From: a virus
IMG/VR virus record: IMGVR_UViG_3300027736_000047
Span: 1-62,193 of that record
DNA: 62,193 nt
Strand: one strand, 5' to 3'
The position numbers and the translations under genes were made by a program. Positions 1 through 62,193 of this stretch are shown here, in pieces; the first letter of the stretch is position 1; each line of letters starts with the position of its first letter. The notes under the pieces are model-generated. The model had not been told where the DNA came from. It worked only from the letters and a program-made list of their open reading frames with translations, and searched no databases.

Positions 1-1002
1 GACGCACACGACATCATCACTATAAACCGTGCATACAACGAAATTAGCACTGATGTTGCAGACATCATTAACTACCACGCATCACCAGTAACGGTAATCG
101 TGGGTGCTAAAGCCTCTAACTTAGAAAAGGGCGCAAAGAAGGTTTGGGGCGGTCTTCCAAAAGACGCCCAAGTCTTCAACTTAGAAGGCGGTGCTCAAGG
201 TATAGACGGAGCCTTGAAGTATCTTGAACTTCTAAAAAGATCTATGCATGAACTTATGAACATTCCAGAAACTGCGCTTGGACAAGTTCAGCCCATTTCA
301 AATACTTCTGGTGTAGCACTTTCTATTCAGTATCAACCATTAATGAATCGTTATTCACAGAAGGTAGCCCAATACGGAAAGGGCTTAGAAAATATAAATG
401 CGTTAGTAATAAAGACTCTTGCAGTAAAAGAACCACAAACATTTATTTATAATCCAGATGTAGATGGACCAATTAAAGAGGGTCAATATCCACAACTAGA
501 CCCAAATGATTCAGTTACTTATATTAACTATGCACAATTTCCACAACCTTTACCACTTGATAAATTGATCGTGCTCAACGAGATCCAGACCAAGTTGGGT
601 ATGGGATTAGAGTCCAAAGAGGGTGCATTGCGTCAACTTGGCGAAGAATTTCCAGAAGAAAAATTGCTTGAAATTCGTGAGGAACTCATGGCCGATGCCC
701 AGGCTGATGGCGCTCTACAACTTGTTAAGATTCAAATTCAAAAACAGATTATGGATATGACAGGCATGATGCCTGGTCCTGATGGTAGTAGTGCAATTCC
801 AATGCAACCAACAGTCTTGGGAGATGGGGATGTAATGGGAGATGGAATGGAAGGCCCACAAGACCCAGATAATCCAATGAACCCTGCAAGTCAAGAGGCT
901 AAAGGCATGGAAGTTCAAGCCGAAGCAGAGATTAGAAACAAACTCGTCACTGATGCCTATGGAACAAAAATTCCACAAAGAAGGACAGTAGACAGAGATT
1001 AA
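1..1002 (+). CDS. Portal protein, 5'-truncated
   Basis: The frame is open from base 1, so the N-terminus lies outside the window; GTG at 100 is internal. The visible part reads like the C-terminal half of a dodecameric phage portal, the ring at the capsid vertex through which DNA is packaged and the tail joined. Support is the run SMHELMNIPETALGQ, followed by an SGVALSIQYQPL segment and a long helix, typical of the portal stem/crown, then an acidic Met/Pro-rich tail. Position before scaffold and major capsid genes agrees. The terminase large subunit, normally just upstream, is not in the window. Confidence 0.8.
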   Translation, partial: DAHDIITINRAYNEISTDVADIINYHASPVTVIVGAKASNLEKGAKKVWGGLPKDAQVFNLEGGAQGIDGALKYLELLKRSMHELMNIPETALGQVQPISNTSGVALSIQYQPLMNRYSQKVAQYGKGLENINALVIKTLAVKEPQTFIYNPDVDGPIKEGQYPQLDPNDSVTYINYAQFPQPLPLDKLIVLNEIQTKLGMGLESKEGALRQLGEEFPEEKLLEIREELMADAQADGALQLVKIQIQKQIMDMTGMMPGPDGSSAIPMQPTVLGDGDVMGDGMEGPQDPDNPMNPASQEAKGMEVQAEAEIRNKLVTDAYGTKIPQRRTVDRD

Positions 1003-1135
1003 TTAGAATTCTGATATAAAATTCAGAGTACAGCGAGACATACTTACTTTAATAGAGTGAAGTTGTATCGTTATAAATTAACGTGATACGCCGCAAGGCA
1101 TTCGGACAATGACCCAAGAAATATAGGTGATTACT

Positions 1136-1894
1136 ATGGAAAATGCAACACAAGATATGCAAGTAATGCAAGAAATTGCTGTTGCGGAAGCAGCAGCCGT
1201 AGTAGAAGCGAGTGGTGAGACCTCAGTGTACACAGTCGACGATCTTGCAAAAGCACGAGAGCAAGAGAAGTCTAAGTTGTACCCACAACTTGAAAAGATG
1301 AGAGAAGAACTTTCATCTCTACGAAAAGAAAAAGAAGAAGAAGCAGCACGTAGAGTTCAACTCGAATCAGCAAAACAAGTAGAAGAGTTGGCTATACAAA
1401 AAGCAAAGGAAGAAGAAGAACTTTCTTTTAAAGATCTCCTAAAAAAGAAGGAGCAAGAATTTCAGTCTCAAATAGAGGCTGAGCGTCTTGAAAGAGAACG
1501 TGCTTTTGCTCTTCTAGATCAGGAACGTAAGTTCCAAGAAGTAACAAACTATCGTTCATCACGGATCGAACAAGAACGGGACAATATTGTTCCTGAATTA
1601 ATTGATTTAGTTGATGGTAACAATTCCGATGAGATTGAACAGAGCATCGCAATGTTGAAAGAAAAATCTGTTCGAATTTTGTCATCCGCCCAACAGGCAA
1701 TGCAAAATGCAAGACAACAAATGGCAGGAACTAGGATTACTAATCCTGCCGCAGGACCCCTCGATAATGACTCGGACCAAAAAACGTACTCACCTGATTC
1801 GATCAGGGAAATGTCATTGGCGGATTATGCGAAACAAAGAGCCAAATTACTTGGCGCTGCAGCAAGCAATCGTGGTCAGGGACTGTTCGGTTAA
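1136..1894 (+). CDS. Capsid scaffold/assembly protein
   Basis: A 252-residue, strongly charged protein with a long Glu/Lys/Arg coiled coil (about residues 40-150) and a disordered Gln/Ala-rich C-terminal part ending in GQGLFG. This composition and its place between portal and major capsid gene fit a scaffolding protein that templates procapsid assembly and is then lost. I place the start at ATG 1136 because AGGTGA (1125-1130) sits 5 nt upstream; an in-frame GTG at 1127 overlaps that ribosome site and is less likely. No protease domain is seen. Confidence 0.7.
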   Translation: MENATQDMQVMQEIAVAEAAAVVEASGETSVYTVDDLAKAREQEKSKLYPQLEKMREELSSLRKEKEEEAARRVQLESAKQVEELAIQKAKEEEELSFKDLLKKKEQEFQSQIEAERLERERAFALLDQERKFQEVTNYRSSRIEQERDNIVPELIDLVDGNNSDEIEQSIAMLKEKSVRILSSAQQAMQNARQQMAGTRITNPAAGPLDNDSDQKTYSPDSIREMSLADYAKQRAKLLGAAASNRGQGLFG

Positions 1895-1928
1895 TCCCAA
1901 ACAACTACTAGGAAAGGACTTGACCTAA

Positions 1929-3059
1929 ATGGCAAGTGCAATTACAGGTACAGGCTCTCTCGCAGGAAGCCCAACCGCTTATTCAGGCAGCAACAGCAGC
2001 CTGAACCAAGCAATTCAAACAATCTGGTCGAAAGAAATTTTGTTCCAGGCAATGCCAATTCTTCGTTTCGAACAATTCGCAGTTAAGAAGACTGAACTAG
2101 GTGTAGCACCTGGTCTTCGTGTGAACTTCCTTCGTTACAAGAACTTCGCAATTGATCCAACTCCTCTTACAGAAGGCGTTCGTATGACAACAAACGCACT
2201 TACTGCAGAGCAAATCGCAATTACAGTTGCAGAGCACGGTTATGCCGTTGCTGTTTCTGAATTGCTTCTTAATGCATCATTTGATGATGTAATGGCTTCG
2301 GCATCTCGTCTTCTAGGTCGCCACATGGCACAGTACCTAGATGTACAAGCACGCAACACTCTCTCTGCTGCAACTTCAGCAGTCTTTGGATACAACCGTT
2401 CAGCACTACAAGGTGTTAACGATTGGTACAACGAAGGCACAGCAGCAACAGCAGTTGCAGAACTTGATGGTGGGTTTAACCTATCAACAGGTGCTGTAAA
2501 AGATGCCGCTCTTACCCTTGCTGGTAAGAACATCCCTCGTTTAGGCGAGACATACGTAATGTTCGTTCATCCAAAGCAGTCACGAGATATTCGTTCGAAC
2601 CCAGAGTTCATCGAAGTAACTAAGTACGCTGCTCCAGGTAACTTCATGTTAGGTGAAATCGGACGTCTGTATGACGTAGTATTTATCGAAACCACACAGG
2701 TTAGAAAAGTACTTGCTGCAGAAAGTTACGGAAACTACACCGCTAACGTTGGTGCTCCAGCAAATCAGTATGAAGTTCCTGTAAAGGCTAACACAGCCCC
2801 AGGACAAGGTGGTAACCCAGTATCTGCAGATTACACAGCAGAAAAAGGTTATTTCACTTCTGAGTCTGGTTGGACTGCAGACATCTATGAAGCAATCATG
2901 ATTGGTGACAATGCATTTGGTCACGCAATCTCACTCCCTGTTGAACTACGTGATGGTGGCGTTCTTGACTTCGGTCGTGAGCACGCTCTTGCTTGGTACG
3001 CAATTTGGGGTCTTGGCGTAATCACAGATCAAGCGATCTGTAAGGTTTACACCAACTAA
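1929..3059 (+). CDS. Major capsid protein, N4-gp56-like family
   Basis: This 376-residue protein forms the capsid shell. Recognisable N4-gp56 family features are an N-terminal region with WSKEILFQAMPILRFEQFA, a basic LRYKNF segment, the LTEGVRMTTNALTAEQI stretch and the helix with HMAQYLDVQARNTL. The C-terminal part (HALAWYAIWGLGV) is also typical. It follows scaffold and portal in the usual order. AGGAAAGGAC about 10 nt upstream serves as ribosome site. A perfect hairpin lies just after the stop. Alternating Ala/Gly-rich start is normal for the family. Confidence 0.88.
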   Translation: MASAITGTGSLAGSPTAYSGSNSSLNQAIQTIWSKEILFQAMPILRFEQFAVKKTELGVAPGLRVNFLRYKNFAIDPTPLTEGVRMTTNALTAEQIAITVAEHGYAVAVSELLLNASFDDVMASASRLLGRHMAQYLDVQARNTLSAATSAVFGYNRSALQGVNDWYNEGTAATAVAELDGGFNLSTGAVKDAALTLAGKNIPRLGETYVMFVHPKQSRDIRSNPEFIEVTKYAAPGNFMLGEIGRLYDVVFIETTQVRKVLAAESYGNYTANVGAPANQYEVPVKANTAPGQGGNPVSADYTAEKGYFTSESGWTADIYEAIMIGDNAFGHAISLPVELRDGGVLDFGREHALAWYAIWGLGVITDQAICKVYTN

Positions 3060-3076
3060 TTGATTTACCCTGATGT

Positions 3077-3107
3077 CTGGGAGCCATACTCCTTCTTTGG
3101 CTCCCAG
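3077..3107 (+). promoter_or_regulatory. Perfect hairpin after the capsid gene
   Basis: CTGGGAGCCA (3077-3086) and TGGCTCCCAG (3098-3107) pair over 10 bp around an 11-nt loop. No T-tract follows, so it is not a standard intrinsic terminator. It could protect the capsid mRNA 3' end, be a processing site, or attenuate readthrough into the next gene. The function is inferred; the pairing is seen. Confidence 0.6.
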
Positions 3108-3139
3108 CCATCAACAACTAACTTAGGAGAATAAATATC

Positions 3140-3511
3140 GTGGCAAATACACAAACAAGTCCGCTTGATGCAACAGGCAGAGCAGCGGAACAAGCAACAA
3201 AAAAGAATGCGTCAGAACTAAAGAAGCGTAAAGAAGAACTTTCTATCGCTACTCAAATTGAGGCGGAGAGTTTGGAAAAGGATGTATTCGATCCTAAAAA
3301 ACCAGACGTTCCTCTTGTTTTAGATGATATTGAAAATGTCGGAGTATCAACTGCTGGAGACTATGTAGTCATCCGCACAATTACTGACGTTGACGAGATG
3401 ACCTATGGAGTGGGTAATGTTTACACCTTTAAAGCAGGTGTTAAATATAGAGTTCCATCAAGTCTTGCAAATTATTTAGAACAACTTGGCTATATTTGGC
3501 GGCCTAACTAA
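3140..3511 (+). CDS. Small head-region protein, unrecognised
   Basis: A 123-residue protein with a charged helical N-terminal half (Lys/Glu-rich, about residues 15-50) and a C-terminal beta-like part with DYVVIRTITDVDEMTYG and YRVPSSLANYLEQLGYIWR. The C-terminal section resembles small head-decoration or head-completion proteins encoded after capsid genes, but I cannot name the family. GTG at 3140 is preceded by AGGAGA (3125-3130). It is followed by a strong terminator, so it probably ends the capsid transcript. Confidence 0.6.
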   Translation: MANTQTSPLDATGRAAEQATKKNASELKKRKEELSIATQIEAESLEKDVFDPKKPDVPLVLDDIENVGVSTAGDYVVIRTITDVDEMTYGVGNVYTFKAGVKYRVPSSLANYLEQLGYIWRPN

Positions 3512-3530
3512 ATTTAGCCCGTCGTTAATA

Positions 3531-3586
3531 GTCCGACTCTCAACTGGTTCCCGCCCTCCTCCCAGTTGGGAGTTGGACCTTTTTTT
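3531..3586 (+). terminator. Rho-independent terminator after head genes
   Basis: GTCCGACTCTCAACTGG (3531-3547) pairs with 3562-3578 over 17 bp with two G-U wobbles, followed by C and seven T. This is the clearest terminator in the window and separates the capsid transcript from the connector/fibre genes. Confidence 0.88.
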
Positions 3587-3644
3587 GCGCTGAATAAATT
3601 CTTAATACACGAGATGATTGGCATAGAATTTTAATGGAGGTTAT

Positions 3645-4700
3645 GTGGCTACGATTGCAAGCCTTGCGGATCGCTTAAGGTCTGAAATTGGGGATACCCC
3701 TAAATCTTTTGTCTACACCTTTACTACAGATGGCACTACTAATAGGTTTTTAGTCCCCTATTCTCCTCTTGATGGAGCAAACCTAATAGTAAATAAAAAT
3801 GGCATCGAGATCTCTGCGGATGTTGAAGTTGAAGAGGCAACTGGCTATCTTGTTTTTGATGATGTACCTGCTAATGGTGACGATATAATTGTTGCTGGAA
3901 ACTACTTTAGATACTTTACAACAAACGAAGTTCAATCTTACATAAACATAGCGTTTTTAGAACACTCAGCCTTCCACACCGATGCCTATGGTCGCAGTGT
4001 TAGTCTGCAGAATATTCCTACACTTGAAGAGTATCCCGTAGTTGTTTACGCATCAACTCTTGCTTTGTATGCTTTAGCAAATGATGCCGCTTTTGATATT
4101 AACGTCTTTGCTCCAGATGGGGTGACAATACCACGATCTGAAAGATACCAACAATTGATGCAAATGATTCAAACTAGAAAAGAACAATACAAAGAACTTT
4201 GTTCTCAACTTGGTATTGGTATGTTTAAGATTGATGTCTTTAGTTTTCGCAGAATTTCAAAGACTACTAATCACTACGTGCCAATTTTTCAACCACAAGA
4301 AATCGACGACCGTTCAGCCGCTACTCGTGTCCACCTGCCTACTCCTACCTACGGCAATGTGGAGACTCCAGTATCAGTTGTTACTCAGGATCTCTTTGTC
4401 TATGAGGGAGATGCCTACGAATTTACAATTGTTCTTGACTTTGAGGTAGATACCTATACTGCAAAATCCGAGATTCTTGGCGTAGGAATTCCTGGAGTTA
4501 TAGCAACTTTTACAATTACATTTCCAAATGTTGGTACAGCAGATGGAGCAGGTCTTCGTACTCTAAAATTAGCACTCACTGGAACACAGACACGTATGTT
4601 GCCTAGTACCTCTTATTATGATGTTCAGTTAACTAAAGACGGAGTTACCCACACATACGTTAGAGGAAAGATATTTAAGACTGAAGAGGTAACAGAATGA
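3645..4700 (+). CDS. Putative head-tail connector with C-terminal beta domain
   Basis: A 351-residue protein of two apparent parts. Residues 1-190 combine a short beta region (FTTDGTTNRFLVPY) with helices carrying YINIAFLEHSAF and ERYQQLMQMIQTRKEQY, which recalls neck/connector proteins. Residues 215-351 are beta-rich, with QDLFVYEGDAYEFTIVLDF and a C-terminal strand pattern (YYDVQLTKDGVTHTYVRGKI) like immunoglobulin-type domains of baseplate proteins. Start is GTG at 3645 with GGAGG 4 nt upstream; an overlapping ATG at 3643 is out of frame. It overlaps the next gene by 4 nt (ATGA). Confidence 0.5.
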   Translation: MATIASLADRLRSEIGDTPKSFVYTFTTDGTTNRFLVPYSPLDGANLIVNKNGIEISADVEVEEATGYLVFDDVPANGDDIIVAGNYFRYFTTNEVQSYINIAFLEHSAFHTDAYGRSVSLQNIPTLEEYPVVVYASTLALYALANDAAFDINVFAPDGVTIPRSERYQQLMQMIQTRKEQYKELCSQLGIGMFKIDVFSFRRISKTTNHYVPIFQPQEIDDRSAATRVHLPTPTYGNVETPVSVVTQDLFVYEGDAYEFTIVLDFEVDTYTAKSEILGVGIPGVIATFTITFPNVGTADGAGLRTLKLALTGTQTRMLPSTSYYDVQLTKDGVTHTYVRGKIFKTEEVTE

Positions 4701-5011
4701 GTCAGTACGTAAGACCAGGAACTACTGTTCCAATTGTAGTAAATGACGTAATCTTAATAACTACACCCTCTAGTACTCAGGACTTTGGAACAACTAGCGG
4801 TACCCTAGAGCCCCAGGCTCTAGCCTACGAACATACCCAAGGAGCAGTTAGTTCCTCTTGGATAATTACTCATAATTTAGGATTTAAACCTAACGTTACA
4901 GTTGTAGACTCTGGGGGTACAATATATGAAGGTGAAATAACTTATACTAATTCGAACTCACTTACGGTCTCGTTCTCCCAAGCCTTTTCAGGAAAAGCAT
5001 ATTTATCTTAA
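4697..5011 (+). CDS. Fibre-type beta-sandwich protein
   Basis: The 104-residue product ends with a domain often found at the C-terminus of phage fibres: SSSWIITHNLGFKPNVTVVD, then YTNSNSLTVSFSQAFSGKAYLS. The N-terminal half is low in structure-forming residues. As a free-standing gene beside the collagen-like fibre gene it may cap a fibre or act as a small receptor-binding subunit. The start ATG overlaps the previous stop by 4 nt, so the two are likely translationally coupled. Confidence 0.6.
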   Translation: MSQYVRPGTTVPIVVNDVILITTPSSTQDFGTTSGTLEPQALAYEHTQGAVSSSWIITHNLGFKPNVTVVDSGGTIYEGEITYTNSNSLTVSFSQAFSGKAYLS

Positions 5012-5024
5012 GGAGATAATGTAA

Positions 5025-7859
5025 ATGGCCCGTAAGTTTTTAACCCCGATTGATTTAAACAAATTAGAATTACAAAATGCAAGAATACAAAACTTAGCGA
5101 CCGCTCCAGCATCTCCCGTAGTTGGTCAAGTTTATTTTGACACAGTATTATTATATCTACGTACATGGAATGGCACTGCATGGATTAATGCAAGTCAAGG
5201 TTCTCAAGGAACTACTGGAGCACAAGGTACACAAGGTACCCTTGGTGCACAGGGAACTCTTGGAACACAAGGTGCGGTAGGTAGTCAAGGTACTGTTGGT
5301 TCACAAGGAGCAGTTGGCTCACAAGGTACAGTAGGTTCCCAAGGAACTGCTGGTGCACAAGGTTTAAACGGTTCTAATGGTGCTCAAGGTACACAAGGTA
5401 CCTTAGGTGCACAAGGTGCTGTAGGTTCTCAAGGAACTCAGGGAACTCTAGGTTCACAAGGTACTCAAGGAACTTTAGGTTCACAAGGTACACAAGGAAC
5501 TTTAGGCGCACAAGGTACTCAAGGAACATTAGGTGCTCAAGGTCTTGACGGAACTCAAGGTACTCAAGGTACTGAAGGTTCATTTGGTGGTATTACAGTT
5601 GAATATACCTTCAGTACTAGCACAACTATGTCAGACCCAGGCGATAATTTTGCTCGTTTCAATAATGCTGCATTAACCGCAGCGACCAGTCTTGCATTAG
5701 ACATTAACCCTTCTGATGGTAACTACGATGTCTCTAACTTCTTACAAACTATTGATGATTCAACATCTACTATTAAGGGTCACGTAAAAGTATCTAAGAA
5801 AAATAATACTTCTGTTTTTGCTCTTTATACAATTGCTAGTGTTGCTGATCAAACAGGTTGGTTTACTGTTGGCGTTGCTTATGTTTCTGGTAACGGAACC
5901 TTTAGCAATAACGATGAACTTCTATTTACATTTGCTCGTACTGGTGATGTCGGTGCTCAAGGAACCCAGGGAACAACTGGTTCTCAAGGCGTACAAGGAA
6001 CATTAGGTTCACAAGGAACTCAAGGTACCCTTGGATCTCAAGGTACTGTTGGATCTCAAGGAACTCAAGGTACTGTTGGTTCTCAAGGTACAGTTGGCTC
6101 ACAAGGAACTGTTGGTAGCCAAGGTACTCTTGGTGCACAAGGTGCAGTTGGTTCACAAGGAACTGTAGGTGCACAGGGAACTCAAGGTACTGATGGAACT
6201 CAAGGTGTACAAGGAAGTGTTGGTACTCAAGGAACCCAAGGTACTGTTGGATCTCAAGGCGTACAGGGAACTGTAGGTTCACAGGGAACCCAAGGAACTC
6301 TTGGAGCACAGGGAACTGTTGGTAGCCAAGGTACACAAGGAACTCTAGGTACTCAAGGTTTACAAGGTAAAGAAGGTAACTTTGGCGGTGTAACTGTTGA
6401 ATATGCATACAGTACAACCACCGCAATGTCAGACCCAGGTTCAACAAATATACGATTTAATAATGCATTTTTAGCATCTGCAACTCATCTTGTAATTGAT
6501 GATGAAGATGTAAATGCAACAAACATCTCTTCATATTTAGCAACTATTGATGACTCTACATCAACAATTAAGGGTCACGTAAAAGTATCTAAGAAATCTA
6601 ATGCGGCTGTATTTGCAATGTATGCAATCAACTCAATGGTTGATGACACAGGTTTCTTTAATTTAGATATTACATACTTATCTGGTGCTGGTTCTTTATC
6701 AAATACCGATGCAGTTCTTGTAACTTTTGCTCGTACTGGTGACGTTGGAGCCCAAGGTACTCAAGGTACACTCGGAGCCCAAGGCGTACAAGGTACAGTC
6801 GGATCTCAAGGAACCCAAGGAACTCTAGGAGCCCAAGGTACAACAGGCGCTCAAGGTACACAGGGCACAACAGGTACTCAGGGAACTGTTGGATCTCAGG
6901 GAACTCAAGGCGTACAAGGAACACTAGGAGCGCAGGGTACTCAAGGTACCCTTGGATCTCAAGGTACTGGTGGAATCCAAGGAACTGTCGGTTCACAGGG
7001 TACTGGTGGTACTCAAGGCGTACAAGGTACTTTAGGTACTCAAGGTGCTACTGGTGCTCAAGGCACACAGGGAACTCTTGGTGCACAGGGCGTACAAGGA
7101 ACTCTTGGAGCCCAAGGTACAACTGGTGCTCAAGGCACACAGGGAACTCTTGGTGCTCAAGGTGTTCAAGGAACACTAGGTGCTCAAGGTGTTCAAGGAC
7201 AATCTGATCGCTACAAGACAACCTCTACAACTACACGTTCAATTGCAGTAGCAAACAACGTAAGTTTTGTACTGGTTGATCCAAATCTTTCATACTCAGT
7301 AGGTCAAGACGTAGTAGTTGCTTACGATGTAAACAACAACATGTCTGCAACTGTAGTAAGTTACACAGCAAACACTGACACACTCGTCGTAAACGTTAAT
7401 GACGTTAGAGGTTCAGGAACATACTCTGCATGGTCAATTAACCTAGACGGTGCTACTGGTGTACAGGGTACAACTGGTGCACAAGGTACTCAAGGTACAT
7501 TAGGTACTCAAGGAACCCAGGGAACTCTTGGTGCTCAAGGTACACAAGGAACTGTAGGTTCACAAGGAACCCAAGGAACTCTTGGTGCTCAAGGTACACA
7601 AGGAACTCTTGGAACTCAAGGTACCTCTGGTCAACTTGGAACTTACGCAGAGACTATTACTCCAGTATCTCCATATTCAGCAACAACCTTTACAATTACA
7701 CACAGTCTTGGAACACGAGATGTGTTAGTAACTGTTCAAGACGCTACCTACAACGAAGTAGTTACTGATGTAGTTGCATCAACTACATCTGCTGTAACTA
7801 TCGGATTTGCAGTTGCTCCTGTTTCAGGTGAAACATACAGGGTAGTAGTTAAGGCTTAA
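5025..7859 (+). CDS. Collagen-like tail fibre protein (four Gly-X-Y blocks)
   Basis: 944 residues. Order: N-terminal fibre domain (1-57, with VVGQVYFDT and [10 protein letters not shown]), collagen block 1 (about 58-186), globular domain 1 (187-307), block 2 (308-450), globular domain 2 (451-571), block 3 (572-725), globular domain 3 (726-808), block 4 (809-868) and a C-terminal beta domain (869-944, [19 protein letters not shown]). Blocks are mostly [12 protein letters not shown] and GTV triplets with no proline, so the helix would be stabilised by Gln/Thr contacts rather than hydroxyproline. Globular domains 1 and 2 are paralogous (GG[IV]TVEY start, [11 protein letters not shown] end). The triplets are very rich in Thr, a possible O-glycosylation target given the glycosyltransferase cassette at 8.9-11.7 kb. 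Ribosome site AAGGAG precedes ATG 5025. Confidence 0.85.
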
Positions 7860-7862
7860 TAC

Positions 7863-8285
7863 GTGAGTAAAAAAGCACTCGTACCATTAAACCTGTTTGC
7901 AGGAGGTTCAACACCTACTGGTAGATATGTTGGAGATGCTTATTTTGATACATCTTTAGGACGTCTAAAGATTTATAACGGCTCTGTTTGGCTTGAATTT
8001 CTTCCTACAAGTCAAACAGAGGAAATTCTGTATATTGATGGTGGCTTATATAGCACAGCATCTTATGGAGCAACCTCTGACGGGGGTTATCCAGACTCAG
8101 ATTACACCTCTGAATATGATGGTGGTGGAGTATGGAGCACTGCTTTATATCCAGATGGTCCACCAATTGATTTTTATGATGGTGGAATTTTTTCTACAGT
8201 TTATACCGCAAGTTTAGATGCTGGAGCCTACAATACTGTTTATACTGAAACAGGAATTGATGCAGGAGTTGTACAACAACCGTAA
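7863..8285 (+). CDS. Small fibre-associated protein with DGG repeats
   Basis: A 140-residue protein whose N-terminal half (GDAYFDTSLGRLKIYNGSVW) matches the N-terminal domain of the preceding collagen-like fibre protein, pointing to a shared docking site. The C-terminal half carries four loose repeats built on Asp-Gly-Gly followed by a Tyr/Ser/Thr strand (IDGGLYSTASY, YDGGGVWSTALY, YDGGIFSTVY, LDAGAYNTVY). Start is GTG at 7863, three bases after the fibre stop. Probably a virion fibre component; no enzymatic motif is visible. Confidence 0.55.
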   Translation: MSKKALVPLNLFAGGSTPTGRYVGDAYFDTSLGRLKIYNGSVWLEFLPTSQTEEILYIDGGLYSTASYGATSDGGYPDSDYTSEYDGGGVWSTALYPDGPPIDFYDGGIFSTVYTASLDAGAYNTVYTETGIDAGVVQQP

Positions 8286-8318
8286 AAAGTTGCAAGTTAA
8301 AGATCTAGGAGATCATCA

Positions 8319-8897
8319 ATGTCAACACTAAGAATTCAATCTCGCAGAGGCACAGCAGCACAGTGGACTTCTGCAAATCCAATCCTGTTTTCTGGTGAAT
8401 CTGGATTTGAAACTGACACAGGTAAATTTAAAATTGGTGATGGTACAACTGCTTGGACTTCTCTTAATTATCAAAATATTAGTGGTGCTCAAGGAACCGC
8501 TGGTACACAAGGAACTTTAGGTACAACTGGTAGCCAGGGAACCCAGGGAACACAGGGTACTCAAGGTACTCAAGGTACTCAAGGTACTCAAGGTTCTCAA
8601 GGCATTGTTGGTAGCCAAGGAACAACTGGTACTCAAGGAACTTTAGGTACTCAAGGAACTGTTGGTGCTCAAGGTGCTGTTGGTAGCCAAGGAACTACTG
8701 GTACTCAAGGAACTTTAGGTACTCAAGGTACACTCGGTTCTCAAGGTACTACAGGTGCTGGTACACAGGGTACACAAGGTACTCAAGGAACTTTAGGTTC
8801 TCAAGGTGTACAAGGATCTGCAATTCAAGGTACGGCAGGAACTTCTCCTTCAGGAACAGCCTCAGTTTCAGATGTACTAATGCTTGGTGGAATGTAA
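8319..8897 (+). CDS. Short collagen-like fibre protein
   Basis: 192 residues. The N-terminal 48 residues (LRIQSRRGTAAQW, then GESGFETDTGKFKIGDGTTAW) form the domain that opens many phage fibres and hyaluronidase-type tail proteins. Residues about 53-170 are Gly-X-Y triplets ([12 protein letters not shown]). The C-terminus (SDVLMLGGM) resembles the end of the fibre gene at 28.2-28.8 kb (LVDTLMLMGG). ATG 8319 has AGGAG upstream. Its stop TAA directly abuts the stop of the opposite-strand gene with no base between. Confidence 0.75.
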   Translation: MSTLRIQSRRGTAAQWTSANPILFSGESGFETDTGKFKIGDGTTAWTSLNYQNISGAQGTAGTQGTLGTTGSQGTQGTQGTQGTQGTQGTQGSQGIVGSQGTTGTQGTLGTQGTVGAQGAVGSQGTTGTQGTLGTQGTLGSQGTTGAGTQGTQGTQGTLGSQGVQGSAIQGTAGTSPSGTASVSDVLMLGGM

Positions 8898-9629
8898 CTA
8901 AAGTAATTCTGTACTACCGTTATGAATTTGACTGTATTGCGCTGCCTCTAATAAAAACTTTATAGGTTTATACACCTGTGGTTTTACTGTATAGGTATTA
9001 AATTTTATTTGATTCTCTTCTTGTTTTATTCGAAAATTAAATATATACCAATCTATAGGGCAGTTAATTCCTTTAAATTCAACATCAGCAATAGTCTTTT
9101 CTGCACCCCGTCTACTAATTGCGTACCCAGCGCAAGACCACTGTTGATATGATTTACAAATATACTTTTCATTTAAGTCATGCTCAGATTCATTATAAGC
9201 AAACAAAGAATCATCAGGAACAAAAAGTGAAAAGAAATCCCATATAGGCATAAGTTCATTCATGTACATCTTAGCAATAACTTTAAAATTCTTACTAATA
9301 ACTATGTCGTCTTCAAAAATTATTAACACATCTTTATCAGATTCTAAAAACTTTTTATAAGCCAAGTAAGTACTTGCCCAAACTCCCACAACCCCAGAAC
9401 TTGGTGGAAAAGTTTCCCCTGGCTTACAAAAGTCAGTAACTGTATTTACTTTAAATTTAGGTGTTTGATTAACAAATGCTTCAGCCTTATCAGCGGTATT
9501 TAAGTATATAGTAGGGGAGCCAAGACGAGGCAAAAAAGACATAGATTTTAAAATGCCCTCATAAGATTTGTTTCTTAATCTATTTCCAGTATCAATATGA
9601 AAGACTTCAAAGCAGGCGTTATCTAACAC
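8898..9629 (-). CDS. Glycosyltransferase, GT25-like
   Basis: 243 residues. The segment VGVWASTYLAYKKFLESD followed by VLIIFEDDIVIS matches the GT25 pattern in which a helix ahead of the donor site leads into the Glu-Asp-Asp metal-binding motif (about residues 97-107). A later SCAGYAISRRGAEK segment also fits. GT25 includes LPS galactosyltransferases and the collagen hydroxylysine galactosyltransferases. It is the last gene of a leftward operon and overlaps the methyltransferase by 7 nt. Its neighbours on both sides are fibre genes, so the likely substrate is a fibre, but a host surface glycan is possible. Confidence 0.7.
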   Translation of the reverse strand: MLDNACFEVFHIDTGNRLRNKSYEGILKSMSFLPRLGSPTIYLNTADKAEAFVNQTPKFKVNTVTDFCKPGETFPPSSGVVGVWASTYLAYKKFLESDKDVLIIFEDDIVISKNFKVIAKMYMNELMPIWDFFSLFVPDDSLFAYNESEHDLNEKYICKSYQQWSCAGYAISRRGAEKTIADVEFKGINCPIDWYIFNFRIKQEENQIKFNTYTVKPQVYKPIKFLLEAAQYSQIHNGSTELL

Positions 9630-10156
9630 TTTTCAATCCATACCTGATAGCCAGATTCAATGATGTTATATTCACCCTTACAGACATTGAGGAAGCAGTC
9701 AACGCCCCTTTTAGGCTCTAGGTACTCCTTACCGCCGTAGTTCCATAGATAGTCATCAAATGCCATCACCCCACCTGATTCCAGGTGCCTGAAGCCATTT
9801 AAACCATCCATAGCGGTCTGTAGGGCGGTGTGGTCGCCATCTATGTATATGAAGTTATATGAACTAGCGTTACGAATAAAGAACTCATCACTGGTCATCT
9901 TGTGCTTTAAGATTCTTCCATCCTTTGGGAATCTTGAATCATAGTAAGCCTCTACTGAAACAAAATCCAAAGATTCATGGGCGGTCTCTTTACTGCCCTC
10001 CCACGTATCTACATCATCTAGGTATTCGATCTCTCGATTATTAAGGAGCCACTCGGTGGCGTCTCCTGTGTAGGTTCCAATTTGCAGTGCACGAAGTGGA
10101 ACACTTGGCACATGTCTAAAGTACTTTTCTACATCTTTAAACCAATTAGGAAACAT
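9623..10156 (-). CDS. Class I SAM-dependent methyltransferase
   Basis: 177 residues of a Rossmann methyltransferase. LRALQIGTYTGDATEWLL is the SAM-binding motif I region (residues about 22-39), DDVDTWEG the acidic loop, and YNFIYIDGDHTA the conserved post-motif strand with metal/SAM-site Asp-His typical of the Methyltransf_24-type family. GGVMAFDDY follows as motif IV-like strand. Such enzymes often methylate sugars, as with macrocin O-methyltransferase relatives. Here it sits in an operon with glycan genes; the target is inferred, not shown. Confidence 0.75.
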   Translation of the reverse strand: MFPNWFKDVEKYFRHVPSVPLRALQIGTYTGDATEWLLNNREIEYLDDVDTWEGSKETAHESLDFVSVEAYYDSRFPKDGRILKHKMTSDEFFIRNASSYNFIYIDGDHTALQTAMDGLNGFRHLESGGVMAFDDYLWNYGGKEYLEPKRGVDCFLNVCKGEYNIIESGYQVWIEKC

Positions 10157-10719
10157 TAGTTAAACAACTTTAGGTTATTAAGACATCCATTTATGTACTC
10201 TTCAGTCATAGAGTAATCATCTAGTAGGTGCTGGAATAAGGCTTTACTTTCATCTCTGCGTCCAACCCACCAACTAGCAACAGCCTTTTCAAACAGTAAG
10301 CAGTATGTGCCGTTGTATTCAACGTACCCTGGAAGTGGTTGATTGTGAGCATTAGTTGCAAATAATAAACCTAACTCTGCATATGTAAAGCACTCTTGAT
10401 ACTCTCTGTTGCGCTCTTTAATTCTAGACAATAAAAAGTAAGCCTCTGGTCTATTTGGTAAATAGGCAATGGCCTGCATAATGTTGTTGTATACAGTTTT
10501 ATTTCTGTCTCCTTGGGCACCCCAACACAGGGCCATCTTTAATAACGAGGTATATGTAATTAGTGGTTGAGTCTTGTACCCGTATTCAGCCGCTCTTAAA
10601 TAAAACCCTGCAGCAGATGCATACTGCAACTGCTCTTCATAAGCAGCAGCCAGGTTAAAGTTAATCTCGGCATCAAAAGGATTTTCAGCCAGTTTTAAGG
10701 CTACATCTTTAATTTCCAT
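10156..10719 (-). CDS. TPR-repeat protein of the glycan cassette
   Basis: 187 residues made almost entirely of helical repeats: NPFDAEINFNLAAAYEEQ, ASAAGFYLRAAEYG, then RPEAYFLLSRIKERNREYQE, which match the tetratricopeptide spacing of Ala/Gly/Tyr at positions 8, 20 and 27. TPR domains are commonly fused to or encoded beside glycosyltransferases, where they hold protein substrates. It overlaps the methyltransferase by 1 nt and the propeller gene by 11 nt, so the four leftward genes form one transcription unit. Confidence 0.7.
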   Translation of the reverse strand: MEIKDVALKLAENPFDAEINFNLAAAYEEQLQYASAAGFYLRAAEYGYKTQPLITYTSLLKMALCWGAQGDRNKTVYNNIMQAIAYLPNRPEAYFLLSRIKERNREYQECFTYAELGLLFATNAHNQPLPGYVEYNGTYCLLFEKAVASWWVGRRDESKALFQHLLDDYSMTEEYINGCLNNLKLFN

Positions 10720-11710
10720 AAGACATGGACTCCGTAATCATTTCATTAATAACCTTCTTAGGAACTTCAAGAAGGAAAGCACAATTATCTTGAACTCCAA
10801 AAGTTAATACTAACTTTCCTTTTATAAGAGTAGCCCCTACACAGAACTCAATTGGTGTATCTAAAAAAGAAAAGGGGGATGTAATACCTACAAAGTTAAA
10901 TTCTTTATCCCAGACAATCATGCGATGTCTGTATACGGAATCTTTTTGATTTAAATAATTTTTCCAAAGTGCAACCTCATGAGTAAAGGCAATGTAGTAA
11001 TCTCCCCAAGCAATTACATTTGTACCACCACGTTGATCAGGAGAAATCGGCGGAGTTTCTTTTACCAGTACCTGCTCACACTCAGACTTATCAGGATTAG
11101 CCTTAACAATCTCAGTAGGCATAGCCCATTTAACAAAGTGATAAGGCATGTCAAGGATAGGCATCCAATTCTTTTCACAGTAGGAGTTAACATCCACAGG
11201 AGGCGGGATACGAACTCTTTGTACCTCTGTGGCTGTCCAATTCTCTTTATCTAATTCGATCTTGGAGTACTCCATGCGACCCTGCCCATTGGTCGTGGTA
11301 TCTCGACGCACACCAATCAGGTAGTAGTTACCATCCCACTGCGTGATGCGTACATCCTCCTCGCCAACAAACTCCCAGATAGATGGAACATCTAACTTTG
11401 AGTAATCAACTTTTGTAAAATTAATTAGATTGTAATCCTTGTCAAGACGGCCTAGGTAGTTGGTCGTAACTAGCCGTTGGTCTTTTTCAGGATGTAGATA
11501 GGAGAGTGGTCCCCAAGGACTAAAAAAACGTTGATCTTTTTCTGAATGATATAGGGTGTAATTTACATGACGAATATTTACTAAGATATCGCCATCATCA
11601 TCAACAAAAATAGATGGATTCATTAAGCCCATACCAGCGGTGGTTGAGTGGGGTAAAATTAGAGGCATTAATTTGCCCCCTTGGAAAACCGATTTTTGCA
11701 CCAAATTCAT
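10709..11710 (-). CDS. Five-bladed propeller glycosidase/phosphorylase-like protein (GH130/GH43-type fold)
   Basis: 333 residues. The pattern fits a five-bladed propeller glycan enzyme: an early NPSIFVDDDGDILVNIR blade, GEEDVRI (about residue 115), EKNWMP (about 165), RGGTNVIAWGDYYIAFTHE (about 225) and FCVGATLIKGKLVLTFG near the end. The EKNW and ExDxRI elements recall GH130 mannosyl-phosphorylases and related glycosyltransferase-associated proteins. The catalytic acid cannot be fixed by eye. First gene of the leftward operon, it probably trims or transfers a sugar in the same pathway as the GT25-like enzyme. Confidence 0.5.
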   Translation of the reverse strand: MNLVQKSVFQGGKLMPLILPHSTTAGMGLMNPSIFVDDDGDILVNIRHVNYTLYHSEKDQRFFSPWGPLSYLHPEKDQRLVTTNYLGRLDKDYNLINFTKVDYSKLDVPSIWEFVGEEDVRITQWDGNYYLIGVRRDTTTNGQGRMEYSKIELDKENWTATEVQRVRIPPPVDVNSYCEKNWMPILDMPYHFVKWAMPTEIVKANPDKSECEQVLVKETPPISPDQRGGTNVIAWGDYYIAFTHEVALWKNYLNQKDSVYRHRMIVWDKEFNFVGITSPFSFLDTPIEFCVGATLIKGKLVLTFGVQDNCAFLLEVPKKVINEMITESMSYGN

Positions 11711-11821
11711 AGGGACACTTTAGCCCACATAAGCAGCCCGTACCAATTAACCTTTACTTGTTTACCAGTACAAGTAAAATTTTATTAGGTACCTTACTAG
11801 TACCTTTACTTAAGGAGTCAC
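11711..11821. promoter_or_regulatory. Divergent intergenic region with inverted repeats
   Basis: This gap separates the leftward glycan operon from rightward fibre genes, so promoters for one or both should lie here. TTTACTTGT (11753-11761) and ACAAGTAAA (11770-11778) form a perfect 9-bp inverted repeat, followed by ATTTTATT. A second short pair, GGTAC/GTACC, lies just downstream. I cannot assign -35/-10 boxes with confidence. Confidence 0.45.
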
Positions 11822-12151
11822 ATGGCAACAACATATAAGGTATTAGGGCAATCTAATCCCTCAGCAACAACAGCAACAACTCTATATACAGTACCCTCCG
11901 CTACTTCAACGGTAGTATCCACAATCACGGTATGTAATCAAGCAGCCTCTGCTGCTACTTTTCGGGTTGCTGTAAGACCTGCTGGTGCAACACTTGCAGC
12001 ACAGCACTACGTTTCTTATGATGCAACTGTGGCTGCAAATGATACGACAGCCCTTACATTAGGTATTACTCTTGCTACTACCGACGTAGTAACCGTGTAT
12101 GCATCAACTGCAACTGTTTCATTTTCAGCATTTGGAAGCGAGATTGCATAA
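11822..12151 (+). CDS. Small Thr/Ala-rich virion protein
   Basis: A 109-residue protein predicted to be all beta: TTLYTVPSATSTVVSTITVC, AATFRVAVRPAGATL, then QHYVSYDATVAANDT. This pattern is common in small tail or fibre proteins of phages from aquatic metagenomes, where it resembles a jelly-roll. Upstream AAGGAG gives a strong ribosome site. The stop overlaps the next start by 1 nt (TAATG), so it is probably co-translated with the glycine-rich fibre protein. A precise role is not known to me. Confidence 0.6.
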   Translation: MATTYKVLGQSNPSATTATTLYTVPSATSTVVSTITVCNQAASAATFRVAVRPAGATLAAQHYVSYDATVAANDTTALTLGITLATTDVVTVYASTATVSFSAFGSEIA

Positions 12152-13014
12152 TGGCTATATCTAAACTTAATGTTGTTACTGCAGGACCCAACGCAAGTTC
12201 TGTTACAGTACCTGCGGCAAACACAAACTATTCCGCAACAGTGGCTTTAACTGCTGCTGTTTATACTGTTACTTGCGCTACTACGGTACTAGCAAGAGTT
12301 GCATTTATGTCAAGTGAAACAACAGTAGTTGCTACAGCAGAAACTGCTTCTGGAACTGTAGCCGTAAATATTCCTTCTGCTGTAAACCGTATAAAACTAT
12401 GGACTGATGCTGGTACAAGTATTGTTGTTACAATTACATTAGTAGCGTCTGCTGTAGCACCCGTTGCTGTTAGTGGGACTCTGGATACAATTACATCTTC
12501 AACAACATATACAACAACATCAACCTCTGGTTACGCCTATGTTATGGCTGCTGGCGGTGGCGGTGGCGGTGGCGGTGGTGGTAACGGTGGCGGTGCTGGT
12601 GGCGGTAGCGGCGGTGCTGGAGCGTCACACATAGCACTTACAGGTTCCCTTCCAGTTACTATTGGTGCTAATGGTACTGGTGGACCTGGTGGAACAAATG
12701 GAACTGACGGAGGAACAACCACCTTTGGTGGAATTACTGCTACTGGTGGAAAATCCCCAACTAATGGCTCACTTGGTTATGGCGGTGGCGGTGCAGGTGG
12801 AACAGCAACTGGCGGTACTTGGAATGTTCCAGGAAATGCGGCGGCTTCATCACCTGGTTCAGTAAGTGGCACGTCTGGTGGCAGTAGTGTTACTGCTAAC
12901 TCTGCAATCATTGCAGCAGGATATGCTCGTTCTAATGGTGGCACTGGTGGTTATTACCAGAGTGGATCTGGTAGTGCTGGACAAGGTGGAGTGGTCTATG
13001 TGTTACGTTATTAA
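12151..13014 (+). CDS. Glycine-rich tail fibre/adhesin
   Basis: 287 residues. Residues 1-108 form a beta-rich N-terminal domain resembling the previous small protein. Residues about 132-287 are a glycine-rich domain with a run of nine Gly interrupted by Asn/Ala/Ser, then Gly-rich loops, ending in GQGGVVYVLRY. Such domains fold in phage adhesins as sheets of polyglycine-II helices and carry receptor-binding loops. Likely a receptor-binding tip protein. Gly codons use GGTGGCGG repeats at 12552-12620, a slippage-prone tract that could vary in length. Confidence 0.65.
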   Translation: MAISKLNVVTAGPNASSVTVPAANTNYSATVALTAAVYTVTCATTVLARVAFMSSETTVVATAETASGTVAVNIPSAVNRIKLWTDAGTSIVVTITLVASAVAPVAVSGTLDTITSSTTYTTTSTSGYAYVMAAGGGGGGGGGGNGGGAGGGSGGAGASHIALTGSLPVTIGANGTGGPGGTNGTDGGTTTFGGITATGGKSPTNGSLGYGGGGAGGTATGGTWNVPGNAAASSPGSVSGTSGGSSVTANSAIIAAGYARSNGGTGGYYQSGSGSAGQGGVVYVLRY

Positions 13015-13071
13015 TTTTGATAAAATTAAAATAATTAATTTTTTTGTTCCTCATATGAAAGGGTATAAATA

Positions 13072-13374
13072 ATGGCAACTTTTGCAGTAATTGAAAATGA
13101 CGTTGTTACTAATACACTTGTTGCTGCATCTTTGACTATTGCTGAGACAATTACTGGTAAAACCTGTGTAGAATACACAGACGAACCAGCAGAACCTGGT
13201 GGTAAATATGTAGGTGGAGTCTTTATCCAACGTAAACCTTATCCTAGTTGGATAAGTCACAACGTATCTTATTGGAAGGCTCCAGTTGATTTACCAACTT
13301 TTGACCCAGAAAACCCAAAAAACTATGTTTGGGATGAGTCTGTTACAAATTGGGTAGAATCTCCTATAGTATAG
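13072..13374 (+). CDS. Small fibre-associated protein
   Basis: A 100-residue protein of a type frequent in aquatic phages: FAVIENDVVTNTLVAASL, a TGKTCVEYTDEPAEPG segment, then YPSWISHNVSYWKAPVDLP and YVWDESVTNWV. The Trp/Tyr/Pro-rich second half is characteristic and probably binds or chaperones a fibre. No catalytic motif. It lies between the glycine-rich fibre gene and a glycosyltransferase. The 57-bp gap upstream is very AT-rich and contains a T7 run at 13039-13045 that might weakly terminate transcription. Confidence 0.55.
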   Translation: MATFAVIENDVVTNTLVAASLTIAETITGKTCVEYTDEPAEPGGKYVGGVFIQRKPYPSWISHNVSYWKAPVDLPTFDPENPKNYVWDESVTNWVESPIV

Positions 13375-13396
13375 ATTACTAAAAAGGGGGAGCGTA

Positions 13397-14095
13397 ATAA
13401 ATACTAAGTCTAAAGAAAAAGTAGTTATTGGTTGGTGTGATAACGGTTTAGTAGATGGAACATTTGCTGCAGGATTAATCCAGGTAATACTTAATGCTAA
13501 AAATAACGGTATTAATATATTTGCTGCAATGAATGTTCAAGGCAATCAAATTGGTAAACAAAGACAGATATTATTTGATAATTGGGCAGATTCTACCGAT
13601 ATAGATTGGCTTTTGTGGATAGATTCAGATGTTTCATTATCTATAGATATAGTAAAAAAGTTATGGGATACAGCAGATAAAGATCTTAGACCTATAGTAA
13701 GTGGAATTTATTTTATTTCTAAGAGTACAGGTGACGTACTTATGCAACCTTTTCCAGCCATATTTAAAAACATTGACGAACACACCTTACAATACATACA
13801 CCCTTTACCTGAAAATCAAGTAATAGAAGTTGATTCTGCAGGAATGGGGTTAGTACTTATGCATAGATCTATTGTGTCAAAATTAAGAACAAAATTTCCA
13901 AATCAATCAGTCTTTGCTGAAAAACCTGGTATTGGTAAAGACTTTGTTGGTGAAGACATTGCTTTTTTTAGAAAAGTAAAAGAGGCTGGAATACCAATAC
14001 ACGCTCATACTGGAGCCATAGCAAAACACATAAAACGGTTTCCATTAGATATGAATTATTATGTATCTTACTGGAATTCTTTAAAACCAGAATAA
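13397..14095 (+). CDS. GT-A-fold glycosyltransferase (GT2-like), apparent AUA start
   Basis: The conserved part contains DIDWLLWIDSDVSLSID, a DxD metal-binding motif of GT-A enzymes, and GKDFVGEDIAFFRKVKEAGI, the downstream ED motif that places the acceptor base. The first ATG in frame (13529) would remove the first beta strand (KEKVVIGWCDNGLVDG), which lies in the same open frame back to 13370. No ATG, GTG or TTG exists there. The best site is ATA at 13397 after AAAGGGGGAG (13383-13392), giving MNTKSKEK and 232 residues. It could glycosylate fibres or host surface sugars. Confidence 0.65.
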   Translation: MNTKSKEKVVIGWCDNGLVDGTFAAGLIQVILNAKNNGINIFAAMNVQGNQIGKQRQILFDNWADSTDIDWLLWIDSDVSLSIDIVKKLWDTADKDLRPIVSGIYFISKSTGDVLMQPFPAIFKNIDEHTLQYIHPLPENQVIEVDSAGMGLVLMHRSIVSKLRTKFPNQSVFAEKPGIGKDFVGEDIAFFRKVKEAGIPIHAHTGAIAKHIKRFPLDMNYYVSYWNSLKPE

Positions 14096-14136
14096 TTAAG
14101 GCTGTAACTAATCGTACTTACCCTCACAATTAACCT

Positions 14137-14670
14137 ATGCGTGGTTCTAAAGTCCAAGGACGATTTAAGATTGACTATGAAAACCTTTCTATTAATGAAG
14201 GCATAGTTGATGATCTTCGTGATCCTGTAGGCACAAAAGTTGACTGGTGGGTTTGGGATCAGGCGTATCTAGATGCAAATCCAACTGAAGTCTACGATGA
14301 TATTTACGATACATCTAGTCAAGTAACTGGCAAGGGCCGTCGCTGGAAAGAACCTTTTGATATGCCAGTAATTATGGCGCAACAACTTCGTGGTACTAAC
14401 ATAATGAATGAACGAGGTTTTTACGTAGTAGATACTTTGCGCCTCGTAATTTCTGTTGCAGATATAAATCGTCTACTTCCAGCAATGGTAGGAGACCCAA
14501 GTACGCATATCAAGGACCGTGTTGTATTCCAGAATGAAGTATTTGTACCTACTCGTGTACTTCCTCGTGGACGTTATAAAGATAACTATGCAGTTGTTAC
14601 AATTGATTGCAACTTAGTAAATGCAGAAGAACTTGTCAACGATCCTCAGTTTCAAGCCTACGCCAACTAG
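14137..14670 (+). CDS. Virion-associated protein, unrecognised
   Basis: 177 residues, mixed alpha/beta, with VDWWVWDQAYLDANPTEVYD, then GRRWKEPFDMPVIMAQQLRG and a C-terminal beta section with YVVDTLRLVISVADINRLLP. It resembles small head/neck proteins placed before the tail genes of contractile phages, but I recognise no named family. Its position between fibre genes and the micro-gene cluster supports a structural role. The ribosome site is weak (no clear purine run within 12 nt of ATG 14137). Confidence 0.5.
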   Translation: MRGSKVQGRFKIDYENLSINEGIVDDLRDPVGTKVDWWVWDQAYLDANPTEVYDDIYDTSSQVTGKGRRWKEPFDMPVIMAQQLRGTNIMNERGFYVVDTLRLVISVADINRLLPAMVGDPSTHIKDRVVFQNEVFVPTRVLPRGRYKDNYAVVTIDCNLVNAEELVNDPQFQAYAN

Positions 14671-14678
14671 GAATACAT

Positions 14679-14810
14679 ATGGGAAATTTTGAAGAAAAAT
14701 TAAACCCTTCGCTCTTTGAGTTTGATGATGTAGAATTAGAGGACTTCGACGAAGACCTGTTCGACGAAGACCTAGAAGAAGAGGACGACGATGGCAGCGA
14801 AGAAATCTAA
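14679..14810 (+). CDS. Highly acidic 43-residue protein
   Basis: From ATG 14679 the product is 43 residues with about half Asp/Glu, including LEEEDDDGSEE near its end; it opens MGNFEEKLNPSLFEFDD. Upstream in-frame codons belong to the preceding gene's overlap and are not needed. It overlaps the next, very basic protein by 20 nt. An acidic partner made together with Lys-rich proteins could act as a neutralising partner, but this is inference. Confidence 0.55.
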   Translation: MGNFEEKLNPSLFEFDDVELEDFDEDLFDEDLEEEDDDGSEEI

Positions 14811-14958
14811 GGGCAAGGTAGAGAAGGTAATGAAGGAGTACAAAGAAGGCAAACTTCATAGCGGATCTAAAAAGGGCCCAGTAGTTAAATCAAAGAAGCA
14901 AGCGGTTGCTATTGCAATGAGTGAATCAGGAATGTCTAAGAAGAGTAAGAAGAAGTAA
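14791..14958 (+). CDS. Basic 55-residue protein, DUF6496-like
   Basis: The product (EKVMKEYKEGKLHSGSKKGP, then KSKKQAVAIAMSESGMSKK) matches the pattern of the small phage/bacterial family I know as DUF6496: a short helix, a Ser/Gly/Lys turn and a KQAIAIA helix. Function is unknown. It has 18 Lys, no Arg and no Cys. It begins inside the acidic gene and ends in an ATG overlap with the next gene. Confidence 0.65.
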   Translation: MAAKKSKGKVEKVMKEYKEGKLHSGSKKGPVVKSKKQAVAIAMSESGMSKKSKKK

Positions 14959-15140
14959 TGAAAGCACATCACTCAAAAATTGGAGCACGGGCTGGTAAAT
15001 CGCCCCAGAAAAATATTCAAACTGGTCTTACCGAGAGTAAGTATGAGTCTGGTGGGGCAAAATTAAAAAAGAAAAAGGGCTCAATAATAAGGAGACCTAA
15101 AGCCAAAATCCGTTATCCACACAAGAAGTCGGTGGCCTAA
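14958..15140 (+). CDS. Basic 60-residue protein
   Basis: The sequence is dominated by Lys, Arg, Ser and Gly (SKIGARAGKSPQKNIQTGL, then a KLKKKKG run and RRPKAKIRYPHKKS). It is probably disordered and nucleic-acid binding by charge. Start overlaps the previous stop as TAATG and it ends in another TAATG. I do not recognise a family. Confidence 0.55.
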   Translation: MKAHHSKIGARAGKSPQKNIQTGLTESKYESGGAKLKKKKGSIIRRPKAKIRYPHKKSVA

Positions 15141-15388
15141 TGGCAGATAAAAAACCAGAGAAGCCAGTAACTCTTGGTATTAAAACTCCTGGAAAAAAGG
15201 CAAAAGTTACTCATAAAGTTTCCAAAAATAAAAAGGGCGACGTAGTTGTAGAACACACCAATACCAATCAAGGTAAGTGGGACAAGATTAACCTTACAAA
15301 AAAGGGTGGATCCACTACTGTAAAGCAGGGTGTCAAGGCTGTAAAGAGTTGGCACAAAAACAATCCTCATAGAAGTCAAGGACGATAA
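15140..15388 (+). CDS. Basic 82-residue protein
   Basis: It contains two strand-like segments (KVTHKVSKNKKGDVVVEHTN and WDKINLTKKGGSTTVKQGVK) within a Lys-rich chain that ends SWHKNNPHRSQGR. The central part may form a small beta hairpin. It shares the TAATG junctions of its neighbours. No family is recognised; DNA or RNA binding is plausible from charge only. Confidence 0.6.
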   Translation: MADKKPEKPVTLGIKTPGKKAKVTHKVSKNKKGDVVVEHTNTNQGKWDKINLTKKGGSTTVKQGVKAVKSWHKNNPHRSQGR

Positions 15389-15648
15389 TGGCAAAGACCG
15401 CAGCGTGGCAACGCAAAGAAGGTAAAAATCCAGAGGGTGGATTAAATGCAAAAGGTCGTGCATCATACAAGCGTGAAACTGGCGGAACATTAAAACCTCC
15501 AGTGTCTTCAAAAGAAGCCAAGAAGTCTCCTAAGAAAGCAGCACGTCGTAAATCATTTTGTGCAAGAATGGGCGGTATGCCTGGAGCAATGGAAAAGAAC
15601 GGTAAGCCAACTCGTAAGGCACTAGCATTAAGAAAATGGGATTGCTGA
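15388..15648 (+). CDS. DUF6321-like small basic protein
   Basis: The 86-residue product has the family signature as I remember it: WQRKEGKNPEGGLNAKGR, SYKRETGGTLKPPV, then RRKSFCARMGGMPG and a C-terminal KPTRKALALRKWDC. This family is widespread in aquatic phages, usually near structural genes, and is of unknown function. Two Cys (in SFCARM and at the C-terminus) are conserved in the pattern and could bind metal or form a disulphide. Confidence 0.75.
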   Translation: MAKTAAWQRKEGKNPEGGLNAKGRASYKRETGGTLKPPVSSKEAKKSPKKAARRKSFCARMGGMPGAMEKNGKPTRKALALRKWDC

Positions 15649-15788
15649 TGGCAAAATCAGATCCATGTTGGACAGGTTATACTCAGGTAGGAATGAAGAT
15701 GAAGAACGGAAGAAAAGTTCCAAACTGCGTTCCTGAAAAAGGTGTTCCAAAATCAAAAAAACAAACTAAGCAGAAAGCGAGCAAGTAA
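15648..15788 (+). CDS. 46-residue basic protein with Cys pair
   Basis: The product opens MAKSDPCWTGYTQVGMKMKN and continues GRKVPNCVPEKGV, a motif combination I have seen in tiny phage proteins encoded next to DUF6321-like genes. Two Cys (residues 7 and 27) flank a Gly/Lys hairpin-like segment. TGATG overlap joins it to the previous gene and TAATG to the next. Confidence 0.65.
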   Translation: MAKSDPCWTGYTQVGMKMKNGRKVPNCVPEKGVPKSKKQTKQKASK

Positions 15789-15853
15789 TGTGTAAATCAT
15801 GTGGCGGGTGTAAGTGCAAATGCTCTGCTTGTACAGGAAAGAAAGGTAAATAA
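15788..15853 (+). CDS. 21-residue Cys/Lys micro-protein
   Basis: MCKSCGGCKCKCSACTGKKG plus one Lys: six Cys in 21 residues, spaced as in metallothionein-like chains. The start overlaps the previous stop (TAATG). Its reality is supported by two neighbouring micro-genes with the same style of N-terminus (MCxxC). Metal binding is likely from composition; role unknown. Confidence 0.5.
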   Translation: MCKSCGGCKCKCSACTGKKGK

Positions 15854-15855
15854 TT

Positions 15856-15933
15856 ATGTGCGTTGGATGCGGATGTTCTAAAGCAAAATGTAAAGGCAAG
15901 GCTTGTAAGTGCAAATGCAAGAAGTGTAAGTAA
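15856..15933 (+). CDS. 25-residue Cys/Lys micro-protein
   Basis: The product begins MCVGCGCSKAKCKGKACKCK and carries eight Cys and nine Lys in 25 residues. It is a clear relative of the preceding 21-residue protein, suggesting tandem duplication. Metallothionein-like metal binding or a structural Cys cluster is inferred from composition. Confidence 0.5.
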   Translation: MCVGCGCSKAKCKGKACKCKCKKCK

Positions 15934-15935
15934 CC

Positions 15936-16055
15936 ATGTGTGCTACCTGTGGCTGTGGTCAACCAAAGAATAAGCATGGCATGAAGACTCTTGCTGCTGC
16001 TAATAAGAAGTTTGACAAGAAGAAGTCCCCTAAGAAGAAAAAGGATAAAAAGTGA
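15936..16055 (+). CDS. 39-residue Cys-start, Lys-tail protein
   Basis: It starts MCATCGCGQPKNKHGMKTLA, echoing the two upstream micro-proteins, and ends in a Lys-rich tail with SPKKKKDKK. It appears to join the Cys cluster of the micro-proteins to a basic tail. The stop overlaps the next start as GTGA. Confidence 0.5.
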   Translation: MCATCGCGQPKNKHGMKTLAAANKKFDKKKSPKKKKDKK

Positions 16056-16168
16056 AGAAATCATTAACCCCTAAGCAGAAGAAGATTGCTGGTGCTGCAA
16101 AGCCTGCTGACAAAATTACTGGCGCAGATTTTAAAGCGCTTAAGAAAAAGAAAAAAAAAGTAATTTAA
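16052..16168 (+). CDS. 38-residue Lys-rich protein
   Basis: From GTG 16052 the product reads MKKSLTPKQKKIAGAAKPAD, then KITGADFKAL and a run of six Lys. The LTPKQKKIA...DKITGADFKAL pattern recurs in small phage proteins. 14 of 38 residues are Lys. Overlaps: GTGA upstream, TAATG downstream. Confidence 0.6.
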   Translation: MKKSLTPKQKKIAGAAKPADKITGADFKALKKKKKKVI

Positions 16169-16338
16169 TGGCAAAGGTGTCAGATAAGAAGCAGGATGCA
16201 AAGGTCATGAAAGGTATGACTGCAGCAGAAAAGAAGAAGTTTGCCAAGGCTGATAAGGCTATGGATAAGAAGAAGCCATCTCGAACAGAAGATGAAAAGT
16301 TAGATAAGGCTTTAGCCAAAAAGATTAAAAAGAACTAG
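16168..16338 (+). CDS. 56-residue Lys-rich helical protein
   Basis: 19 of 56 residues are Lys. Segments VMKGMTAAEKKKFAKADKAM and EDEKLDKALAKKIKKN should form two amphipathic helices. Last gene of the micro-cluster, it is followed by a strong terminator. A DNA-condensing or virion-internal role is possible by charge and context, not shown. Confidence 0.6.
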   Translation: MAKVSDKKQDAKVMKGMTAAEKKKFAKADKAMDKKKPSRTEDEKLDKALAKKIKKN

Positions 16339-16344
16339 AGAGTT

Positions 16345-16372
16345 AGGCCCCGAAAGGGGCCTTTCTTCTTTA
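16345..16372 (+). terminator. Rho-independent terminator after the micro-gene cluster
   Basis: AGGCCCC (16345-16351), a GAAA tetraloop, and GGGGCCT (16356-16362), followed by TTCTTCTTT. The stable tetraloop hairpin and T-rich tail fit an intrinsic terminator separating the micro-genes from the tail operon. Confidence 0.85.
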
Positions 16373-16442
16373 TCATTGCTATATCAGAACACCGCTGCGG
16401 TGCCTGACTACAGTTCCCACTGGTTGCGATAAAGGGGTCTAT

Positions 16443-16649
16443 ATGGCATGGAAGCCTTGGTACATGGAAGTTGCTGAGATGAACAATCAGCATGAACGTG
16501 AAGAGTTTATAAAGGGTGTGTTTGGATTCCGCCCTAAAGAAAAACGTCCCGCTATCGCATCGCTTATTGCAGGTACAGCCGTAGCCTATTTGGCTGGTGC
16601 TGCTTACGTTGGAACAAAAGCGAAAGCGAAAGCGAAGAAAAAGAAGTGA
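16443..16649 (+). CDS. Small membrane-type protein at the head of the tail operon
   Basis: 68 residues: a charged N-terminal half (NNQHEREEFIKGVFGFRPK), then one hydrophobic segment IASLIAGTAVAYLAGAAYVG (about residues 39-58), and an AKAKAKKKK tail. It could be a single-pass membrane protein or, since such genes recur just before neck genes, a virion protein. AAAGGGG is the ribosome site. Overlaps the next gene by 4 nt. Confidence 0.6.
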   Translation: MAWKPWYMEVAEMNNQHEREEFIKGVFGFRPKEKRPAIASLIAGTAVAYLAGAAYVGTKAKAKAKKKK

Positions 16650-16966
16650 CTTACCTTTCTAAAATAAGGACTTCTTTAAACAAATCTAGTCTTGAAACTA
16701 CACGCATGATGTCTGCACATCTTCGGGCTGAAACCCGTGCCTCTGGATGGCCTGAGCACATTGTTCGTGGGATGCACGTCTCTTATGATGACGGCGCCTT
16801 TTCAGTTCGTTCTCACCCAGATCATCGTGCTGAAGTTTTAAATTTAGAGTACGGCACTCCAGGTACTCAACCAACCGCTGCAATTCGTAGATATAGCAAT
16901 AGAACAGCCGAAGCAGAAAAGTTTTTATTGGGTAGAACAGCGCAGCATTTAAAGGCTTCCTCATGA
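16646..16966 (+). CDS. Neck / tail-completion protein, HK97 gp10-like
   Basis: 106 residues. The segment EVLNLEYGTPGTQPTAAIRR (about 72-91), then an Asn/Arg and Glu/Lys helix, follows the pattern of HK97 gp10-type proteins in which a Glu-Tyr-Gly-Thr motif leads to a Pro and a conserved Arg-Phe/Tyr. These proteins sit at the head-tail joint. The gene lies immediately before a tail-terminator-like gene. Start is GTG overlapping the previous TGA. Confidence 0.6.
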   Translation: MTYLSKIRTSLNKSSLETTRMMSAHLRAETRASGWPEHIVRGMHVSYDDGAFSVRSHPDHRAEVLNLEYGTPGTQPTAAIRRYSNRTAEAEKFLLGRTAQHLKASS

Positions 16967-17859
16967 GTTTTTTATTAGAAGAGGATGAAGCACTTCGTAA
17001 TCTCCTTAAAGAGATGACGGTTACAGATCAAAAGGCATCCTCTGCTGCTGCAAAAACAGTAACAAGGAAGGCACTTACTACGAACGTTGTAACTTTAACA
17101 ACCTCTACTAACCATGAGTTTGAAGTGGGTGACACCATAACAGTTTCTGGTATAGGTACTCCTTTTAATGGTTCTTACTTAGTTACTGCGATTCCATCAG
17201 TAACTACCTTTAAGTATGCAAAGGTCAATGCAAACATTGTTAGTGTTGCTTCAGGTGGCACAGTAACTCCAGGTACTACTAGAAAAGTGGGAGTCTGGTT
17301 TGGACAACCTGATCAAGAAATTCGTAGTCAAAGTTATCCTTATATAACTATTGACATGATAGACATGGCTGAAGATTTTCAACGGTCAATGCGTGGTAAA
17401 GTAAAACCAGCCTACTTATCAAACCCAGATACAATTGATGGTACAACTGCCTTTAATACAACCACTAATAATTGGGAAATTGATTTTCCTGTTCCAGTAA
17501 ATATTGACTATCAAATAACTACTTATGCTCGTCAACCCCGTCATGACCGAGAAATTTTGGCGCAGTTATTATTCACAAAGATTCCATTACGATTTGCTGT
17601 TTTAGAAACTGGTCCAAATACCAGTGCTGGAACAACACGTCGTTTGGATGTTTTAGATGTCGCTAAAAGAGACATTACAGAACAAGGAAAACGCTTATTT
17701 GTAAATGCAATAACGGTGCGTGTCTCTAGCGAGATTGCACCAGTACTTTATAATAAGTTCTACAAGGTTAGTACACTAAACGTAACAGGCACAACTGGCA
17801 GCGCCAAAATTGGTCGTGGTCAATTTACGCCAATCTCGTACACAACACAGGCACCATAA
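16963..17859 (+). CDS. Tail terminator/sheath-completion protein with inserted fibre-like domain
   Basis: 298 residues. An N-terminal helix (LLEEDEALRNLLKEM) and a C-terminal two-thirds with VGVWFGQPDQEIRSQSYPYI and VNIDYQITTYARQPRHDREI fit tail-terminator proteins that cap contractile tails. Residues about 34-105 are an extra domain (HEFEVGDTITVSGIGTPFNG, then YLVTAIPSVTTFKYAK) typical of tandem domains in phage fibres and surface proteins. The next genes are sheath and tube, as expected. Confidence 0.6.
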   Translation: MSFLLEEDEALRNLLKEMTVTDQKASSAAAKTVTRKALTTNVVTLTTSTNHEFEVGDTITVSGIGTPFNGSYLVTAIPSVTTFKYAKVNANIVSVASGGTVTPGTTRKVGVWFGQPDQEIRSQSYPYITIDMIDMAEDFQRSMRGKVKPAYLSNPDTIDGTTAFNTTTNNWEIDFPVPVNIDYQITTYARQPRHDREILAQLLFTKIPLRFAVLETGPNTSAGTTRRLDVLDVAKRDITEQGKRLFVNAITVRVSSEIAPVLYNKFYKVSTLNVTGTTGSAKIGRGQFTPISYTTQAP

Positions 17860-17891
17860 GGAAACCCCTACCCAACTAGCAAGGAGAAATC

Positions 17892-19403
17892 ATGGCTTAT
17901 AGCCGTCCAGGTGTTTACATTAGTGAACGCCTATTACCACCAGTAATTCCTAATGGAGTTACTGCAGATGCTGCTGGCGCAGTTGTTGCACCTTTTGCAC
18001 AAGGCCCAGAAACAGTAACGCTTGTTTCATCTTGGTATGAATTTACCAAGTACTTTGGAGGTTACAACGCCTCTTATCCAGCCACCTTCCAGGTTGGCTC
18101 ATTCTTTGCTAATGGTGGACGTGAACTTTATGTTCAACGTCTACTTGCGGCCAACGCTGTTGCTGCATCTAGAAGTTTAGTAGATTCAGGTAGCGTTGCA
18201 CGAGTAACTGTTACATCTAAAAATGCTGGAACAGATGGAAATAATCTTCGTGTTGTTGTTACTGCTGGTGAAGTTGCTAGTACCTACACCCTAACTCTTT
18301 ACAAAGAGTCTGGTGTAGCAAATGATATAACTGATGACATCCTTCTTGAACAATATTCAAATGTTGTTTTTAATGATGCTACATCTAGTGATTACGCTCC
18401 AACAGTAATTAACTTATTATCATCAAATATTACAGTTGCTGTTATCGCTGGGTATGCTGGTCAAGGTATTACAAGTGCTACCTATCCACTAACAGGTGGA
18501 TCAAATGGTTCAGCAACAGCATCTACTGATTACACCAATTATAAGGCTGGTGGTTCTTCAGTCTTTGAACGGTTTACATCTTTTGATCGTCCATTAGTTG
18601 TTTTCATTCCTGACGCAAATGCATTAGCATCTGGAACAGTTGGGGTATTTGATGCCGCAACTTCTTGGGCAGAAAGCAATAATGGATTTGTAGTTCTTGG
18701 AACTGATCCTGATTTAACAGTAGCAAATGCGGTTACTTTTGCAGCAAGTCTTACTGATACAAGCAATGCTGCTGTTTACTATCCAAACGTTTATATATCT
18801 GATCCACTTGGACGTGGCACAGGATCTCTTCGTAAGATAGAGCCAGCAGGTGCTGTAGTTGGTTTATACCTATCCACTGATGCAAGCCGTGGCGTATTCA
18901 AAGCCCCAGCAGGTATTGGTTCAGCAATTCAAGGAATTGTTGCTGTAGAAAAAACATTTACGTCTACAGAACTTGACACAATGAATGCAAGCACATCTCC
19001 TGTAAATCCAATTCGTCAAATTCCTGGCGCTGGACTTTCAGTTATGGGTGCCCGCACATTGAAGCAAGATGGGACAGCAAACAAGTATGTAAACATGCGT
19101 CGTTCTTTAATTTACATTCGTAAGAATTTAAAAAATCTTACTGAGTTTGCAATATTTGAAAATAATGATGAACAATTGTGGTCACGTATTAATACTGCTC
19201 TTGGTTCATTCTTAAATGAATATCGTAACCAAGGCGGTCTTCGTGGTGCAATTGCTTCACAGGCTTACTTTGTTAAGTGTGATGCTGAAAACAACACAGC
19301 ACAAACAATTGCAAATGGTGAAGTACACATTCAAGTTGGTGTTGCTCTTCAGTATCCAGCAGAGTTCATCGTCATCGACCTCAGCCAAAAGACGCTGAAT
19401 TAA
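17892..19403 (+). CDS. Contractile tail sheath protein
   Basis: 503 residues. Diagnostic are the start MAYSRPGVYISER, the early VVAPFAQGPETVTLVSSWYEF with FGGY and FFANGGRELYVQRL (the sheath N-terminal core), and the C-terminal core with KYVNMRRSLIYIRKNL, FENNDEQLWSRINTALGSFL and an FIVIDLSQK end. It makes the contractile tube that drives DNA delivery. AAGGAG precedes ATG 17892. This gene establishes the myovirus morphology. Confidence 0.92.
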   Translation: MAYSRPGVYISERLLPPVIPNGVTADAAGAVVAPFAQGPETVTLVSSWYEFTKYFGGYNASYPATFQVGSFFANGGRELYVQRLLAANAVAASRSLVDSGSVARVTVTSKNAGTDGNNLRVVVTAGEVASTYTLTLYKESGVANDITDDILLEQYSNVVFNDATSSDYAPTVINLLSSNITVAVIAGYAGQGITSATYPLTGGSNGSATASTDYTNYKAGGSSVFERFTSFDRPLVVFIPDANALASGTVGVFDAATSWAESNNGFVVLGTDPDLTVANAVTFAASLTDTSNAAVYYPNVYISDPLGRGTGSLRKIEPAGAVVGLYLSTDASRGVFKAPAGIGSAIQGIVAVEKTFTSTELDTMNASTSPVNPIRQIPGAGLSVMGARTLKQDGTANKYVNMRRSLIYIRKNLKNLTEFAIFENNDEQLWSRINTALGSFLNEYRNQGGLRGAIASQAYFVKCDAENNTAQTIANGEVHIQVGVALQYPAEFIVIDLSQKTLN

Positions 19404-19423
19404 TCCAAAGGAGAAATAAATAA

Positions 19424-20029
19424 ATGCCTACAATCATTAATAATCGGTCATCATTAATTACCGATCCAATACGTAACTTTAGATTCTTAGTTACATTTAA
19501 AGCACTACCAACAGCAAGTACTGCCACAACCGCTGTGCAAACAGCCACTTTTGGTTTTACATCTGTATCAGGTATGGCTGTGACTACAGACTCTATCCCT
19601 TACCGTGAAGGCGGATACAACACCACCGTTCACCAAATTCCAGGACAAACTACATTTGCGCCAATTACTTTGCAACGTGGTGTGGTCCTAAACTCAAGTC
19701 AAAACTATGACTGGATGCGAAATATGTTTGCAACCGTTCAAGGTGGAGGCACTCGTTCTGCAACTCAGAACTTCCGCTGTGATCTAGAGATTGCAGTACT
19801 ATCACATCCAATTCCTGGTTCTAATCCGTCGGATACAACTGCGGCACAAACAGACCATGTAGCAATGCGCTTTAATGTGTATAACTGCTGGCCAACTGCT
19901 GTGGCATACTCAGACTTAAACGCTGGTGATAACGCTCTATTTGTTGAGCAGATGACTCTAGTCCATGAGGGCTTTGATGTTAACTGGGCAGCAAACCTAA
20001 CAACTTCAGCAGCAGCATTCCCAGCATAA
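19424..20029 (+). CDS. Tail tube protein (T4 gp19-like)
   Basis: 201 residues with the gp19 pattern: DPIRNFRFLVTFKAL at the start, GFTSVSGMAVTTDSIPYREG (about 45-64), then FAPITLQRGVVLNSSQNYDW and a C-terminal VEQMTLVHEGFDV strand. It forms the inner tube inside the sheath. Directly follows the sheath gene with AAAGGAG as ribosome site. Confidence 0.88.
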   Translation: MPTIINNRSSLITDPIRNFRFLVTFKALPTASTATTAVQTATFGFTSVSGMAVTTDSIPYREGGYNTTVHQIPGQTTFAPITLQRGVVLNSSQNYDWMRNMFATVQGGGTRSATQNFRCDLEIAVLSHPIPGSNPSDTTAAQTDHVAMRFNVYNCWPTAVAYSDLNAGDNALFVEQMTLVHEGFDVNWAANLTTSAAAFPA

Positions 20030-20047
20030 TCTAACAAAAGGATAACA

Positions 20048-20851
20048 ATGACGAACACAATTAATGCAGCGGTTAATCCCGCATTAGCAAACAATCTGTT
20101 AAACAAGGCGCTAAATGAAACGCCAAAAGAAGTACTGCCTGAAATCAATTCACCTTTGGATACAACTGTAGATCTTCCTGGTGGCTTTATTACAGCCACT
20201 GGGGAGGTCATCAGAACTGCTGAAGTTCGTGAACTTACAGGTAGAGATGAAGAGGCTATTGCAAAAACAAGTAATATTGGAAAAGCCTTAATGATTATTT
20301 TGCAACGTGGAACAGTAAAAATTGGTGATGAAAAAGCAGATGAAAAGATGCTTGATCAATTATTAATTGGAGATCGAGATGCTCTCTTGCTTGGGATTTT
20401 AAGAGTTACTTTTGGTAACAAAGTTAAAATTCCAGTATTTGTAGATAATGAAGAAAAATTAGTAGAGGTTGATATAACTGCCGATATTAAAAATAAGATT
20501 CTTACTGATCCATTAAATGATCGTATGTTTACTGTCAAAGGTAAAAAGAGTCAATTTACTGTCCGTCTTCCAGATGGAATTGTTCAAAAGAAAATGATTG
20601 ATAATATGGACAAAACATCTGCAGAATTAAGCACCATTGTACTAGAAGGAACAGTTACTCAAATTGATTCTGCTCCAGTGTATAGCGCCGCACAAGTTCA
20701 AGCACTCAGCGTTATTGATCGCAGAACAATTATTGAAGCAATTAATAAAAGAGCACCTGGTCCTCAATTTGAGGACGTGGTCGTTAAAGACCCAGAAACA
20801 GGAAGTGAGGTACTGGTTCCTATTAATTTAGGATCCTTATTTCAGTTCTAG
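20048..20851 (+). CDS. Tail assembly chaperone / T4 gp26-gp51-like protein
   Basis: 267 residues. GGFITATGEVIRTAEVRELTGRDEEA carries the VRELTGRDEE signature of the family of small baseplate-hub/tail chaperone proteins; a central LLGILRVTFGNKVKI and an EAINKRAPGPQFEDV C-terminal segment follow. It lies exactly between tube and tape measure, where the G/GT chaperones are encoded. A second frame overlapping its stop (20832-21008) is very likely joined to it by frameshifting, giving a longer minor product. Confidence 0.72.
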   Translation: MTNTINAAVNPALANNLLNKALNETPKEVLPEINSPLDTTVDLPGGFITATGEVIRTAEVRELTGRDEEAIAKTSNIGKALMIILQRGTVKIGDEKADEKMLDQLLIGDRDALLLGILRVTFGNKVKIPVFVDNEEKLVEVDITADIKNKILTDPLNDRMFTVKGKKSQFTVRLPDGIVQKKMIDNMDKTSAELSTIVLEGTVTQIDSAPVYSAAQVQALSVIDRRTIIEAINKRAPGPQFEDVVVKDPETGSEVLVPINLGSLFQF

Positions 20852-21008
20852 TAATACGAGTTATGAACAACTATTCTATGAATGGTCGGCATTAACTCAA
20901 ACGTATAAGGGATGGTCTCTAGAAGATATTAAAAAAATGTCTAAAAGAGAAAGATTTAATTGGTTAGAAGTTGCTAAGGCGAGAGTTGGAAGGAATTTAA
21001 ATGGCTAG
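20832..21008 (+). CDS. Frameshift extension of the tail chaperone (GT-like)
   Basis: The +1 frame relative to the chaperone is open from 20832 and reads SYEQLFYEWSALTQTYKGWS, then LEDIKKMSKRERFNWLEVAK, ending at TAG 21006-21008 inside the tape-measure start. It lacks any early start codon, so it is best expressed by +1 (or -2) slippage near CAG TTC TAG at 20843-20851. Trp-rich helical content matches T parts of GT chaperones. Confidence 0.65.
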   Translation, partial: DPYFSSSNTSYEQLFYEWSALTQTYKGWSLEDIKKMSKRERFNWLEVAKARVGRNLNG

Positions 21009-23043
21009 TAATGATCCATTGAAAGACCTTTCGGGTGCCACAAAAGGACTTAAATCAATAAACAAAGAGATAGATCATCTTGAACAAGCCTTAAAACGTG
21101 TAAAGGGTTTAGTTGGAGGAACTCTTTCAGGCGTTAAAAATGTTTTATCTTCTGGTGTTGGTCAAGGCACCAGTATGGGACTAGGCGTATCCAATGCCCA
21201 ATTTAGTAATGGTGCTGGTGGTTCTGGTGGCAGTAACGTACAAATGCCGTGGCTGGTCTCCAAGATAGGATTATCAGGAACAGTTGGAGTACAGGCTGGT
21301 TTAGGAGTTGCATCTGCTGCATATGCTGGTCTTCCAGATATGTCAGCCGTCATGCCTCGTGCTGCTGGTTTTTACAATGCAACACGGCGTATGCCAGGAA
21401 TGACTAGAAGTGCTTTAACTGCTGCATCCTTTAGTGCTATTGGTGGTGGTATTTCAGGACCTGGTGAAGATGTTGCAGCAGCCAACGTCCTTAGTCTTGG
21501 CTATGGATTAAGTGGTGGAGCAAATTTCTTGCAATCAATGCGAGAGGTAAAGGGTGCCGCACTTGGTTATAACATGCCAAACGCAACTGCAGCAATGGCT
21601 ATTGGTGGATTGCACACAGGCGATATGAGTGCAAACCTTTATCAATACGGAATTAGTACTCTTGATGTAAAAACTGGTAAAGCCAAAACAATGGATGATA
21701 TTGCAACACAGGTTTATCGTAAGGTATACGGAACCAAAAAGTTAACAGTGGCACAACAAGAGTTTTCTTTGCGTGAGGGTTCTTTAAATAGAGTTATGAA
21801 TGATCTTGGGTTTAGTCAAGAAACTCAATCGTTAATGCGTCCTATGCTTTCACAAATTAGTCAAGGACAAAAACCAAGTTTATTAAATGAAACTGGAAAA
21901 AATAATCCAGCAGCAGATTTTTATAGACAACAAACAGCAAATGCAAAACTTACAGATACAGTAACAGATGACATGCTTGCGGGTTATAAAAAAGCAACTG
22001 ATGCTGTTGTTATTTTTAATGCGGCATTAGAAAAAACTCCAAGTTACATTCTTCAACTTAAGGGTGCTATTGATGGTGTATCGGGTACACCCCTTGCTAG
22101 TTCAACAAACGAATTAGTTAATACTGCAAAAACCGTAGGCTTAACTGTCTTAGGTTATAAGGGACTTCAAAAATTAGGAATAGTTGGTAAAAGTGGAGGT
22201 GCAGCGGTAACTGCAACTGCTAAATCAGGCGCTGCAGCCCTTGCTAAAAAAGCAGGTCTTGCTGGGTTAACTTACTCTGGTCTTGAAGCAGCACAAAACC
22301 TTTTAAATAAATTACCAGTTTCAGATACAGTTCGTAAAGTTGGTAATCAGGCGTTTGATATAGGAGAGGGCGCTGCAACTGGTTTTGCTGGTGCTGGACC
22401 TGGAGGTGCAGTAGCAGGTGCTATTGCAGGCGCTACTATGGGTGCAGTAAATCCTGTAAAAGTTGGAAGTAAAGTTATAGATCAAAATAAATTACCATCT
22501 CCTATAGAGGGTAATGCTGGTGAAAAACAATTTGCAACCGATCTTCTTAAAAGAGTTGGTGCTCCATTAACCGCAGAAAATATTGCGGCACTTACAACCT
22601 GGATGAAGTTTGAAGGAGGAGGCGGAGGTAAAGCAACTGGTCTTGGAAAAAACTCTGCTAATTATAATCCATTAAACACAACTCAAAGAGCCCCTGGTTC
22701 TACTGCAATGAACTCTGTTGGAGTGCAGTCATACCTTTCAAAAGATCAAGGATTAGATGCAACAGTTAAGACACTTCAAAACGGTAACTACGGTGGAGTA
22801 CTTTCGGCATTAAAAGAAGGAAAGAGTTCAACCGCTGTTTTAGCCGCTGTTGCTGCCTCTCCTTGGGGAACTTTCCAAGGCGCAAGAGATACTTCTGTAG
22901 CAAGTACGGGTGGTGGATCAAAGACTGTAAATATTAATCTTACAATTGCCAAAGCCTCTGAGGCTGAAGCCACTGCCTTTGCTAAAAGAATTAAAGAATT
23001 ATTAATGCAAGATAAAGACCTAGCAGCGATGGGAAGTAAATAA
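21001..23043 (+). CDS. Tape measure protein with C-terminal lysozyme-like domain
   Basis: 680 residues. N-terminus is helical (LKSINKEIDHLEQALKRVKG), followed by long Ala/Gly-rich segments, including GAAALAKKAGLAGLTYSG and a glycine-rich, membrane-like stretch near residues 455-485. Residues about 505-630 form a peptidoglycan-hydrolase-like domain: WMKFEGGGGGKATG, then NPLNTTQRAPGSTAMNSVGV and SYLSKDQGLDATVKTLQNG, ending AAVAASPWGTFQGA. This pattern is shared with actinophage tail lysozymes. It would set tail length and help cross the wall. At 680 residues it predicts a tail of roughly 100 nm. Confidence 0.85.
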   Translation: MASNDPLKDLSGATKGLKSINKEIDHLEQALKRVKGLVGGTLSGVKNVLSSGVGQGTSMGLGVSNAQFSNGAGGSGGSNVQMPWLVSKIGLSGTVGVQAGLGVASAAYAGLPDMSAVMPRAAGFYNATRRMPGMTRSALTAASFSAIGGGISGPGEDVAAANVLSLGYGLSGGANFLQSMREVKGAALGYNMPNATAAMAIGGLHTGDMSANLYQYGISTLDVKTGKAKTMDDIATQVYRKVYGTKKLTVAQQEFSLREGSLNRVMNDLGFSQETQSLMRPMLSQISQGQKPSLLNETGKNNPAADFYRQQTANAKLTDTVTDDMLAGYKKATDAVVIFNAALEKTPSYILQLKGAIDGVSGTPLASSTNELVNTAKTVGLTVLGYKGLQKLGIVGKSGGAAVTATAKSGAAALAKKAGLAGLTYSGLEAAQNLLNKLPVSDTVRKVGNQAFDIGEGAATGFAGAGPGGAVAGAIAGATMGAVNPVKVGSKVIDQNKLPSPIEGNAGEKQFATDLLKRVGAPLTAENIAALTTWMKFEGGGGGKATGLGKNSANYNPLNTTQRAPGSTAMNSVGVQSYLSKDQGLDATVKTLQNGNYGGVLSALKEGKSSTAVLAAVAASPWGTFQGARDTSVASTGGGSKTVNINLTIAKASEAEATAFAKRIKELLMQDKDLAAMGSK

Positions 23044-24113
23044 TGGCTGAAAATAGTGGACCAGGAAAATACTCAAGACCAGGATCTATATCTCTTGCGT
23101 TACCGTCTTTATATAAGACAGACAACGCAAAAAGTTTAGCATTAGCAAAAGAACAAGCCGCTGCTGCTGCATTAAAAGTTTCAACTCAACAAAAAATTTC
23201 TCAACAAATAGCACAGGCTAAAAAACAAGCAGCCAAAATAGTTAGTGATGCAAAAGCAAACGCTGCAACAATTAAAGCAAAAGCAAGTGCTGCAAGTGTA
23301 AATGGAAATGATGGACCACCACCTGCAAAGGGGGGGTACTATTACAATGCTCCGATGGTTAAGTATGCTTATTTCAATGCACTTAGTCCTCAAGAACAAA
23401 CTGCAGGCGTAGCAGATGCTCCTGGAAACTTTGGTCAAGGAGAAGATGCCTGGTCAAATAACTTTGGTGCTAAAGGTGTTATTCAAATGGACAGAGCAAC
23501 CGTTTCTAATTATGCAAATAATATTATTCAAGGGAATACCTACGATCCAAATCTTTATGGTTTTAAATTTTTATATAACCCCACAGAAGTTGCTATGGGT
23601 TGGGGAGTTGCAGAGGGGATGAACTGGGAAGGTATCAGAGCGGGCCTTGATGCTGGTGGTAATGCCTTTACTCAAGCACTACAAAATAGTCGTATATCGT
23701 TTTCTTTACTATTAAACAGAACATTAGATATGAATTATTTAGATTCAAATGGGTTAGTTCCAGGATTAACCAGTCCTTATCCAACTTGGGATATAGCACC
23801 AGGTCGAACTGCAAATGATGAATTAGCAGAAATTTATAAAAAAGGAACCATGTACGACATGGAGTATTTATTTAGAACAATTATGGGAGTAAACTCAACC
23901 TTTAACAGTGTGCTTTTACCTGGACGTACAGCAGACTTTGGTTGGTTACAGGGTATTGCAGTTCAATTGCATTTAGGTAGCAGCCTTAGATATCTAGTTC
24001 GTATAAGTTCCTTAGATGTAACTCATGCATTATTTAATGATCGAATGGTTCCTACTCTTTCTTATTTGAATGTTACTTGTGCTCGATTCAACGACGATTC
24101 TATGTCTAGATAA
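23043..24113 (+). CDS. Baseplate tube-initiator-like protein (CIS-tube type)
   Basis: 356 residues. An N-terminal Ala/Lys/Gln coiled coil (about 28-85) leads to the conserved part with YGFKFLYNPTEVAMGWGVA (about 178-196), the NPTE element of the CIS_tube/tube-initiator family, and later strands FSLLLNRTLDMNYLD and LVRISSLDVTHALFNDRMVP. These proteins join the hub to the tube. Overlaps the tape-measure stop (TAATG). Confidence 0.65.
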   Translation: MAENSGPGKYSRPGSISLALPSLYKTDNAKSLALAKEQAAAAALKVSTQQKISQQIAQAKKQAAKIVSDAKANAATIKAKASAASVNGNDGPPPAKGGYYYNAPMVKYAYFNALSPQEQTAGVADAPGNFGQGEDAWSNNFGAKGVIQMDRATVSNYANNIIQGNTYDPNLYGFKFLYNPTEVAMGWGVAEGMNWEGIRAGLDAGGNAFTQALQNSRISFSLLLNRTLDMNYLDSNGLVPGLTSPYPTWDIAPGRTANDELAEIYKKGTMYDMEYLFRTIMGVNSTFNSVLLPGRTADFGWLQGIAVQLHLGSSLRYLVRISSLDVTHALFNDRMVPTLSYLNVTCARFNDDSMSR

Positions 24114-24121
24114 GGATACCA

Positions 24122-24397
24122 ATGATCTTTTTAGATAGCAGATACGTAGACGGTACTCTTACCAAGACTTGGAATCCAAGAAAAGAACAATACGACCTTG
24201 TTGTTTTAAGAAACTGGTCTACCTATGTTCAGTCTTACTTCTATTACAACTGGGTAGAGACAGATCGTTTAGATAATTTAGCACTTAAATATTTAGGAAA
24301 CCCATCTATGTGGTGGGAAATTATGGATATTAATCCTGAAATTTTAGATCCCTTTAGCATAACTCCAGGAACTCAATTAAGGATTCCAAATGCGTGA
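24122..24397 (+). CDS. Baseplate LysM-like protein (gpX/gp53-like)
   Basis: 91 residues. The second half, RLDNLALKYLGNPSMWWEIM, then NPEILDPFSITPGTQLRIP, is the LysM-related motif of P2 gpX and wedge gp53: helix, Trp-Trp, and a Pro-Gly-x-x-L-x-I-P end. It locks hub and wedges. Overlaps gpD-like gene by 8 nt. Confidence 0.75.
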   Translation: MIFLDSRYVDGTLTKTWNPRKEQYDLVVLRNWSTYVQSYFYYNWVETDRLDNLALKYLGNPSMWWEIMDINPEILDPFSITPGTQLRIPNA

Positions 24398-25646
24398 CCC
24401 ACATCTACAGGACAGACTTCGTAACTCTTTTAAAGTTTCATACCCAGACTTTCCTAGTTTAACTGGAGCGGTAAGGGCTGTAACTATTTATCAAGAAATG
24501 GGAAAGCACGATATCGTAGAACTACGGTATCCCTTATTTAACAGTGCTTATTTTGATGCAATAAAAACAGGTGTGCCAGTAGAGGTGACTTGGAAAAATG
24601 ATAAAGTATCTGGAAGATTTACTGGCTATACCGTAAATGTGTCACACGTTGTTTCTCAACAATTTGATAGAAGTGTAAAAATTTTATGTGTAGGTGCTTC
24701 GTATCCTTTAAAAGAAGGTGCATCTAAAATTTGGGTAAATAAAACCGCCAGTGAAATTGCAACTGATATTGCTACAAAATTTAAATTAAATCCAAAAGTT
24801 ACTCCAAGTGCGGTTAGGTTTACTCAACAGTCTCTGGCTGGCCAGTCTTACTGGGAAAAATTAAATGAACTTGCAGCACGTATTGGTTACGGCATACAAG
24901 TAGTTGGAACAGAACTTCATTTTCATCCCATAGATAAAATGATTGATCAGTTTATGACAACTATTCCAAGTATGGCATTTGCAGGTCCTTTAGAACATCC
25001 TTCAAGCAAGATGGTTGGCCCAACACTAGAATTCTTTGAACCAAAAATTGGTGATTTTTTAGAATCAAATGATTACGCAAGAACAGCCCCTGTGGTAAGC
25101 GGTGTAGATCCAGTAACTGGAAAAACGTATTCAGTTAAATCTTCGGCAAATACGGTTGGAAAAAAATTAAGGAAGATAACAAAAGACCCACTTTTTTCTA
25201 ATATAGAAACACGTACTGTTATTGAAAGCGGTGCTATGGCTAAATCGTTAGCCGATGCAAGAGCCCAACTTGGACGTTTTGGAATTTCAGCCACTGGTGT
25301 TGGGCAAGGTGACCCACGAATTGCTCCTTGGAGAACTATAGAAGTTTCTGGAACTGGAGCACAAAGTGACGGCTTTTGGGTTGTAGCAAAAGTTCAACAC
25401 GTTATGGTGGGAGATGGACGATATGAGGTGGAATTTACTTGTTTAGCAGATGGCACAGGTAGTAATAAATCAACTGCCTTTAGACCTTCCTCTGCAGGAA
25501 CGGTTCCTACAAGAAATATAAAACATGAGGTATCTACGAACAACACAGGAAAGCCAACATCTACTAAACTAAGTTCCGCTACAAAAATGATCAAACAAAC
25601 AGGTGCTGGTTATAAGGTAACGCCTAGAAGATGGAGCGGTAAATAA
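24390..25646 (+). CDS. Baseplate hub protein, gpD/gp27-like
   Basis: 418 residues with the late-control-D layout: N-terminal beta-barrel (VTIYQEMGKHDIVELRYPLF, VEVTWKNDKVSGRFTGY), a helical middle (ASEIATDIATKFKLNP, SYWEKLNELAARIGYGIQV) and a second barrel (GFWVVAKVQHVMVGDGRYEV). It forms the central hub under the tube. The C-terminal 40 residues are Thr/Ser-rich and likely disordered. Confidence 0.82.
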   Translation: MRDPHLQDRLRNSFKVSYPDFPSLTGAVRAVTIYQEMGKHDIVELRYPLFNSAYFDAIKTGVPVEVTWKNDKVSGRFTGYTVNVSHVVSQQFDRSVKILCVGASYPLKEGASKIWVNKTASEIATDIATKFKLNPKVTPSAVRFTQQSLAGQSYWEKLNELAARIGYGIQVVGTELHFHPIDKMIDQFMTTIPSMAFAGPLEHPSSKMVGPTLEFFEPKIGDFLESNDYARTAPVVSGVDPVTGKTYSVKSSANTVGKKLRKITKDPLFSNIETRTVIESGAMAKSLADARAQLGRFGISATGVGQGDPRIAPWRTIEVSGTGAQSDGFWVVAKVQHVMVGDGRYEVEFTCLADGTGSNKSTAFRPSSAGTVPTRNIKHEVSTNNTGKPTSTKLSSATKMIKQTGAGYKVTPRRWSGK

Positions 25647-26047
25647 TGGCTGAAAAAGCATTGTCTCTTCCATTCTCAATTGATTCTTACGGGAACGTAT
25701 CTTCAACATCAGATCAATCTAAAATATGGGCAGATAGGGTTAGGTCTGTTTTAGGAACGACTGTGCGTGAACGGGTAATGCGTTCAGGATTTGGAACCCT
25801 TATTCCTTTTTCTTTGTTTGATACAGAATCATCAGCAATGTCTCAAGTTAAAACTGAGGTAAATAAAGCGTTTATTACACAACTTGCTTTATTAAGACTT
25901 GATAAAACAACTGTAACTGTAGATGAATATACAAGAGTGTTAACAATTGAAGTTATATACGCATTGCCAAACAACGAAGTAGTAAGCACCGTCGTTGGTG
26001 TGGCCCTTATTGATGGTGCTAACCCAATCTATGAGGAGTTGCTATGA
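25646..26047 (+). CDS. Baseplate wedge protein, gp25-like
   Basis: 133 residues. The pattern IWADRVRSVLGTTVRERVMR, GFGTLIPFSLFD, then a helix and TVDEYTRVLTIEVIYAL fits GPW/gp25-family proteins, which start sheath polymerisation. In T4-like gp25 an EPR motif is conserved; here the equivalent is ERV, a divergence also seen in other phages. Overlaps gpJ-like gene by 4 nt. Confidence 0.8.
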   Translation: MAEKALSLPFSIDSYGNVSSTSDQSKIWADRVRSVLGTTVRERVMRSGFGTLIPFSLFDTESSAMSQVKTEVNKAFITQLALLRLDKTTVTVDEYTRVLTIEVIYALPNNEVVSTVVGVALIDGANPIYEELL

Positions 26048-27603
26048 GCATAACCCCAGTATCAAGTATCCCAGTATCAATTGATTACACAGGAAGAGAC
26101 TACTACTCCTTAAGAGAAGCATTGATTGCTAGAATTCAAGAACGAGTACCCGACTGGACAGCGGCTGATCCTGCTGATTTTGGTGTTGCCTTAGTTGAGG
26201 CTTTTGCTTATCTTGGTGATGTTGTTTCATATTATATTGATAGAACTGCCAATGAAGCCTTCTTACAGACAGCGGTTCAAAGAAATAGTCTTTTAAATAT
26301 TGCTCAAACATTTGGGTATATACCCGCTGGTTACAGGCAAGCATCTTTAACACTAGTCTTTAGTAACTCGTCTGATGTTCAAGTAACAATTCCTGTTGGG
26401 TCAGTTATATCGGGAGACATTACAGTTGGAGACACAGTAGTAACGGTTTATTTTACAACTACTGAAGCAGCAGTTATTAATGCTATTTCTGGAGAGTCTC
26501 CAGGAACTGATTCTGTAACAGCAACTGAGGGTAGATCAGTGATACTTGTTGCAGAAGATGTAAACACCTATGGTGAATTAATTGGTACATCCAGCGGGAC
26601 TCCAGATGCGTCATTTGAACTTGGGCAAACTCCTGTAGTTGATAACTCTATTGAAATTTATGTTCAAGATGGAGACGTGTATTCTAAATGGACACAGGTA
26701 CAACATCTAATTGATTATGGTCCAACAGATCTTGTATACACCACCTTTACTGATGATAATGATGTTGTGTCTATTAGTTTTGGAGACGGGGTTTCTGGAG
26801 TAATACCAACAGCATATTCTGAAATTAGAGCAAAGTACACCATTGGTAGTGGAGCACTTGGAAATGTTTCTACAAATACAATAACAACTATTAATTCTGT
26901 TACTGGGTTATCTGAGGCTCAAGTTACTGCACTTCAAGCAGATGTAACTGTTACTAATTCAACCGTTGGTGTAGGAGGCGCAGATCCAGAAAGTAATGAT
27001 CAAATACGGTTATCTGCACCAACAGCCTTAAAATCTGGAAATAGAGCGGTAACATTAAAAGATTTTGCGGATATAGCAGTTGCAGTATCTGGGGTTGGAA
27101 AAGCGAATGCTACTGCTAGTGTGTGGACATCTGTTACCTTGTATATAGCACCAAGTAGAACTGCGATTGATACTGACACTGCTCCTGGTTTAGATTCTAA
27201 TGGGGCTGTAACAGCAGAGTTTGAAACTATAAAGGCACTTGTAGAAACAGCATTAACAGACAAGGTGTTAATTGGAACAAGTGTAACTGTTACAGAACCT
27301 ACTTACGTTGATGTTATTCTTAATTTTCAATATGCAAAATTAACTCAATATACAACTGCTGAAGTACAGGCTAATCTTAAAAACGCATTATTAACTGGGT
27401 TTGGTTATAATGGGGTTAAATTTCAAGACACTATCTATCCACAAGATATTGAATTTGTTCTTCAACAGGCTTCTGGTGTTAAAACTGCAAAAGTTATATC
27501 CCTATATCGGTATGGTGCAGGTAGTGCTTTAACAACCTTGTCGGGTACTGCTGGTGAGATATTTAGATTTAGCGAAGCAAATTTAAGTATTAGTGAGGTC
27601 TAA
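26044..27603 (+). CDS. Baseplate J-like wedge protein (gpJ/gp6)
   Basis: 519 residues. Diagnostic start: DYTGRDYYSLREALIARIQE, then DWTAADPADFGVALVEAFAYLG and YIDRTANEAFLQTAVQR. The middle is beta-rich with FGDGVSGVIPTAYSEIRAKY (about 250-270), and the C-terminal part carries RAVTLKDFADIAVAVSGVGK. This is the standard baseplate J layout, forming the iris/fork of the wedge. Confidence 0.9.
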   Translation: MSITPVSSIPVSIDYTGRDYYSLREALIARIQERVPDWTAADPADFGVALVEAFAYLGDVVSYYIDRTANEAFLQTAVQRNSLLNIAQTFGYIPAGYRQASLTLVFSNSSDVQVTIPVGSVISGDITVGDTVVTVYFTTTEAAVINAISGESPGTDSVTATEGRSVILVAEDVNTYGELIGTSSGTPDASFELGQTPVVDNSIEIYVQDGDVYSKWTQVQHLIDYGPTDLVYTTFTDDNDVVSISFGDGVSGVIPTAYSEIRAKYTIGSGALGNVSTNTITTINSVTGLSEAQVTALQADVTVTNSTVGVGGADPESNDQIRLSAPTALKSGNRAVTLKDFADIAVAVSGVGKANATASVWTSVTLYIAPSRTAIDTDTAPGLDSNGAVTAEFETIKALVETALTDKVLIGTSVTVTEPTYVDVILNFQYAKLTQYTTAEVQANLKNALLTGFGYNGVKFQDTIYPQDIEFVLQQASGVKTAKVISLYRYGAGSALTTLSGTAGEIFRFSEANLSISEV

Positions 27604-28151
27604 TGGATCCCGTAACACGTTATTACGGAATTTATCGTGGCGTTGTAAAAGATAATAACGATTCTAAAAAACAACGACGATTAAAAATATTAATTACTCA
27701 AATAACGGGTAATGAAGTAACTGATTGGGCTTGGCCTGTAGAACCTTCTAGTATAAGTACAGACGTCCCAGCAATTGGGCAGGGTGTCTGGGTTTTTTTT
27801 ATAGGTGGCGATCTTGGGTATCCAGTTTGGTCTGGGGCATTTGGAAAAAACCAAGGTAAAAATAAAAAAATCTTTATTAAGTCATTGGCTAACACGGTAT
27901 CTTTGACTGGATTAACTACACATGTAATTACAGTAAAGCAGTCTGATGGAACTACTGAAGTAGATTTAATATCTACTGTTGTTGCATTGGCTAACAAAGT
28001 TAAAAGTTTAGAAACTAGAATGACTACCGCTGAAGGAAAGATAACCACACTAGAAGGAAAAGTCTCTACTTTAGAAAGCACAGTAAGTACTTTAAAGTCT
28101 ACTTTAGCAACAAGAACTACTGGTGGGCATACCCATACAACCAATGGGTAG
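27603..28151 (+). CDS. Baseplate spike protein: OB-fold, coiled coil, HxH tip
   Basis: 182 residues. Residues 1-85 are an OB-fold of gp5/gpV type (YYGIYRGVVKDNNDS, RRLKILITQITG, then VPAIGQGVWVFFIGGD and YPVWSGAFG). Residues about 120-170 form heptad repeats (LETRMTTAEGKITTLEGKVS). The chain ends GGHTHTTNG, a His-x-His like those that bind iron at spike tips of P2 gpV and phi92 gp138. It has no lysozyme domain; the tape measure carries one instead. Confidence 0.75.
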   Translation: MDPVTRYYGIYRGVVKDNNDSKKQRRLKILITQITGNEVTDWAWPVEPSSISTDVPAIGQGVWVFFIGGDLGYPVWSGAFGKNQGKNKKIFIKSLANTVSLTGLTTHVITVKQSDGTTEVDLISTVVALANKVKSLETRMTTAEGKITTLEGKVSTLESTVSTLKSTLATRTTGGHTHTTNG

Positions 28152-28217
28152 GTAGTTAAGACAGTAAATAGGGAACAAACAAGAGAAAATAGACCGTTAG
28201 GTCTGAGAGGAAGTTAA

Positions 28218-28787
28218 GTGACAGCAGCATATCCAGCAACGGTAAAGTCCTTTGTTACAAAGGTAGACTTTACTGACACCGTGCTTGCCGAGCACGTTAA
28301 TACCCTTCAAGAAGAAGTTAACTCTTTACAAGCCAATCTGGGAACTTATATTAAAACAGGTTCTGGTTGGGTTGGGGATGTTGATTTTGTAACTACCTCT
28401 TGGAACACCTTAAAAGATCGTCTTGCAAATATTGAATACGGTATTAAAGATGTGTATGACGATTACGTTTCTAAAGTTGGCGGAACTGTAATTGTTTCGG
28501 CAGCCAATGCAACTAAGAGCCTTGTTATAAGATCAAAGGCCAGTCAAACTGCAAATTTAATTGAATTTCAAACTTCAGCCTCTGCAGTTGTAACTAAAGT
28601 TCTTCCAGACGGAACCATACAAACAAGGGGCAAAGAATTAGTACCAGTAATATACGCAGCAACTCAACCAACTGGATCAGATTTTGCCGCTGGCACTATA
28701 TGGGTTGATTCATCTGCTGACGTAGACGCAACAATTATTACAACTGGTGGATCATTAGTTGACACCCTAATGTTAATGGGAGGCTGA
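28218..28787 (+). CDS. Tail fibre protein
   Basis: 189 residues beginning with a helical segment (VLAEHVNTLQEEVNSLQANL) seen in actinophage fibre/baseplate proteins, a middle GWVGDVDFVTTSWNTLKDRL, and a beta region (SLVIRSKASQTANLIEFQTS) like fibre shafts. PTGSDFAAGTIWVDSSAD and the end LVDTLMLMGG follow; the last residues resemble the end of the collagen-like gene at 8.3 kb. GTG 28218 follows GAGAGGAAG. Confidence 0.65.
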   Translation: MTAAYPATVKSFVTKVDFTDTVLAEHVNTLQEEVNSLQANLGTYIKTGSGWVGDVDFVTTSWNTLKDRLANIEYGIKDVYDDYVSKVGGTVIVSAANATKSLVIRSKASQTANLIEFQTSASAVVTKVLPDGTIQTRGKELVPVIYAATQPTGSDFAAGTIWVDSSADVDATIITTGGSLVDTLMLMGG

Positions 28788-28788
28788 T

Positions 28789-29172
28789 ATGGCAAAGGCT
28801 TCGTATATCTGGACTGGAAGTGAATGGCTTCCTATTGCATCCGCATTTCCTACAGCACATCAAAGATCTATAAAAGATAGCGCTGCAACAACCTATACTC
28901 TTGGTGTAGATGACATTAGTAAAGCCATAGTATTTAGTAGTAGCAGTAGCATAACTTTAACAATACCACCAGAATCAACTTATCCTTTTGTTAATGGACA
29001 AACTTTTATTGTAATTCAAAAAGGAAGTGGTGCGGTAACGGTGGCTGCTGGTAGTGGTGTTACGCTTAGATCAAAATCTAGTTATGTTAAAACTGCTGGT
29101 CAGTATTCTGAGGTTAGATTAATAAAAATTGCAACAAATGAATGGTTGTTATCTGGCGATTTAAGTTCGTAA
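28789..29172 (+). CDS. Small fibre-type beta protein
   Basis: 127 residues. SIKDSAATTYTLGVDDISKA, then ITLTIPPESTYPFVNGQTF and GAVTVAAGSGVTLRSK resemble the beta-helical domain common in short tail fibre subunits. It opens with YIWTGSEWLPI, a docking element shared with other fibres. Two nt separate it from the previous gene. Confidence 0.6.
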   Translation: MAKASYIWTGSEWLPIASAFPTAHQRSIKDSAATTYTLGVDDISKAIVFSSSSSITLTIPPESTYPFVNGQTFIVIQKGSGAVTVAAGSGVTLRSKSSYVKTAGQYSEVRLIKIATNEWLLSGDLSS

Positions 29173-29184
29173 GGACGGTAACTT

Positions 29185-31125
29185 GTGGCTAAATATGGCG
29201 TAAATTTTTATGGAGCATCTACATACGGTGCTCTTGCAAAACTTGCTTACTCTGTTGAACCGATGTCTGCTTTGGCATTGGACTTTTCAAGAATATTAGT
29301 TGCTTGGCAAACTCCTCGTGGAACATTTACTCAGGTTCGGTTAGTAAGAAATCAAGCGGGTTACCCCGAGACATCTGAAGATGGGGTAATAATTTTTGAC
29401 GAAAAAGCAACTGAGGGAAATGTTTCCCGTGCTTATTTTGTTGATGGAGAAACTAATCCTACAGATATACCTTTAGTTACAGGAAGACAAACGTACTACC
29501 GTTTTTTTATATTTACAGGTGAAAAAGTATGGAGAACTGCTGGTTCAATATCAACAGTTCTTCCAAAAAATCATGATGCTCAAAAAACTTTTATAAATAC
29601 TTTACCTCGTGTATACACAAGTGCAGAACAGAGTCCGTTTGGAGCAGTAAATACTGCGTCTACTTTATATGACTTTCTAGACGGAATGTTATTTACTCAA
29701 GAAGAGTTCTTAACTAAATTAGATCTATTAAGGCCAAAGCATACTGGATTAGAAACTCCTATTGAATTAGTACCACTAGAAACTGCAAACTACGGCTTAA
29801 CACAAGAACCCACACTTCCAACTAAAAATCAAAAAAGACTTGTGCGTGAAGCACTGTATATGTATTATAGAAAAGGAACTAAACTTGGTTTAGAAACTTA
29901 CTGTGAATCTTTAACTGGATTTGCACCAACAGTAGTGGTGTCTCAAAATCGATTATTAACTGTTCAAGACTCGACCTTTTATAAAGGAATTGGAAATTGG
30001 GTAGCAAGCAATGCAACATTAACCTCAAGTACTGAACAGGTTCCTGATACTAATACTAATCAAATTGATACTGTTTATACTGGAAAAATTGTTGCAAGTA
30101 ATTCTGGAAGTATGGTGCTTGGTGCTTCCAACATTATTACTAAAGGAGTACCTGTTAGCCCATCTACTCAATACACCGTGTCTTGTAAATTAAAGTGCCC
30201 AGCAAGTTCTGGTAATATAACTTTATCTGTCAGGTATTACGATAAATATGGAACTGCAACATCGTCTGCAAAGACTGCGTCAGCGGTTGCAGCAAACAAC
30301 ACTTGGAAATCATCAAGCATCACTTCTACATCAGATGCTACTTCAGTATATGCAATTATAACAATTGCGTACAGTGCTGCTGGAACATATTACATTGATC
30401 AGGTATGTATGCAGACAGGAGCATCCGCAGTTTATGATGAGGCTCGTAGTATTGATATCTTTTTAAATCCAAAAAAATCTAACTTAATTAAAAATCCATC
30501 TTTTGAAACTAACGTAACAGACAGTTGGACAGCAACTGGTTCACCAACCATAACACAGGATGCTAATGTTTCTGATTTAGCATACTCTGGAATAAAGAGC
30601 GCTAAGGTAGTTGCTACGGGTGCTTGGACACTAAAGTCCAACACAATGCCAATTACAAGAGGTCTCTTTTATACAGCCTCTGGATTATTTAAGGCTACAA
30701 CAAGTTTAACTGTAAGTTTAGTAGCAAGAAATAGCGGGGGAACTATAGTGGGGGTTAGTACTACGTCTGTTTTAGGAACTGCGGTTAACTGGTCAGAGTT
30801 TACATCCACAATTTTAACGGATGCAACCACATCCACAGCAAGCACTTATGAAATTGTTTTTTCAGGAGGTTCTGGCACATTTTATTTAGATTGCATACAG
30901 TTTGAAAAGAGTCCAACAGCAACAGATTACTTTGATGGTTCCTTGCCTTCAGATTTTGGAGCGGTATGGGAAGGCACCGCACACAACTCCTACTCTCATC
31001 TATACCCAACAAAACCACAGAAGATTCAACGTCTAGGTAAGACTTTAGTTGACTGGGTTCCTCAGAATACCTTTTGGCGCCTACGCACATACGGCGGAGT
31101 GGAGTACACGACCACGACGGTGTAG
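29185..31125 (+). CDS. Tail protein, gpI-like, with carbohydrate-binding-type domains
   Basis: 646 residues. Residues 1-130 include a fibronectin-like section (RILVAWQTPRGTFTQVRLVR). Residues about 135-270 match P2 gpI-type tail proteins: LPRVYTSAEQSPFGAV, LYDFLDGMLFTQEEFLTKLD, RLVREALYMYYRKGTKLGLE. Two tandem jelly-roll domains follow (about 270-420 and 432-600); the second opens NLIKNPSFETNVTDSWTATG, a CBM4/9-type start. It probably links baseplate to fibres and binds cell-surface glycans. Start GTG 29185 follows AAGGACGG. Confidence 0.75.
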   Translation: MAKYGVNFYGASTYGALAKLAYSVEPMSALALDFSRILVAWQTPRGTFTQVRLVRNQAGYPETSEDGVIIFDEKATEGNVSRAYFVDGETNPTDIPLVTGRQTYYRFFIFTGEKVWRTAGSISTVLPKNHDAQKTFINTLPRVYTSAEQSPFGAVNTASTLYDFLDGMLFTQEEFLTKLDLLRPKHTGLETPIELVPLETANYGLTQEPTLPTKNQKRLVREALYMYYRKGTKLGLETYCESLTGFAPTVVVSQNRLLTVQDSTFYKGIGNWVASNATLTSSTEQVPDTNTNQIDTVYTGKIVASNSGSMVLGASNIITKGVPVSPSTQYTVSCKLKCPASSGNITLSVRYYDKYGTATSSAKTASAVAANNTWKSSSITSTSDATSVYAIITIAYSAAGTYYIDQVCMQTGASAVYDEARSIDIFLNPKKSNLIKNPSFETNVTDSWTATGSPTITQDANVSDLAYSGIKSAKVVATGAWTLKSNTMPITRGLFYTASGLFKATTSLTVSLVARNSGGTIVGVSTTSVLGTAVNWSEFTSTILTDATTSTASTYEIVFSGGSGTFYLDCIQFEKSPTATDYFDGSLPSDFGAVWEGTAHNSYSHLYPTKPQKIQRLGKTLVDWVPQNTFWRLRTYGGVEYTTTTV

Positions 31126-31130
31126 GATCC

Positions 31131-31148
31131 TGTCTATGACTATAGACA
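31131..31148. repeat. Inverted repeat at a start codon
   Basis: TGTCTAT (31131-31137), GACT, ATAGACA (31142-31148) form a perfect 7-bp inverted repeat that contains the ATG at 31136. The same half-site occurs at 53880-53900. It could be an operator or a translation-control hairpin. Confidence 0.45.
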
Positions 31149-31417
31149 TGGTTATATCCGTACTACTCACAGGAATGGCAGTTACTTATGTAATTGAATT
31201 CCTAGATTTATTTATTTCTGGCTTTATTACTAAGCCAACATTAAACAAATACTTTGCACTTCCTCTTAGTTTCTTGGGGCTTTGGTCACACTTAAGTGTG
31301 GAGACTGATTTTATAGTGCTAGTTCCGTCAGCAACATTTGTTTCATTAGCCATTGGCATGTATCTTAATCGTCCAGTAGTTGTAAAGGCACCTACTAGAT
31401 TATCTCAAACTCTATAG
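31136..31417 (+). CDS. Small membrane protein, possible holin
   Basis: 93 residues from ATG 31136 (AGGA at 31124-31127). Two hydrophobic helices are visible: VISVLLTGMAVTYVIEFLDL (about 5-27) and LPLSFLGLWSHL plus FIVLVPSATFVSLAIGMYL (about 43-77). Small size, two or three spans and position at the end of the tail operon suggest a holin, but the only lysozyme-like gene outside the tape measure is 28 kb away on the other strand. A structural or other membrane role is equally open. Confidence 0.45.
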   Translation: MTIDMVISVLLTGMAVTYVIEFLDLFISGFITKPTLNKYFALPLSFLGLWSHLSVETDFIVLVPSATFVSLAIGMYLNRPVVVKAPTRLSQTL

Positions 31418-31425
31418 GGGGCTAA

Positions 31426-32004
31426 GTGAATATTGCTGTTGTTTCTTTTGAAGACGTATGTGTTGATGATGGAGTAACTGCTCTTCTAAATAAATACGGC
31501 AAAGAAGTTACTGTATTTATTCCAGTAACGGGAAATGAAAATCATTTTGCAGAGAGTGTTATAAGCATATGTAAAGAGCATGGGGTAAAGACCACATGCT
31601 TTATAGCCAATGCAACAGACCTTGATCACATACTGGTCGATGCTGACGACATTGTTATAACCGATAATCCTGTAAAGGAAATGATTCGTCAAATAACTCT
31701 CAATGATGTCTTAGGCATTGTTTGGGATAACTCTCCCATGTCCCACTTTATCTTGAGCGCCGTGGAAGATTTCGGTATCGAGACGTGGGACATAACCGAT
31801 GGACTTGATAAGATAGAAGTTGATTACACAGATGAACCAGTTGATATTATTCGGGAACGAATGATTGAGAGCATGAATGTCTTTGTGGAAAACATGGCTG
31901 ACTACGTCATGACATCTGTTCTCGACGTACTATCTGATGAAGTGGCCAAACGCCTTTTGGAAGATGGGAAGGAAATAGATCCGTTTAAGGATAACGACCT
32001 GTGA
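31426..32004 (+). CDS. Unrecognised Rossmann-like protein
   Basis: 192 residues, start GTG 31426 after GGGGG. The first 110 residues alternate strand and helix (NIAVVSFEDVCVDDGVTALL, VTVFIPV, VKTTCFIANATD, DIVITDN), as in nucleotide-binding or DprA/SLOG-like folds. The remainder is an acidic helix-rich tail (VDIIRERMIESMNVFVENMA) ending DPFKDNDL. First gene of the replication block; it overlaps the next by 4 nt. Confidence 0.55.
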   Translation: MNIAVVSFEDVCVDDGVTALLNKYGKEVTVFIPVTGNENHFAESVISICKEHGVKTTCFIANATDLDHILVDADDIVITDNPVKEMIRQITLNDVLGIVWDNSPMSHFILSAVEDFGIETWDITDGLDKIEVDYTDEPVDIIRERMIESMNVFVENMADYVMTSVLDVLSDEVAKRLLEDGKEIDPFKDNDL

Positions 32005-32957
32005 AAATCCCTTCAGAGGCTTTTTTAGCCCCACTGACCGATTATCAGTTCCGACTGATGGTTGTAATCTGCCAGTTAGCAGGCTCCAAAGGTCGTTTTA
32101 AGACCTCCGTAGCGGAGTTGTGTAGACAGACTAACAAAAGTTCAGACCGAACCGTTAGAACAGCCCTCAAAGCCCTAGAGAAGCATGGGCTTATACTTCG
32201 AACACCGAACAAAAGGGCTAACGGATTTAAAGGAATGGACACTTACGAGGTGGTGTATAAAAATTACCGCACTGAGAATTACCGCACCTCACATGACTAT
32301 AAGTCAGATAGCCAATCTACCATTAAGCCATTAGTACCTAATAGACAAATAAGTAATAAATTAAAAGATATTGAAACCAAAGGTTTCATGAGAGAGATAC
32401 GAGTACCTATGAGAAAATGGGAAGATGATGGAAATGATCTGGCAGGCTTTGGACTCGTCGAACCGAAAGATGCGACACAGCCTAAGATCCGCAAATCCGA
32501 TCCTAAGACTAGGGGACGACGACCAGAGCATGAGTGGACCCCGATGGATGTCGCTGCAGAGTTTTCTTTTTGTGTCGGCAGGAAATACCCCTTACTCCCT
32601 GGAACAGTTAGCGTCAAGCAACTCTCAGGAGCAATTGCCAAATTTAGAAAGCAGTACGACACCAACGCCCTAATTGAGTTAGAGTTGCTACGACTCTTCA
32701 TGGCAGATGAACGAAACTTTAAAGACATTGGCAGTGAGGCTCCGCTTCTGTATAAGATGTACCTATCTTCATTTGGCAAGAAGATGAATCAAGCCAGAGA
32801 AAATCTTGGCTTAAATAAAATTAACGCCCCCATCAATACATCAGTTAAGATGGGGACACTACAAGCAAGTGATGGAAGAACTTTCCAGAATTCACTTTCT
32901 GGTAGAGCACAACTAGTAAGATACGAACAACGACTAAAGGAGAATGCAAATGGCTAA
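32001..32957 (+). CDS. Winged-helix replication protein (initiator/DnaD-like)
   Basis: 318 residues. Residues 10-75 form a winged helix: TDYQFRLMVVICQLAG, then KTSVAELCRQTNKSSDRTVR (recognition helix) and ALKALEKHGLILRTPNK (wing). The middle is a polar linker; residues about 175-270 are helical. Phage proteins of this layout placed just before a DnaC-like loader are origin-binding or replisome-organising proteins. Any iteron-type origin could be inside this gene; I see no obvious tandem repeats in it. Confidence 0.6.
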   Translation: MKIPSEAFLAPLTDYQFRLMVVICQLAGSKGRFKTSVAELCRQTNKSSDRTVRTALKALEKHGLILRTPNKRANGFKGMDTYEVVYKNYRTENYRTSHDYKSDSQSTIKPLVPNRQISNKLKDIETKGFMREIRVPMRKWEDDGNDLAGFGLVEPKDATQPKIRKSDPKTRGRRPEHEWTPMDVAAEFSFCVGRKYPLLPGTVSVKQLSGAIAKFRKQYDTNALIELELLRLFMADERNFKDIGSEAPLLYKMYLSSFGKKMNQARENLGLNKINAPINTSVKMGTLQASDGRTFQNSLSGRAQLVRYEQRLKENANG

Positions 32958-33234
32958 AAAGGTAGTAAAGACATTTACTGCAAATTTAAATAAGAACATT
33001 GAAAAGGGTGGCGCATGGATGGGCACTGTTAGCGTTACAACTAACGGCATTGATGGAACAGATGTATTAAATCTGGCGGCATGGTCAAATGCATCAGCAG
33101 GTAAGCGATGGGTCAAGAGCCAAGTGCAAGCACTTACATCCCGCAAGAGCGTAAAGATGATTGCAGGCGAAGGCAAAGACGCAAAGGGCAAGCCAACTTC
33201 ATTTGTTGGTGTTGTAACTTTTAAATCTGAATAA
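32950..33234 (+). CDS. Small unrecognised replication-region protein
   Basis: 94 residues from ATG 32950, chosen because AAGGAG (32937-32942) is 7 nt upstream; ATG 32944 would be too close. It reads VVKTFTANLNKNIEKGGAWM, then VLNLAAWSNASAGKRWVKSQ and a beta end with SFVGVVTFKSE. The alpha/beta pattern with basic surface may indicate nucleic-acid binding. Overlaps next start by 1 nt. Confidence 0.6.
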   Translation: MAKKVVKTFTANLNKNIEKGGAWMGTVSVTTNGIDGTDVLNLAAWSNASAGKRWVKSQVQALTSRKSVKMIAGEGKDAKGKPTSFVGVVTFKSE

Positions 33235-33383
33235 TGCTCGAGTTCAGTTTCTTCTGCCCAAGTTGTAAAGAGAAAGTTCAAGGAGTTGCAACTGAACGAG
33301 ATAGTATGAGTTTGGATTTAAGGTGTTACTCTTGTAATACCGATTGGGAAAAAGTTGTAGTAGATAGAGGGGCAGATGAATAA
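33234..33383 (+). CDS. 49-residue zinc-ribbon protein
   Basis: MLEFSFFCPSCKEKVQGVA, then LRCYSCNTDWEK: two Cys-x-x-Cys knuckles 20 residues apart form a classical zinc ribbon. Role unknown. Both ends overlap neighbours (TAATG upstream; 8 nt downstream). Confidence 0.65.
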   Translation: MLEFSFFCPSCKEKVQGVATERDSMSLDLRCYSCNTDWEKVVVDRGADE

Positions 33384-33522
33384 CAGATTAATTTATCCAA
33401 CTAATAATAAAGCGCTTCGATTTTTTGGCGATGTAATGATAATGATTGGTTCCTGGATTCTGCATATAGGTATGCGATACGGCGGTATGTACGAGTACGA
33501 GTTTGAAGACGACGATGTATGA
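33376..33522 (+). CDS. 48-residue small protein
   Basis: The product MNNRLIYPTNNKALRFFGDV continues with MIMIGSWILHIGMRYGG, a mildly hydrophobic stretch that may be a short membrane helix, and an acidic tail YEYEFEDDDV. It lies between overlapping genes on both sides, which supports it being translated. Function unknown. Confidence 0.45.
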   Translation: MNNRLIYPTNNKALRFFGDVMIMIGSWILHIGMRYGGMYEYEFEDDDV

Positions 33523-34237
33523 CATTAATACGCTATCTGCTTTAAAGAAGCACTGGCTACTTCGTAACTCCAATATCCCACGTCGCTTCCTCGGCCTTGA
33601 GCCACAAGACCTTGTGGACAGAGCAGGATCATTCCCTGACGAGGTGACTACGTGGATAGATGACTGCGTGAGCGGTCAGGTCATAAAGCAGATTGGCAAC
33701 ATAGGAGTCAATGGCGTTGGCCTCCTGTTTGATGGCGGACCTGGAATTGGGAAGACAACCCATGCAGTAGTTGCTGCTATGGAGTTTGTACGTAGGCTTC
33801 CTAACAATGATGCCGATGCTGCAAAAGTTTTGGGCATGAGCGCTTCTGACTTTGGTATTGGTGCTAGACCGATTTACTACATGACATACCCAGAATTTTT
33901 ATCAAAGAAAAAATCTACCTTTGATGCAGACTTTGATGATAAGAAACAGGCTGTGTATGAAATTGATGGATTTCACGGCAGATCTAAGTTTGATTGGTTA
34001 AATGTTCGCATTCTTGTAATTGATGACTTAGGAAAAGAATACGGTTCAAAGTACGATGACACCTCATTTGATGAGATACTCCGTCTTAGATACGACAAGG
34101 CTCTACCAACTATCGTTACCACGAATGTTGGGTTAGAGAATTGGGAAGCAGTGTACAAAGAAGCGATGGCAAGTTTTGCTCACGAAGCCTTTGTTAGAGT
34201 CCCAATAGTTGGAGCAGATTTACGAGCCGCACAATGA
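33515..34237 (+). CDS. DnaC/IstB-like AAA+ helicase loader
   Basis: 240 residues from ATG 33515. Walker A GGPGIGKTT (about 74-82), Walker B ILVIDDLGKEYG (about 164-175), sensor region PTIVTTNVGLENW, and an arginine-finger-like FVRVPIVGADLR near the end. These are features of DnaC-type loaders that place the replicative helicase on DNA. Residues 120-150 form an insert with PIYYMTYPEFLSKKKS. The DnaB-like helicase follows two genes later. Confidence 0.8.
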   Translation: MYDINTLSALKKHWLLRNSNIPRRFLGLEPQDLVDRAGSFPDEVTTWIDDCVSGQVIKQIGNIGVNGVGLLFDGGPGIGKTTHAVVAAMEFVRRLPNNDADAAKVLGMSASDFGIGARPIYYMTYPEFLSKKKSTFDADFDDKKQAVYEIDGFHGRSKFDWLNVRILVIDDLGKEYGSKYDDTSFDEILRLRYDKALPTIVTTNVGLENWEAVYKEAMASFAHEAFVRVPIVGADLRAAQ

Positions 34238-34542
34238 AGGGAATGAGCATGGAGAGCCCATGGAGGACTGTTCAACTGTTTATCTCTTCGCAGGCTGCAG
34301 GTGTCTTTGAAGTTGAAGTAGATACTAAGACTAAGCGCATCAGATGTAATTGCCCCGTCTGGAAAAAGACGCTTAACTGCAAACACATTAACTTTATAAA
34401 TAACAAGATGCGTATGAACAATGGCAACTACTCGATCTTAGTTCCAAGTGAAGTGCCAGAGGAGTTGGCAATAGAAGCAAACGACGATCCAGCAAAATTT
34501 CGTGAGTTTGTTCTTAAGTATGCTAAAGTCGAGGTACTATGA
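34234..34542 (+). CDS. SWIM-type zinc-binding protein
   Basis: 102 residues. CNCPVWKKTLNCKHINFI shows the Cys-x-Cys-xn-Cys-x-His arrangement of SWIM zinc domains (about 37-54), preceded by a strand-rich FEVEVDTKTKRIR. SWIM domains bind DNA or proteins. The gene is wedged between helicase-loader and helicase genes with 4-nt overlaps on both sides, so it probably works in the replisome; the exact job is unknown. Confidence 0.6.
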   Translation: MKGMSMESPWRTVQLFISSQAAGVFEVEVDTKTKRIRCNCPVWKKTLNCKHINFINNKMRMNNGNYSILVPSEVPEELAIEANDDPAKFREFVLKYAKVEVL

Positions 34543-34955
34543 AAAATGGAGACATATCAAACGTCTCCTCTCCGCAAGTCATTTGTGTAACAGATGTAGT
34601 AATTAACTTAGTCGAAGAAGTAACTGGAAAATTTTTTACAACAAAAGTTAAATATAAATTAGGAGACATACAGTTAGAGGGGGCGCATAGACTTTGGAAG
34701 TTATCTAATGACTACGGCATCTCCCTTGAGTTGGCTGGTTACGCAGACTTAGGTTGGAGTGACGAGTTACTAGAAAAAGCCTTTGAAAAATTAGAACGAG
34801 AAGTTGTTAATCCATTTAACTATTGGCAGTTATACGCTGATCCATCTGAGTTAGTAAGGAAACTTCCATACCGTGCTAATCTTCGAGGCATAGTAGATAT
34901 ACCAGGCAGGGTAGCAAGATACGGATCAGCAGGAGTAGAACTAAAGAACTTGTAA
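34539..34955 (+). CDS. Unrecognised replication-region protein
   Basis: 138 residues. The central part, RLWKLSNDYGISLELAGYAD, then LLEKAFEKLEREVVNPFNYW, appears helical; the end GIVDIPGRVARYGSAGVEL is loop/strand. No catalytic motif is visible. It overlaps the SWIM gene by 4 nt and is followed 12 nt later by the DnaB-like helicase. Confidence 0.5.
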   Translation: MKNGDISNVSSPQVICVTDVVINLVEEVTGKFFTTKVKYKLGDIQLEGAHRLWKLSNDYGISLELAGYADLGWSDELLEKAFEKLEREVVNPFNYWQLYADPSELVRKLPYRANLRGIVDIPGRVARYGSAGVELKNL

Positions 34956-34967
34956 GAGGGGAGCAAA

Positions 34968-36218
34968 ATGGCGGCGGATAACGAACACCGTTTAGTAAGT
35001 AAAGTAATACGAGACCGAGACATTATCCCTGCATTACAGCGGGGTGTAAATGATGCTTGGTTCTTAGATGATGATAATAAAAGAGTCTGGGCTTTTGTTC
35101 GCAAACATTACACAGATTACAACGAAGTTCCTACAGCAGTAACTGTTAAAGATCATTATCCAAACTTTAAAGTATTAGATGTAGAAGATACTGTTGATTA
35201 CCTCTTAGACACAATGGTGGATTTCCGTCGTCGGTTACTTACTCGTCAAGGATTAGAAGCAGCCATTGGACAACTGCAAGACAATAACCATGACGCTGCT
35301 CTTCTTGCAATGGAAGCAACAATTGCAAGAGTTAATGAACAAGGCATTCTTGGAATTCACGAACTGGATTTAAGTAAGAATACAGAGGAGCGTTACAAAG
35401 AATATAAAGCATTACAAAACCAAGAGTTCTTAGGAATACCTACTGGCTTTACAAAGATTGATGAAGCAACTGCTGGGTTACAAGGCGGACAATTAATTAC
35501 AATAATTGCTCCACCTAAAACAGGTAAATCTCAGATTGCTTTAAAGATGGCAATCAATGTTCATCAACAAGGGTACGTTCCAATGTTTCAATCCTTTGAA
35601 ATGAATAATCACGAACAACAACAACGCCACGATGCTATGAGAGCAAACATATCTCATGGCCGTTTACGTAGGGGAAAATTATTACCACCAGAAGAAGATC
35701 GTTATGTAGATATATTAAACGCTATGGAAAAAGAACGCTCATTCCATTTAATTGACGCAGTCAATGGAATTACGGTCTCAGCATTAGCGGCAAAGATTGA
35801 GCAAACAAAACCAGACATAGTATTTGTTGATGGTGTTTATTTAATGCTTGATGAAATTAGTGGTGAGATGAATACTCCACAGGCTATTACAAACGTAACC
35901 CGTGCTTTAAAACGATTGGCACAAAAGATTAATAAACCAGTAATTATTACTACACAAACTTTGCTTTGGAAGATGCGTGCTGGAAAAGTTACCGCAGATT
36001 CTATTGGTTACTCCTCTTCATTCTTCCAAGATTCAGATGTAATCTTAGGTCTTGAACCAGTAGAAGAAGACGAAGACATTAGATTATTAAAAATTGTTGC
36101 AAGCCGTAACTGTGGCCCAAGTGAAACTGCTTTAACTTGGCGTTGGGAAACAGGTTGTTTTCACGATGAAGAACAGATGTTGAAATGTAGATTCTGCACC
36201 GATTGGAGCAGGGTGTGA
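34968..36218 (+). CDS. Replicative DNA helicase, DnaB-like
   Basis: 416 residues. N-terminal helical domain (HRLVSKVIRDRDIIPALQRG), then the RecA-type core: IPTGFTKIDEATAGLQGGQL (about 157-176), Walker A APPKTGKSQ (181-189), FQSFEMNNHEQQQRHDAM (H1a/H2-like), DIVFVDGVYLM (Walker B), and VIITTQTLLW, SYSSSFFQDSDVILG-type loops late. This is a DnaB-family hexameric helicase. The end has CRFCTDW, a Cys-x-x-Cys not typical of DnaB. Confidence 0.85.
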   Translation: MAADNEHRLVSKVIRDRDIIPALQRGVNDAWFLDDDNKRVWAFVRKHYTDYNEVPTAVTVKDHYPNFKVLDVEDTVDYLLDTMVDFRRRLLTRQGLEAAIGQLQDNNHDAALLAMEATIARVNEQGILGIHELDLSKNTEERYKEYKALQNQEFLGIPTGFTKIDEATAGLQGGQLITIIAPPKTGKSQIALKMAINVHQQGYVPMFQSFEMNNHEQQQRHDAMRANISHGRLRRGKLLPPEEDRYVDILNAMEKERSFHLIDAVNGITVSALAAKIEQTKPDIVFVDGVYLMLDEISGEMNTPQAITNVTRALKRLAQKINKPVIITTQTLLWKMRAGKVTADSIGYSSSFFQDSDVILGLEPVEEDEDIRLLKIVASRNCGPSETALTWRWETGCFHDEEQMLKCRFCTDWSRV

Positions 36219-37150
36219 TAGATGTAGAACGTGTCTTACTGTCTTTAGAATTACAACTGTTTGCTCAACGTGGAGCAGAAGTAAATGGTCTCTGTCCTAT
36301 GCATAAAGCCAGAACAGGAAAAGAAGATCACCACCCATCTTGGTGGATTAATTCCGAATCTGGTGCACACATATGTTTTTCTTGTGGGTATAAAGGAAAT
36401 ATTTATACATTAGTTTCTGACATAAAAGGAATTAATTATCATGATGCTCGTGATTATGTAAATGATAAAGAAGATATGCCAATAGATTCTTTAATGAAAA
36501 GAATTCAAGAACTTCCTCAATACGTGCAAGCAGATCCAGAACAAATACCTATGTCGGAGGCTCGACTTGCCGTGTATACCGACGCACCAGATATAGAATT
36601 AAAGAAAAGATTTTTAAAAAGAGAATCAGTAAATACTCACGGTGTTCGTTGGGATACAAAAAATGAATCTTGGATTTTACCAATTAGAGATCCAGATAAT
36701 GCCTCTCTTTGGGGTTGGCAAGAAAAAGGGGCTCGTGGCAGGTTCTTCAAGAACCAACCAGCGGGAGTAAAAAAATCTAAAACTGTATTTGGAGTTCATA
36801 TTATGGATTTGTCTAATGCTTTAATGATTGTTGAATCCCCATTAGATGCAGTCCGTCTTACAGGGTTGGGTCACAATGCCATCTCTACTTTTGGTGCAAT
36901 CATAGGTGAAGATCAGGCAAAAATTATGAGACGTGTTTCTAAAGTTATAGCAGCATTTGATAATGATAAGGCTGGTCATACTGCCAATGAACAAATGCGA
37001 AGTTTTTCTCGAAAATATGGAATGGAACTTTCTTATTTTAATTACACGGGAATTGATGTTAAAGATGTTGGAGATATGGCCGAAGAAGAAATTGAACGAG
37101 GCATACAAACAGCACGAACATCTGTGTTAGGTAAAGCAGCATATCTATGA
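36215..37150 (+). CDS. DNA primase, CHC2 zinc finger plus Toprim
   Basis: 311 residues from GTG 36215, overlapping the helicase stop (GTGA) with GGAG 6 nt upstream; TTG 36203 is an alternative. CHC2 zinc finger: LCPMHKARTGKEDHHPSWW and ICFSCGYKGN (about 28-66). Toprim: LMIVESPLDAVRLTGLG (Glu), then VIAAFDNDKAGHTANEQM (Asp-x-Asp), about 208-265. The middle GWQEKGARGRFF fits the RNA-polymerase domain of small primases. It primes DNA synthesis with the adjacent helicase. Confidence 0.85.
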   Translation: MIDVERVLLSLELQLFAQRGAEVNGLCPMHKARTGKEDHHPSWWINSESGAHICFSCGYKGNIYTLVSDIKGINYHDARDYVNDKEDMPIDSLMKRIQELPQYVQADPEQIPMSEARLAVYTDAPDIELKKRFLKRESVNTHGVRWDTKNESWILPIRDPDNASLWGWQEKGARGRFFKNQPAGVKKSKTVFGVHIMDLSNALMIVESPLDAVRLTGLGHNAISTFGAIIGEDQAKIMRRVSKVIAAFDNDKAGHTANEQMRSFSRKYGMELSYFNYTGIDVKDVGDMAEEEIERGIQTARTSVLGKAAYL

Positions 37151-37320
37151 TGGATCTGCGGGATAAAGATACGCCTTTAGAAGTGTGCATCTGCGGATCT
37201 ACTTTGTGGAATGTAAAAGCAATGTTTGAAGATGGCGAAATTTCTTTATACATGTTAGATATGGAGTGTGCTTTGTGCGGTTCATTAGCAATCGCCCCAA
37301 CGCCAATAGATAATGTTTAA
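37147..37320 (+). CDS. 57-residue zinc-ribbon-like protein
   Basis: Two Cys pairs are visible, VCICGSTLW (Cys-x-Cys) and CALCGSLAIA (Cys-x-x-Cys), separated by a strand pair with VKAMFEDGEISLY. This resembles a minimal zinc ribbon. Start ATG 37147 overlaps the primase stop; the end overlaps the SNF2 helicase start by 8 nt. Confidence 0.55.
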   Translation: MMDLRDKDTPLEVCICGSTLWNVKAMFEDGEISLYMLDMECALCGSLAIAPTPIDNV

Positions 37321-38884
37321 AGGAATTTTAAAACCTTATCAGCCAGAGGCAGTAGACAAAATGATTGCTAGTAAACAGATGTTGGTTGCTTATGAAATGG
37401 GGTTAGGAAAAACTTGCATGACTATTGCAGCCTTAGAAAAATTAAAAGAAAATGGAGAATTAACAAAACCTATTTTAATAATTGCTTTATCTAGTTTAAA
37501 ATATCAATGGGAAAAAGAAATTCAAAAGTTTTCTGACGCAAGAACAGTAGTTATAGACGGTTCAAAAAGTACTCGGTTAATTCGTTGGGATAGAGAACTT
37601 AGTGGAGTACGATCTGCAGATTATATTATTTGTAATTATGAAACAGTTGTTAATGATTGGGACTCTATTAAAGACGAAGACTGGGGAGCGGTTGTGTGCG
37701 ATGAAGCCACAGCCATTAAAGGTTTTAGATCTAAACGTTCAAAGGCTGTTAAAAAATTATCAACAGATGTTCCTATTAGATTTGCCCTTACAGGTACTCC
37801 TATTGAGAATGGTAAGCCCGAAGAGTTATACAGCATTATGCAATTTGTAAATCCAAAATTACTTGGAAGATTTGATTTATTTGATCAAACTTTTATTGTA
37901 AGAAATCATTTTGGTGGTGTTCAAAGATACAGAAATCTACCTATATTTCATGAAAAAATGAAAACAATTTCCGTTAGGAAAGTACAGACAGACCCAGATG
38001 TGGCTCCTTACTTACCCGACACCATTCATTTAGATCCAATAAAAATCTTATTAGATACTAAAACATCATTACTTTATAACTTTATTGCTGATGAATTGAG
38101 TCAAGAATTATATGAGGCACAACAATTACTCGGTGCTAATTTTTCTTTGGTTGCTCATTACGGTCACGATAGTAAGGCTGGAAGTCAAGCAGACATGTTA
38201 CGTGGATCTATTATGTCTAAAATAACTGCACTAAGAATGTTGTGCGATCACCCAGACTTGTTATTAAGTAGTGCTGCAAAATTTCAAAAACAAGAAGGAG
38301 ATGGGAGTGCCTACATATACGGATTAAAAGAAAGAAATTTATTAAACGATTTAACTAAACACCCAAAGTTAGATATACTAAAAACGTATGTATTAGATCA
38401 TTTAGAGACAGATCCAGATGCAAAGGTTGTTATTTTTACTTCCTATGTTGGTATGTTGTCTAAGATTCAGGACGCAGTTAGTGGAACTTTATATACTGGA
38501 AAGATGAATGCTAAAGAAAAAGAAGCAAGTAAAACAAAGTTTTTAACTGATCCAGAGTGTAGAGTATTTATTTCATCGGATGCTGGAGGTTATGGAGTTG
38601 ATTTACCAGTAGCAAACTTATTAGTAAACTATGACTTACCTTGGTCCGCAGGATTAGCGGTACAAAGAAACGGTAGAATAAAACGTGCCTCCAGTAGGTG
38701 GCCTAGTATTGTAATTCAAGATTTAGTGGTAGAGAACTCCATTGAGGAACGTCAACACGAAATGCTACAACAAAAAAATGCTGTTGCAGACGCTGTAATG
38801 GATGGTACAGGCATCAATTCCAAGGGTGGAATTGACCTAACCGTAGGAAGCCTGATAGGTTTCCTACAGAAACAGAGACCTTGA
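37313..38884 (+). CDS. SNF2-family DNA helicase/translocase
   Basis: 523 residues with all superfamily 2 motifs: LKPYQPEAVDKM (Q-like), MGLGKTCMTIAAL (Walker A, about 28-40), IICNYETV (Ia/Ib), VVCDEAT (DEAx, motif II), ALTGTPIENG (motif III), KVVIFTSYVGML (IV), ISSDAGGYGVDL (V), and VQRNGRIKRASS (VI). Phage SNF2 helicases act in replication or recombination. The DEAT and the GRIKR end identify a small SNF2 without accessory domains. Confidence 0.88.
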   Translation: MFKGILKPYQPEAVDKMIASKQMLVAYEMGLGKTCMTIAALEKLKENGELTKPILIIALSSLKYQWEKEIQKFSDARTVVIDGSKSTRLIRWDRELSGVRSADYIICNYETVVNDWDSIKDEDWGAVVCDEATAIKGFRSKRSKAVKKLSTDVPIRFALTGTPIENGKPEELYSIMQFVNPKLLGRFDLFDQTFIVRNHFGGVQRYRNLPIFHEKMKTISVRKVQTDPDVAPYLPDTIHLDPIKILLDTKTSLLYNFIADELSQELYEAQQLLGANFSLVAHYGHDSKAGSQADMLRGSIMSKITALRMLCDHPDLLLSSAAKFQKQEGDGSAYIYGLKERNLLNDLTKHPKLDILKTYVLDHLETDPDAKVVIFTSYVGMLSKIQDAVSGTLYTGKMNAKEKEASKTKFLTDPECRVFISSDAGGYGVDLPVANLLVNYDLPWSAGLAVQRNGRIKRASSRWPSIVIQDLVVENSIEERQHEMLQQKNAVADAVMDGTGINSKGGIDLTVGSLIGFLQKQRP

Positions 38885-38894
38885 GGGGGTTAAC

Positions 38895-39335
38895 ATGGCA
38901 AGAGTAAAAGAAGAACAATCACGAGTTGCTGGTCAAGACGATTTTGAGACACAGGCTCGCCAATATATATTTGTAAAAAAACAAGTAGACTTTTTTGAAT
39001 CTGAATTAAAAAAATTAAAAGAACAAATATTTGAACACGTAGATACTTCTGGAGAAGTTGATGGCAGCGGTAATTTATTTGTTGAACTTCCTTCTGAAAT
39101 TGAAGGGGTTAAAACAATTCAAAAGCAACGCCGAGTATCTCGTAAGATAAACCCAGAAATGGCAGACAACGTGATTATGTCTAAGGGTCTTGAAAGTGAG
39201 TTGTATAAAACTATTCAGATTATTGATGAAGATGCTTTGATGGCTGCTCTATATGAAGGAAAATTAACTGAAGAAGAAATAGAATTAATGTATCCAGAAA
39301 AAGTTGTTTGGGCTTTAATACTAAATAAGAACTAA
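38895..39335 (+). CDS. Unrecognised coiled-coil protein
   Basis: 146 residues. A helix with FVKKQVDFFESELKKLKEQI (about 25-46), a beta section GSGNLFVELPSEIEGVKTIQ, and a helical end with LTEEEIELMYPEKVVWALIL. The pattern (helix, strand pair with basic RRVSRK, helix) is conserved in actinophage genes next to SNF2 helicases as far as I recall, without assigned function. Confidence 0.55.
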   Translation: MARVKEEQSRVAGQDDFETQARQYIFVKKQVDFFESELKKLKEQIFEHVDTSGEVDGSGNLFVELPSEIEGVKTIQKQRRVSRKINPEMADNVIMSKGLESELYKTIQIIDEDALMAALYEGKLTEEEIELMYPEKVVWALILNKN

Positions 39336-39337
39336 CT

Positions 39338-39814
39338 ATGGCTGGATTACGTGGAAATGATGAGATAGAGGCAGCATTTGCTGACCTTGAATACATCCCT
39401 GGTTCTAAGAAGAAACGCAGAGAAATAGATCCAAAGGTTTCTCGCCGTAAAAGCGGTGAGAATAATGGTTGGGATTCAAACCCCATCATTAAAACATTAG
39501 CGGGTAAAGAAACTCAGGTATTCACTATCGGTGCATTAGCACAAGCGTTAGAGAAAACCATTGTCACAATCCGTTTATGGGAACGCAAGGGGTTTATTCC
39601 CCGTGCACCGTATAGGCTTAGGGCTAAGACTGTAAAAGGTCAAAAGACTGGTGGCAATAGGGTGTATACAAGAGAGTTAATTGAGTCTGCTGTTGAAGAA
39701 TTCAACAAGCGTGGCTTGATAGGAACTGCTCGTGTAGAGTGGAACCAACACGAAGATCTAACCGATGCTTTAATAAAGCGTTGGAAAGAAACAATAAACC
39801 AAGAGAGCCAGTAG
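39338..39814 (+). CDS. MerR-like DNA-binding protein
   Basis: 158 residues. Residues about 54-110 are a MerR winged helix: VFTIGALAQALEKTIVTIRL with WERKGFIPRAPYR, then GNRVYTRELIESAVEEFNKR. The N-terminal 45 residues are basic and probably disordered (SKKKRREIDPKVSRRKSG). No effector domain or dimer coiled coil of classical MerR is present. Candidate phage regulator, possibly acting at the promoter region just downstream (39815-39876). Confidence 0.7.
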   Translation: MAGLRGNDEIEAAFADLEYIPGSKKKRREIDPKVSRRKSGENNGWDSNPIIKTLAGKETQVFTIGALAQALEKTIVTIRLWERKGFIPRAPYRLRAKTVKGQKTGGNRVYTRELIESAVEEFNKRGLIGTARVEWNQHEDLTDALIKRWKETINQESQ

Positions 39815-39876
39815 CGATTAATTTTGTACAGTGATACAAAGATCGTTCCGTGCCTCACTACCGAAAGAAGAAATAA
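39815..39876 (+). promoter_or_regulatory. Short intergenic region with inverted repeat
   Basis: TTTGTA (39829-39834) and TACAAA (39841-39846, approximate) form a short inverted repeat upstream of the ssDNA-binding protein gene, in one of the few gaps of the replication block. It may hold a promoter or operator; I see no convincing -35/-10 pair. Confidence 0.3.
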
Positions 39877-40539
39877 ATGCCAATAACAAAACCAACAGAG
39901 GCACATTCATCTACGGCTTCATCTATGTTAGATGAAGACAACGAGAATGCAATGCCTAAAGTAGGCACCACAGTTCAACAAGGCTGGGATGCTTTTGATT
40001 CACTTTTAAAGTCAGATAATCAAGGTGATTATCCAATTGACTTTAAATTCTCTGAGGAGCCAGTGCTTGTTAAGTTCCTTGAAGATCAACCATTTGCTTC
40101 ATATGAACAACACTGGATTGAACGCCCAAAGGGTAAAAAATCTTTTGTTTGTCTAGGAACCAACTGTCCACTGTGCGATGTCTTAGGTGACAAACCTCGT
40201 GGAAAGTTTGCTTTTAATGTAGTTGTATTGACTGGTGAAGCACAAGGATTACAAATCTTAACTGCACCACCAACACTTGCTCGTTTGATTCGTAAGGCTC
40301 ATGAAGATGAGCGCAAAGGACCTCTTTCAAAAGAGTTCTGGGAAGTTTCTCGCATGGGAACAGGACCTACAACGAACTTTACCCTCAACTTCGTTCGTGG
40401 TCGTGACCTTGTAGAGGAATGGAAGTTGAACGATGAACTCGTTCAAGAACTTGTAGCAGCCGCTGTTCCTTATACAGCAGAAGTAGTTCGAGAGACCCCT
40501 CGCTCCGAAATGCTAGAAGTTGCTCGTTCTGTAGCGTAA
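39877..40539 (+). CDS. ssDNA-binding protein, gp32-like
   Basis: 220 residues. EPVLVKFLEDQPFASYEQHW, then KSFVCLGTNCPLCDVLGD (a Cys-x-x-Cys zinc element), FAFNVVVLTGEAQGLQIL, GPLSKEFWEVSRMGTGPTTNFT and a C-terminal acidic helix fit the gp32-like single-strand binding proteins of large phages. The C-terminal part lacks the very acidic tail of T4 gp32. It lies between MerR-like and polymerase genes, as expected for a replisome protein. Confidence 0.7.
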   Translation: MPITKPTEAHSSTASSMLDEDNENAMPKVGTTVQQGWDAFDSLLKSDNQGDYPIDFKFSEEPVLVKFLEDQPFASYEQHWIERPKGKKSFVCLGTNCPLCDVLGDKPRGKFAFNVVVLTGEAQGLQILTAPPTLARLIRKAHEDERKGPLSKEFWEVSRMGTGPTTNFTLNFVRGRDLVEEWKLNDELVQELVAAAVPYTAEVVRETPRSEMLEVARSVA

Positions 40540-40553
40540 TACGCTTCCACTGA

Positions 40554-40589
40554 GTAGGGGCCTGTTTATTTCCGTTTTCAGGTCCCTAT
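40554..40589 (+). terminator. Possible terminator before the polymerase gene
   Basis: GTAGGGGCCTG (40554-40564) pairs with CAGGTCCCTAT (40579-40589) over 11 bp with two G-U wobbles and a 14-nt loop. The tail TCTCTAACC is only mildly T-rich, so it may attenuate rather than fully terminate. Confidence 0.55.
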
Positions 40590-40611
40590 TCTCTAACCGA
40601 AAAGAGGGATA

Positions 40612-42612
40612 ATGAACATAGTTACAACAAAAGAACAACTAGAAGAATTAGTTGAGTTTTATTCAAACGTAAATGCATTTGCATTTGACGTTGAAACTGT
40701 GGGTGAAAATAGAATTCAACCCGTAGTTAATGATGTACTTTGGATTTCATTAGCAACTGAGGGTCGTAGTGATGTGATTCCTATGGGACATCCTAATGGA
40801 GAATTTTTACATTGGGATAAAGAGATGCTTCTTAGTGGTCAAAGAAAGTTTGCTGCAGGTAAGACATTAAAAGATGAAGACTATTCAAAAAATCAAGCCA
40901 AATGGAAACCAGTATTTAATTTACCACCAGAGCAGTTACTTCCTGGAGATGTTTTTAAAGCATTAAAACCGTTATTCTTTAGTGACAAATTAAAAATTGG
41001 TCACAATGTTAAGTTTGATTTAAAATCTATAGCAAAGTATTACAGAGGGGTAGTTCCATCTAAGCCTTTCTTTGACACACTTATGGCTGCATTTGTTATA
41101 GACAGTCGTAACCGTATAAGTTTAAATCTTGCTGCTTGTGCTGAAAGAGAACTAAGTGTTAAAGTTGAAAAAGGAGTTGGTGCAGAGGTTGAAGCCCACG
41201 CCTTTAGTGTTGTAGCAAAGTATGCTGGTATTGATGCAGAGGTTACCTGGAATCTTTATAAAACTTTTTATCCAAAATTACAAAATGGATTAAAAAAAGT
41301 TTGGGATTTAGAAATGGATGTGATTGCTGCTTTATGTGATATGGAATTAACTGGAACAACAATAGACGTTGCAGAACTTACTGATTTAAAGATAAGGTTA
41401 GAAAAAGATATAGATGATGCTAAAGCACGAGCATGGAAAATAACTGGCAAACCCTTTGCTATGAACTCTGTAAAAGAAAAACAAGAAGTATTGTTTTCTC
41501 CAAAACCAGAGGGTCGTGGAATTAAACCTAACTTAAAAGTAAAGATTGCTCTTACAGCAAGAGGCCAAGCCGTTGCAGCAACAGACCCCATTAATTTAAC
41601 TATGTATCACTACTCTGTTTCCTCTGATGCTCTTGAATTTTATAGAGCAAAAGATGAATTAGTAGATGCAATTTTAGAATATCAAGACTTAAATAAGTTA
41701 ATGACTACCTATGTAATGCCTTATCTAGGTGGAGAAGTTACCCGTACTACTATGGGTAAGGAAAAAGTTTTTGATAAAAAGAGTTTTTTAATTAATGGAA
41801 GAGTTCATACTAATTTTAAACCTCATGGAGCAGAGACTGGGAGATTTTCTAGTAGCGATCCAAACTTACAAAACATTCCCAGCGAAGGTGAGTATGGAAA
41901 GTTAATACGTAATTTGTTTATTGCACCCAAAGGTCACAAGTTAGTTGTTGCTGATTACTCTCAGATTGAACCTCGTATTATTGCTTCTTTTTCTAACGAT
42001 CCTATTATGGTTAAAAACTATCTAGATGGAGAAGATATATACACCACTATTGGAAACACAATGGGAGTAGATAGAAAGGCTGGCAAAATTCTTGTTCTAT
42101 CTATCGCATATGGTGTTGGTCCTGAAAAAATTGCTCAAAGTATTGGGTGTTCTGTCCCAGATGCTAAAGATTTACTAAATAGATTTTCTGAACAATTTAA
42201 TACTATTGGGAAGTACAGAGCAAGAGTTATTAGACAATGCTTAGCAAAACGTCCAACCCCATACGTTACCACCCTTTATGGCAGAAAACGGTATCTTCCA
42301 GACCTTAAGAGCACAGATAAGGGGTTAAAGGCTAGAGCAGAAAGACAGGCTTTTAATACAATTATTCAAGGATCTGCTGCAGATTTAATGAAATATGCAA
42401 TGGTAAGAGCACACTCCTGTTTTGTTAATGAACCAGGGGCTCAAGTAATTTTGACTGTACACGATGAATTGGTTACAGTTGCTCGTGAAGACATCGCAGA
42501 AGAGGTAGCCGAAGCAATTCGGGAATCAATGGAAGGTATAAAAGTTCCAGAGATTACAGTTCCTCTTATTGCAGATGTAAAAATTGTTAATAAGTGGGGA
42601 GAAGCAAAATGA
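40612..42612 (+). CDS. DNA polymerase, family A, with 3'-5' exonuclease
   Basis: 666 residues. Proofreading domain: FAFDVETVGEN (Exo I), IGHNVKFDLKSI (Exo II), YAGIDAEVTWNLY (Exo III). Polymerase domain: RFSSSDPNLQNIP, motif A VVADYSQIEPRIIASF (about 444-459), motif B region KILVLSIAYGVG, and motif C TVHDELV (about 614-620). No 5'-3' exonuclease domain is present. Position 762 equivalent of E. coli (controls dideoxynucleotide sensitivity) lies in the SIAYGVG region; I do not assign it here. It is the replicative polymerase of this phage. Confidence 0.93.
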   Translation: MNIVTTKEQLEELVEFYSNVNAFAFDVETVGENRIQPVVNDVLWISLATEGRSDVIPMGHPNGEFLHWDKEMLLSGQRKFAAGKTLKDEDYSKNQAKWKPVFNLPPEQLLPGDVFKALKPLFFSDKLKIGHNVKFDLKSIAKYYRGVVPSKPFFDTLMAAFVIDSRNRISLNLAACAERELSVKVEKGVGAEVEAHAFSVVAKYAGIDAEVTWNLYKTFYPKLQNGLKKVWDLEMDVIAALCDMELTGTTIDVAELTDLKIRLEKDIDDAKARAWKITGKPFAMNSVKEKQEVLFSPKPEGRGIKPNLKVKIALTARGQAVAATDPINLTMYHYSVSSDALEFYRAKDELVDAILEYQDLNKLMTTYVMPYLGGEVTRTTMGKEKVFDKKSFLINGRVHTNFKPHGAETGRFSSSDPNLQNIPSEGEYGKLIRNLFIAPKGHKLVVADYSQIEPRIIASFSNDPIMVKNYLDGEDIYTTIGNTMGVDRKAGKILVLSIAYGVGPEKIAQSIGCSVPDAKDLLNRFSEQFNTIGKYRARVIRQCLAKRPTPYVTTLYGRKRYLPDLKSTDKGLKARAERQAFNTIIQGSAADLMKYAMVRAHSCFVNEPGAQVILTVHDELVTVAREDIAEEVAEAIRESMEGIKVPEITVPLIADVKIVNKWGEAK

Positions 42613-42986
42613 GTACTGCAGATTGGTGGGCTAAACAACTTGGAGCACAACCGCAACCCTCACAACAAAGACCTGCTGATATTACAATGCCAGCATCACA
42701 ACAGCCTATGACAAAATTTGAAACATCAGCACCACAACAACCTGTTACAAAAGCACAGAGCGTTAAACAAACGCAGTCTTGTCCAGATTGTGGTTCAACA
42801 AACTATATGTCTCCATCACAGAACGTTGGTCTTAGATGTTATGACTGTGGGTATCCCTTACAACAATCAGGAAGTAAATTTGGTTCTTTAACTGGTGCAA
42901 AAGTTGAGGGGTCTGTTAAACCATCACTTGGTAACGATACCAAAAGCAATTGGAATCCACAGGGAATTATTGGGAGAATTGATTAG
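42609..42986 (+). CDS. Zinc-ribbon protein with Gln/Pro-rich N-terminus
   Basis: 125 residues from ATG 42609 (ATGA overlap with the polymerase). Residues 1-55 are Gln/Pro/Ser/Thr-rich and probably disordered; residues 57-85 carry SCPDCGSTNYM and LRCYDCGYPLQ, a zinc ribbon. Ends with a Ser/Gly/Asn-rich linker and WNPQGIIGRID. Between polymerase and recombinase genes, it may be a replisome adaptor. Confidence 0.6.
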   Translation: MSTADWWAKQLGAQPQPSQQRPADITMPASQQPMTKFETSAPQQPVTKAQSVKQTQSCPDCGSTNYMSPSQNVGLRCYDCGYPLQQSGSKFGSLTGAKVEGSVKPSLGNDTKSNWNPQGIIGRID

Positions 42987-44035
42987 TGAATGATGAAGCA
43001 AAAAAGATTGTCGCACAACTCAACAAGAAATTCGGCAATAATGTGGTTGTCCTTGCTTCTGATATTAGGAGCGACCTTATTCCTCGTATTACCTCTGGCA
43101 GCACTACGTTGGATTATGTCCTTGGAGGAGGATTCCCAGGAAACCAATGGAACGAATTAATTGGAGAGCCATCTCACGGTAAAACCGCCGTTGCTTTAAA
43201 AACTATTGCTGCAAATCAAGCCATCAATCCAGAGTATACAACTGTGTGGGTTGCTGCAGAACAATGGGTTCCAGATTATGCAGAGATGTGTGGAGTAGAT
43301 ACTAGCCGTGTTATTGTTATTGAAACCTCTACTATGGAAGAGGCTTATCAATCCGTAATTGAATTTGCTGAATCAAAGTCTGTGGATGCAATTGTTATTG
43401 ATTCACTGCCAGCCCTGTCTCCCGCTCCAGAAATGGAAAAAGATATGAACGAGATGACTATTGGTAAAGGTGCATTACTTACAAATAAATTTTTTAGAGT
43501 AGTTGGTACCGCAATGAAACGAAGTCTTATTGAAGATGAAAGACCTGTTTTAGGTTTAATTATTAATCAGTATCGCATGAAGATCGGTGTCATGCATGGC
43601 GACCCAAGGACTACACCAGGTGGTGAAGGAAAGAACTACGCCTTCTTTACTCGGTGTGAAATTCGTAGAGATGAATGGATTGAAGTAGGTAGCGGCACTA
43701 ACAAAGTACGTATAGGACAAAGAATTAAAGTAAGAACATTAAAAAATAAAACTGCACCACCACAAAGAGTTGCTTATTTTGATTTTTATTTTGCTAATGG
43801 TGGACTTTGTTTACCTGGCGAGTACGATTTTGCAAAAGAGATTGCCTCTCTTGCAGTTGTAAAAGATATTATTCAACGTAAAGGTGGGTGGTATTATTAT
43901 GGAGAAAGAAAATGGCAAGGAATTGAACCAGTCATTGATAGTATCCGTGCAGAAATTGATCTCAAGGAAGAACTACAAAAGATTGTCCTTAATTCCTCCG
44001 ATGTACCGATGGCTGGAGATTCTAACAATGATTGA
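42986..44035 (+). CDS. RecA/UvsX-like recombinase
   Basis: 349 residues, start GTG 42986. The core shows ITSGSTTLDYVLGGGFPGNQ, Walker A GEPSHGKTA (60-68), VWVAAEQWVPDYAEMCGVDT (motif with catalytic Glu region), AIVIDSLPALSP (Walker B) and GLIINQYRMKIGVMHGDP, TTPGGEGKNYAFFT (loop 2 region). It forms recombination filaments on ssDNA. Gene order with PD-(D/E)XK nuclease and Cas4-like nuclease suggests a recombination-dependent replication module. Confidence 0.85.
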   Translation: MNDEAKKIVAQLNKKFGNNVVVLASDIRSDLIPRITSGSTTLDYVLGGGFPGNQWNELIGEPSHGKTAVALKTIAANQAINPEYTTVWVAAEQWVPDYAEMCGVDTSRVIVIETSTMEEAYQSVIEFAESKSVDAIVIDSLPALSPAPEMEKDMNEMTIGKGALLTNKFFRVVGTAMKRSLIEDERPVLGLIINQYRMKIGVMHGDPRTTPGGEGKNYAFFTRCEIRRDEWIEVGSGTNKVRIGQRIKVRTLKNKTAPPQRVAYFDFYFANGGLCLPGEYDFAKEIASLAVVKDIIQRKGGWYYYGERKWQGIEPVIDSIRAEIDLKEELQKIVLNSSDVPMAGDSNND

Positions 44036-44276
44036 AAATAAAAAGTTTATAGTTAATGATACTGATTGGGCACACACACTTGAAAAAGGTGTAGAAGATT
44101 ACACCGACATGTTGTTTGAAGCCGTGTGGGAAGGAAGTGATGATGTAGTTCCAGAAACACTTTCTGGAGAATTATTCTGCGGTTGTAGTCAGTGCTTCTG
44201 GCGTGAAACATTTTTCTATCTTGTTCCTCATTTGCTGGAGGGCTATGAGAACGGCAAGATAGAACTTGAAGACTAA
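44028..44276 (+). CDS. Small Cys-containing protein
   Basis: 82 residues from ATG 44028, 8 nt inside the recombinase end. FCGCSQCFWRETFFYLVPHL (about 52-71) has Cys-x-Cys-x-x-Cys, suggesting metal binding with other ligands; the rest is acidic (EGSDDVVPETLSG). Unrecognised. It overlaps the next gene, which starts at a TTG. Confidence 0.5.
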   Translation: MIENKKFIVNDTDWAHTLEKGVEDYTDMLFEAVWEGSDDVVPETLSGELFCGCSQCFWRETFFYLVPHLLEGYENGKIELED

Positions 44277-44583
44277 AGGACAAAAAGAATCTCAGAAGCA
44301 CGAGAAAAGACTCGCTAAAAAAATTGGCGGTTCTCGTAACGCAGCATCTGGGGCTCTTTGGTCAAGAAAGGGTGATGTACGATCAGCCGACCTGCTGATT
44401 GAACATAAGTGGACTGGTAAAAAACAGACTACAATAAAATCCGATGTCTTAAAGAAAATAGTAAGAGAGGCAATACTTGATGGAAGAATGCCAGTACTCG
44501 GTATCCATCTTGATGGGAAGAATTACGTGATTCTTCTTGAAGACGACTTCATGGAAATGCGAGACAAGATCAAGGATGCCTAA
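44266..44583 (+). CDS. PD-(D/E)XK nuclease, Holliday-resolvase-like
   Basis: 105 residues. SRNAASGALWSRKGDVRSAD, then LLIEHKWTGKKQTTIKSDVL form the D-x(n)-E-x-K nuclease core (Asp in GDVRSAD, Glu-His-Lys) with a basic N-terminus (KESQKHEKRLAKKIGG). Such small PD-(D/E)XK proteins in actinophages are annotated as Holliday junction resolvases. TTG 44266 is the only start that keeps the whole domain. The window has a second resolvase candidate (RuvC-like, 47.1 kb). Confidence 0.65.
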   Translation: MKTKGQKESQKHEKRLAKKIGGSRNAASGALWSRKGDVRSADLLIEHKWTGKKQTTIKSDVLKKIVREAILDGRMPVLGIHLDGKNYVILLEDDFMEMRDKIKDA

Positions 44584-44586
44584 CAC

Positions 44587-44910
44587 ATGGACGAACCAGA
44601 ATACTCCTGGAGATATAAAGCAAGATGCTCAGGTCAAGATACCGACATCTTCTACCCTCCTCGTGATAAAGAACAGTACAAAACAATTGCTGATCAAGCC
44701 AAGTCATTCTGTCTTGGTGATACAGGAAAGAACCACTGTCCAGTACGTGCCGAATGTTTATGGGACGCAGTCAAAAGAGATGAGCCACACGGGATCTGGG
44801 GTGGGTTAAGCCACAGAGAACGTAATGCCTTAATGCGAAAGTGGCAAAAGAGTTACAAAAAGAAACTGTCCCTAAAAGAATTTATTTTCAGTAAAGACAA
44901 GGAATACTAA
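44587..44910 (+). CDS. WhiB-family regulator with unusual Cys spacing
   Basis: 107 residues. Cys14, Cys42, Cys51 and Cys57 with CPVRAEC and the GIWGGLS tryptophan-glycine turn (69-75), then HRERNALMRKWQ, define a WhiB-like [4Fe-4S] DNA-binding regulator. In the usual family the second and third Cys are Cys-x-x-Cys; here eight residues lie between them (LGDTGKNH). Family knowledge: Wbl proteins bind the primary sigma factor and are essentially actinobacterial. A basic C-terminal tail (KKKLSLKE) may bind DNA. It probably redirects host or phage transcription. Confidence 0.9.
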   Translation: MDEPEYSWRYKARCSGQDTDIFYPPRDKEQYKTIADQAKSFCLGDTGKNHCPVRAECLWDAVKRDEPHGIWGGLSHRERNALMRKWQKSYKKKLSLKEFIFSKDKEY

Positions 44911-45738
44911 ATGGTACAGAAGACAGAGTTACAGAAGTTCTTAGATACCAAGAAGGCTGATACACGTCTTATAGGTGAGATAGAGCGTCACCTAATGAGA
45001 CAACCAGAGTCAGACCGACGCACCGATGTACTGCACCCCTCAGAGATGATTAAGGGTGATTGGTGTCATAAGTATTCCTATTACCTATTAAAGGGTGGTA
45101 AATCAAAGAAAGAAAAACCTAACCTTCGTCTTCAGAATATCTTTGATGAGGGTCATTACATCCATGCCAAGTGGCAGAATCGATTATCAGATATGGGTGT
45201 GCTTTTTGGCCGTTGGGAGGGTCTAACTGGAAGTGGTTGGGATGTCTCTTCTAATGTAGATACAGATATACATGACTATCAAGAGGTACCCCTCGTTCAT
45301 GAGCCACTTCGTATTCATGGTCACGCAGATGGTTGGGTTAAGGGATTGGGAGATGACTGCTTGATAGAAATTAAATCAATTGGTGCTGGCACTCTGCGGT
45401 TTGAGTCTCCAGAACTTTTGTACGAGGCCGATGGTGATGTAACTAAGGCGTGGAAGAATATCCGTCGTCCATTTCGTAGCCACTTACTTCAAGGGCAGAT
45501 GTATTTGGAATTGGCTAAACGGCAATTTGGAGAAGAAGCCCCTGATGAAATAGTTTTTATTTATGAATTAAAAGCAGATCAAGATTACAAAGAGTTCACA
45601 GTTAAAGCGGACTATGAAATTGTTGAAAGAATCTTTTTGGCTGCTAAAAAAGTTGTTGATGCTGTTGAAGCAGGTGCAATGCCAGAGTGTAATATTTCAC
45701 CTAAAGGATGTAAGTCCTGTTTTTCAGTAGGAGAGTAA
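44911..45738 (+). CDS. Cas4/RecB-like nuclease with Fe-S-type Cys
   Basis: 275 residues. HPSEMIKGDWCHKYSYYLL contains Cys52 and the N-terminal helix; GHADGWV plus CLIEIKSIGAG gives the D and E-x-K catalytic residues; LLQGQMYLELAKRQFG is the QhxxY-type motif. Cys260, Cys267 and Cys270 near the end (CNISPKGCKSC) with Cys52 make the four-Cys Fe-S set of Cas4/AddB-type nucleases. It likely resects DNA ends for the RecA-like recombinase. No CRISPR array is present. Confidence 0.82.
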   Translation: MVQKTELQKFLDTKKADTRLIGEIERHLMRQPESDRRTDVLHPSEMIKGDWCHKYSYYLLKGGKSKKEKPNLRLQNIFDEGHYIHAKWQNRLSDMGVLFGRWEGLTGSGWDVSSNVDTDIHDYQEVPLVHEPLRIHGHADGWVKGLGDDCLIEIKSIGAGTLRFESPELLYEADGDVTKAWKNIRRPFRSHLLQGQMYLELAKRQFGEEAPDEIVFIYELKADQDYKEFTVKADYEIVERIFLAAKKVVDAVEAGAMPECNISPKGCKSCFSVGE

Positions 45739-46202
45739 TGAACGAGATAGATGTGTTAATGAATAGGGGTCTTGCCCTTCCTAAACCACAGTACGAACAA
45801 GCAGTGCTACCCCCAGATATCACCGACCTTAGTAGCGAAGATTTGGCTGTGATGTTTACCACACTTACTGGATGGGCCGATTACTTTGCTTCACAGTTAG
45901 TGCAGGCTCAACTGCGTGAGCGTGAGGCTCAGAGAGCCTTAGACCTGGCTGAGAATAAGTTACTTATAACTAAAATGGGAACAGCCTCTAAAGGCTCAAC
46001 GGTAAGTTTAGCCAAGGCTCAAATTGCAACCGATCCAGAAATTCTTAAATTAGGAGATACCAATGAGGAACGGTATGCTTATCGTAAGATCTTAGAGATG
46101 ATGCTTTCAAATCAAGAACGAGACATCACTTTAGTTTCGAGGGAAATAACACGGAGAACAAACGAGTCCCGAATGGGACGGAGGGATACATTCATAACAT
46201 GA
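45738..46202 (+). CDS. Unrecognised helical protein
   Basis: 154 residues. Most of it is helical: SSEDLAVMFTTLTGWADYFA, QAQLREREAQRALDLAENKL (coiled-coil-like), EERYAYRKILEMMLSNQERD, then Arg-rich SREITRRTNESRMGRRDTF. Its overlap of 1 nt with the nuclease and 4 nt with the next gene suggests a role in the same operon. It could be a small structural or accessory DNA-repair factor; unknown. Confidence 0.5.
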   Translation: MNEIDVLMNRGLALPKPQYEQAVLPPDITDLSSEDLAVMFTTLTGWADYFASQLVQAQLREREAQRALDLAENKLLITKMGTASKGSTVSLAKAQIATDPEILKLGDTNEERYAYRKILEMMLSNQERDITLVSREITRRTNESRMGRRDTFIT

Positions 46203-46894
46203 AAAAAATAATCAATATCTTATTAGCCACACTTTTAGTAACTGGTGTGTCAACAATATCTGCACATGCAGATGAAAATCAAGCAACTTATGCTGTTGTT
46301 AATTCTGCTGGAGTTGTAACAAATATTATTGTTTGTGGTCCTGCAGTATGTGGACCTAATGGTTCTTGGAATGGGACAATGCCAAGTGATACACCTTGGG
46401 CTGGTCAAAAACTAGTACTTCAAGTTCCTGTAAATACAGTTACTGGACAAAGTCAGGGCGGTTATCTTGGTACTCCAAGTAATCCAGTTACCTATAATTC
46501 ACAAACGCAGGTGTTTGCTCAAGGTTCCGCAAGTACACCCATGACAGTAACAAAAATTGAAACTGTTGATAATGCAACTGTTTTAGCAACAATTCAATCT
46601 AACACAGTTACATTTGGTCCTAATAACGTTGTAAATAATCAAATGCAATTTACTCCTGTAGTAACGCCAACTACTGGAGCAATCATCTCTGCAACTCAAA
46701 CAACTGGTGAAACTCGTACAGTTACGAGTGAAACTGGGGTTGTAACAACTGAACTTGTTGTAACTACTGAAAACCAATCTTTTACAGCACCGCAAACTCG
46801 TGACCAAATTGCAGTGGCTGTACAAGAGAAGTCTTTACTGCAACGACGCTTAGACAGAATATACGTAATGCTTAGAGGTTGGGTTCTTGACTAA
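46199..46894 (+). CDS. Secreted protein with Sec signal peptide
   Basis: 231 residues. Clear signal peptide: MKKIINILLATLLVTGVSTI, then cleavage after SAHA before Asp25. The mature part is Thr/Val/Asn/Gln-rich beta sequence starting ENQATYAVVNSAGVVTNIIV with a CGPAVCG pair, and a C-terminal helix SLLQRRLDRIYVMLRGWVLD. The first repeat-like domain (VVNSAGVVTNIIVCG) resembles surface or fibre-like modules. A secreted product within a replication block is unusual; it might modify the host envelope or block superinfection (inference). Confidence 0.65.
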   Translation: MKKIINILLATLLVTGVSTISAHADENQATYAVVNSAGVVTNIIVCGPAVCGPNGSWNGTMPSDTPWAGQKLVLQVPVNTVTGQSQGGYLGTPSNPVTYNSQTQVFAQGSASTPMTVTKIETVDNATVLATIQSNTVTFGPNNVVNNQMQFTPVVTPTTGAIISATQTTGETRTVTSETGVVTTELVVTTENQSFTAPQTRDQIAVAVQEKSLLQRRLDRIYVMLRGWVLD

Positions 46895-47183
46895 TAATAT
46901 GGATGAATCTGTTCTTGAAGAAGCACAGAGACTGATAACGGGTGATCGTAATAAGTCTTACGACCACCCGTTAGACAATTTTAATCGCATTGCTAAAGGT
47001 TGGGAAGTTATTTTTGGTACAGATGTAACAGAGGAACAAGTTGGATTAGCAATGGCTTGGGTAAAAATTTGTCGTGAAGTTTATCAACAAAAAAGAGACA
47101 ACCTAGTTGATGGGGCGGGTTATCTAGGGACTGTGCAAATGGTCATAGATGAAAGAGAACGCCGTGCCAACAAAAGCGATTGA
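46887..47183 (+). CDS. Conserved phage protein, DUF6378-like
   Basis: 98 residues. LEEAQRLITGDRNKSYDHPL, then NFNRIAKGWEVIFGTDVTEE, MAWVKICREVYQQKRDNLVD and GYLGTVQMVIDERERR follow the small helical phage family I know as DUF6378 (related in style to MazG-like all-alpha proteins with Asp/Glu/His pairs). TTG 46887 is 8 nt after GAGG; ATG 46899 is the alternative start without a good ribosome site. Confidence 0.65.
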   Translation: MTNNMDESVLEEAQRLITGDRNKSYDHPLDNFNRIAKGWEVIFGTDVTEEQVGLAMAWVKICREVYQQKRDNLVDGAGYLGTVQMVIDERERRANKSD

Positions 47184-47751
47184 TGGAAAGTTACCACAAA
47201 ACTGTAGCGTAACAATAGGAATAGATCAATCACTGACTGGATTTGCTTTAACTGCACTTCAGTTTGATGATCCAACAAAATATATGACTTGGGTTTATAA
47301 ATCCCCTTACTTTGGTATTGAAAGATTGGCTGATATTAGGCAATGGTTAATTGATCATTTTAATTATTTAAAAGAAAACAAAAACATAATTTTAGATTTG
47401 GCAATGGAAGGAACCGTACTCGCTAGTCATGCAGCCCTTGTTTTAGGAGAGTTATCGGCTGCAGTTAGATTAACTATCTTTGATTATTTTGAAGAAGGTG
47501 ATCCTAGAAGATACCCCTTAAAAGTTCCTCCTATGACCCTTAAAAAATTTGCAGCAGGCAAAGGAAACGCCAAAAAACAAGAGATGTTGCTACAAATATA
47601 CAAGCGATGGGGCATAGAGTTTAATGATGATAATGCTGCAGATTCTTACGCTCTTGCAAGGCTCTTAGGAAAAAACTTCTATAACGAGGTTGAGAAGGCA
47701 GTTGCCGAACAAATGAAAGATTCTAAATACAGAGACCAACCTCGTCTTTAG
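47149..47751 (+). CDS. RuvC-like Holliday junction endonuclease
   Basis: 200 residues. Retroviral-integrase-fold motifs: VTIGIDQSLTGFALTAL (first Asp, about 26), LDLAMEGTVLASHAALVLGE (Glu), PPMTLKKFAAGKGNAKKQEM (basic helix) and NDDNAADSYALARLLG (final acidic pair). This matches RuvC-type resolvases. Start ATG 47149 overlaps the previous gene by 35 nt; GTG 47164 is possible. It would resolve branched DNA before packaging. Confidence 0.8.
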   Translation: MKENAVPTKAIDGKLPQNCSVTIGIDQSLTGFALTALQFDDPTKYMTWVYKSPYFGIERLADIRQWLIDHFNYLKENKNIILDLAMEGTVLASHAALVLGELSAAVRLTIFDYFEEGDPRRYPLKVPPMTLKKFAAGKGNAKKQEMLLQIYKRWGIEFNDDNAADSYALARLLGKNFYNEVEKAVAEQMKDSKYRDQPRL

Positions 47752-47804
47752 CCTTACCCTTTATGCTAGGAGCGGCACATCAACTCGAACCAAAGGACTA
47801 ACAA
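47752..47804 (+). promoter_or_regulatory. Possible promoter region of the accessory array
   Basis: The gap holds CTTACCCTTTATGCTAGG (47753-47770). A very similar string, TTTACCCTTTATCCTTTCTA, starts at 56873 upstream of the ribonucleotide reductase gene. The shared TTACCCTTTATnCT in two of the few non-coding gaps suggests a common promoter element. Confidence 0.4.
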
Positions 47805-48098
47805 TTGAATACAGAATCCGTAGCACTTCCTGCTGAAGAACCCTTTTTAAGAGTAAGCGCAAGTTCAAATCCTCAGAGCGTTGCATCAGCAATAGCCCAC
47901 GCAATTTATGATAAACACGAAGTTAAGTTACGTGCTGTCGGTGCTGGAGCGGTAAACCAAGCGGTTAAGGCAATTGCAATTTCTCGTGGCTATGTAGCCC
48001 CTAGAGGTTTAGATTTAACCTGTAAACCTGGATTTACAACCATTCAAAGCCGTGACGGAGAAATTTCCGCCATTGTATTCGCCATTACAGCAAGTTAA
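47805..48098 (+). CDS. SpoVS-like Alba-fold protein
   Basis: 97 residues. FLRVSASSNPQSVASAIAHA, then KLRAVGAGAVNQAVKAIAIS and RGYVAPRGLDLTCKPGF match stage V sporulation protein S closely, including the GAGAVNQAVKA helix of its Alba-like fold. SpoVS proteins bind nucleic acid and affect septation and sporulation. Start is TTG 47805 after AAAGGA (47792-47797). At the head of the accessory array, it may regulate nucleoid or transcription. Confidence 0.8.
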   Translation: MNTESVALPAEEPFLRVSASSNPQSVASAIAHAIYDKHEVKLRAVGAGAVNQAVKAIAISRGYVAPRGLDLTCKPGFTTIQSRDGEISAIVFAITAS

Positions 48099-48135
48099 AA
48101 AAGACCTATCCTTAGACATACCGTAAGGAGTAACT

Positions 48136-48552
48136 ATGGCAACTTGGACATCATTAGGTCACGCAATGCGTCGTCGCATGGGTGCACCTTCAAACCATCT
48201 AGAGTCAGCAGGTAAAAAAATGAGTAAAGAATTATCACCAGAACAGGTAGTTGCATCTGGAGCCCGTGCTTACATGGGTAGCGATGCTTATAAGTTTAAC
48301 AATGCAAGTGGAACTCCTGCTGTTGGCAAACTAATGCCAAAAAAGAGTACACAAGCAGCAGATCCAACAATTAATAATAAAGCAAATCGTACAAACATTG
48401 AACGTGCTGGTGCTCAATATCGCATCACTGCAAAAATGCCAGCGCAAACTTCTCCAGAAGCAGGCGCAACAATGATGAATGCACGCACAATCCCCTCTGT
48501 TGTTGGACGTCAAAATCCTAACTTCCAAGGTGGAATGGGCGACTCTTACTAA
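48136..48552 (+). CDS. Accessory-array protein, unrecognised
   Basis: 138 residues. MATWTSLGHAMRRRMGAPSN, then SPEQVVASGARAYMGSDAYK and an Asn/Ala/Thr-rich chain with ADPTINNKANRTNIERAGAQ; ends FQGGMGDSY. Low hydrophobicity and repeated Asn/Gly/Ala suggest a partly disordered protein. AAGGAG precedes ATG 48136. It opens a series of similar unstructured small proteins. Confidence 0.5.
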   Translation: MATWTSLGHAMRRRMGAPSNHLESAGKKMSKELSPEQVVASGARAYMGSDAYKFNNASGTPAVGKLMPKKSTQAADPTINNKANRTNIERAGAQYRITAKMPAQTSPEAGATMMNARTIPSVVGRQNPNFQGGMGDSY

Positions 48553-48553
48553 T

Positions 48554-48817
48554 ATGCCATTGTCGAATTCACAATTCGGCGGTAGCAGTACGTACTCTTC
48601 AATGGCAGATACGCCAGATGTAGAAGCGCCGCTTTCATTAAGTTCAAAGACAATGGGTTCTACTGCGGCTGCAACTGCATGGAGAAATAGATCATTAAAT
48701 AAAGGTAATCCATTATCTCTATCAAATAAAACAATGGGCACTACATTTAATTGGGATGATACTTCTGCTCCTTCATCAGTTCCTCAATCTGATAGAGGTG
48801 CTGGAAGAAATGCTTAG
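48554..48817 (+). CDS. Ser/Asn-rich protein with internal repeat
   Basis: 87 residues from ATG 48554. LSLSSKTMGST and LSLSNKTMGTT are an internal repeat; the remainder is Ser/Thr/Gly-rich, ending SDRGAGRNA. Probably disordered. No known family. It overlaps the following gene by 8 nt. Confidence 0.45.
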   Translation: MPLSNSQFGGSSTYSSMADTPDVEAPLSLSSKTMGSTAAATAWRNRSLNKGNPLSLSNKTMGTTFNWDDTSAPSSVPQSDRGAGRNA

Positions 48818-49385
48818 CAATGAACAATTTGCTGAATTAGCCAATAAAGGCGGAGCCAGTCGTAGTTTTTCTACATTTGAAACGCCAAAGGGTCCAGGAG
48901 TTATGGTTTCTATTCCTGGAAAAGAAAAAATTACAGACGCACCATTAACTTCAGATCAAGCAAATAGATTTAGAAAAGACCACGAAATATCTGCAACCAG
49001 TGATACCTATCAGGGTGCGTGGAAAAGTGGTAATAAAATTTTTCAAGATGTAAGTAAAAAACACACAAATCTTCCAGAGGCTCGTGCTGCTGGAGAAAAA
49101 AATAAACAAATTGCTGGTTATGATTTAGGTGGAACAGATAAACGTCGTATGGGTGGAGGAGACGTTTATTTTGGTCGTAAAGTTCCTGGTGTTGAATCTA
49201 ATCCAGAGTTTGTAGCAAGTGCACATGCAACCAGTGAAGTAGAAAGAATGTCGCCAAAACCAAAGGCTCAAGAATTTGCAGAACAAGCACAGATAAGCCG
49301 TGGTGCTACATATAAAGGAAAAAAGATTTCGGTAAATGAAGTGTATGGAACAATTGCAAAAAACCGTAGAAACAGAGGCGTCTAA
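48810..49385 (+). CDS. Accessory-array protein, unrecognised
   Basis: 191 residues from ATG 48810. It carries EQFAELANKGGASRSFSTFE, GPGVMVSIPGKEKI and DVYFGRKVPGVESNPEFVAS, then a basic end with NEVYGTIAKNRRNRGV. The FSTFETPKGPGVMVSIPG segment looks like a small beta domain. A similar pattern of name-less phage proteins occurs near toxin-like or virion-internal genes, but I cannot assign a role. Confidence 0.5.
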   Translation: MLSNEQFAELANKGGASRSFSTFETPKGPGVMVSIPGKEKITDAPLTSDQANRFRKDHEISATSDTYQGAWKSGNKIFQDVSKKHTNLPEARAAGEKNKQIAGYDLGGTDKRRMGGGDVYFGRKVPGVESNPEFVASAHATSEVERMSPKPKAQEFAEQAQISRGATYKGKKISVNEVYGTIAKNRRNRGV

Positions 49386-49918
49386 TGGCTGGCGGTTATA
49401 ATAACTTTTCACCGTCACAAAACTGGCAATCACTTGGTGGCGGAGGTCTTTACGGCTATAACAACCAGAGTGGTGCAGGAACCCCTATAGCACGTAGTGC
49501 AATTGATGAATCCCGTATGGGTATAGGTCGCATTCCTTCTGCAGAATATCCTGATGGTTATTTAGGAACAATCCGTTCTCGTCGTGATGATCGACTATTA
49601 GATTCAATTAAGAACCGTGTAAATCAAAAAGCATATCAGCGTGGTGTTCACAAAGGTGAACGCATTGAACCCTCTATGTATTACTGGCCAGAGGGTATGG
49701 ATCCATTGATGGGCATTACTCGTCAAATGAAAGCCGTTCCAACAAACGATAATGGTGCAATAACTTATATGATTCCTAAAAACGCACCTCAGACTCAATT
49801 AACTCCTGCTCCACACCTAGTTAATGATGGTAAAGCAAATACTGTTGCTGATCAACCTGGACAAATTGATGCACGTCGTAAAGCAATGCTTGCTTACTTA
49901 AGACCAGCGTGGTCATAG
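49385..49918 (+). CDS. Accessory-array protein, unrecognised
   Basis: 177 residues. The N-terminal 35 residues are Gly/Asn/Tyr/Ser-rich (YNNFSPSQNWQSLGGGGLYG), followed by RMGIGRIPSAEYPDGYLGTI, a basic helix DRLLDSIKNRVNQKAYQRGV and a Pro/Gln end. The composition fits a disordered or virion-associated protein. TAATG junction with the gene before, 1 nt gap to the next. Confidence 0.5.
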   Translation: MAGGYNNFSPSQNWQSLGGGGLYGYNNQSGAGTPIARSAIDESRMGIGRIPSAEYPDGYLGTIRSRRDDRLLDSIKNRVNQKAYQRGVHKGERIEPSMYYWPEGMDPLMGITRQMKAVPTNDNGAITYMIPKNAPQTQLTPAPHLVNDGKANTVADQPGQIDARRKAMLAYLRPAWS

Positions 49919-49919
49919 A

Positions 49920-50591
49920 ATGGCAAAATTTGGTGTAGATCCACATGGTCGTTGGGATAAAAACATTGCAGAATCTCAATTTAAAAGTCATGTAGACAAT
50001 ATTATAAATAAATACCGTGAAGCAACTCCAGCATTGCTTGAAGGGGGTCATCAATGGTATGCAAAAGCGCATGAAGAAGCAACCAAACTTGGTAAAGGTG
50101 ATACAAAACGTGGCGCAGGAATTATTGCGGCATTATCCCCATTAAGTGATTGGGATAGAAATGTTAGAGAAGCAAAAGAGTTAGTAAAGACTGGCGATGT
50201 TAAGAGCGCTCTTCTTCCAGCAAATGTTGCAAAGGCTCAAAGAATTCATGCAGGAGAACCACCAGAAGAAGTACTTGGTGGTCACAAAGTAACTAACTTT
50301 TTTCAAAATATACATGACCCAAGTAACACCTCACCAGTTACAATTGATCGTCATGCTTATGATATTGCAATGGGTAGACCATTTGCTGGAACAGGAAGAT
50401 CAAAAACTGCAGAAGATTTAAAAGTTCCAAGACAAACAGGAGTAATGTCTCAAGATTTAGGGTTAAGTTCAATGGGTCGATATCAACACTTTGTACATGC
50501 ATATCAACATGCCGCTGGCGAATTAGGGGTTGATGTTCCAAATAAAGCACAAGCAACTTCTTGGGTAACTCATAGAGGGGCAATAGGATGA
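49920..50591 (+). CDS. DUF7178-like helical protein
   Basis: 223 residues. The family pattern as I recall it: HQWYAKAHEEATKLGKGD, then RGAGIIAALSPLSDWDRNVR, AKAQRIHAGEPPEEVLGGHK, FFQNIHDPSNTSPVTIDRHA and GRYQHFVHAYQHAAGELGVD. The layout (GIIAALSP...W..N, G.K...F..NI, VTID.HA) is widespread in phages as DUF7178 and resembles helical DNA-glycosylase-like folds, with Lys (in GGHK) and Asp (VTID) in suggestive places. Enzymatic activity is not established. Confidence 0.6.
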   Translation: MAKFGVDPHGRWDKNIAESQFKSHVDNIINKYREATPALLEGGHQWYAKAHEEATKLGKGDTKRGAGIIAALSPLSDWDRNVREAKELVKTGDVKSALLPANVAKAQRIHAGEPPEEVLGGHKVTNFFQNIHDPSNTSPVTIDRHAYDIAMGRPFAGTGRSKTAEDLKVPRQTGVMSQDLGLSSMGRYQHFVHAYQHAAGELGVDVPNKAQATSWVTHRGAIG

Positions 50592-50950
50592 CACAATCAG
50601 TTGATGGCGTGTATGACCACACCAAACCTTGGCGTGCTCCACTAAAACCTGATCAAGTAGCAAAACGGTATTCTTACAATGGTCCATGGGCATCAAACAT
50701 GGAGAGATTAACTCAACAGGCTCTAATGGTTATGGCTATTCCTGGAAAAGATATTCAAGAGATGGTTAGACCACCACTACCTCAGATTCAATTATTTCCA
50801 GAAAGGTATGGCTACGGAGATCGCAGTCAACCTGGTATTGATGACATTGTAACTATCGACAGAAAGTATGCCGAACCAAGAGTATCCTGGTTCTCTGGCG
50901 GTGTTGCTGGTTATCAAGCAGCCGAACGAAACGCACTAGGGAGTAACTGA
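50588..50950 (+). CDS. Accessory-array protein, unrecognised
   Basis: 120 residues: KPWRAPLKPDQVAKRYSYNG, MERLTQQALMVMAIPGKDI, PQIQLFPERYGYGDRSQPGI, then PRVSWFSGGVAGYQAAERNA. Overlaps the DUF7178-like gene by 4 nt and the next by 1 nt. It may act with the upstream protein. No family recognised. Confidence 0.5.
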   Translation: MTQSVDGVYDHTKPWRAPLKPDQVAKRYSYNGPWASNMERLTQQALMVMAIPGKDIQEMVRPPLPQIQLFPERYGYGDRSQPGIDDIVTIDRKYAEPRVSWFSGGVAGYQAAERNALGSN

Positions 50951-51207
50951 TGCCAACTATAGTTCCTGATCGTGGTAATGATCCAAAACGTGTTCCTGGT
51001 TCATACATGAGTTTAGTTAATAAAGCAAAAAGTCAAACTCCACATACTCCTTTATATGGAAAAGCCTTAAAAACTTGGTCAAATGAAACTATTACTGGTG
51101 GAGAAAATCCAAAATGGAAATGCGACGCTTGTGGTAAAAAAGGCGCAAGTGATTACATGCCTGGTGGGCGTATGTGTAACGGCTGTGCAGATGAAAGAGG
51201 GTTTTAA
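50950..51207 (+). CDS. Zinc-binding protein with VPDRxND start
   Basis: 85 residues. It starts MPTIVPDRGNDPKRVPGSYM and carries a zinc pair KCDACGKKGASDYMPGGRMC followed by NGCADERGF. The N-terminal VPDRGNDPKR recurs as VPDRANDSKR in the gene at 51807, so the two look like paralogues. Function unknown. Confidence 0.6.
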   Translation: MPTIVPDRGNDPKRVPGSYMSLVNKAKSQTPHTPLYGKALKTWSNETITGGENPKWKCDACGKKGASDYMPGGRMCNGCADERGF

Positions 51208-51407
51208 TGGACGACGGGGATGGAATGATAACAATGGAGTTACAAGCCAAACAGATTGCAGAGAATGTTATGAATTATAATGGTTCAGCACCATGCCCTA
51301 CTTGTGGCGTTATCCTGAATCCAGTAGAGTTTATAGCAAATCGGGGTCACTGCATGTCCTGCTTAACTGACAGTAATTTACGAAAGATTAAGGGGAAAAT
51401 GGCATGA
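51207..51407 (+). CDS. Zinc-ribbon micro-protein
   Basis: 66 residues with PCPTCGVILNPVEFIANRGH and CMSCLTDSNLRK: two Cys-x-x-Cys knuckles. It starts MDDGDGMITMELQAKQIAEN. Overlaps the preceding gene (TAATGG) and the following one (4 nt). Confidence 0.55.
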   Translation: MDDGDGMITMELQAKQIAENVMNYNGSAPCPTCGVILNPVEFIANRGHCMSCLTDSNLRKIKGKMA

Positions 51408-51604
51408 TGTTATTTAATGATCGTAGAAGAACTCGCATTCAGAGTGCTAAAGAACGACAAAGGGTACATAATTTAGTCAGGGACACAGGTGAATATATTT
51501 CTTCTCCAGAAGGAAAATTTCCTGCATCTCGCAAAGAGCAGTACTCTCAATCTGCTCAAGCGGTAGATACCGTAATTGAGGCAAACAGAAAGAAGAAGAA
51601 ATAA
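51404..51604 (+). CDS. Basic helical micro-protein (FNDRR start)
   Basis: 66 residues, MMLFNDRRRTRIQSAKERQR, VHNLVRDTGEYISSPEG, ending in a helix with AQAVDTVIEANRKKKK. The FNDRR element recurs at the start of the gene at 51977 (MEFNDRRKY), hinting at duplication and divergence. Basic; possibly nucleic-acid binding. Confidence 0.5.
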   Translation: MMLFNDRRRTRIQSAKERQRVHNLVRDTGEYISSPEGKFPASRKEQYSQSAQAVDTVIEANRKKKK

Positions 51605-51804
51605 TGGCCGTTAACTCCTCTCGTTCAATGAATAAGTCACTTGATGAAGGTGCAACAGATGGAAAGTATCGTAAGGCTCGTCCTGATACTGAAGTAGGTC
51701 CAGAGTCATCTGGTACTGAAGCAAATCGTCAAACACTTCATCCCTTTTATGGTTATGGATTTCAAACCTCTGAATACCCAAATAAGGTAAACCCAGGTAA
51801 GTAA
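51604..51804 (+). CDS. Unrecognised micro-protein
   Basis: 66 residues: MAVNSSRSMNKSLDEGATDG, then RKARPDTEVGPESSGTEANR and FYGYGFQTSEYPNKVNPGK. Polar with a Tyr/Phe/Gly patch at the end; probably disordered. TAATGG overlap with the upstream gene. No family recognised. Confidence 0.45.
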   Translation: MAVNSSRSMNKSLDEGATDGKYRKARPDTEVGPESSGTEANRQTLHPFYGYGFQTSEYPNKVNPGK

Positions 51805-51806
51805 TC

Positions 51807-51974
51807 GTGGCTAACACTGTTCCAGATCGTGCTAATGATTCTAAAAGAAAACCAAATAAAAATACGTCATGTTGGAATTGTGGAACTGAAGTAAACGAAG
51901 AAGAAGGCTACCATTTAGTTGGTGGTTCTCCTGTTTGCCCATCTTGCATGGAAGAACACGAAAGAGGTAAGTAG
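51807..51974 (+). CDS. 55-residue zinc-ribbon protein (VPDRxND start)
   Basis: From GTG 51807: MANTVPDRANDSKRKPNKNT, then CWNCGTEVNEEEGYHL and VCPSCMEEHERGK. Two Cys-x-x-Cys pairs form a zinc ribbon. The N-terminus matches the gene at 50950. Placed 2 nt after the preceding stop and 2 nt before the next start. Confidence 0.6.
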   Translation: MANTVPDRANDSKRKPNKNTSCWNCGTEVNEEEGYHLVGGSPVCPSCMEEHERGK

Positions 51975-51976
51975 TA

Positions 51977-52189
51977 ATGGAATTTAATGATCGTCGCAAG
52001 TACGTTGCTACACAACGTGATAAAGGCGTTCATGTTGAAGCAACTAATGACCGTAACGATGTTGGCGGGGCTATTTACCAAACTGATTCTAAAGAAAAAG
52101 CAATTAAGTTACATGCTGATCGTATAAAAGGAATGGCCTTTGCTCCACGAAATAAAAAACGGAGATCAAAAGGAAGGAACTACCTGTAA
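51977..52189 (+). CDS. Basic micro-protein (FNDRR start)
   Basis: 70 residues: MEFNDRRKYVATQRDKGVHV, DRNDVGGAIYQTDSKEKAIK, then LHADRIKGMAFAPRNKKRRS. Beta-strand then helix, strongly basic end. Shares the FNDRR start with the gene at 51404. Confidence 0.5.
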   Translation: MEFNDRRKYVATQRDKGVHVEATNDRNDVGGAIYQTDSKEKAIKLHADRIKGMAFAPRNKKRRSKGRNYL

Positions 52190-52191
52190 TT

Positions 52192-52482
52192 ATGGGAAGC
52201 ACACAAGCAGAGGGCTACGCTGCACACGATAAACAGTTTAAACGCAATGGTAGTGCTGGTCTTCTTGCTCACTTGCAAGGTAATCATTATCCACCAGTTC
52301 CAGCGTCAATGCTTGGACCATCAAAACGTGCTATTAGTGCTGTAAATAAAGGTAAACATGATTCAAATATTAAACTTCCAGAAGGTATTTTGTATAAAGG
52401 TAAAAAATCTGCACCAGCATCTGCAATTGTTGAAGCACACCACCTACATGCGTGGTTAAACCCAGATCAATTTCAGGATTAG
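52192..52482 (+). CDS. Unrecognised small basic protein
   Basis: 96 residues: AAHDKQFKRNGSAGLLAHLQ, GNHYPPVPASMLGPSKRAIS, then IKLPEGILYKGKKSAPASAI and an end with AHHLHAWLNPDQF. Basic N-terminal two-thirds and a His-rich helix at the end. No family recognised. Confidence 0.5.
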   Translation: MGSTQAEGYAAHDKQFKRNGSAGLLAHLQGNHYPPVPASMLGPSKRAISAVNKGKHDSNIKLPEGILYKGKKSAPASAIVEAHHLHAWLNPDQFQD

Positions 52483-52484
52483 TT

Positions 52485-52844
52485 ATGAATAAACCACAGA
52501 GACTTGATAAAACAACTAGAGCAAAAGCCCCAGACTTTATTTCAAGTAAAATGCCTTTTCAAGCATCAGCATTATCAGGTGTAGAAGGTACAACTGGTCC
52601 TGGTCTTATGTCAGATGATGAAACTCGTGAGTATCGCAAGTCAAATCCAACATACACAGTACGTTCTTATGGAACGCCAATCGCATGGCACGGAGATGCT
52701 GGTTGGCAGCAATCAACTACAAAGTATTCCTCTACCACTTCTCGCCATCAAAGCATTGTAAAGCGTGCATTAAATGATCATTTTCAAAGTGGTCATGACA
52801 ATGCAAAGAATCCAGACTACGGCCTACCTCTTGGCGAAAAGTAA
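52485..52844 (+). CDS. Unrecognised small protein
   Basis: 119 residues from ATG 52485 (2 nt after the preceding stop). MNKPQRLDKTTRAKAPDFIS, MSDDETREYRKSNPTYTVRS, GTPIAWHGDAGWQQSTTKYS, then a basic helix HQSIVKRALNDHF. The Trp-His-Gly region and following Ser/Thr run are reminiscent of small phage enzymes but no motif is complete. Overlaps the next gene by 14 nt. Confidence 0.45.
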   Translation: MNKPQRLDKTTRAKAPDFISSKMPFQASALSGVEGTTGPGLMSDDETREYRKSNPTYTVRSYGTPIAWHGDAGWQQSTTKYSSTTSRHQSIVKRALNDHFQSGHDNAKNPDYGLPLGEK

Positions 52845-53007
52845 AAGCGGTGGGGGTCGTAATGACTCTCGTAAATGCGGTAAAGCAAACAAAAAACGCC
52901 CAAAGTCAAATGTAAACAAGGGTAAATCCTGTTGCGGATATTCATTTAACCGTACAGATCGTTTAGATCATAATCAAAGTCATCGTAAAATAGCCACAGC
53001 AGCCTAA
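52831..53007 (+). CDS. Very basic Cys-containing micro-protein
   Basis: 58 residues from TTG 52831: MAKSKSGGGRNDSRKCGKAN, KKRPKSNVNKGKSCCGYSF, then RTDRLDHNQSHRKIATAA. Lys/Arg/Asn-rich, with three Cys. The start is uncertain because the first ATG in frame is far upstream, inside the previous gene. It resembles the Lys/Cys micro-proteins of the 15-16 kb cluster in style. Confidence 0.4.
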   Translation: MAKSKSGGGRNDSRKCGKANKKRPKSNVNKGKSCCGYSFNRTDRLDHNQSHRKIATAA

Positions 53008-53043
53008 ATAGGCTAGGCTACACGGACTACCACAAGGAGCACT

Positions 53044-53592
53044 ATGAGTAACATACCCATTCTTGGTGAAAAGAAAACAGATAATGAACCAATGTTTCGT
53101 TTGTTGTTTTGTCTTGTCTGTCAAACATTAGAAGAGTTACCACCATACGATGGTGTTCCAGAACAAGATTATTTATTGACTGTTGCTTGTGAGAACCACG
53201 TATTTCCTTCTGGTGAACCACACAAAGGTAAATTATTTGTATTACCTCTACGGGTTTGGGCTAAATCTGAATCTAAAAAAGAAATTATTCGCCAGATTAA
53301 AGGTGGAGGATCTGCTGGTTTAGCAGAGATTGATGATACCTTTTATGACTCACGTTCCATATTTATGGATGATGCAATGACTTGTTATAAACGTCATAAC
53401 AAACCTGCCGATGGCTGCACTGACTGGCATGCCAGAGATAAGATGCTAGTTCCAAAAACTGTAAAAGAACGTGAAGCAGAAGGCATGGAAAAGTATGAAG
53501 AATCTCCAGGAGCAAAGACTTACTTATGTGATTTTTGTCCAGTAGCCATAGGTGTAGCAAAACGTAAACAACAATTGATGGGATTAAAATAG
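53044..53592 (+). CDS. Unrecognised Cys-rich protein
   Basis: 182 residues. FRLLFCLVCQTLEELPPYDG begins a Cys-x-x-Cys pair; LTVACENHVF, CYKRHNKPADGCTDWHARDK and YLCDFCPVAIGVAKRK add Cys/His sites, enough for two metal centres. CxxC near the start and end with His between suggests a treble-clef-like metal protein. AAGGAG precedes ATG 53044. No family recognised. Confidence 0.55.
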   Translation: MSNIPILGEKKTDNEPMFRLLFCLVCQTLEELPPYDGVPEQDYLLTVACENHVFPSGEPHKGKLFVLPLRVWAKSESKKEIIRQIKGGGSAGLAEIDDTFYDSRSIFMDDAMTCYKRHNKPADGCTDWHARDKMLVPKTVKEREAEGMEKYEESPGAKTYLCDFCPVAIGVAKRKQQLMGLK

Positions 53593-53879
53593 TGACTGAT
53601 AATCAAATTAAAACAGCCTTTACTGTAGGAATTAGACTTGATGGAAGTATTTTTACCGAAATATTGGAAACAAATGATGTAATTACTCAAAAGGCAACTA
53701 CTTTTGATATTTATCAAAGTTGTAAAGAAATAGTTTCTGACATTGATAGTCAATTACTTGCTGAAAGAGTAGCACGTACTGTAGTTGCTAGCCTACAACC
53801 AAGGGATAGCGCTACAGAACTTAAAGAAAAGTTGCTAAATGCACTAAGTGATAGAGGCATAGATACCCCACAATCCTAA
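53592..53879 (+). CDS. Unrecognised small protein
   Basis: 95 residues: IKTAFTVGIRLDGSIFTEIL is an N-terminal beta part; then YQSCKEIVSDIDSQLLAERV and RDSATELKEKLLNALSDRGI form helices. Start GTG 53592 overlaps the previous stop. A similar helix arrangement occurs in small DNA-binding proteins; no assignment. Confidence 0.5.
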   Translation: MTDNQIKTAFTVGIRLDGSIFTEILETNDVITQKATTFDIYQSCKEIVSDIDSQLLAERVARTVVASLQPRDSATELKEKLLNALSDRGIDTPQS

Positions 53880-53900
53880 ATAGACATAGACTATGTCTAT
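53880..53900. repeat. 21-bp near-perfect palindrome at a start codon
   Basis: ATAGACATAG (53880-53889), A, CTATGTCTAT (53891-53900) is a perfect 10-bp inverted repeat with a 1-nt centre. It covers both possible ATGs (53893, 53899) of the nucleotidyltransferase-like gene. The half-site recurs at 31131-31148. Candidate operator for a dimeric regulator. Confidence 0.6.
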
Positions 53901-54837
53901 GAATCATTTAGGTGGATTAGAGAATTATGTGGGACCTCTCCAACTAGAGGGATTTGCCACATCCTATTTTTCTGCCCCAGAACAAGAGTTAGATCAACAA
54001 CTCTTTACTAATACAACTTTAAAGGGTTGGGTTCGTAATGGTTTATTACAAAAACTTTATGACTTTTTAAATGCAGTTTATCGTCATCCTGACACTTGGA
54101 CAGTTGTTTGGTTGGCTGGATCTGCAGTTTCTTTCCAATGGGCAGCAGACCGTGAGCCTGGTGACTTAGATGTTTTAATTGGAATTGATTATATACAGTT
54201 TAGAAAAGCCCACCCAGAATATTTAGGTTTATCGGATGTAGAAATTAGTAAAATGTTAAATGAAGATTTTAGAGAAAATCTTCAACCAGAAATGAAAGAT
54301 TGGAATGGGTTTGAAGTTACTTTTTATGTAAATCCTGGTGCAACAGATATTAGAACTATTCAACCTTATGCTGCTTATGATTTAACTCATAATGAATGGA
54401 CTGTTTTTCCAAAACATGAAGGAGCCCAAACTAATCCAGCATGGGAATCTGCAGCACAAAAAGATCGTTCAATGGCATCTGATATTGTAATGCGTTACTC
54501 ACAAGCCCTAACTGAGTTACAAAATTCTAAAAATGATGCTGCTCGTCGTAATGCGGAATCTAAGTTACAGAGTGCATTAACTCAGGGATCAGCCCTCTTT
54601 GAAGATATACATCACTCTCGTAAGTATGCCTTTAGTAAAGAAGGTAAAGGTTATGATGATTTTTATAATTATAGATGGCAGGCTGGTAAAAAATATGGAA
54701 CAGTTCCAACCCTACGAAAGATGGCAGAGTATTTGAAATCTTATAAAACAAAACAAGCAGATGAAACTTATGGAATTGACTTACCTGATACACAAACACT
54801 AATAAGAAGAGCGGCGACATACCGAGCAAAGGGATAA
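53893..54837 (+). CDS. Nucleotidyltransferase-like protein
   Basis: 314 residues. TVVWLAGSAVSFQWAADREP, then GDLDVLIGID gives the Gly-Ser (76-77) and Asp-x-Asp (91, 93) of the Pol-beta nucleotidyltransferase superfamily. A third acidic residue would come from the strand with NGFEVTFYVNP, which ends in neutral residues, so activity is not certain. The C-terminal half is helical (SDIVMRYSQALTELQNSK, DLPDTQTLIRRAATYR). It might add nucleotides to protein or nucleic acid, as in antitoxin/toxin systems. Confidence 0.6.
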   Translation: MSMNHLGGLENYVGPLQLEGFATSYFSAPEQELDQQLFTNTTLKGWVRNGLLQKLYDFLNAVYRHPDTWTVVWLAGSAVSFQWAADREPGDLDVLIGIDYIQFRKAHPEYLGLSDVEISKMLNEDFRENLQPEMKDWNGFEVTFYVNPGATDIRTIQPYAAYDLTHNEWTVFPKHEGAQTNPAWESAAQKDRSMASDIVMRYSQALTELQNSKNDAARRNAESKLQSALTQGSALFEDIHHSRKYAFSKEGKGYDDFYNYRWQAGKKYGTVPTLRKMAEYLKSYKTKQADETYGIDLPDTQTLIRRAATYRAKG

Positions 54838-55326
54838 ATGAATATACTTGTATCACTAGACGGCGTACTTAGTTCGGACACAGGAGAACCAATCCGAGCA
54901 GGAGTAATGCTTTATTATGCTTTAAATTTAAATAACAGAGTGGCTCTTGTGACCTCAAGGAAGACTGAGGATGCAGAGCATTGGCTTCAATCCCATGGAA
55001 TCATCAACTATGATGATTTAATTGATTATTCTTTTAACCTTGAAGGTGAAGATTTAAAGAAACGTCAGTTTGTTATGAGCCGCAGTCGTGCTCCTATTGA
55101 GATGTATGTAGATGCTGATCCTGCTATGTGTGCGTGGGTATTTGAACAACAGGGTATCCCAGCCATTGTGTTTATGAATCCAGGGTATTTGGCTGTAGAA
55201 CATCGTCCCGATGCTCCTAAAAAGGTAAGAACATGGAATCAAATTGAAGAATCAATAAATAGAGTTAATGTTGCTAGATCAAAGGACGCAGCCAACCCAA
55301 AGGAACTAGAGTTCTGGGATGACTAA
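54838..55326 (+). CDS. HAD-like protein with altered first Asp
   Basis: 162 residues. ILVSLDGVLSSDTGEPIRAG occupies the HAD motif I place, where Asp-x-Asp-Gly is usual, but reads Ser-Leu-Asp-Gly, missing the nucleophile. VALVTSRKTEDAEHWLQSHG matches motif II, and MYVDADPAMCAWVFEQQGIP the motif IV/cap region. It may be a non-catalytic HAD fold or use a different residue. Overlaps the next gene by 8 nt. Confidence 0.55.
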   Translation: MNILVSLDGVLSSDTGEPIRAGVMLYYALNLNNRVALVTSRKTEDAEHWLQSHGIINYDDLIDYSFNLEGEDLKKRQFVMSRSRAPIEMYVDADPAMCAWVFEQQGIPAIVFMNPGYLAVEHRPDAPKKVRTWNQIEESINRVNVARSKDAANPKELEFWDD

Positions 55327-56824
55327 ACTTATATTTTCAGGTACTGAAGTTGGTTCCAATCGTACTTTGTTAGAAGGTATGAAAGTTGAGTCAATGGGAC
55401 TCAACTATTGGGGTCTTAGAAAACGTGGATTACCAAAGACAAAGTTATGGCTTATAAGCGAACACTTTACTCCAGAGACTCAAGTGTATGTTGAATCAGG
55501 CGCTGCCCAAGCAGACAAGGCTGGTTTATCAAAAGATGAGTTACTTGATTTAGCCGCAGACTATCAAGAGTTCCTAGTTAATAACGCAGACAGAGCCACA
55601 GCATTTCAAGAGTTTGATTCTTTAATTTTAGGCTTAGACTGGGTAGAAAAACAACGCCCCTTTTTCAGTAACGATCCAAAACTATGGGTAGTATGGCATC
55701 AAGAATACGGATTACCAACATTGAAAGAGATGTCACAGACGTATGGCAATGTCCTACTTCCTCACGCTGAGATTGAAGAGATAACTAACTTGGCGGCGGT
55801 CACCAGGAGTTACTCAAAGGAGTTTGGAACTAAGTACCATGCCCTTGGATGTGCTAAGCCAGACAATCTGAGACAGATACCATTTGTCACTGCCAGCACA
55901 TTGTCATGGCTATCGCCCATGAGAAGAGGAGAAACTATTATCTGGGATGGCACTAAGTTAGTGCGTTATCCAAAGAGAATGAAAGATCAAGCACGACCTA
56001 GATACAAGGCAATTGTGGAGAAGGCTGGACTAGACTATTTAGAGTTTGTACAAGATAGTGGAGTGGAATCAACTAAGGTTGCAGTCTGGTCATACAAGCG
56101 ATTAGAGGAATCAATGGACAAGAAAAGCCCTAATTTTCACATCATAAACGGTGGTAAGGGAGAGAAGTTATCTGATAATAGCGATGAGTTGTTAACAGGT
56201 CTTATGGGATTTGAAACCCCGTCATCTGATAACAGTGCTGTAGAAGTGCGGAAAGTTTCTGCCAGTGAAGTTGTGCAAAGAGATCCATCAGAGATTCAAA
56301 ACTTACCTGTCTTTGGGTATAAGATGAAGACAATAGTTGAAACTGATGAAGAAGGAAAGGATGTTCTTAAAGATGTTCCAATTATTAATAACCAGCACTC
56401 GTCACTTCGTCAATGCAATACCTGCTTTGTTGCCTCGAATTGTCCTGCTTTCAAACCTGACAATAGTTGTGCTTTCAACTTACCCGTTGAAGTAAAGACT
56501 AAAGATCAACTAAAGGCTTTACTTAACGCAATTATTGAAATGCAGGGCCAAAGAGTTGCTTTCATGCGTTTTGCAGAAGAAATGAATGGCGGATATGCTG
56601 ATCCCAATGTATCTCAAGAAATTGATCGTTTGTTTAAACTTGTTGGTAATTTAAAAGAATTAGAAGAAAATCGAGAGTTTGTTCGTATTACCGCAGAGCG
56701 TCAAAGTTCTGGCGGAGTTCTTTCTGCCATCTTTGGAGATCGAGCACAAGCACTTCGTGAACTACCCGATACTCTTAAAGAAGATACAGTAACAAAAATT
56801 ATTCAGCAATCAATAGAAGATTAG
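55319..56824 (+). CDS. Large unrecognised protein with Cys cluster, TIM-barrel-like
   Basis: 501 residues. Repeating strand-helix units: LIFSGTEVGSNRTLLEGMKV, VYVESGAAQADKAG, EFDSLILGLDWVEKQ, WVVWHQEYGLPTLKEM and KYHALGCAKPDNLRQIPFVT with STLSWLSPMRRGE. The HALG...S.LSW order recalls tRNA-guanine-transglycosylase/DpdA-type barrels, but the key Asp pair is not secure. At about residue 360 lies CNTCFVASNCPAFKPDNSC, four Cys spaced like a zinc or Fe-S site. The C-terminal 110 residues are helical. Function unknown. Confidence 0.45.
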   Translation: MTKLIFSGTEVGSNRTLLEGMKVESMGLNYWGLRKRGLPKTKLWLISEHFTPETQVYVESGAAQADKAGLSKDELLDLAADYQEFLVNNADRATAFQEFDSLILGLDWVEKQRPFFSNDPKLWVVWHQEYGLPTLKEMSQTYGNVLLPHAEIEEITNLAAVTRSYSKEFGTKYHALGCAKPDNLRQIPFVTASTLSWLSPMRRGETIIWDGTKLVRYPKRMKDQARPRYKAIVEKAGLDYLEFVQDSGVESTKVAVWSYKRLEESMDKKSPNFHIINGGKGEKLSDNSDELLTGLMGFETPSSDNSAVEVRKVSASEVVQRDPSEIQNLPVFGYKMKTIVETDEEGKDVLKDVPIINNQHSSLRQCNTCFVASNCPAFKPDNSCAFNLPVEVKTKDQLKALLNAIIEMQGQRVAFMRFAEEMNGGYADPNVSQEIDRLFKLVGNLKELEENREFVRITAERQSSGGVLSAIFGDRAQALRELPDTLKEDTVTKIIQQSIED

Positions 56825-56995
56825 TTATCTGATAACAGCAGGTGGAGAGTAGTGGATCATAGTGGAGGCAACTTTACCCTTTATCCTTTCTATAAGTAGT
56901 AAAGAAAGTTAACACATATGTGATAGGTTAACACCCGTCACAATACGCATTCCCATTGAGGGGTATTTGCATTCAATCAAAGATGGTAGGGGTTT
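56825..56995 (+). promoter_or_regulatory. Upstream region of the ribonucleotide reductase gene
   Basis: 171 bp without a gene. GTTAACAC occurs twice in direct orientation (56908-56915 and 56927-56934), and CACATATGTG (56913-56922) is a perfect 10-bp palindrome between them. TTACCCTTTATCCT (56874-56887) is shared with the gap at 47.75 kb. I read this as promoter plus operator; NrdR-box identity (a 16-bp palindrome) is not met by eye. Confidence 0.5.
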
Positions 56996-59035
56996 ATGAG
57001 TCTTTTTTCTTTTAAGTTAGCCGAAGAATTTGTTACACCGTATAGAGCAAAGAAAGCGCCATTTGGTTATCAAGATGCAGCGGGAAATTCGGTAGGTGAA
57101 ATTACTTTTCTTAGAACCTATTCACGACTTAAGCCAGATGGTACTAAAGAGACATGGGTAGACGTCTGCGAGAGAGTCATCAATGGAATGTACTCACTAC
57201 AAAAAGATCACGCTAAAACTAATCGTCTTCCATGGTCAGATGCCAAGGCAGCCTCATCTGCTAAAGAGGCATTTGATCGTCTATGGAACTTGAAATGGTC
57301 ACCACCTGGCCGTGGTCTATGGGTAATGGGAACTTCAATCGTTAACTCTCAGCGTAACTCAGCAGCCCTACAGAACTGTGCCTTTGTATCTACCGCATCC
57401 ATGACTAAGACTGATCCAGCCAAGCCTTTTGCGTTTTTAATGGAGGCGAGTATGCTTGGGGTTGGAGTTGGATTCGACGATAGGGGCGCCGATAAAGACT
57501 TTACAATCTACGAACCGCAAGAGGGGGAACCATATGTCATTCCAGATACCAGAGAAGGCTGGGTCGAATCAACAGCAATCTTACTTAACGCTTACCTACG
57601 CCCAGATTCTAAGTCTCCTACCTTCGACTATTCGCTTATCCGTAATGCGGGCGAACCAATTAAAACTTTCGGAGGAACAGCAGCAGGTCCAGAACCGCTC
57701 ATTAAGTTACATCATTACATCGATGGAATCTTCAAGCAACGTGCTGGTGAGAAACTTACCCGCACTGATATCGCTGATATTGGGAATCTCATTGGGGTTT
57801 GTGTTGTTTCTGGTAATGTTCGGCGGTCTGCTGAATTACTTATTGGTCGAATTGATGATCCTAATTTCTTAAATTTAAAAAATCCTGAAGCATTTCCAGA
57901 GCGTAACTCTTATGATCCAACAAAACCTGGTTGGGCATGGATGTCAAACAACTCTGTATCAGTTAATGTGGGAGATAACTTAGACACAATAATTGATGGT
58001 ATTGCTCGTAATGGTGAGCCAGGAGTTGTCTGGATGGATATCTCTAGGAAGTATGGCCGACTGGCTGATCCTGAGAATAATAAAGACTGGCGCATTATGG
58101 GGTACAACCCGTGTGCTGAACAATCTTTAGAGTCATATGAATGCTGTACTTTGGTTGAAACCTATCTTAATCGTCACGAAGATATTGATGACTTTAAGAG
58201 AACTTTAAAGTTTGCTTACCTATATGCAAAGACTGTGACTCTGCTTCCTACTCACTGGGAAGAAACTAACGCAATTATGCAAAGAAATCGTCGCATTGGA
58301 ACCTCTGTATCTGGTGTAGCAAACTTTGCCGATAACAAGGGTCTTCCAACTCTTCGTCTATGGATGGATGAAGGATATAAAGTTATTAAGAGTTACGACA
58401 ATACTTACTCAGAGTGGCTAGGTATTCGTGAGTCTATAAAGATGACTACAGTTAAACCAAGTGGAACAGTTAGCATCTTGGCAGGTGAATCACCTGGAGT
58501 TCACTGGACTGTTGGTGGTGCCTACTTTAATCGTGCTATTCGTTTTGCTAACTCTGATCCAATGCTTCCTTTGTTTAAGTTGGCTAACTATCGAGTAGAA
58601 CCAGCAAGTGAATCTCCTGATACAACTTCTGTTGTTTTCTTTCCAATTAAATCAAAGGCTAAACGTTCTGAAAAAGATGTAAGTATTTATGAAAAGATGG
58701 CACTTGCTGCTACTGCACAAAGATACTGGTCAGATAATTCTGTGTCTGTAACTATTTCTTTTGATCCAGAAACAGAGTCCTCGGCTATTGGTACGGCTTT
58801 GCATATGTACGATGGACAACTTAAAACTGTGTCTTTTTTACCTTCTGGTAATGCTACCTATCCTCAGATGCCTTACACTCAAATTACTGCTGAAGAGTAT
58901 GAAGCAGAAGGAACTATGAAATTATTTCCTATTGATCTGTCTGGTGTTTACGCTGGTATGGCTGCTGATGCTATTGGTGAGGCTTACTGCACAACTGATG
59001 CTTGCGAAGTTAGGTTAATTAAAGACAATCAATAA
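56996..59035 (+). CDS. Ribonucleotide reductase, class II (B12-dependent, monomeric type)
   Basis: 679 residues. Active-site Cys128 (LQNCAF), the NPCAEQ motif with Asn371, Cys373 and Glu375, then CC at 383-384, and a C-terminal Cys-x4-Cys (CTTDAC, 665-670) for redox exchange match adenosylcobalamin-dependent reductases of the Lactobacillus type. VVSGNVRRSAELLIG is the conserved substrate strand. It makes dNTPs for phage DNA synthesis and requires host B12. Start ATG 56996 follows GGTAGGGG. It is followed by a hairpin shared with the opposite-strand gene. Confidence 0.9.
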   Translation: MSLFSFKLAEEFVTPYRAKKAPFGYQDAAGNSVGEITFLRTYSRLKPDGTKETWVDVCERVINGMYSLQKDHAKTNRLPWSDAKAASSAKEAFDRLWNLKWSPPGRGLWVMGTSIVNSQRNSAALQNCAFVSTASMTKTDPAKPFAFLMEASMLGVGVGFDDRGADKDFTIYEPQEGEPYVIPDTREGWVESTAILLNAYLRPDSKSPTFDYSLIRNAGEPIKTFGGTAAGPEPLIKLHHYIDGIFKQRAGEKLTRTDIADIGNLIGVCVVSGNVRRSAELLIGRIDDPNFLNLKNPEAFPERNSYDPTKPGWAWMSNNSVSVNVGDNLDTIIDGIARNGEPGVVWMDISRKYGRLADPENNKDWRIMGYNPCAEQSLESYECCTLVETYLNRHEDIDDFKRTLKFAYLYAKTVTLLPTHWEETNAIMQRNRRIGTSVSGVANFADNKGLPTLRLWMDEGYKVIKSYDNTYSEWLGIRESIKMTTVKPSGTVSILAGESPGVHWTVGGAYFNRAIRFANSDPMLPLFKLANYRVEPASESPDTTSVVFFPIKSKAKRSEKDVSIYEKMALAATAQRYWSDNSVSVTISFDPETESSAIGTALHMYDGQLKTVSFLPSGNATYPQMPYTQITAEEYEAEGTMKLFPIDLSGVYAGMAADAIGEAYCTTDACEVRLIKDNQ

Positions 59036-59054
59036 CCTTTTGGTATTGCTTTGC

Positions 59055-59207
59055 TTAAGCCTCACCTTTTGGTGGGGCTTCTGCTTTTACTTCTAGTTTG
59101 TCTACATAACTACCAATAGGTTCTGCGTGGCTATCGCAACAAACTGACCCATCTACCCATACATACCATTCAACTTTATTAGCACAGTCTTCTACATAAC
59201 ACTTCAC
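59055..59207 (-). CDS. 50-residue Cys-rich protein
   Basis: Starts at GTG (59207-59205), whose bases overlap the stop of the upstream gene (GTGA), with AGAGGTGG as ribosome site; a start further upstream would lie in the neighbour. The product reads VKCYVEDCANKVEWYVWVDG, then SVCCDSHAEPIG: Cys3, Cys8, Cys23, Cys24 and His27 could bind zinc. Ends AEAPPKGEA. Function unknown. Confidence 0.55.
   Translation of the reverse strand: MKCYVEDCANKVEWYVWVDGSVCCDSHAEPIGSYVDKLEVKAEAPPKGEA
59057..59080 (+). terminator. Hairpin between convergent genes
   Basis: AAGCCTCACC (59057-59066), TTTT, GGTGGGGCTT (59071-59080) pair over 10 bp with one wobble. On the plus strand CTGCTTTTACTTCT follows, a weak T tract. 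It most likely ends reductase transcription; on the minus strand it lies inside the last codons of the small Cys gene. Confidence 0.55.
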
Positions 59208-59560
59208 TTTTCCACCTCTTTTGGTATGGCTTTGCTTTGCTTGGCTATGACTTTGCAATACGCTGTCTTGTGAATCTTTACTTTGTCTTCAATTTTTAAT
59301 AGAGGTCTAATGTCTATATTGTGTTTAAGAACTACCTTTGTTATGGCTTGTTCACATGCAGGACAGACTAATACCAAACATTCTGTTGTTGTATAGTCTT
59401 TCCGCCAGCCTAAATGGATTAACTTATTCCAAAACAATTCTTCGGTATATGGAATAAAACTTAATTCTTCTTGATAATAATGTTTATACTGAGTTTGCTT
59501 GTGCTTTATATACCCCTGATTTAAGTCGTCATAGCGATCTACAAATTGTTTCCCATTCAT
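59204..59560 (-). CDS. Unrecognised protein with Cys pair
   Basis: 118 residues: MNGKQFVDRYDDLNQGYIKH, FWNKLIHLGWRKDYTTTECL, then LVCPACEQAITKVVLKHNID and a Lys-rich end. CPAC suggests metal binding, with Cys-x-x-Cys pairing with other Cys/His. Ends in GTGA overlap with the next leftward gene. AGGAGCGG precedes its ATG. Unknown role in the lysogeny-side module. Confidence 0.5.
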   Translation of the reverse strand: MNGKQFVDRYDDLNQGYIKHKQTQYKHYYQEELSFIPYTEELFWNKLIHLGWRKDYTTTECLVLVCPACEQAITKVVLKHNIDIRPLLKIEDKVKIHKTAYCKVIAKQSKAIPKEVEK

Positions 59561-59579
59561 ATCCGCTCCTAACTAACTG

Positions 59580-59611
59580 ACTAACTTCTCCTGGTTGCCA
59601 GGTAAGTTAGT
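59580..59611. repeat. ACTAACT inverted pair with inner hairpin
   Basis: ACTAACT (59580-59586) and AGTTAGT (59605-59611) flank CCTGG-TTG-CCAGG. Another ACTAACT lies at 59572-59578. The same heptamer pair occurs twice at 61797-61882. Located between the 59.2-59.6 kb gene start and the lysozyme-like gene. Confidence 0.6.
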
Positions 59612-59619
59612 TCTGAGAT

Positions 59620-59643
59620 AGCCCCACCATTTCTGATGGGGCT
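59620..59643. terminator. Hairpin downstream of the lysozyme-like gene
   Basis: AGCCCCACCA (59620-59629), TTTC, TGATGGGGCT (59634-59643), 10 bp with one wobble. Read leftward it is a GAAA-loop hairpin located 44 nt beyond the lysozyme stop, followed by a weak A/T tail, so it may end the leftward lysozyme transcript or block readthrough. Confidence 0.5.
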
Positions 59644-59686
59644 TCTCCTATTGCTTTGCTTTACTACGCTTCTGCTATGGCTTTTG

Positions 59687-60316
59687 CTATTGCTTTGCTT
59701 TTACTACAAGGAACTGTTCCATTAACTGTTCAGTCTTTGGGGTAATTCCATGCCAAGCATTCCAATTTTTACCACCATTACTCATGTAATAAGTAATGGT
59801 CGCATTGACCACAGGGTTGAGCAGTTCGGCATTAGATTTTAATCCAAACTTATCTCTACGATCTTGACCTAACTCTCCAAGCATATTTATTTGAAACATG
59901 CCCCACGAGTTATCGCCTGTGTCTGTATTTCCATTGTGAGCGAGAGGTCGCCCATTACTTTCTTTCTTAGCGACTGCCCATGCTTCTTGAAGGTCTTGAC
60001 CTTTGAAGCCTACGGCTTGTAGCAACTCGACCAATTCTATATCGGTCAAAGTATTAGCGTTCTGATACTTTTTCAAAGTTGCTTCTCTCTTTGTTTGTTG
60101 AACTAACTGGGCTTCGGCTTTAGTTGGCGCAAAGGCTATGGAAGTTCCAAATGCCATTAAACCAGTTGCTAGGATCAAAACGATCCCACCTACTCCTAGT
60201 GCTTTTAGTTTTGCTTTGGCTCGGCGGTTTTGCTCTGCCATTACCTTTGCTGATGCTTTTGCTATTGCTTTGGCATCTGCTTCGGCTCTGTTGATTATCT
60301 TGTTATTCATCATCAC
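59687..60316 (-). CDS. Membrane-anchored lysozyme/SLT-like protein
   Basis: 209 residues. A Lys/Ala-rich cytoplasmic start (KAIAKASAKVMAEQNRRAKA), one transmembrane segment (about 41-63, GVGGIVLILATGLMAFGTSI), an Ala-rich linker, then an SLT/lysozyme domain: EAWAVAKKESNGRPLAHNGN with candidate catalytic Glu119, DNSWGMFQINMLGELG and NPVVNATITYYMSN. It overlaps the integrase by 4 nt. It could be an anchored or signal-arrest endolysin or a host-wall remodelling enzyme made in the lysogen. Confidence 0.75.
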   Translation of the reverse strand: MMMNNKIINRAEADAKAIAKASAKVMAEQNRRAKAKLKALGVGGIVLILATGLMAFGTSIAFAPTKAEAQLVQQTKREATLKKYQNANTLTDIELVELLQAVGFKGQDLQEAWAVAKKESNGRPLAHNGNTDTGDNSWGMFQINMLGELGQDRRDKFGLKSNAELLNPVVNATITYYMSNGGKNWNAWHGITPKTEQLMEQFLVVKAKQ

Positions 60317-61650
60317 TCCAAATAGCCATTGGCACTTTCAGATGCCTTTGACTGGTGTGAACGAAGGCGGTGTAAATACCGCTCTGTCGTCTTGATCGAT
60401 TGATGACCTAATCGCTCTTTTACTTCATGGACATCTACGCCGTTCTTTAATAACTGCGTAGCGTTGGCATGTCGTAAATCGTGAGTTCTAGGAAACCAGC
60501 CGATTGCGGACTTGGCTATTGCTTTGTTCCATGTTGTTCTCCATACATCACGAGGCATGTGGCTCATATTGTTGATGAAACTCCCTTGCTCTTGCTTCTG
60601 CTGATGCTTCTGCTTTGCCTTACGGCTTCGGCTTCCTACCTGCTTTGCTTCTGCTAGTGCTTCTGCTTGGGCTTTGGCTTTGCGGTAGTTTCCTACTGCT
60701 TGCCTACACCCTTCGCATCTACAACCCCCATGTGTATAGGAGTAGAGAGTTCCATGCTGGAACTGTTTTCCGCCCTTCTCGAATGGTCGAGGGGGCTTTG
60801 CGCCTTGTGAACCTTTAAGTTTACTCTCCGTTAATAGTATTGTTCTTGGGAACATCAGATCATCTTTTGCTATGCCTTTTGCTAGGACATACGCTTTTAA
60901 TTGCTGTAATAGGGCTTTGCTTACTACTAAACTTCGCTTTTGCCCCGACTTCGTGGCATCTACCACTAGAAATCTCTCACCTTTGTTATACGCCTTGCCT
61001 AGATCACTAACTCGCCTTTGAATAAATATCTCGCCAGTTTTGAAATTAATGTCTTTTGCTCTTACTTCTGTGGCTTCCCCATAGCGACACCCACTTGCTA
61101 CTAGGAACTGGGCAAATAGTTTAGTTCCGTTAGTTGGTAGGTGCTTCACTATCTCTTTGAACTCGTCAGGCTCTAATACATTGGAAATATCGGCATGATT
61201 AATTTTGATCTTAATTCCATGAGTAGGATTAATTTCCATTTTTCCAGCACTAACTAACTTAGAAAACATAGAGCCAAGAGAAGCCTTAACTTGATTGAGC
61301 GTTGCGGGCTTAACGCCACTTAATTTGAGATCATCAATTAACTTAACTAACTCTGAAGGCTTCAGGGAAGTTAGTTCCCGATCTCCTATAACTGGAATTA
61401 CAAATCTAGTTAAGACCGATTTATAGCCCTTCTTTGTAATCGGCATGAGGTCAGATACCGCCAGCCATTGATCTACATAATCGCCTACCTTCAAATTAGC
61501 CCTTAAAGGGGGCATAGAGCCACACTTCTCCCCCTGTATGGCGTGATACATGGCTTCGGTTTCATTAGCCCATGTGCCAGCCGATACACGCCGATTTCCA
61601 AGCCTGTAATAGCCAGTAAATCTGCCGTTGCGCTCAATCACATACGCCAT
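60313..61650 (-). CDS. Tyrosine integrase with Cys-rich insert
   Basis: 445 residues. N-terminal arm-binding domain (MAYVIERNGRFTGYYRLGNR), core-binding region (VGDYVDQWLAVSDLMPITKK), and catalytic domain: Arg189 (GCRYGEA), Lys234, His390-x-x-Arg393 (THDLRHANATQLL), His416 (RLGHQS) and Tyr425 (TERYLH). Between about 290 and 360 is an extra segment with HGTLYSYTHGGCRCEGCRQA (Cys310, 312, 315) and a Lys/Ala/Gln-rich linker. It would integrate the phage at a tRNA-like attB; candidate attP lies 130 bp upstream. Confidence 0.9.
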   Translation of the reverse strand: MAYVIERNGRFTGYYRLGNRRVSAGTWANETEAMYHAIQGEKCGSMPPLRANLKVGDYVDQWLAVSDLMPITKKGYKSVLTRFVIPVIGDRELTSLKPSELVKLIDDLKLSGVKPATLNQVKASLGSMFSKLVSAGKMEINPTHGIKIKINHADISNVLEPDEFKEIVKHLPTNGTKLFAQFLVASGCRYGEATEVRAKDINFKTGEIFIQRRVSDLGKAYNKGERFLVVDATKSGQKRSLVVSKALLQQLKAYVLAKGIAKDDLMFPRTILLTESKLKGSQGAKPPRPFEKGGKQFQHGTLYSYTHGGCRCEGCRQAVGNYRKAKAQAEALAEAKQVGSRSRKAKQKHQQKQEQGSFINNMSHMPRDVWRTTWNKAIAKSAIGWFPRTHDLRHANATQLLKNGVDVHEVKERLGHQSIKTTERYLHRLRSHQSKASESANGYLE

Positions 61651-61665
61651 AATTCCCCCACGCTC

Positions 61666-61712
61666 TACTGGCGAGTAACCTACTGGTGGGTAATGTTACT
61701 CACCAGTAGGTT
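61666..61712. repeat. Triple CTACTGG(C/T)G(A/G)GTAA motif in the integrase leader
   Basis: CTACTGGCGAGTAA (61666-61679) and CTACTGGTGGGTAA (61680-61693) are tandem; an inverted copy lies at 61696-61709. AACCTACTGGTG (61677-61688) and CACCAGTAGGTT (61701-61712) pair perfectly over 12 bp. Candidate binding sites for a regulator or excisionase controlling integrase. Confidence 0.6.
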
Positions 61713-61719
61713 CTTAGTC

Positions 61720-61753
61720 AAAAAATAGCCCCTAGCCCAATTCGGATTAGGGG
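61720..61753 (-). terminator. Leftward terminator before integrase
   Basis: Read leftward, CCCCTA (61753-61748) pairs with TAGGGG (61734-61729), with partial inner pairing, then CTA and six T (61725-61720). It would stop transcription from the 61.9-62.2 kb gene entering integrase, so integrase likely has its own promoter close to 61650-61720. Confidence 0.6.
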
Positions 61754-61777
61754 ATTATCTATTAACTACATAAAGAA

Positions 61778-61800
61778 TTAGGCGGTCAGGATTTGAACTA
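61778..61800 (-). other. Putative attP core: tRNA 3'-end-like sequence
   Basis: Read leftward from 61798: TTCAAATCCTGACCGCC contains a TΨC loop (TTCAAAT, preceded by G) and T-stem/acceptor-like CCTGA-CCGCC. The upstream strand GTTAG does not pair with CCTGA, so this is not a whole tRNA gene. A tRNA 3'-end copy next to an integrase is the usual form of attP. Which tRNA is not resolved. Confidence 0.5.
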
Positions 61801-61827
61801 ACTCGGTGGAACACCTGAGAAGTTAGT
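61797..61827. repeat. ACTAACT-N17-AGTTAGT inverted pair A
   Basis: ACTAACT (61797-61803) and AGTTAGT (61821-61827), offset 24, with inner GGTG-GAA-CACC. Same arrangement as the pair at 61850-61880. Adjacent to the putative attP core, so an integrase arm-site reading is attractive. Confidence 0.6.
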
Positions 61828-61847
61828 CAATGGGAAAGTCTGGGCGT

Positions 61848-61882
61848 GAACTAACTTTTCTGGATTTGAATAAAGTTAGTTC
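61848..61882. repeat. ACTAACT-N17-AGTTAGT inverted pair B
   Basis: GAACTAACTTT (61848-61858) and AAAGTTAGTTC (61872-61882) are a perfect 11-bp inverted repeat with a 13-nt spacer. The heptamers again have an offset of 24. It lies directly after the stop of the last leftward gene, so it could also serve as an mRNA end hairpin. Confidence 0.65.
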
Positions 61883-62193
61883 CTACCAACTGGCTCGGTA
61901 TAAAAACTCTAACTGATCAGATTGTTCCAGCAAGGTAGTAATTAAATCAACTGTGTATTCCAGTTGGGAGTAGTAGTAATCACCAAGATCATCACTACCA
62001 AAGAAAAATCCAGCAGAAGGTTTAAGTGGATTTTCATAATTATCAACTGTAATTTTTTGATCTAAAGTATTTAAGTAATCACACAATAAATAAAAAACTT
62101 TATTGTTTTCAATCTGATATTGGCGATCAGGATTTGCCAAAGCCTTAACACAATCATTACGCAAAGTTTCTAATTGCTCTCTGCTTAGGTGTA
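61883..62193 (-). CDS. Unrecognised leftward protein, 5'-truncated
   Basis: The frame is open to the window end: LSREQLETLRNDCVKALANP precedes or continues the visible part, so the true start probably lies beyond 62193 (TTG at 62164 is a weaker choice). The visible 93 residues include IENNKVFYLLCDYLNTLDQK, a GFFFGSDDLGDYYYSQLEY segment and a helical end LLEQSDQLEFLYRASW. No family recognised; its position near attP suggests an accessory or lysogeny gene. Confidence 0.55.
   Translation of the reverse strand, partial: HLSREQLETLRNDCVKALANPDRQYQIENNKVFYLLCDYLNTLDQKITVDNYENPLKPSAGFFFGSDDLGDYYYSQLEYTVDLITTLLEQSDQLEFLYRASW

What the first reader, a model, noticed from the sequence alone, without database searches (positions are those of the whole stretch)
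5025..11710. Collagen-like fibres beside a GT25/methyltransferase/TPR/propeller cassette
Seen: Thr/Gln-rich Gly-X-Y fibre genes (5025-7859, 8319-8897) are directly followed, on the other strand, by an overlapping four-gene unit (8898-11710) of glycan-type enzymes, and then more fibre genes. Known: collagen galactosyltransferases belong to GT25, and bacterial collagen-like BclA is O-glycosylated on Thr of its triplets. Inference: this is a fibre-glycosylation system in which TPR binds the fibre, GT25 adds sugar to Thr, the methyltransferase caps it and the propeller enzyme trims it. I know of no described phage version.
Basis: partly seen in the sequence, partly recalled or inferred. Interest (0 to 1): 0.82.

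Follow-up and report, generated by a model that had tools for sequence, protein, structure and literature searches.

The report
Phage cassette likely decorating proline-free collagen fibres
A widespread family of aquatic bacterial viruses carries a compact set of sugar- and methyl-transferring enzyme genes next to genes for unusual proline-free collagen fibres, and the two go together so consistently that the enzymes very probably modify those fibres.

Summary
Two Gly-X-Y fibre genes (198 triplets in all) lie tail-to-tail, with no base between, against an overlapping four-gene minus-strand unit: GH130/GT108-like propeller, TPR protein, Methyltransf_24, GT25.

The broad interpretation, fibre modification, gains strong comparative support. 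The propeller belongs to a phage family of more than 590 contigs. Its next gene matches the TPR profile in 165 of 177 loci. The downstream enzymes vary (FkbM, Methyltransf_24, GT25, GT2, radical SAM).

In a collagen-first survey, the propeller was in 6/6 records with proline-poor, Gln-in-Y collagen and 0/35 with other collagen (p=2e-7). 106 of 109 propeller loci with collagen have that type. The GT25 model's closest solved folds are human COLGALT1 and Mimivirus R655.

Corrections: the propeller resembles mannoside phosphorylases and GDP-Man mannosyltransferases, so adding or extending sugar is likelier than trimming. The fibres have almost no Lys, so animal hydroxylysine chemistry cannot apply; Thr, in X rather than Y, is the main hydroxyl. 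The acceptor residue, sugar, step order and TPR role are inferred. Rivals: host-surface modification, another virion protein, linkage only.

The parts
5025..7859 (+). Large collagen-like fibre: five Gly-X-Y blocks (43, 49, 25, 22, 22 triplets) separated by globular domains; Pro-free, X mostly Thr/Ala/Ser, Y mostly Gln; probable substrate
   Evidence: (PF01391 E 1e-67)
7863..8285 (+). Small protein between the two fibre genes, no Gly-X-Y, unknown
8319..8897 (+). Second collagen-like fibre: Mtd_N anchor domain followed by 37 Gly-X-Y triplets; probable substrate
   Evidence: (Mtd_N E 7e-16, Collagen E 1e-15)
8898..9629 (-). GT25 glycosyltransferase, GTG start, invariant EDD motif at residues 106-108; accessory enzyme in this branch of the cassette
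   Evidence: PDB profile hits GT25 beta-1,4-GalT, COLGALT1, R655; Foldseek top COLGALT1
9623..10156 (-). Class I SAM-dependent methyltransferase (Methyltransf_24)
   Evidence: E 4e-11
10156..10719 (-). TPR protein, second member of the conserved core pair; its profile also matches longer proteins with FkbM and radical SAM domains in relatives
   Evidence: 165 of 177 loci have a TPR-profile gene next to the propeller
10709..11710 (-). Five-bladed GH130/GT108-like propeller, core enzyme; invariant E118-D119-x-R121 and D308
   Evidence: pLDDT 85; Foldseek GH130 / Leishmania MPT
13529..14095 (+). Additional glycosyltransferase in the same fibre region (phrog_34859, E 6e-85); possible accessory, not part of the conserved cassette
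   Evidence: relatives in only 25 ORFs of the fetched loci

Best explanation
The four genes are a phage-encoded post-translational modification cassette acting on the phage's own collagen-like tail fibres. The core is a propeller enzyme of GH130/GT108 type plus a TPR protein; GT25 and methyltransferase are the accessory enzymes of this branch. Most likely mechanism: in the infected cell GT25 puts a hexose on Thr/Ser hydroxyls of the Gly-X-Y repeats, the propeller adds or extends with mannose from GDP-Man or Man-1-P, the methyltransferase methylates the glycan or a side chain, and the TPR protein holds enzyme and fibre together. The decoration would stabilise a triple helix that lacks proline and hydroxyproline and/or shape the fibre surface for receptor binding. 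Shown: families, order, conservation, and the tight link to proline-poor Gln-Y collagen. Inferred: substrate, acceptor residue, sugar, order of steps, TPR role, benefit.
For: Collagen-first survey: 6/6 Pro-poor Gln-Y records of 10 kb or more carry the propeller, 0/35 other collagen records do. 106/109 propeller loci with collagen have that type. Unselected records: propeller+ 5/5 with collagen, propeller- 5/23 (p=0.0026). The collagen gene directly flanks the operon 9/19 times against 3.1 expected (p=5e-4). Pro is in 0.5-2.5% of triplets in propeller loci against 52% in Pro-type collagen. The same arrangement occurs in unrelated lineages: Kyanoviridae phage DSL-LC02 and this BRock-like myovirus, whose named relatives lack collagen. 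GT25 nearest solved folds are COLGALT1 and R655. GT25 occurs somewhere in 6/8 propeller+ collagen records against 5/37 others (p=0.001). Accessory genes are modification enzymes, two with mannose-6-P-isomerase domains.
Against: No biochemical data; co-occurrence is not proof of substrate. In S-SCSM2R the propeller lies about 8 kb from the collagen gene and not beside it. Propeller phages also carry other glycosyltransferase clusters that could act on the host. 9/48 propeller records show no collagen, all fragments below 65 kb. The cut-offs of the collagen-first split (X Pro <0.2, Y Gln at least 0.4) were set after seeing the compositions, although the difference was already visible in independent data. 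A distant propeller (26% identity, no TPR partner) sits in DSL-LC01, whose collagen is Pro-rich.
Confidence: 0.76

Rival explanations
1. The cassette modifies the host surface glycan (for example to exclude superinfecting phages) and sits near the fibres because both belong to a host-recognition island.
For: Glycosyltransferases in fibre regions of aquatic phages have been read this way (PMC7029224; cell-wall modification offered as one role in PMC10202952). GT25 is also an LPS enzyme family. DSL-LC02 has a separate large GT/GDP-sugar cluster.
Against: The dependence on collagen composition (6/6 vs 0/35) is not expected for a host-surface enzyme; tail-to-tail abutment with the collagen gene recurs (37 of 59 convergent loci at zero spacing); the cassette spans phages of very different hosts (cyanobacterial and probably actinobacterial).
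Confidence: 0.11
2. The cassette glycosylates another virion protein (capsid or tail tube), as reported for mycobacteriophages, and only sits in the fibre region.
For: Glycans have been reported on capsid and tail tube subunits of Mycobacterium phages (Freeman et al. 2023, as cited in PMC12619734).
Against: The correlation is with collagen type and the link holds across unrelated structural modules; the GT25 fold is closest to collagen-modifying enzymes.
Confidence: 0.07
3. Linkage or shared ancestry only: Gln-type fibres and the cassette travel together as one mobile block without an enzyme-substrate relation.
For: Both lie in hypervariable fibre islands; recombination there is intense (PMC10202952).
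Against: In long genomes the association survives separation (S-SCSM2R about 8 kb apart; G094 propeller with no collagen in the 18 kb around it). Orientation and neighbouring enzymes vary while the pairing stays.
Confidence: 0.04
4. The propeller is a phosphorylase or glycosidase that trims or recycles mannosides.
For: Fold and catalytic-Asp motif match GH130 phosphorylases.
Against: Phosphorylases of this family also run in the synthetic direction from Man-1-P (PMC4264767, abstract), and the same fold includes GDP-Man mannosyltransferases (6q4x etc.); constant pairing with synthetic GT/MT enzymes suggests building. This concerns one step only and is compatible with the main explanation.
Confidence: 0.25

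Closest known systems
Mimivirus collagen-modifying enzymes L230, R699, R655 (PMC9546862)
   Same: Virus-encoded glycosyltransferases acting (L230, R699) or proposed to act (R655, GT25-like) on the virus's own collagens; R655 is among the closest solved folds to the phage GT25
   Different: Mimivirus acts on hydroxylysine made by L230; the phage fibres have almost no Lys, no lysyl hydroxylase domain was found among the window proteins scanned, and the phage unit adds a GH130/GT108-like propeller, a TPR protein and a methyltransferase
Animal COLGALT1/GLT25D1 procollagen galactosyltransferase
   Same: GT25 fold, top Foldseek hits (TM about 0.61-0.65 over the query) and profile match E about 1e-7
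   Different: Single-domain 243-aa enzyme, 15-18% identity; hydroxylysine acceptor absent; donor unknown
GH130 beta-mannoside phosphorylases / Leishmania MPT GDP-Man mannosyltransferases
   Same: Five-bladed fold and EDxR catalytic-Asp motif of the propeller
   Different: Below Pfam GH130 cut-off, 10-16% identity, separate phage-borne family paired with TPR; donor and acceptor unknown
Mycobacteriophage virion glycosylation (Freeman et al. 2023, cited in PMC12619734)
   Same: Phage-encoded glycosyltransferases modify virion proteins
   Different: Targets there are capsid and tail tube; different enzymes, no collagen link
BclA exosporium collagen glycosylation
   Same: O-glycosylation in the collagen-like region of a bacterial protein (cited in PMC3368898)
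   Different: Cellular; Thr in Y of Pro-containing triplets (own knowledge); here Thr is mostly in X and Pro is missing

Membership tests
Glycosyltransferase family 25 (PF01755) | Score above curated cut-off | tested here: met
   38.8 bits vs 24
Glycosyltransferase family 25 (PF01755) | Acidic metal-binding motif (E/D)DD conserved | tested here: met
   E106 D107 D108 invariant in 23 sequences
Glycosyltransferase family 25 (PF01755) | GT-A fold of GT25 type | tested here: met
   AlphaFold pLDDT 76.5, Foldseek top COLGALT1/R655/bacterial GT25
Collagen hydroxylysine galactosyltransferase (COLGALT) | Acts on hydroxylysine in collagen triplets | tested here: not met
   Triplets of propeller-linked fibres hold Lys/Arg in about 1.5%; window Y positions contain no Lys
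GH130 | Score above curated Pfam cut-off | tested here: not met
   17.9 bits vs 26
GH130 | Five-bladed propeller with catalytic Asp in a (G)EDxR motif | tested here: met
   E118 D119 R121 invariant
GT108 (Leishmania MPT-like beta-mannosyltransferase) | GDP-Man-dependent transfer on the same fold | not testable with these tools
   Fold similar to 6q4x/6q4w/6q4z; donor cannot be read from sequence
Methyltransf_24 SAM methyltransferases | Score above curated cut-off | tested here: met
   44.2 vs 26.3 bits
TPR proteins | Score above curated cut-off of a TPR model | tested here: met
   TPR_17 30.9 vs 24.4 bits
Viral collagen-glycosylation systems (Mimivirus type) | Collagen substrate genes encoded by the same virus | tested here: met
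Viral collagen-glycosylation systems (Mimivirus type) | Lysyl hydroxylase / PLOD-type domain | tested here: not met
   GT_PLOD absent from all propeller records searched; none among the window proteins scanned; not every window ORF was scanned
Viral collagen-glycosylation systems (Mimivirus type) | Demonstrated glycan on the collagen | not testable with these tools
   needs mass spectrometry
Anti-phage defence systems (PADLOC) | Match to a defence model | tested here: not met
   only a weak generic methyltransferase match, 16 bits

The most novel reading that the evidence does not exclude
Phages have evolved a proline-free collagen (Gly-Thr/Ala/Val/Ile-Gln) whose triple helix cannot rely on proline or hydroxyproline and instead depends on a dedicated enzyme cassette, a GH130/GT108-like propeller plus TPR with exchangeable glycosyl- and methyltransferases: a way of building collagen distinct from prolyl hydroxylation and hydroxylysine glycosylation, widespread in fresh and marine waters.
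Probability: 0.4. Interest if true: 0.9.

Novelty: new variant of a known kind. Interest (0 to 1): 0.78.

Why it matters
Virus-encoded modification of viral collagen is known from Mimivirus, and phage virion glycosylation from mycobacteriophages, but I found no description of a phage collagen-fibre modification cassette. The strict link to one collagen type gives a concrete, testable enzyme-substrate prediction for more than 590 aquatic phage contigs. It suggests a function for genes now labelled 'beta-mannosyltransferase' or 'FkbM methyltransferase', and offers a bacterial system for asking how collagen without proline is made stable. Small soluble phage enzymes that decorate collagen could also be useful tools.

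Tried and rejected
Control scan with a T4-like baseplate gene of DSL-LC02 gave one contig and was useless. Profile comparison of the propeller with a single bacterial GH130 aligned only the EDxR motif, so donor-site residues could not be mapped. Propeller search of bacterial genomes gave four hits, all in metagenome-assembled genomes; at least one contig (L156) has collagen genes beside the pair and looks phage-like, so no cellular home was found. DNA hypermodification was rejected: no link of the cassette to replication genes and strong link to collagen. Defence system rejected. A QG[TS] recognition motif was tested and is not meaningfully enriched (1.12 and 0.96 times expectation). Promoter and terminator patterns around the cassette do not clearly exceed shuffles (promoters 8 vs 8.7; terminators 4 vs 2.1) and were not used. 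NCBIfam gave no useful names.
Full report
Observation. The fibres hold 161 and 37 Gly-X-Y triplets. Runs of eight or more triplets occur only in these two ORFs, and 100 shuffles of the window give none. The fibre stop codon and the GT25 stop codon touch; that zero-base convergent junction recurs in 37 of 59 convergent relatives. The genes after 11710 are tail-like but not collagen.

What the proteins are. GT25 passes the Pfam cut-off, keeps an invariant EDD motif, and its profile finds bacterial GT25 galactosyltransferases, human procollagen galactosyltransferase 1 and Mimivirus R655 in the PDB. Its AlphaFold model (pLDDT 76.5) is closest to COLGALT1, then R655. The second gene is Methyltransf_24, the third a TPR protein. 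The fourth falls below the GH130 cut-off, but its model (pLDDT 85) matches GH130 beta-mannoside phosphorylases and Leishmania GDP-Man mannosyltransferases. The profile alignment places its invariant E118-D119-x-R121 on the GH130 GLEDPR motif and D308 near the C-terminal GH130 Asp. TM-scores are moderate (about 0.55), so this is a distant relative.

A cassette with a constant core. In 177 distinct loci the next gene matches the TPR profile 165 times. Further genes vary: FkbM, Methyltransf_24, GT25, GT2, GT17, radical SAM/SPASM, DUF6445, ATP-grasp, cytidylyltransferase plus mannose-6-P isomerase. TPR-profile proteins can be joined to FkbM and radical SAM domains in one polypeptide. Named phages with it are the Kyanoviridae phage DSL-LC02, where it sits between collagen and tail-fibre genes, and S-SCSM2R. 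The window's own structural module resembles Streptomyces myophage BRock, so at least two unrelated lineages carry it; BRock-like phages have no collagen and no propeller.

Link to collagen. Of 48 propeller records of 31 kb or more (with three named phages, one of which, DSL-LC01, carries only a distant 26% homologue), 39 contain Pfam Collagen, including all above 65 kb. In 28 records not chosen for the propeller, 5/5 with it have collagen against 5/23 without (p=0.0026). Within loci the collagen gene directly flanks the operon in 9 of 19 clusters against 3.1 expected (p=5e-4).

Link to one kind of collagen. Fibres at propeller loci have Pro in 0.5-2.5% and Lys/Arg in about 1.5% of triplets, with Gln in Y in about 62%. 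Pro-type viral collagens have Pro in 52%. I then scanned viral contigs for Gly-[Pro/Thr]-Y repeats without regard to the propeller. Of 41 records of 10 kb or more, the 6 with X Pro <0.2 and Y Gln at least 0.4 all carry the propeller and the other 35 do not (p=2e-7). The numerical cut-offs were set after seeing the data, but the contrast came from the earlier, independent sets. Some of the 35 have short or doubtful collagen stretches. Of 109 propeller loci with collagen, 106 are of this type. GT25 is also found somewhere in 6/8 propeller-bearing collagen records against 5/37 others, counting two weak matches (p=0.001).

Mechanism. Thr/Ser are the main acceptor hydroxyls in these fibres and Lys is nearly absent, so hydroxylysine glycosylation of the animal/Mimivirus kind cannot apply. 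Thr O-glycosylation by GT25, mannose addition or extension by the propeller and methyl capping is the best-supported chain, but only the protein families and the collagen link are shown. Gln in Y is as constant as Thr in X, so Gln could be a recognition element or even a target; the sequence does not decide. Stabilisation of a proline-free triple helix by sugar is an attractive purpose (glycosylated Thr is cited as a collagen-stabilising mechanism in PMC3368898). Altered receptor binding or protease protection are alternatives.

Known comparators. Mimivirus L230 and R699 modify viral collagen, and R655 is a proposed hydroxylysyl galactosyltransferase (PMC9546862). Mycobacteriophage capsid and tube glycosylation is cited in PMC12619734. 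Papers on aquatic phages with glycosyltransferases in fibre regions propose DNA protection or host-surface change (PMC10202952, PMC7029224). I found no paper in the held library describing this cassette; preprints and most subscription papers are not held.

Limits. IMG/VR contigs are mostly fragments; loci are related by descent; the control sets are small; no complex was modelled; no enzyme has been assayed.

Noticed in passing
L427:2798-5178 (IMGVR_UViG_3300020409_000778): A 607-aa fusion of GT25, PLOD-type GT (PF25342, E 4e-49) and a 2OG-Fe(II) oxygenase domain, beside a second 2OG oxygenase and a Pro-rich, Lys/Arg-containing collagen ORF: an L230/PLOD-like collagen lysine-modification unit in an unclassified virus contig, apparently a second type of viral collagen modification.
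   Followed up: partly
window 13529-14095 +: A further glycosyltransferase in the fibre region (phrog_34859, E 6e-85), same strand as the fibres; relatives in only a minority of cassette loci.
   Followed up: partly
window 29185-31125 +: Baseplate or fibre-like protein with a carbohydrate-binding CBM_4_9 domain (E 3e-7).
   Followed up: no
window 60313-61650 - and 59687-60316 -: Tyrosine integrase overlapping by 4 bp an SLT_3 lysozyme-like gene, at the end of a phage contig whose structural module resembles Streptomyces myophage BRock.
   Followed up: no
window 49920-50591 +: DUF7178 protein (E 5e-43), no known function.
   Followed up: no
L547:13430-14343: Propeller gene split into two ORFs of 186 and 130 aa, a frameshift or sequencing error.
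   Followed up: no
L393:28917-39408 (DSL-LC02 92-102 kb): A second phage glycan cluster with several glycosyltransferases (one GT25), FkbM, GDP-mannose 4,6-dehydratase and GDP-fucose synthase in a propeller-bearing phage, so GDP-mannose chemistry is available.
   Followed up: partly
accessory genes of many cassette loci (A3): DUF6445 (15 of 103 cassette proteins) and radical SAM/SPASM domains recur in the cassette, with TPR-FkbM-radical SAM in one polypeptide in DSL-LC02; their chemistry on the fibre is unexplained.
   Followed up: partly
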